DNA of 14,236 bases from a bacterium. Its GTDB lineage: Bacteria; ARS69. Of this stretch, positions 1 to 14,236 are shown piece by piece. Position numbers and translations under genes: made by a program. The notes under the pieces were generated by a model. The model did no database searches. It was given only the letters and a program-made list of their open reading frames with translations, and was not told where the DNA came from. The DNA lies in contig JALGZR010000107.1 in assembly GCA_025774805.1 (NCBI GenBank), forward strand, positions 1 through 14,236. Reading direction: 5' to 3'. Numbering within the stretch: position 1 is the stretch's first letter; every line of letters starts with the position of its first letter.

Positions 1-159
1 GACGCGACCGCACTCGATGCGACCGTCCATGCAGTCGAGGGTCTCGGCCCCGGTGCCGGGGGCACCGGAGATGTCGGCTCCGACCGCGGCCACGGTGTTC
101 CCCTCGACGAGGACCCGGCACCCCCGCGCGTCGGGGCCGAGGAGCAGTCGCGGGATCAC
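1..159 (-). CDS. Probable amidohydrolase, N-terminal fragment (runs off left edge)
   Basis: The first 53 codons of a minus-strand gene are visible; the rest lies beyond position 1. The reading begins VIPRLLLGPDARG and continues RVLVEGNTVAAVGADI, then LDCMDGRIECGRV. A leading strand pair of the type 'V.VEGN.VAAVG.DI' followed by 'LDCMDGRIECG' is how the N-terminal beta-sandwich of the amidohydrolase (dihydroorotase/dihydropyrimidinase/chlorohydrolase) superfamily begins. The metal-binding His-x-His would come immediately afterwards, outside the window, so catalytic function cannot be confirmed. The GTG start overlaps the TGA stop of the upstream molybdenum hydroxylase (shared GTGA), which indicates translational coupling and one operon. 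With that neighbour, a role in hydrolytic ring opening or deamination of a nucleobase-like substrate is plausible but inferred. The coding call is firmer than the family call. Confidence 0.65.
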   Translation of the reverse strand, partial: MIPRLLLGPDARGCRVLVEGNTVAAVGADISGAPGTGAETLDCMDGRIECGRV

Positions 160-2786
160 TTCGGGTCCGTCCGCCGCCGGACTCTCCCGACGCTCATCGC
201 CCGGGCCGCCGGCGAGTCCCGCATCGGGAGCTCGTAGCGACGGACGCCGTCGAAGGCGGCCAGCGCGCCGGCCACCGCCGGCGCGGTCGGCACGAGCCCG
301 ATCTCACCGACCCCCTTCGCCCCGTACGGCCCCTCGGGCTCCGGCTCCTCGACGAGGATCACCTCGATCTCGGGCATGTCCACGGCCCGGAGCGGACCGA
401 GGTCGCGCAGCTTGAACGTGACCGGCATCCCGTTCTCACAGGGGAGCTCCTCGGTCAGCGCGTAACCGAGCCCCATGTGGATCGAGCCCTCGATCTGGCC
501 CTCGCACAGCCCCGGATTCACCACCCGGCCCACGTCGTGTGCCGCGAGGACGCGGTCGACCCGACCGGTCTCGTCCAGGATGCAGACCTGAGTGGCGTAC
601 CCGTACGTCGTGTGCGTCTTGATCTTCCCGTCCCGCGTTTCGCCGGGTGCGGTCGTGTCGTCGATGACGACGTCGGCCGCGAAGATCCGTCCGGTGAGAT
701 CGGCGATCGTTCGCCCCTCGTCGAGCGCGGCGCGGAGCTTTGCGGCGGCACTCTGGACCGCGCGACCGCCGAAGAGGGTGGCGCGCGAGCCGGTGGTCTG
801 GCCGCACCCGAGCGCGAAGGTGGAGTCGACCCTCGGACGGAACATCGATGCGGGGAGACCGGTCCCCTCGACCGCGAATTGGATGAGCACGGTGTGGAGC
901 CCCTGACCCATCTCGGTGTAGCCGTGGTAGAGGGAGATCGTGTCGTCGTCCTCGACGACGAGCCGGGCCTTTCCCCACTCCGCGGCCCCGTTGCCGATTC
1001 CGCTGTTCTTGATTCCGCAGGCGATGCCGACTGCGCGCCCCGCTTCCTTCGCCTCCCGATAGGCGTTCCGCACCGCCTCGAGCGTCTTCCGGATTCCCAC
1101 CGATCTCTCGAGGACCTGGCCGGTCGTCACGGGATCGCCGACCTCCACCACGTTGCGCGAGCGCATCTCCCAGCCGTCGATCCCGACCTTCTCCGCGAGA
1201 AGATCCAGACAGCCCTCGATCGCGAAGGCGCTCTGGTTGACGCCGAAGCCGCGCATGGCACCGGACGGCGGGTGGTTCGTGTAGACGGCGACCGATTCGA
1301 TGTCGACGGCGGGCACGCGGTACGGTCCGCAGGCGTGACCCGCGGCCCGCTCGAGCACCTTCATGCCGACGGAGGCGTACGCACCGGTGTCCCCCGTGAG
1401 GCGAGCCCTCAGCGCCGTGAGACGTCCCTCGGAGTCGCACCCCACCGTGTAGTCCAGCCGGATCGGATGGCGCTTTGGGTGCATTCGGATCGAGTCCTCG
1501 CGACTCAGGGTGACCTTGGCCGGCCGGCCCGTCAGCGTGGCGATCAGCGCCGCGTGGGCCTGCACCGAGAGATCCTCCTTGCCCCCGAACGCCCCGCCGT
1601 TCGGAACGAGCTCGACGAAGACGTCCTCCTCGTCCACGCCGAGGAAGCGCGCCACCTGTCGGCGATCGTCGAACACCCCCTGTCCCTGGGAGTAGAGATG
1701 CAGCCGGCCGTCGTCCCGCGGGACGGCGACCGCGCTCTCCGGCTCCAGGTAGAGGTGCTCGACCCGCTGCGTGGACCAGGTGCCCTGGACGACGTGGGCG
1801 CTTCGACGCAGGGCGCTCTCCGCGTCGCCGCGGCGGATGACCGTCCGCGACAGGAGGTTGTCGTGAACCGGGTTGACGCGCGGCGCACCGGGAGCGAGGG
1901 CCGCGTCCGGATCGAGAACGGGATCGAGCAGCTCGTAGTCGACCTGGACGAGGCGGGATGCGGCCCAGGCGCTGCGCTCGTCCTCCGCCGCCACGATCGC
2001 GAGCACGTCCCCGACGCACCGGACCTCCTCGCCCTCCGCGACGAGGCCGGGCCAGTCCGCGAGGATGAGCCCGTACCGGCGGTCCCCGGGCACGTCGGCG
2101 GCCGTCGCGATCCGCACCACGTTCGGGAGCATCACGGCTCGCGAGACGTCGATGCGGCGGACGCGCGCGCGGGCGTGGGGAGAGAGCACGAGCACGCAAT
2201 GGACCATGTGGGGAAACACGAGATCGTCGACGTAGGCGCGATCCCCCAGGACGTCGCGCGCGCCCCCGGTGCGGGCGAGCCGCCGCCCGACGCAGCCGTC
2301 CTCCTCGCAGCGCGGGTCGATCTCGCCGCGCCGGGCCCGTGCGAGAAGGTCGATCGCCTCGACGATCTTTACGTACCCCGTGCAGCGACAGAGGTGGCCG
2401 TTCAGCGCCTTGCGGATCTCGGCGCGGGTCGGGGACGGATTCCGATCGACGAGGTGCTTCGCGCGCAGCGCGAACCCCGGGGTGCAGAAACCGCACTGGA
2501 GTCCCGTCGTGGCGACGAAGCAGCGCGCGAGGAGCTCGCGCTCTTCGGCGCTCAGGCCCTCGAGCGTCACGATCTCCTTGCCGGCCGCCGTCTCGGCCGG
2601 GGTCGCGCAGGTCGTCTTGGGGAGTCCGTTGACGAGCACGAGGCAGCAGCCGCATTGGGCCTGCGGCCGACAGCCGTTCTTCGTCGACCGGATTCCGCAC
2701 TGATCCCGTAGCACCTCGAGGAGCGAGGCGCCGCGCGGCGGCTCGACGCTCCTCTTCTCGCCGTTCAACGTGAATCGAAGGGCCAC
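156..2786 (-). CDS. Single-chain molybdenum hydroxylase, xanthine dehydrogenase family (2Fe-2S and Mo domains fused)
   Basis: This 876-residue protein is predicted to hydroxylate a purine or similar N-heterocycle and pass electrons through two 2Fe-2S centres. Residues 1-85 form a plant-type ferredoxin domain with Cys39, Cys45, Cys48 and Cys60 (C-x5-C-x2-C spacing, GCRPQAQCGCC). Residues 88-150 hold the second cluster, with QCGFC at Cys98/101 and CRC at Cys133/135. From about 165 onward is the molybdopterin-binding part, with GGAFGGKE at 397-404, AMRGFG around Arg512, EMGQG at 625-629 and the base-catalyst region KGVGE ending at Glu828. No FAD domain is present, so the flavin or other electron acceptor must be a separate protein. 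The fused layout and cysteine spacing resemble proteins annotated as selenium-dependent xanthine dehydrogenase; I see no selenocysteine or selenium genes here, so substrate and selenium use are open. The GTG start is preceded by GGGGGTG four nucleotides upstream, and no better in-frame start is near. It is coupled to the amidohydrolase downstream. Confidence 0.92.
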   Translation of the reverse strand: MALRFTLNGEKRSVEPPRGASLLEVLRDQCGIRSTKNGCRPQAQCGCCLVLVNGLPKTTCATPAETAAGKEIVTLEGLSAEERELLARCFVATTGLQCGFCTPGFALRAKHLVDRNPSPTRAEIRKALNGHLCRCTGYVKIVEAIDLLARARRGEIDPRCEEDGCVGRRLARTGGARDVLGDRAYVDDLVFPHMVHCVLVLSPHARARVRRIDVSRAVMLPNVVRIATAADVPGDRRYGLILADWPGLVAEGEEVRCVGDVLAIVAAEDERSAWAASRLVQVDYELLDPVLDPDAALAPGAPRVNPVHDNLLSRTVIRRGDAESALRRSAHVVQGTWSTQRVEHLYLEPESAVAVPRDDGRLHLYSQGQGVFDDRRQVARFLGVDEEDVFVELVPNGGAFGGKEDLSVQAHAALIATLTGRPAKVTLSREDSIRMHPKRHPIRLDYTVGCDSEGRLTALRARLTGDTGAYASVGMKVLERAAGHACGPYRVPAVDIESVAVYTNHPPSGAMRGFGVNQSAFAIEGCLDLLAEKVGIDGWEMRSRNVVEVGDPVTTGQVLERSVGIRKTLEAVRNAYREAKEAGRAVGIACGIKNSGIGNGAAEWGKARLVVEDDDTISLYHGYTEMGQGLHTVLIQFAVEGTGLPASMFRPRVDSTFALGCGQTTGSRATLFGGRAVQSAAAKLRAALDEGRTIADLTGRIFAADVVIDDTTAPGETRDGKIKTHTTYGYATQVCILDETGRVDRVLAAHDVGRVVNPGLCEGQIEGSIHMGLGYALTEELPCENGMPVTFKLRDLGPLRAVDMPEIEVILVEEPEPEGPYGAKGVGEIGLVPTAPAVAGALAAFDGVRRYELPMRDSPAARAMSVGRVRRRTDPK

Positions 2787-2811
2787 GGGCCACCCCCGGC
2801 GATGCGACCGC

Positions 2812-2825
2812 AGTGCAATTGCACT
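2812..2825. promoter_or_regulatory. Perfect 14-bp palindrome, candidate operator of the hydroxylase operon
   Basis: AGTGCAATTGCACT is identical on both strands. It sits 26 bp upstream of the hydroxylase GTG, in the 76-bp gap after the YfhO-like gene. On the minus strand it directly follows a -10-like CATACT (plus positions 2828-2833), so a bound dimer would cover the likely transcription start. This is the geometry of a repressor operator. No convincing -35 was seen, and the regulator is not in the window. Confidence 0.45.
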
Positions 2826-2862
2826 CTAGTATGAAGTCGCGCGGAGGAACAAGGCGCGGCGG

Positions 2863-5265
2863 TCAGGGGGCCCGGGACAGTGTCGGTCGAGCGTAGGCGA
2901 GACTCCGTCGAAGCTTGACGCCCCCCCCCGCGAGAAGGGCGATCCAGGCGATCGCGGAGACGGTCGTGGCCCGCATGAAGCCGGGGATCGAGTACTCGAG
3001 GCGGATTCGATGCCGCCCCGCCGACAGCGGGATCGCCCGCAGGACCCGGTTCGCCGGAATCACGTCGTAGGTGGTCTCTGCGCTTCCCGGAAGCGAGCGG
3101 GCGCGCCAATGCGGATGGTAGGCGTCGGTGATCAGAAGAATCGCCGGGGCCGGGAGCCGCGCCTCGACCGACAGGTGGTCGGTCGACTCGTCCAGGAGGC
3201 GGACCGTTCCCTCGCCTCGCTCGGGGTCGGGCAGCGGGTCGGGAGCGCGTTCGAGAAGCAGGGTGTTCCGGAAGTCGAAGTCGGGGGAGACGAGCCGCGC
3301 GAGAGCTTCGTCCCGGTCGGCCCGAACCTCGTACCGGTTCCAGAGGGAGAGCCGCGGAAACGGGGGCTCCGGGACCCGCCGGAGGACGATGCGTCCTTCC
3401 TCCGGCCCCGCCGCGTACTTCACCCGGAGCATCGCGTACGTCCGCGGCACGAATCGGATGCGCAGGTACTGGTCCGCCGCCTCCGGATCGGCCCCCTGGG
3501 TGGCCGCCACGAATTCGGCGTAACGGCGCAGGGTTCCGGGATCGAAGCCCCCGATGTCGAGCGCCCCCGTGGCCATGGCGCTGTTCGAGAGGACCGTGTT
3601 CAGGATGCGATAGTCTCCGGGATCGGTCTCGAGTGCGGTGCGCACGTCGGGGAACCGGGCGATCTCGCCGTCGAACGTCACGCGCAGAGGCCACGCAAAG
3701 AGGATCAGCTCGGCGATTCCGAGGGTGACGAGACCGTAGACCGCGGCGCGCGGCGGGATGGTGGCGCGCGCGCGGGCGGCGAGCCCGAACAGCACGGCGA
3801 TCAGCCCGAACGTTCCCACGGCGACGGCCAAGCCCTGCGATGCCCGTCGGGCGGCCTGCCGCACGAACACCGGATCGTCGTAGCTGTCGAGCGGACGGTA
3901 GGACTCCCCGAGCGTCGCGCCGGCGGCATGCACGCTCTTCATGAAGTCGTTCCAGGCTCCGCCGACACCGGGACCGTCCCCGGTTCCTCGCAGAACGAGC
4001 GCGCCGACCGCCAGAAGGAGCGCGGCGACCGCCGCGCCGGATCCCCAGCGTCGGGCGAGCGCGGGTCGTTCCGCGAGACGGTGCAATCCGATTCCCGCGA
4101 GCAGGATCGCGAACAGAGTCATCGGGTAGGTGAACTTCGAGCTGCCCCGAAAGCGGTCGAATCCGGGAACGAGCTCGTAGAGCCACCGGAAGAGAGGAGT
4201 GTGGGCCCCGAGCGCGAGGACGAACAGGATCACGACCATCCCGGCGCAGACACCTCGGCCCTGTCGCCTCCCGTGGGTGACCCCGAAGACCGCCAGCACG
4301 ACCGCGGTGATCCCGAAGAAGAGGGACATCCCGGTGAGATAGCAGCGTCCCCAGTAGGAATCGTCCGCAAGAGAGCCGAGAAACTGCGGAGCCAGCAGCG
4401 TGACCAGATTCTCCGGAGGAAACGAGAACCGGGACGCGAAGCGGTAGTCCACGCCCCCCCCGCGTACGGTGAAGGGGGCCTCCTGGAGACCGACCCAGAG
4501 CTGCATCACCGTCAAGAGAACCGCGACGGCGCCCATGCCGGCGACGAGACCGGCGATCCGGAGTCTCTGCTCGCCCCGGATCGCACGGAGCAGACCGTAG
4601 AGCACGAAAGCGACCACCGTGTAGAACAGGTACTGGGGGTGGCCGGCCAGGACGAGCATCGCCCATGCCGTGGCCCCGAGCATCGCCCAGCCGACCGTAC
4701 GGTGTGCGAGGACACGATCCAGGGCGAGAAACACGAGAGGCACCCAGGGGATGGCGCACAGGTTCGAGAGATGGCCGGCGTAGACGTGGGAGAAGTGAGC
4801 CCCGCAGAGCATGAGCGCGACCCCGCAGTAGAACGCGGCCAGCCGATGCAAGCCGCGGGAGGTCGCCCACAGGTACATGAAGAGCCCGGCCAGAAAGACG
4901 TGGAGGGCGATGCCGACGTTGACGGCGAGGTGGAGAGGAAAGGCGGCGTAGATCCAGTTCGGCGGATAGAGAAGCGCGGACTGGAAGCCCCCGAAGAACG
5001 GGATTCCCGAAAAGACGTGGGGATTCCAGAGGGGGAGATTCCCCTCCCGCAGCTCGCCGAAACCGAACTCTCGCCAGTAGAGGTACTGAGTCGCGAGATC
5101 GCTCCCCCCGACCGAGAGAGGAGCGGGGTCGAGAGAGAACAGGAACCGGCCGAAGAGGCCGAGCACCCCGGCGAGAAGGCCCAGGATGGGGACGACGTGA
5201 GACCCGGCATCGGGCCTCCGGGGAGCGGGCTCCGAAGGGGGTGGGGTGGCGTGCTCTTCCGGCAT
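2863..5265 (-). CDS. YfhO-family multi-spanning membrane protein (GT-C glycosyltransferase-like)
   Basis: This 800-residue protein has about a dozen hydrophobic segments and matches the YfhO family layout. The first membrane helix is near residues 24-44, followed by an extracytoplasmic loop with the signature acidic site GGSD (Asp56) and then GNLPLWNPHVFSGIPF at 75-90. GHLSN at 164-168 is also typical. Further membrane helices follow to about residue 520. A soluble C-terminal region around 680-760 contains LLITDAYHPHWRA and a 'PLSAGRHRIRLEYSIPGF' segment, the usual beta-rich YfhO tail, before a final helix near 770-790. Characterised YfhO proteins are GT-C-fold enzymes that glycosylate cell-envelope polymers from lipid-linked sugars; the substrate here is unknown. 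The ATG is preceded by AGGA nine nucleotides upstream. It lies upstream of the hydroxylase on the same strand with a 76-bp gap; read-through is possible, but a functional link is not evident. Confidence 0.88.
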   Translation of the reverse strand: MPEEHATPPPSEPAPRRPDAGSHVVPILGLLAGVLGLFGRFLFSLDPAPLSVGGSDLATQYLYWREFGFGELREGNLPLWNPHVFSGIPFFGGFQSALLYPPNWIYAAFPLHLAVNVGIALHVFLAGLFMYLWATSRGLHRLAAFYCGVALMLCGAHFSHVYAGHLSNLCAIPWVPLVFLALDRVLAHRTVGWAMLGATAWAMLVLAGHPQYLFYTVVAFVLYGLLRAIRGEQRLRIAGLVAGMGAVAVLLTVMQLWVGLQEAPFTVRGGGVDYRFASRFSFPPENLVTLLAPQFLGSLADDSYWGRCYLTGMSLFFGITAVVLAVFGVTHGRRQGRGVCAGMVVILFVLALGAHTPLFRWLYELVPGFDRFRGSSKFTYPMTLFAILLAGIGLHRLAERPALARRWGSGAAVAALLLAVGALVLRGTGDGPGVGGAWNDFMKSVHAAGATLGESYRPLDSYDDPVFVRQAARRASQGLAVAVGTFGLIAVLFGLAARARATIPPRAAVYGLVTLGIAELILFAWPLRVTFDGEIARFPDVRTALETDPGDYRILNTVLSNSAMATGALDIGGFDPGTLRRYAEFVAATQGADPEAADQYLRIRFVPRTYAMLRVKYAAGPEEGRIVLRRVPEPPFPRLSLWNRYEVRADRDEALARLVSPDFDFRNTLLLERAPDPLPDPERGEGTVRLLDESTDHLSVEARLPAPAILLITDAYHPHWRARSLPGSAETTYDVIPANRVLRAIPLSAGRHRIRLEYSIPGFMRATTVSAIAWIALLAGGGVKLRRSLAYARPTLSRAP

Positions 5266-5286
5266 CGGCGTCGGTCCTGGAAAGGG

Positions 5287-5308
5287 CGCCCGCGGAACGC
5301 CCGCGGAA
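5287..5308. repeat. Two exact tandem copies of an 11-bp unit
   Basis: CGCCCGCGGAA occurs twice with no spacer, 22-43 bp upstream of the YfhO-like ATG in the transcribed direction. Eleven base pairs is about one helical turn, so both copies face the same side of the DNA. It could be a tandem protein-binding site in the leader or simple slippage in GC-rich DNA. Confidence 0.6.
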
Positions 5309-5336
5309 TGGGGGGCGCTCTCCGAAGGGGCACCGC

Positions 5337-5358
5337 GGAGACCTTACCCCGGGTCTCC
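5337..5358. repeat. Inverted repeat, 7-bp arms with 8-nt loop
   Basis: GGAGACC at 5337-5343 pairs perfectly with GGTCTCC at 5352-5358. It lies midway in the divergent intergenic region, about 72 bp upstream of the YfhO-like start. It could be an operator or a leader hairpin; there is no adjacent T-run, so it is not a good intrinsic terminator. Confidence 0.4.
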
Positions 5359-5558
5359 CGAAGGTGTCTCCCCGAGAGCCCGACCCGCGTCTCTCACCGG
5401 GCTCGGCCCGGCCGCTGCCGCAGTAGAGGTTGATGAGGTACGCGGACCGGGGAGAAGCGCCGCGCCCGGACGGGGGCGGAGGGGGCGCGCCTTCCGTCGG
5501 GTTTCCGGCGGGCCCACCATCTCTGCTATTCTCCGAAGATCCTGTCCACCCGCTCACC

Positions 5559-5564
5559 GAGGAG
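5559..5564 (+). promoter_or_regulatory. Ribosome binding site of the protease
   Basis: GAGGAG lies seven nucleotides before the ATG at 5572. This supports that start, which also leaves a complete signal peptide. Confidence 0.75.
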
Positions 5565-5571
5565 TCCCACC

Positions 5572-8508
5572 ATGCCCGCCCGCTCGCGTTCCGTCTTGGC
5601 CGGTCTGATCCTCTCGGTCGCGATCCTCACTTTCGTTGCGCCGGCGTCCGCCACCCCCACGATCTCTCCCGACCTCGCCGCGGAAATGGAGCGCGCGACG
5701 ACGAGCGACCGGATCCCGGTCATGATCGTGATGCGGGAGCAGGCGAACCTGGACGTCCTCCTTCCCGTCGTTCGGAAGTTCGCGCCGGCCGAGCGCCGCG
5801 CCTTCGCCAGGGCCGAGCTCAAGAGCCGCGCGAGTGTCACTCAGAACCGCGTTCGCTCCTATCTCGCGACCGAGGAGGCGGCCGGCCGGGCCGCGAACGT
5901 GCGCTCTCTCTGGATCGCGAGCGGCGTGGTCGCCGAGATGACGCCCGCGGCGATCGAGGGACTGCTCGCGCTCTCCGAGATCCGCACGATCCTGTGGGAT
6001 CCGCCGATCCCGGACGAGGAGGCGAACGACCGGGGCGAGATGATCCGGGAGAACCGGACGGGGAGCCTCGCGAATCCCGTACCCGAGATCTGGCAGCTCG
6101 AGTCCGTCAACGCGCCCGACGTCTGGGCGCTGGGGTACGAGGGCGACGGCATCGTGGTGGCGGTCGAGGACAACGGCGTGGATCGAACCCACCCGGACAT
6201 CGCCACCCACATGTGGAACAACGAGGACGAGATCCCGGGGAACGGGACCGATGACGACTCGAACGGCTACGTGGACGACACGTGGGGCTGGAACTTCGCC
6301 GAGAACAACAACAACCCGATGCCGGCCGGCGACGACCACGGCACGAAGTGCGCCGGCATCGTGGCGGGAGACGGGACGGACGGGATCCGCACCGGGGTGG
6401 CGCCGAAGGCGCTCATCATGGCCTGCCGGGTCTCGAGCTGGGGCCAGAACATCCTGGGAATCCAGTACGCGATCGACAACGGCGCGCACGTGATCACCAT
6501 GAGCCGCTCCGAGAAATGGCGCTTCACCCCGAAGCCGGATTACGACTGGTGGCGGTCCATCACCGACGGGGAGCTCCTCACCGGCATCTTCCACGCCAAC
6601 TCGATCGGCAACGAGGGAGACAACCAGAACACGGACCCCGTCCCCTTCAACATCGCGGCGCCCGGCTGCTGTCCGACCCCGTGGAGGCACCCGGACCAGG
6701 TACAGGCGGGGGTGAGCGGCATCACGTCGGGGTGCGGAGCGATCGACTCGAACGACGTCATCGCGAACTACTCCTCGATCGGCCCGTTCGCCTGGGAGGA
6801 CATCCAGGTCCACTGGCCGGAGTACCCGCACGACATGCGCCCCGAGTACCAGGACTACCCGTGGTGGTGGGGGCTGCCGGGGCTCCTCAAGCCGGACGTC
6901 GTCGCACCGGGGCCAGGGACGACGTCCATCGCGATCGGCGGGGGGTACGGCAGCTTCGGCGGAACCTCGGCGGCGACACCCCACGTGGCGGGGGGAATGG
7001 CTCTCATTCTCTCGGCGAATCCGTTCCTTACGCCGGAAGAGATGGCGATGGTCCTCCAGACCACGGCGGTGGAGCTGGGATCGGCGGGCAAGGACACGCG
7101 CTACGGAGCCGGGAAGCTGGACTGTCTCGCCGCGGTCCAGCTCGCGCTGATCATGAACAACTTCGGATTCGTGCAGGGGACCGTCACGGACCAGGAGAAC
7201 GGGAACCCGATTCCGGACGTCGACGTCCAAGCGATGGGCGACACCTGGAACACGAAGACGGATACCGACGGCGACTACACTCTCGGGCTTCCCGAGGGCG
7301 ACTGGACGCTGCAATACACGAACTTCTTCTACGAGGACGGCTCGGCGGACGTCGAGATCACGGCACAGCAGACGATCGTGCAGGACATTGCGCTCACGCG
7401 AAAGGCCACGGGAACGGTGATGGGCCGTATCACGGATGCGGAGTCGTTCGACCCGATCGAGGGGGCGGAGATCGAGCTCCCGAACACCCCTCTTCCCACC
7501 GAGGTGTCGGATGCCCGGGGGAGGTACAGCCATACGGGGGTACCCGTCGGCAGCTACACCGTCGTCGCGAGCAAATTCGGCTACGAACCGGGGGGAGAGA
7601 GCGCGACGGTGACGTCCGGTGGCGGGGTGACCCAGATCAACTTCGACCTGTCCCCGGCGCTCCTCGCGCTGGACATGGAGACGGATCCCGGCTGGACTGC
7701 GGGGATTCCCGGTGACAACGCGACCACCGGCGTCTGGGTGCGCGTGGATCCCAACGGGACGGGCGCCCAGCCCGAGGACGACCACACACCGGACCCGGGC
7801 GTTCTGTGCTGGGTGACCGGTCAAGGGACACCGGGGGGCGCACTCGGTGAGAACGACGTGGACAACGGAAAGACCACGCTCCTGACGGGCGTGATCGATC
7901 TCTCGTCGGCGCCGAGCCCCGCGATCAGCTACTGGGCGTGGTACTCGAACGACCAGGGCACCTACCTCGACGACGAGTGGGTGGTCGAGATCACGAACGA
8001 CGGCGTGGAGTGGACGGAACTCCTCCGGATGGACGTGTCCACGAGCGGCTGGGAGTACTTCCAGCACCGCGTGGCGGAGTTCGTCACCCCGACCGCGAAC
8101 ATCCAGGTTCGGTTCGTCGCATCGGATGAAGGCTCCGGTTCCATCGTGGAGGCGGCGATCGACGACTTCCAGGTCTTCACGAACGTACCTGCCACGGATG
8201 TCACGCCCGTCCCGGGAAGGCCGGGCGCTCGGCTCGTGCTTCATCCGAACGCGCCGAACCCGTTTGCGTCCTCGACCTCGATTCGGTTCATGCTGCCGGC
8301 GACGGCGACGGTCGACCTGCGCATCTTCGATGTGGCCGGCCGCCTGATCCGGACGCTCGCGAGTGGGGAGCGGAGGGAGGCGGGCCTCCAGCAAATCCGC
8401 TGGGACGGCAGGGATGCGGGCGGCTCGCGGGTCGCCTCGGGCGTGTATTTCTACCGCGTGGATGCGCTCGACCAGAGCGTCACGGAGAGGGTGGTGCGGG
8501 TGAAGTAA
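5572..8508 (+). CDS. Secreted subtilisin-like (S8) serine protease with C-terminal sorting-type domain
   Basis: This 978-residue multidomain secreted protease begins with a signal peptide (residues 1-27, positive N-terminus, hydrophobic core, APASA before the likely cut). Residues 30-148 look like an inhibitory propeptide of the I9 type. The S8 catalytic domain spans about 170-530 with Asp200 (VEDNG), His256 (DDHGT), oxyanion Asn347 (SIGNEG) and nucleophile Ser466 (GGTSAATPH), so all key residues are intact. Two carboxypeptidase-regulatory-like beta-sandwiches follow at about 535-610 and 613-695. A MAM/jelly-roll-like domain is at about 700-872 (YWAWYSND, IDDFQVF). The C-terminus, 888-978, is a FlgD-type Ig-like domain (HPNAPNPFASSTSIRF, DVAGRLIRTL, WDGRDAGG, VASGVYFYRV). 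In related phyla such tails direct secretion or cell-surface attachment, often via type IX-like systems; whether that system exists here is not visible. It stands alone, followed by a terminator-like hairpin. The role is probably extracellular protein degradation. Confidence 0.95.
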   Translation: MPARSRSVLAGLILSVAILTFVAPASATPTISPDLAAEMERATTSDRIPVMIVMREQANLDVLLPVVRKFAPAERRAFARAELKSRASVTQNRVRSYLATEEAAGRAANVRSLWIASGVVAEMTPAAIEGLLALSEIRTILWDPPIPDEEANDRGEMIRENRTGSLANPVPEIWQLESVNAPDVWALGYEGDGIVVAVEDNGVDRTHPDIATHMWNNEDEIPGNGTDDDSNGYVDDTWGWNFAENNNNPMPAGDDHGTKCAGIVAGDGTDGIRTGVAPKALIMACRVSSWGQNILGIQYAIDNGAHVITMSRSEKWRFTPKPDYDWWRSITDGELLTGIFHANSIGNEGDNQNTDPVPFNIAAPGCCPTPWRHPDQVQAGVSGITSGCGAIDSNDVIANYSSIGPFAWEDIQVHWPEYPHDMRPEYQDYPWWWGLPGLLKPDVVAPGPGTTSIAIGGGYGSFGGTSAATPHVAGGMALILSANPFLTPEEMAMVLQTTAVELGSAGKDTRYGAGKLDCLAAVQLALIMNNFGFVQGTVTDQENGNPIPDVDVQAMGDTWNTKTDTDGDYTLGLPEGDWTLQYTNFFYEDGSADVEITAQQTIVQDIALTRKATGTVMGRITDAESFDPIEGAEIELPNTPLPTEVSDARGRYSHTGVPVGSYTVVASKFGYEPGGESATVTSGGGVTQINFDLSPALLALDMETDPGWTAGIPGDNATTGVWVRVDPNGTGAQPEDDHTPDPGVLCWVTGQGTPGGALGENDVDNGKTTLLTGVIDLSSAPSPAISYWAWYSNDQGTYLDDEWVVEITNDGVEWTELLRMDVSTSGWEYFQHRVAEFVTPTANIQVRFVASDEGSGSIVEAAIDDFQVFTNVPATDVTPVPGRPGARLVLHPNAPNPFASSTSIRFMLPATATVDLRIFDVAGRLIRTLASGERREAGLQQIRWDGRDAGGSRVASGVYFYRVDALDQSVTERVVRVK

Positions 8509-8523
8509 TCAGCGGTCCGATGG

Positions 8524-8555
8524 CGGGGGGGTGGGAATGTGCTGCCGCCCCCTCG
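8524..8555 (+). terminator. Terminator-like GC-rich hairpin after the protease
   Basis: Positions 8524-8534 (CGGGGGGGTGG) pair with 8545-8555 (CCGCCCCCTCG) over 11 bp, including two G-U pairs, around a 10-nt loop. It begins 16 nt after the protease stop. The following bases (TGATTCTC) are only mildly T-rich, so it may be a weak intrinsic terminator or an mRNA-stabilising 3' hairpin. Confidence 0.45.
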
Positions 8556-8684
8556 TGATTCTCGGCGCCGCTCTGGATGGCCCCGATCGGCAAGGGCTTC
8601 ATTCTCATTTTCACCGGCGACGACCAACGAGAGCTCGCACGGGCAGACCATGCCTAACCGCCTCCGCCGGCAGGAGGACTTCCC

Positions 8685-8756
8685 CTCTTCTCTCGGACGG
8701 CTCCCAGAATGCAGGATCAGCCGTCCTCACGTAGGCCATGTCAGGCCAGAGAAGAG
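8685..8756 (+). ncRNA. Nested inverted-repeat structure, possible structured RNA
   Basis: Two sets of perfectly complementary arms are nested. Outer arms are CTCTTCTCT (8685-8693) and AGAGAAGAG (8748-8756). Inner arms are GGACGGCT (8695-8702) and AGCCGTCC (8719-8726), enclosing a 16-nt loop. Only one base separates the two left arms, while 21 nt separate the right arms; that 21-nt segment contains GGCC-ATGTCA-GGCC, which can form a small side hairpin. The 17 paired positions without mismatch are unlikely to be wholly accidental. It matches no riboswitch or RNA family I recognise. The strand is assigned only because the flanking genes are on the plus strand. Confidence 0.35.
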
Positions 8757-8802
8757 AGGACATGTCACGCGATTCCAGGACGAATGGCAGGACATCTATT
8801 GA

Positions 8803-8817
8803 CGCTACACTGTAGCG
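8803..8817. promoter_or_regulatory. 15-nt palindrome with TACA/TGTA core, candidate operator
   Basis: CGCTACA and TGTAGCG flank a single C. The TACA-N-TGTA core resembles the TACA-NN-TGTA core of BlaI/MecI/CopY operators but with one base less in the centre. It lies 223 bp upstream of the kinase start and about 1.9 kb before the BlaI-type gene. A link to that repressor is speculative, since the promoter of the repressor itself shows a different half-site. Confidence 0.3.
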
Positions 8818-8970
8818 CCCACCTGTTTTGTCCGCACATCGGTCTCGGAATCATGTGAGACGTCACCCTCGGTCTCGAACGACCCGGAACGGACGAACAC
8901 CCTCTCGGCGGCCTCCGATGGGCCCTCTCCCGTGCCCGTCCGGCTTCGGCACGAGCGGCATCCCGTTCTC

Positions 8971-8997
8971 TTGAAGGAACCGGCCGCAGAACATAAT
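8971..8997 (+). promoter_or_regulatory. Candidate promoter of the kinase gene
   Basis: TTGAAG at 8971-8976 and CATAAT at 8992-8997 match the sigma-70 -35 and -10 consensus at four and five of six positions. The 15-bp spacer is short; reading the -10 as TAATCT (8994-8999) gives 17 bp but a poorer hexamer. The -10 is 42 bp before the ATG. Confidence 0.4.
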
Positions 8998-9039
8998 CTG
9001 GCAAGCCGTGAGTGAAGGGAAAACAGGGAGCCCGTCCGG

Positions 9040-10602
9040 ATGACCCGCGAGACGCATTTCATCCGCAAGGCCGGTGTGACGCCGAGCGTGGCCGACACCC
9101 TGCCCGTGGATATCACCGACATCGTTCTCAAGCGGATCATCATCCTCTGCCTGATCTCCGCGGGTCTGACGGTGCTGGGTTCCGTGCTCTGCATCGGCTC
9201 CCTCCTGACCAAGGGAAGATTCATCGAGCTGGGCGGCTATCGCCCCGTGGAAGTCGTCAAGGATGCCACCATGGTCTTCGTATCCCTGGGCATCGCCTGG
9301 ACCGTGCACCGGCGCGCCTTCTCCCCCCGCGTCCTGACCGCGCTGGGCCTGGGCTACGGAGTGTTCGCGGCTCTCTACCACAGCGTCGGCGAGTGCTACG
9401 CCATGGCGGCCGACGAGTTCACGCCCATCGCCTACTTCTCCTTCACCCAGGCCTGGGTGGTGTTCTTCCCGGCCATCGTGCCCATCCGATCGCGGAGCGC
9501 GACCCTCATGATCCTGCTGGCCGCGGCCATGGCTCCGCTCAGCCGCGCCGTCGGCCAGGGAGCCGGCTGGATCGAGCTCCCCGAGGATTCCCTGGCCATC
9601 CTGATCATCCTCATGTCCTTTTCCGCGATCATGGGCCTGATCGTCTCGCACGTGGTCTACAAGCTGGGCAGGTCGGTCAAGGCGGCGCGTGAGATGGGCA
9701 GCTACACGCTCGAGGAGCACCTGGGCGGCGGCGGCATGGGCGAGGTCTGGCGGGCCAGCCATCGCATGCTGGCCCGGCCCGCGGCGGTCAAGCTCATCAA
9801 ACCCGAGATCCTCCGGGGCATGCAGCCCTTGGAGATCGAGAAGCTGAACCAGCGCTTCGAGCACGAGGTCCAGGCCACCGCCGCACTGCAGTCCCCGCAC
9901 ACCGTGGACATCTACGACTACGGTCTGGCCCAGGAGGGTGCCTTCTACTACGTGATGGAGCTGCTGGACGGCATCGACATGGAGACGCTGGTCGAGAGCT
10001 TCGGGCCGGTCGAGCCCGCGCGGGCGGTGCACTGCGTCATCCAGGCCTGTCATTCGCTGAACGAGGCGCACAAACGCCAGCTGATCCATCGCGACATCAA
10101 GCCGGCGAATCTGTTCGTCTGCCGCTACGGGGAGGATTTCGACTTCGTCAAGGTGCTCGACTTCGGACTGGTGAAGCAGGAGCGGGCCGCCGGTGAGACC
10201 GAGATGAAGCTCACCGCCGACGGCTCGGTGACCGGGACTCCCGCCTACATGTATCCCGAGGCGCTCCGGGGAGACGGCGTCATCGATCATCGCGCGGACA
10301 TCTACTCCCTGGGCTGCGTCGCCTACTGGCTGCTCACGGGGCAGCTCGTGTTCACCGCCTCGTCGCAGATGGCGATGCTGATGGAGCACGCCAACGCCCG
10401 GCCGGAGCCGCCTTCCCGCAGAACCGAGCTGGAGATCCCCCCCAAACTCGATGCCGCGGTGCTGGCCTGCTTGGAGAAGAACCCCGCGGATCGCCCCCAG
10501 GGCGCCGGCGCGCTGGCCGATCTGCTGAGGGGAATCGGCTTCGCGGAACCCTGGAATCAGGCGCGCGCGAGGAACTGGTGGCAGCTCCACCAGGCGGGAT
10601 GA
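9040..10602 (+). CDS. Membrane-anchored Ser/Thr protein kinase (Hanks type) with multi-spanning N-terminus
   Basis: This 520-residue protein is predicted to phosphorylate Ser/Thr on cytoplasmic targets. Residues 30-207 hold about six hydrophobic segments (near 31-55, 74-90, 99-118, 128-150, 154-170 and 185-207). The kinase domain occupies about 221-505: glycine loop GGGGMGEVW (229-237), invariant Lys251 (AAVKLI), helix-C Glu276 (RFEHEV), catalytic loop HRDIKPANL (His350, Asp352), DFG at 374-376, GTPAYMYPE in place of the usual APE (399-407) and DIYSLGCVAYWLLTG (420-434). All catalytic residues are present, so it should be active. The architecture is reversed from the common PknB type, in which the kinase is N-terminal and a sensor follows the membrane helix; here the chain ends shortly after the kinase domain. 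The ATG has AGGGAG nine nucleotides upstream. Its signal and targets are unknown. It precedes the BlaI/BlaR1-type pair but has a separate promoter. Confidence 0.93.
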   Translation: MTRETHFIRKAGVTPSVADTLPVDITDIVLKRIIILCLISAGLTVLGSVLCIGSLLTKGRFIELGGYRPVEVVKDATMVFVSLGIAWTVHRRAFSPRVLTALGLGYGVFAALYHSVGECYAMAADEFTPIAYFSFTQAWVVFFPAIVPIRSRSATLMILLAAAMAPLSRAVGQGAGWIELPEDSLAILIILMSFSAIMGLIVSHVVYKLGRSVKAAREMGSYTLEEHLGGGGMGEVWRASHRMLARPAAVKLIKPEILRGMQPLEIEKLNQRFEHEVQATAALQSPHTVDIYDYGLAQEGAFYYVMELLDGIDMETLVESFGPVEPARAVHCVIQACHSLNEAHKRQLIHRDIKPANLFVCRYGEDFDFVKVLDFGLVKQERAAGETEMKLTADGSVTGTPAYMYPEALRGDGVIDHRADIYSLGCVAYWLLTGQLVFTASSQMAMLMEHANARPEPPSRRTELEIPPKLDAAVLACLEKNPADRPQGAGALADLLRGIGFAEPWNQARARNWWQLHQAG

Positions 10603-10638
10603 TCCCCGTGGGGCGGCGAACACCGATCCCGTGCTCCC

Positions 10639-10667
10639 TTGACATCCCAGACAGTCCGTCTTAGATT
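10639..10667 (+). promoter_or_regulatory. Sigma-70-type promoter of the BlaI-BlaR1-like operon
   Basis: A perfect -35 TTGACA (10639-10644) is separated by exactly 17 bp from TAGATT (10662-10667), which matches the -10 consensus at four of six positions. It is the best promoter in the window and lies 60 bp before the repressor start. The -10 is embedded in the inverted repeat described separately. Confidence 0.7.
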
Positions 10668-10680
10668 GGGATCTCAGACA
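10644..10680. promoter_or_regulatory. Probable autoregulatory operator: three related half-sites over the promoter
   Basis: GTCTTAGAT (10658-10666) and ATCTCAGAC (10671-10679) form an inverted repeat with eight of nine positions matching and a TGGG spacer; the left arm overlaps the -10. A third copy, ATCCCAGACA (10644-10653), matches ATCTCAGACA (10671-10680) at nine of ten positions and lies between -35 and -10. AGAC (10649) and GTCT (10658) also form a short dyad. BlaI-family dimers classically repress their own promoters from such sites, so this is the expected target of the next gene. Confidence 0.55.
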
Positions 10681-10712
10681 AGCCGACTGACCGGGAGCCC
10701 CGTGGGCTTCCC

Positions 10713-10720
10713 GGAGGAGG
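10713..10720 (+). promoter_or_regulatory. Strong ribosome binding site that decides the repressor start
   Basis: GGAGGAGG ends directly against a GTG at 10721, leaving no spacer for that codon. The in-frame GTG at 10727 is six nucleotides away and is therefore the better start. Confidence 0.7.
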
Positions 10721-10726
10721 GTGCTC

Positions 10727-11122
10727 GTGGATCGTCAACGGATCGAGGTGCCGGACGCGGAGCTCGCCGTCCTCAAGGTCCTCTGGGACAAGCGGTTGGC
10801 CACCATCCGGGAGATCACCGACCGCCTCTATCCGGGCGGCGGCGTGTCGGAGTACGCGACCGTCCAGAAGCTCCTCGAGCGCCTCGAACAGCGCGGGTGC
10901 GTGGCCCGTCGAAGAGAGGGACGCGTCAACGTCTACACGCCGGCCCTCGAGAGAGAGGACCTGATTCGCCACCGCCTGCGGGACGCGGCCGACAAGCTGT
11001 GCGAGGGATCGCTCACGCCGCTCCTCACGGAGCTCGTCGGGGCGCGCGATCTCACCCCCGAGGAGATCCGGGTCCTCCGCGATCTGGTCGGCCGGCTCGA
11101 CGCCGGCCGAGCACGGGAATGA
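10727..11122 (+). CDS. BlaI/MecI/CopY-family transcriptional repressor
   Basis: This 131-residue (from GTG 10727) winged-helix DNA-binding protein is of the penicillinase-repressor family. The N-terminal helices contain ELAVLKVLWD (12-21) and the family's IREITDRL; the recognition helix is the characteristic YATVQKLLERLEQRG (43-57), followed by the wing CVARRREGRVNVYTP (58-72). The C-terminal helices (from about 75) would form the dimer interface and, in characterised members, contain the site cleaved on induction. Length is normal for the family. A longer GTG start at 10721 adds two residues but has no room for the ribosome site. It is followed after 8 bp by the BlaR1-type protease, the usual repressor/antirepressor pairing, and probably binds the half-sites in its own promoter. 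Because the partner lacks a penicillin sensor, beta-lactam resistance should not be assumed. Confidence 0.93.
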   Translation: MDRQRIEVPDAELAVLKVLWDKRLATIREITDRLYPGGGVSEYATVQKLLERLEQRGCVARRREGRVNVYTPALEREDLIRHRLRDAADKLCEGSLTPLLTELVGARDLTPEEIRVLRDLVGRLDAGRARE

Positions 11123-11130
11123 GGTGAGCC

Positions 11131-13026
11131 GTGGAGCGATTCGCCCAGATTCTCCTCGTCAACGCGGTCAGCGCGACCCTCCTGGCATTCCTGGTCGCGA
11201 TCGTCGGACGGCGGGTGAAGCTGCCCGCCCTCACGCATCTCCTCTGGCTGCTGGTTCTCGGGAGGTTCGTCGCCCCTCCGATTTTCGAGGTCGGGCTTCT
11301 CCCGGGAGAAGACAAGGTCGCCGAGCTTCTCTCCCGGTGGAGTGACGGGTCGGAGCTTGCGGCCGCGCCGGCAACGGACATCGGAGGGGGCGGCCCGGCT
11401 GAAACCGGCGACGCGTTCACGGGTCTCCCGGTGCCGGCCGCGCCCGCGCCATCCCCGGAGAGGGAGCCGGGAACGGCGCCCGCGAACGGGACCACGGCGG
11501 CGCAGACCGGCCTCCCGATTCCCACCCCGTCTCTCGCGGAAGCCGTCGTCTTCTTGGATCTCTCGGGCGCGGCCCTTCTTCTTCTTCTGGCCGGGTCTCG
11601 CGTCGTCCGGTTCCGTCGCTCTCTCGCGACGGCCGACTCGGCACCACCGGAGCTGCAGGAACGGGCCGACCGCCTCGCCGTCTCCCTCGGCCTGTCCCGC
11701 TCGCCCCGAATCCGTCTCGCGAAGGAACGGATACCGCCGCTGCTCTGGGCCGGCCCCGGTCGCACCGAGATCGTCCTGCCGGCACCGCTCCTGGCCGAGC
11801 TCGCCCCCGACGAAAGGGACGCACTTCTCACGCACGAGCTCGCCCACGTCCGGCGACGGGATCACTGGATTCGACCGTTCGAGTTGCTCGTCACTGCACT
11901 GTTCTGGTGGCACCCGGTCGCATGGTGGGCGCGACACAACCTGCGCATCGCCGAGGAGAAGTCCTGCGACTCCGTGGTGCTGGAATCGCTCCCCGGTCGG
12001 TCGCGCGCCTATGTCGAAGGTCTTTTGAAGACGCTGGAGTTCCTTTCCCGTCGGACCCGGCCCGTGCCCGGTCTGGCCACCGGCGCCGCCGACACCACCC
12101 ATCTCGAGGAGAGGCTGGTCATGATCATGAAGGAAACCGCACGCGGCCGGATTCCGCGGCCCGTGCGTCTGGCTCTGATGGGCGTCGCCCTCGGGACGGT
12201 CCTCGTGTTCCCGACCTGGATCCCGCATCACGGAGCCGTAGCCGAGGTGGACCCCTCTCTCGCCCTGCCCGGTCCGCCGGACAACCCGGGCTCGGCCGGC
12301 GTCGAGCCGGTCCCGTTCGCGTTGCCCGAGCCACCCGCCGTCCCGGCCGCGCTCGAGGATCGGGCCGCGCTCCCCGTTCCCGAGATTCCGGTCGACCCCT
12401 CGACTTGGGTCCCCACCCAGGAATGGCCCCCGACGCTGTCCTGGGCCTCCCCCGTGCCCGGGGCCCCCACCGCGCTGCTGGTTTCGCCGCGGGTCCCGAC
12501 GGCCACCGATGAGGACCCGCGGACCGTGGTCCCGGGCGGCCGGTCGATGTCCATCGAGGCGATGATCGAGCTGCGCCGCAGGGAGATCCTCCTCCAGAGG
12601 GAGCTCATCGAGCTCGAAGATCGCCGCCGCGAGATGAACTGGCGGATCCAGGAGCGGGAGATCGCCCTCGAGGTGCAGCGACGACAGGCGGAAATCGAGG
12701 CGCTGCGGGCCGCCGACCAGGCGGCCGAGGCCGAGCTCGTCGCGCACCGGCTCCAGCAGATGCAGCGGGAGTTCTCTCGTGGGCGGGAGCGTGCCCGAAT
12801 CGAGCAACAATTCGAGGAGAAGCGCCGGGAGATCGAGTTCGAGCTCCAGGACCTCGGGCTGCGCTACGAGGAGCTGAGGGCCCGGGGCGACGAGCTGGCA
12901 GCGCACGACCTCGAGATGGAGATCGAGGTGCTCCAGCAGACGCTGATGGAGCATCAGCTCGACGAGATGCGCGCGGAGATCGAGCAGAGATCGGCCGAGC
13001 TCGAGGAGATGCTCGCGGAGGAGTGA
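11131..13026 (+). CDS. BlaR1-type M56 membrane metalloprotease with C-terminal coiled coil in place of the sensor
   Basis: This 631-residue protein has the M56 core: membrane helices near 5-25, 33-51, 138-156 and 343-361, plus a hydrophobic stretch at 250-266. The zinc site is HELAH (235-239), with the likely third ligand Glu276 in EEKSCD (the family's E-x-x-C-D motif). In BlaR1/MecR1 this domain is activated by an extracellular penicillin-binding sensor after the last helix and leads to repressor cleavage. No such sensor (no SxxK-type fold) is seen. Instead residues 370-460 are rich in Pro, Ala and Val, and 470-631 are a continuous Glu/Arg/Gln-rich region with heptad-like hydrophobics (RREILLQRELIELEDRR, MEIEVLQQTLMEHQ) that should form a long extracytoplasmic coiled coil. 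The loop at 70-135 is also Pro/Ala/Gly-rich. It starts with GTG 8 bp after the repressor stop, with GAGGTGA overlapping that stop. It is probably the antirepressor of the preceding gene, responding to an unknown envelope signal. Confidence 0.88.
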   Translation: MERFAQILLVNAVSATLLAFLVAIVGRRVKLPALTHLLWLLVLGRFVAPPIFEVGLLPGEDKVAELLSRWSDGSELAAAPATDIGGGGPAETGDAFTGLPVPAAPAPSPEREPGTAPANGTTAAQTGLPIPTPSLAEAVVFLDLSGAALLLLLAGSRVVRFRRSLATADSAPPELQERADRLAVSLGLSRSPRIRLAKERIPPLLWAGPGRTEIVLPAPLLAELAPDERDALLTHELAHVRRRDHWIRPFELLVTALFWWHPVAWWARHNLRIAEEKSCDSVVLESLPGRSRAYVEGLLKTLEFLSRRTRPVPGLATGAADTTHLEERLVMIMKETARGRIPRPVRLALMGVALGTVLVFPTWIPHHGAVAEVDPSLALPGPPDNPGSAGVEPVPFALPEPPAVPAALEDRAALPVPEIPVDPSTWVPTQEWPPTLSWASPVPGAPTALLVSPRVPTATDEDPRTVVPGGRSMSIEAMIELRRREILLQRELIELEDRRREMNWRIQEREIALEVQRRQAEIEALRAADQAAEAELVAHRLQQMQREFSRGRERARIEQQFEEKRREIEFELQDLGLRYEELRARGDELAAHDLEMEIEVLQQTLMEHQLDEMRAEIEQRSAELEEMLAEE

Positions 13027-13141
13027 TCGAGACGCGGAGGGCGGAAAGGGGGTTGTTTCCCCGCTCCGGATCGCGCCGCACCCGCCGCGCGCGCTCCGCA
13101 TGATGCGCATGACGCGCTTGCCGGGGAGCGGGGGATCTTCC

Positions 13142-14236
13142 ATGATCGCCTTCCGTGAAGAGACCCCGCTCCTCCGCCGCGCTCTGGCTCCTTCTCGTGT
13201 GGGGAGCCTTCGTTCTCTCTTCGTTCTCTACGGTACGACCATCCCCTTCGACCTCGTCCCCGGCGGGGAGACGGTGGCGGAAGGATGGTCGAAAGCGCAC
13301 AAGACTCCCCGGATCGGCCCCGGCGGTGAGCGCCCGTCCCTCACCGACGCGGTCACGAACGTCCTGCTCTTCATCCCGTGGGGATTCCTTCTCGCCCTGC
13401 ACCGGACGGATCGGAGGGGGAGGCCCGGCGCCACCCTGCTTCTCTGCGGCGCGACGGCGCTTGCCCTCAGTCTCTCCGTCGAGACCCTTCAGCTCTTCTC
13501 GTCGACACGCACGACCTCCGCCACGGACCTGGTGAACAACGTGGCGGGGGGCGTGCTCGGCGGCCTCGCGGGTTGGATCGTCGGGCGGTGCGTCCGCACC
13601 GAGATGGGGCCGCGCCTGCGACGCGGTCTCGAGCGCGAGCCCCTGACCGTTCTCGCGCTCGCCGTGGCAATCGGGGTCCTCCTCTGGTCGGTGTCTCCGT
13701 TCGACCTGACGCTCGACGTGGACGACCTGAAGTCATCCATCAAGACCCTGCGTCCGGTTCCTTTCGGACCGCCCCTCCGGGGGGAGACCCCGCCGCTGCG
13801 ACCGGGAAAACAGGTCGCGACGCTCCTCGCGTGGGCGATGATCTGCGGGGTGATCGTCTCCGCGCTTCGGGCCAAGGGATGGCGAGGAGCGCGGCTCGCG
13901 GCGGCGAGCGTCGGCGCGGTGCTGCTCTTGGCGGTCGCGTCCGAAGGTGTGCAGCTCCTCGTGAGGGGGCGCGCCACCGACGCGACGACGATCCTCCTCG
14001 CGTTCGTCGGCGGCACCCTCGGGGCGGGGATCGCCGCGAGCGGGGAGCGCTCTCCACGATCGCTCGTGGCGCCGGCGCTCGCGATCTGGACGGGAGCGAT
14101 TCTGGCGGCAGGACTCGAGCCCTGGCACTTCAGGTGGCTCGGGTGGGAGGCCTTCCGGGAACACCACCTTCTCCCGTTCCTCCACTACTTCGAGAGAACC
14201 AACGTCTACGCGCTGGCGGACGCCTCCCTGCAGGTG
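13142..14236 (+). CDS. Tandem VanZ-like membrane protein, 3' end beyond window
   Basis: An open frame of 365 codons runs from ATG 13142 to the right edge without a stop. The frame contains the VanZ-like signature twice. Copy one (about 28-135) reads YGTTIPFDL, then TNVLLFIPWGFLLAL (72-86), SVETLQLF with Glu114, and TDLVNNVAGGVLGG. Copy two (about 180-300) reads SPFDLTLD, a run of hydrophobic helices, ASEGVQLLVRGRATDAT with Glu268, then FVGGTLGAG. The two glutamates are 154 residues apart. A further segment, EPWHFRWLGWEAF then HHLLPFLHYFERTNVYAL, extends to the edge. VanZ proteins are small membrane proteins, one of which gives low-level teicoplanin resistance; most have no known role. Start choice: GGGGGA lies six nucleotides before 13142. 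In-frame ATGs at 13100, 13103 and 13109 exist without a ribosome site. It follows the BlaR1-type gene by 115 bp on the same strand and may be co-transcribed. Confidence 0.82.
   Translation, partial: MIAFREETPLLRRALAPSRVGSLRSLFVLYGTTIPFDLVPGGETVAEGWSKAHKTPRIGPGGERPSLTDAVTNVLLFIPWGFLLALHRTDRRGRPGATLLLCGATALALSLSVETLQLFSSTRTTSATDLVNNVAGGVLGGLAGWIVGRCVRTEMGPRLRRGLEREPLTVLALAVAIGVLLWSVSPFDLTLDVDDLKSSIKTLRPVPFGPPLRGETPPLRPGKQVATLLAWAMICGVIVSALRAKGWRGARLAAASVGAVLLLAVASEGVQLLVRGRATDATTILLAFVGGTLGAGIAASGERSPRSLVAPALAIWTGAILAAGLEPWHFRWLGWEAFREHHLLPFLHYFERTNVYALADASLQV

Follow-up and report, generated by a model that had tools for sequence, protein, structure and literature searches.

A BlaI–M56 protease gene pair with a predicted helical bundle in place of the penicillin sensor

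Organization of the locus

In staphylococci, penicillin is sensed by a repressor and a protease of the BlaI–BlaR1 type. Here, we describe a related gene pair in a window of 14,236 nucleotides (the whole stretch of DNA analysed), which is contig C66 of a MAG of 5.1 Mb in 284 contigs; its phylum was represented by five genomes in our comparison. The two genes are co-directional, with 8 bases between them, and the locus has the following features.

10639–10667, + strand: sigma-70-like promoter (TTGACA at 10639–10644, 17-nt spacer, TAGATT at 10662–10667)
10648–10661, + strand: candidate operator box 1, CAGACAGTCCGTCT, occupying the promoter spacer
10675–10688, + strand: candidate operator box 2, CAGACAAGCCGACT, imperfect, just 3′ of the −10 element
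10727–11122, + strand: blaI-like repressor gene, 131 aa (PF03965, E 9.7e-25; the GTG start is used here, though translation could begin at 10721)
11131–13026, + strand: gene for an M56 (BlaR1-type) membrane metalloprotease with a predicted helical-bundle tail, 631 aa (PF05569, E 7.7e-29)
11302–11526, + strand: equivalent of extracytoplasmic loop EL1, about residues 58–132, Pro/Ala-rich (position by homology to BlaR1 EL1; PMC9834060)
11833–11970, + strand: catalytic core, HELAH 235–239, D244, E276 and D280 (from relatives and a profile alignment to BlaR1)
12226–12543, + strand: Pro-rich spacer, about residues 366–471 (about 106 residues), predicted to be disordered (pLDDT 34–45)
12544–13026, + strand: predicted three-helix tail, residues 472–631 (pLDDT 95, pTM 0.79), with homology beyond composition

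The repressor and the protease core

An earlier, sequence-only reading of this DNA had taken both the repressor and the M56 core to be intact, and the matches to PF03965 and PF05569, together with HELAH 235–239 and Glu276, confirm this. The repressor belongs to the BlaI/MecI (Penicillinase_R) family by its winged-helix PF03965 match (87.6 bits against a cut-off of 22.6), and phmmer matched it to the MecI structure 1okr (E 2.2e-9). It also scored 56.8 bits with the CopY/TcrY copper-repressor equivalog, which is under the cut-off of 121.95. In the alignment with MecI, whose scissile bond we take to be Asn101–Phe102 in the dimerisation domain, the scissile position is held by Glu102–Leu103; the hydrophobic P1′ residue is thus retained and P1 is different.

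Similarly, the profile match, the HExxH motif, the downstream ExxxD and the conserved Arg (R328) are all present in the M56 protein. H235, E236, H239, D244 and D280 are invariant across 26 relatives, and E276 is nearly so. In the alignment, H235, H239, D244, E276, D280, Y294 and R328 correspond to BlaR1 H201, H205, D210, E242, D246, Y261 and R294, all named as important in that protein (PMC9834060). A PDB search with a profile built from 16 relatives recovered S. aureus BlaR1 (E 1.7e-9), which was also the best PDB match of the AlphaFold2 model in Foldseek (8exq, E 1.6e-5; 8exr_A, TMt 0.64, rmsd 3.2). A PDB search with the single sequence gave zero matches, and the NCBIfam model blaR1_generic scored 52 bits, under its cut-off of 400. 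The window pair resembles S. aureus BlaI–BlaR1 and MecI–MecR1 in combining a repressor with an M56 protease whose core has HExxH, Asp, ExxxD, Tyr and Arg at matching positions. The loop equivalent to EL1 is predicted to be disordered, with pLDDT below 50 at residues 71–129.

BlaR1 of S. aureus autocleaves between Ser283 and Phe284, and its F284A form is autocleavage-deficient (PMC9834060). The profile alignment, which has gaps close by, sets Thr317–Gly318 opposite this bond. Because the P1′ Phe is aligned with Gly318, BlaR1-like autocleavage may be absent from the window protein, and its activation may differ from that in S. aureus.

The C-terminal tail

Unlike BlaR1 and MecR1 of S. aureus, the window protein lacks a penicillin-binding sensor and is predicted to carry a helical bundle instead. 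That the sensor half is missing had already been claimed, and the claim held: residues 362–631 matched no Pfam family at E 1, and a fold search with the tail only found no transpeptidase fold, the result that would have spoken against the claim. Composition and model also agree with the earlier description of a Pro-rich spacer (26 Pro, counted by eye) followed by about 160 Glu/Arg/Gln-rich residues. AlphaFold2 draws the tail as helices at residues 475–527, 531–584 and 588–630 (53, 54 and 43 residues, pLDDT about 95), and modelling it alone with nine relatives gave pLDDT 94.9 and pTM 0.79, values to be read knowing that the alignment is shallow (10–11 rows) and that AlphaFold2 may draw long hairpins from E/R-rich sequence.

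The sequence-only reading had called this region a coiled coil. Its helical nature agrees with the model, but heptad power exceeded that of shuffles in helix 2 only (10 of 500 as high) and not in helix 1 (184 of 500 as high), nor was heptad periodicity above shuffles for the whole tail. As the heptad signal is in helix 2 alone, we prefer a long helical bundle to a proven coiled coil, and, going by the model, ‘long three-helix bundle with conserved turns’ describes the tail better. Foldseek with the tail model gave no match below E 1, and the full-length alignment searched against the PDB retrieved mainly generic coiled coils, which we attribute to composition. In VIA-align, where a Z below about 13 may mean no more than an arrangement common to helical bundles, the tail resembled the ClpB/Hsp104 middle domain in its long antiparallel helices (Z 9.3, 144 aligned, rmsd 5.1) and the four-helix ligand-binding domain of the chemoreceptor MCP2201, which likewise is a periplasmic helical bundle serving as a sensor (Z 7.4). 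For both, Z is below the level trusted for helical bundles. ClpB/Hsp104 is a different protein in a different cell location, making the likeness likely convergent, and the weak match to MCP2201 (9% identity) is an analogy only.

Distribution of the tail

A scan of GTDB genomes yielded 80 loci. The nearest, all with helical tails, are L028 (sister genus in the same phylum; G004:C596), L029 (Latescibacterota), the Acidobacteriota loci L030, L031, L034, L039, L040 and L049, and L027, which was drawn with the Acidobacteriota group; the tailed loci L160 and L161 were found through the operator search. In every tailed relative, the blaI gene adjoins the M56 gene. Compared with shuffles that keep the hydrophobic pattern, similarity to the window tail was high for L029 (z 9.2), L028 (z 6.0) and L030 (z 4.5) and not significant for the more distant L031 and L049 (z 1.9 and 1.3). 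The first helix turn falls at tail residues 56–60 in seven relatives, and the G-turn motif G-x3-4-A-x2-[LVM] has 13 occurrences, compared with a mean of 2.2 in shuffles. Tails range from about 160 to 340 residues, and the spacer is short in L027, L028 and L029 and long in L034, L039, L040 and L049.

When the tree was built from the core alone, 12 tail-bearing proteins from the window's own phylum, Latescibacterota and Acidobacteriota form one group (91/94), and the tail label changes twice on this tree against a shuffled mean of 12.1; L037 has the tail and the operator, yet falls outside the tailed clade. The tail is thus kept in homologues, a point that the sequence-only reading had wished to see checked, and by these comparisons the tail-bearing M56 proteins are an old, small subfamily spanning several bacterial phyla. 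The same reading had spoken of a pair rewired to a new signal. Replacement of the sensor stands, but ‘rewired’ is too strong a word for an old and shared subfamily, and the new signal is still an inference.

Different tails occur on other M56 proteins. The source genome has four M56 genes, three of them adjoined by a blaI-like gene (the fourth, on C266, fell outside that neighbour scan), and its paralogues bear, by eye, a TonB_C-like tail (C95) and an NTF2-like tail (C149). WD40, HEAT and CarboxypepD_reg matches were found among the 26 M56 relatives. M56 proteins lacking a penicillin sensor are therefore common here and, judging from these differing tails, their C-terminal domain is evidently a module that can be exchanged.

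Several further variants were seen. L163 (G214, in the Acidobacteriota group) has an identical double operator and a BlaI–M56 pair whose tail is, by eye, STN plus TonB_C-like, which would make it an unchanged switch with another module. The M56 proteins of a sister group, mostly from planctomycetes (L033, L042, L044, L046, L051 and L059), have repeated short helical units in their tails, AxxxGxxxxxxAxxKL-like, unlike the window tail. His-rich stretches that possibly bind metal lie between TM4 and the tail in L037 and L028 (about 2270–2310 of L028) and are absent from the window protein.

Promoter and candidate double operator

The promoter at 10639 is the sole sigma-70-like site in 10560–13300 (mean in shuffles 0.0), and the two candidate operator boxes have the form AGAC-N5-GTCT. 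Box 1 sits inside the promoter spacer, a classic position for a repressor. The half-sites are GAC, unlike those of the classical BlaI/MecI box of S. aureus, which we take to be TAC. All group relatives with readable upstream DNA have TTGAC-N4-CAGAC-N5-GTCT with a second box 22–28 bases on, the distance from box 1 to TTGAC being identical throughout, and the double box stands 5′ of blaI in every readable relative. In the genome of L029, whose own blaI is gapped, the double operator precedes a different blaI fragment, located where two scaffolds are joined (L142). The 100-N joins in this Latescibacterota bin260 ‘chromosome’ (L029, 5648–5747; L142, 2122–2221) lie inside two blaI copies or halves, and gene order at both is unreliable.

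The strict promoter–box pattern, with one mismatch allowed, has one match in the source genome, and the double-box pattern also occurs there once (control 0). Ten of 12 genomes gave one double-box match each (control 0 in all); the exceptions were a genome with two matches at contig ends and that of L032, which has none and whose second box deviates. Among 396 Acidobacteriota genomes, 10 contain the strict pattern. Sites with a second box have blaI and M56 downstream, and single-box sites have neither a second box nor blaI/M56 nearby. Away from the operon, one-mismatch palindromes totalled 38 in the 12 genomes and 37 in the reversed control, which is no excess. By these counts, and with blaI lacking at the single-box sites, no further operator target is detectable in a search that weak or single-box targets would escape.

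The sequence-only reading had looked to a genome-wide search for other genes under the same operator; no second target emerged. As regards control of a beta-lactamase or PBP gene, there was no second double-operator promoter in the 284-contig MAG, where weaker sites would escape. Since no second double-box promoter is detectable, the pair looks self-regulated through the two predicted BlaI boxes, with no detectable outside regulon.

Neighbouring genes

It had been noted earlier that no beta-lactamase or PBP gene lies beside the pair, and the Pfam scan found neither family among the window genes scanned. Furthermore, no such target was found for the window pair, in which it differs from the S. 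aureus systems. The genes before blaI vary among relatives, as do those after the M56 gene, which are mostly on the opposite strand. A suggestion of PknB in the BlaR1 context (PMC9834060) prompted us to look at the Ser/Thr kinase gene immediately 5′ of blaI (9040–10602, + strand), which has a hydrophobic N-terminal region; it was rejected as a partner, as this neighbour is not conserved in the relatives examined.

A VanZ-like frame does follow the M56 gene. At 13155–13240 it is split over two frames at a short tandem duplication, in which TTCGTTCTC is repeated from 13209 onward, with ‘WLLLVWGAFVL’ in one frame and ‘FVLYGTTIPFD’ in another, and so it may be a broken gene, a slippage site or an assembly error. 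The sequence-only reading was right about the presence of this gene, but a connection with the system was not supported. One could imagine the pair and the VanZ-like gene as a single envelope-stress operon with VanZ as the useful product, given the shared strand, the gap of about 75–130 bp and the lack of a terminator-like site within 13026–13100. However, a neighbour that differs among relatives and a frame that looks disrupted at 13209 make this very improbable, and VanZ was rejected as a partner.

A possible mechanism

With a probability of about 0.6, we read this pair as a self-regulated switch of the BlaR1 type that perceives a non-penicillin envelope signal through a helical bundle in the periplasm. 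A control site at its own promoter only, and a bundle in place of the penicillin sensor, suggest that it probably reports something other than a beta-lactam. Bound to the two boxes at its own promoter, BlaI would hold expression of the operon at a low level. By homology, the M56 protein would be a four-helix membrane zinc protease with a cytoplasmic active site and a periplasmic tail; 13 matches to the outer-membrane marker Omp85 in the genome indicate a cell with an outer membrane. In the periplasm of such a diderm cell, the three-helix bundle would respond to a different envelope cue, with a protein partner or the state of the envelope as the likeliest candidates, upon which the activated protease would cut BlaI in its dimerisation domain and derepress the operon. 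As no other promoter has the double operator, the main output would be more protease and repressor. The sequence directly shows the two genes, the catalytic residues, the conserved tail and the unique operator; membrane topology, cutting of BlaI, the kind of signal and the significance of regulating only itself are inferences.

Rather than sensing, the tail might serve as a structural arm, either bringing protease molecules together into oligomers or anchoring the protease to peptidoglycan or to the outer membrane, with perception left to the extracytoplasmic loop, the transmembrane part or a separate partner. Tethers and dimerisers typically contain charged helices of a repetitive kind, the wide variation in tail length would suit such a role, and loop 58–132 is long and predicted to be disordered, its BlaR1 equivalent taking part in signalling (PMC9834060). 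We consider this possible but less probable than a sensor role, since helices 1 and 2 are near-constant in length and turn position across phyla and in M56 paralogues very different domains occupy this position, which is the pattern to be expected of an input module that can be exchanged. Indirect perception of beta-lactams or peptidoglycan fragments, either through a separate partner that binds penicillin or through fragments recognised by BlaI, has been proposed for the M. tuberculosis system and for B. licheniformis BlaI, but here it seems to us doubtful. The sensorless BlaR1 homologue of M. tuberculosis has been discussed in beta-lactam regulation (PMC9834060), and a peptidoglycan fragment is reported to be a trigger in B. 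licheniformis (PMC3305447), but the window and the double operator offer no beta-lactamase or PBP gene, and the neighbouring genes vary among relatives. An extension of the sensor reading, which we regard as rather unlikely, is a self-only BlaI–BlaR1 class across phyla, in which the M56 protease is both effector and sensor and helices of fixed length (about 55 residues, 80 Å) gauge periplasmic contact or spacing.

Relation to known systems

To our knowledge, almost all that is known of BlaR1-type receptors concerns the sensing of penicillin. Sensorless homologues are on record, so proteins of this kind are already known; for example, M. tuberculosis BlaI–BlaR (Rv1846c–Rv1845c) also includes an M56 homologue from which the penicillin sensor is missing (PMC9834060). 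It differs from the window pair in that its BlaI is reported to have other targets (PMC8265638, PMC12565901), and no helical tail is described for its BlaR in the literature found. Our literature search, which took in few subscription papers, turned up no published description of helical-tail M56 proteins, and neither the subfamily with the helical bundle nor its operator or apparent self-only regulation is described in what was found. With its different, ordered sensor region, a diagnostic operator and no visible outside regulon, the conserved subfamily provides a defined gene set for asking which other signals a protease–repressor switch can perceive, and whether further proteins are substrates of the protease. 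Furthermore, genes annotated as ‘BlaR1, beta-lactam sensor’ in these phyla should not be taken as a sign of beta-lactam resistance.

Other genes of the contig

Two further genes of the window were identified. A gene at 156–2786 (− strand) matches the selenium-dependent xanthine dehydrogenase family (TIGR03311, 940 bits against a cut-off of 830). Another, at 5572–8508 (+ strand), encodes a subtilase that has carboxypeptidase-regulatory-like domains and, at its C terminus, a FlgD_ig/Por_Secre_tail-like sorting domain, which suggests a type IX-like secretion route.
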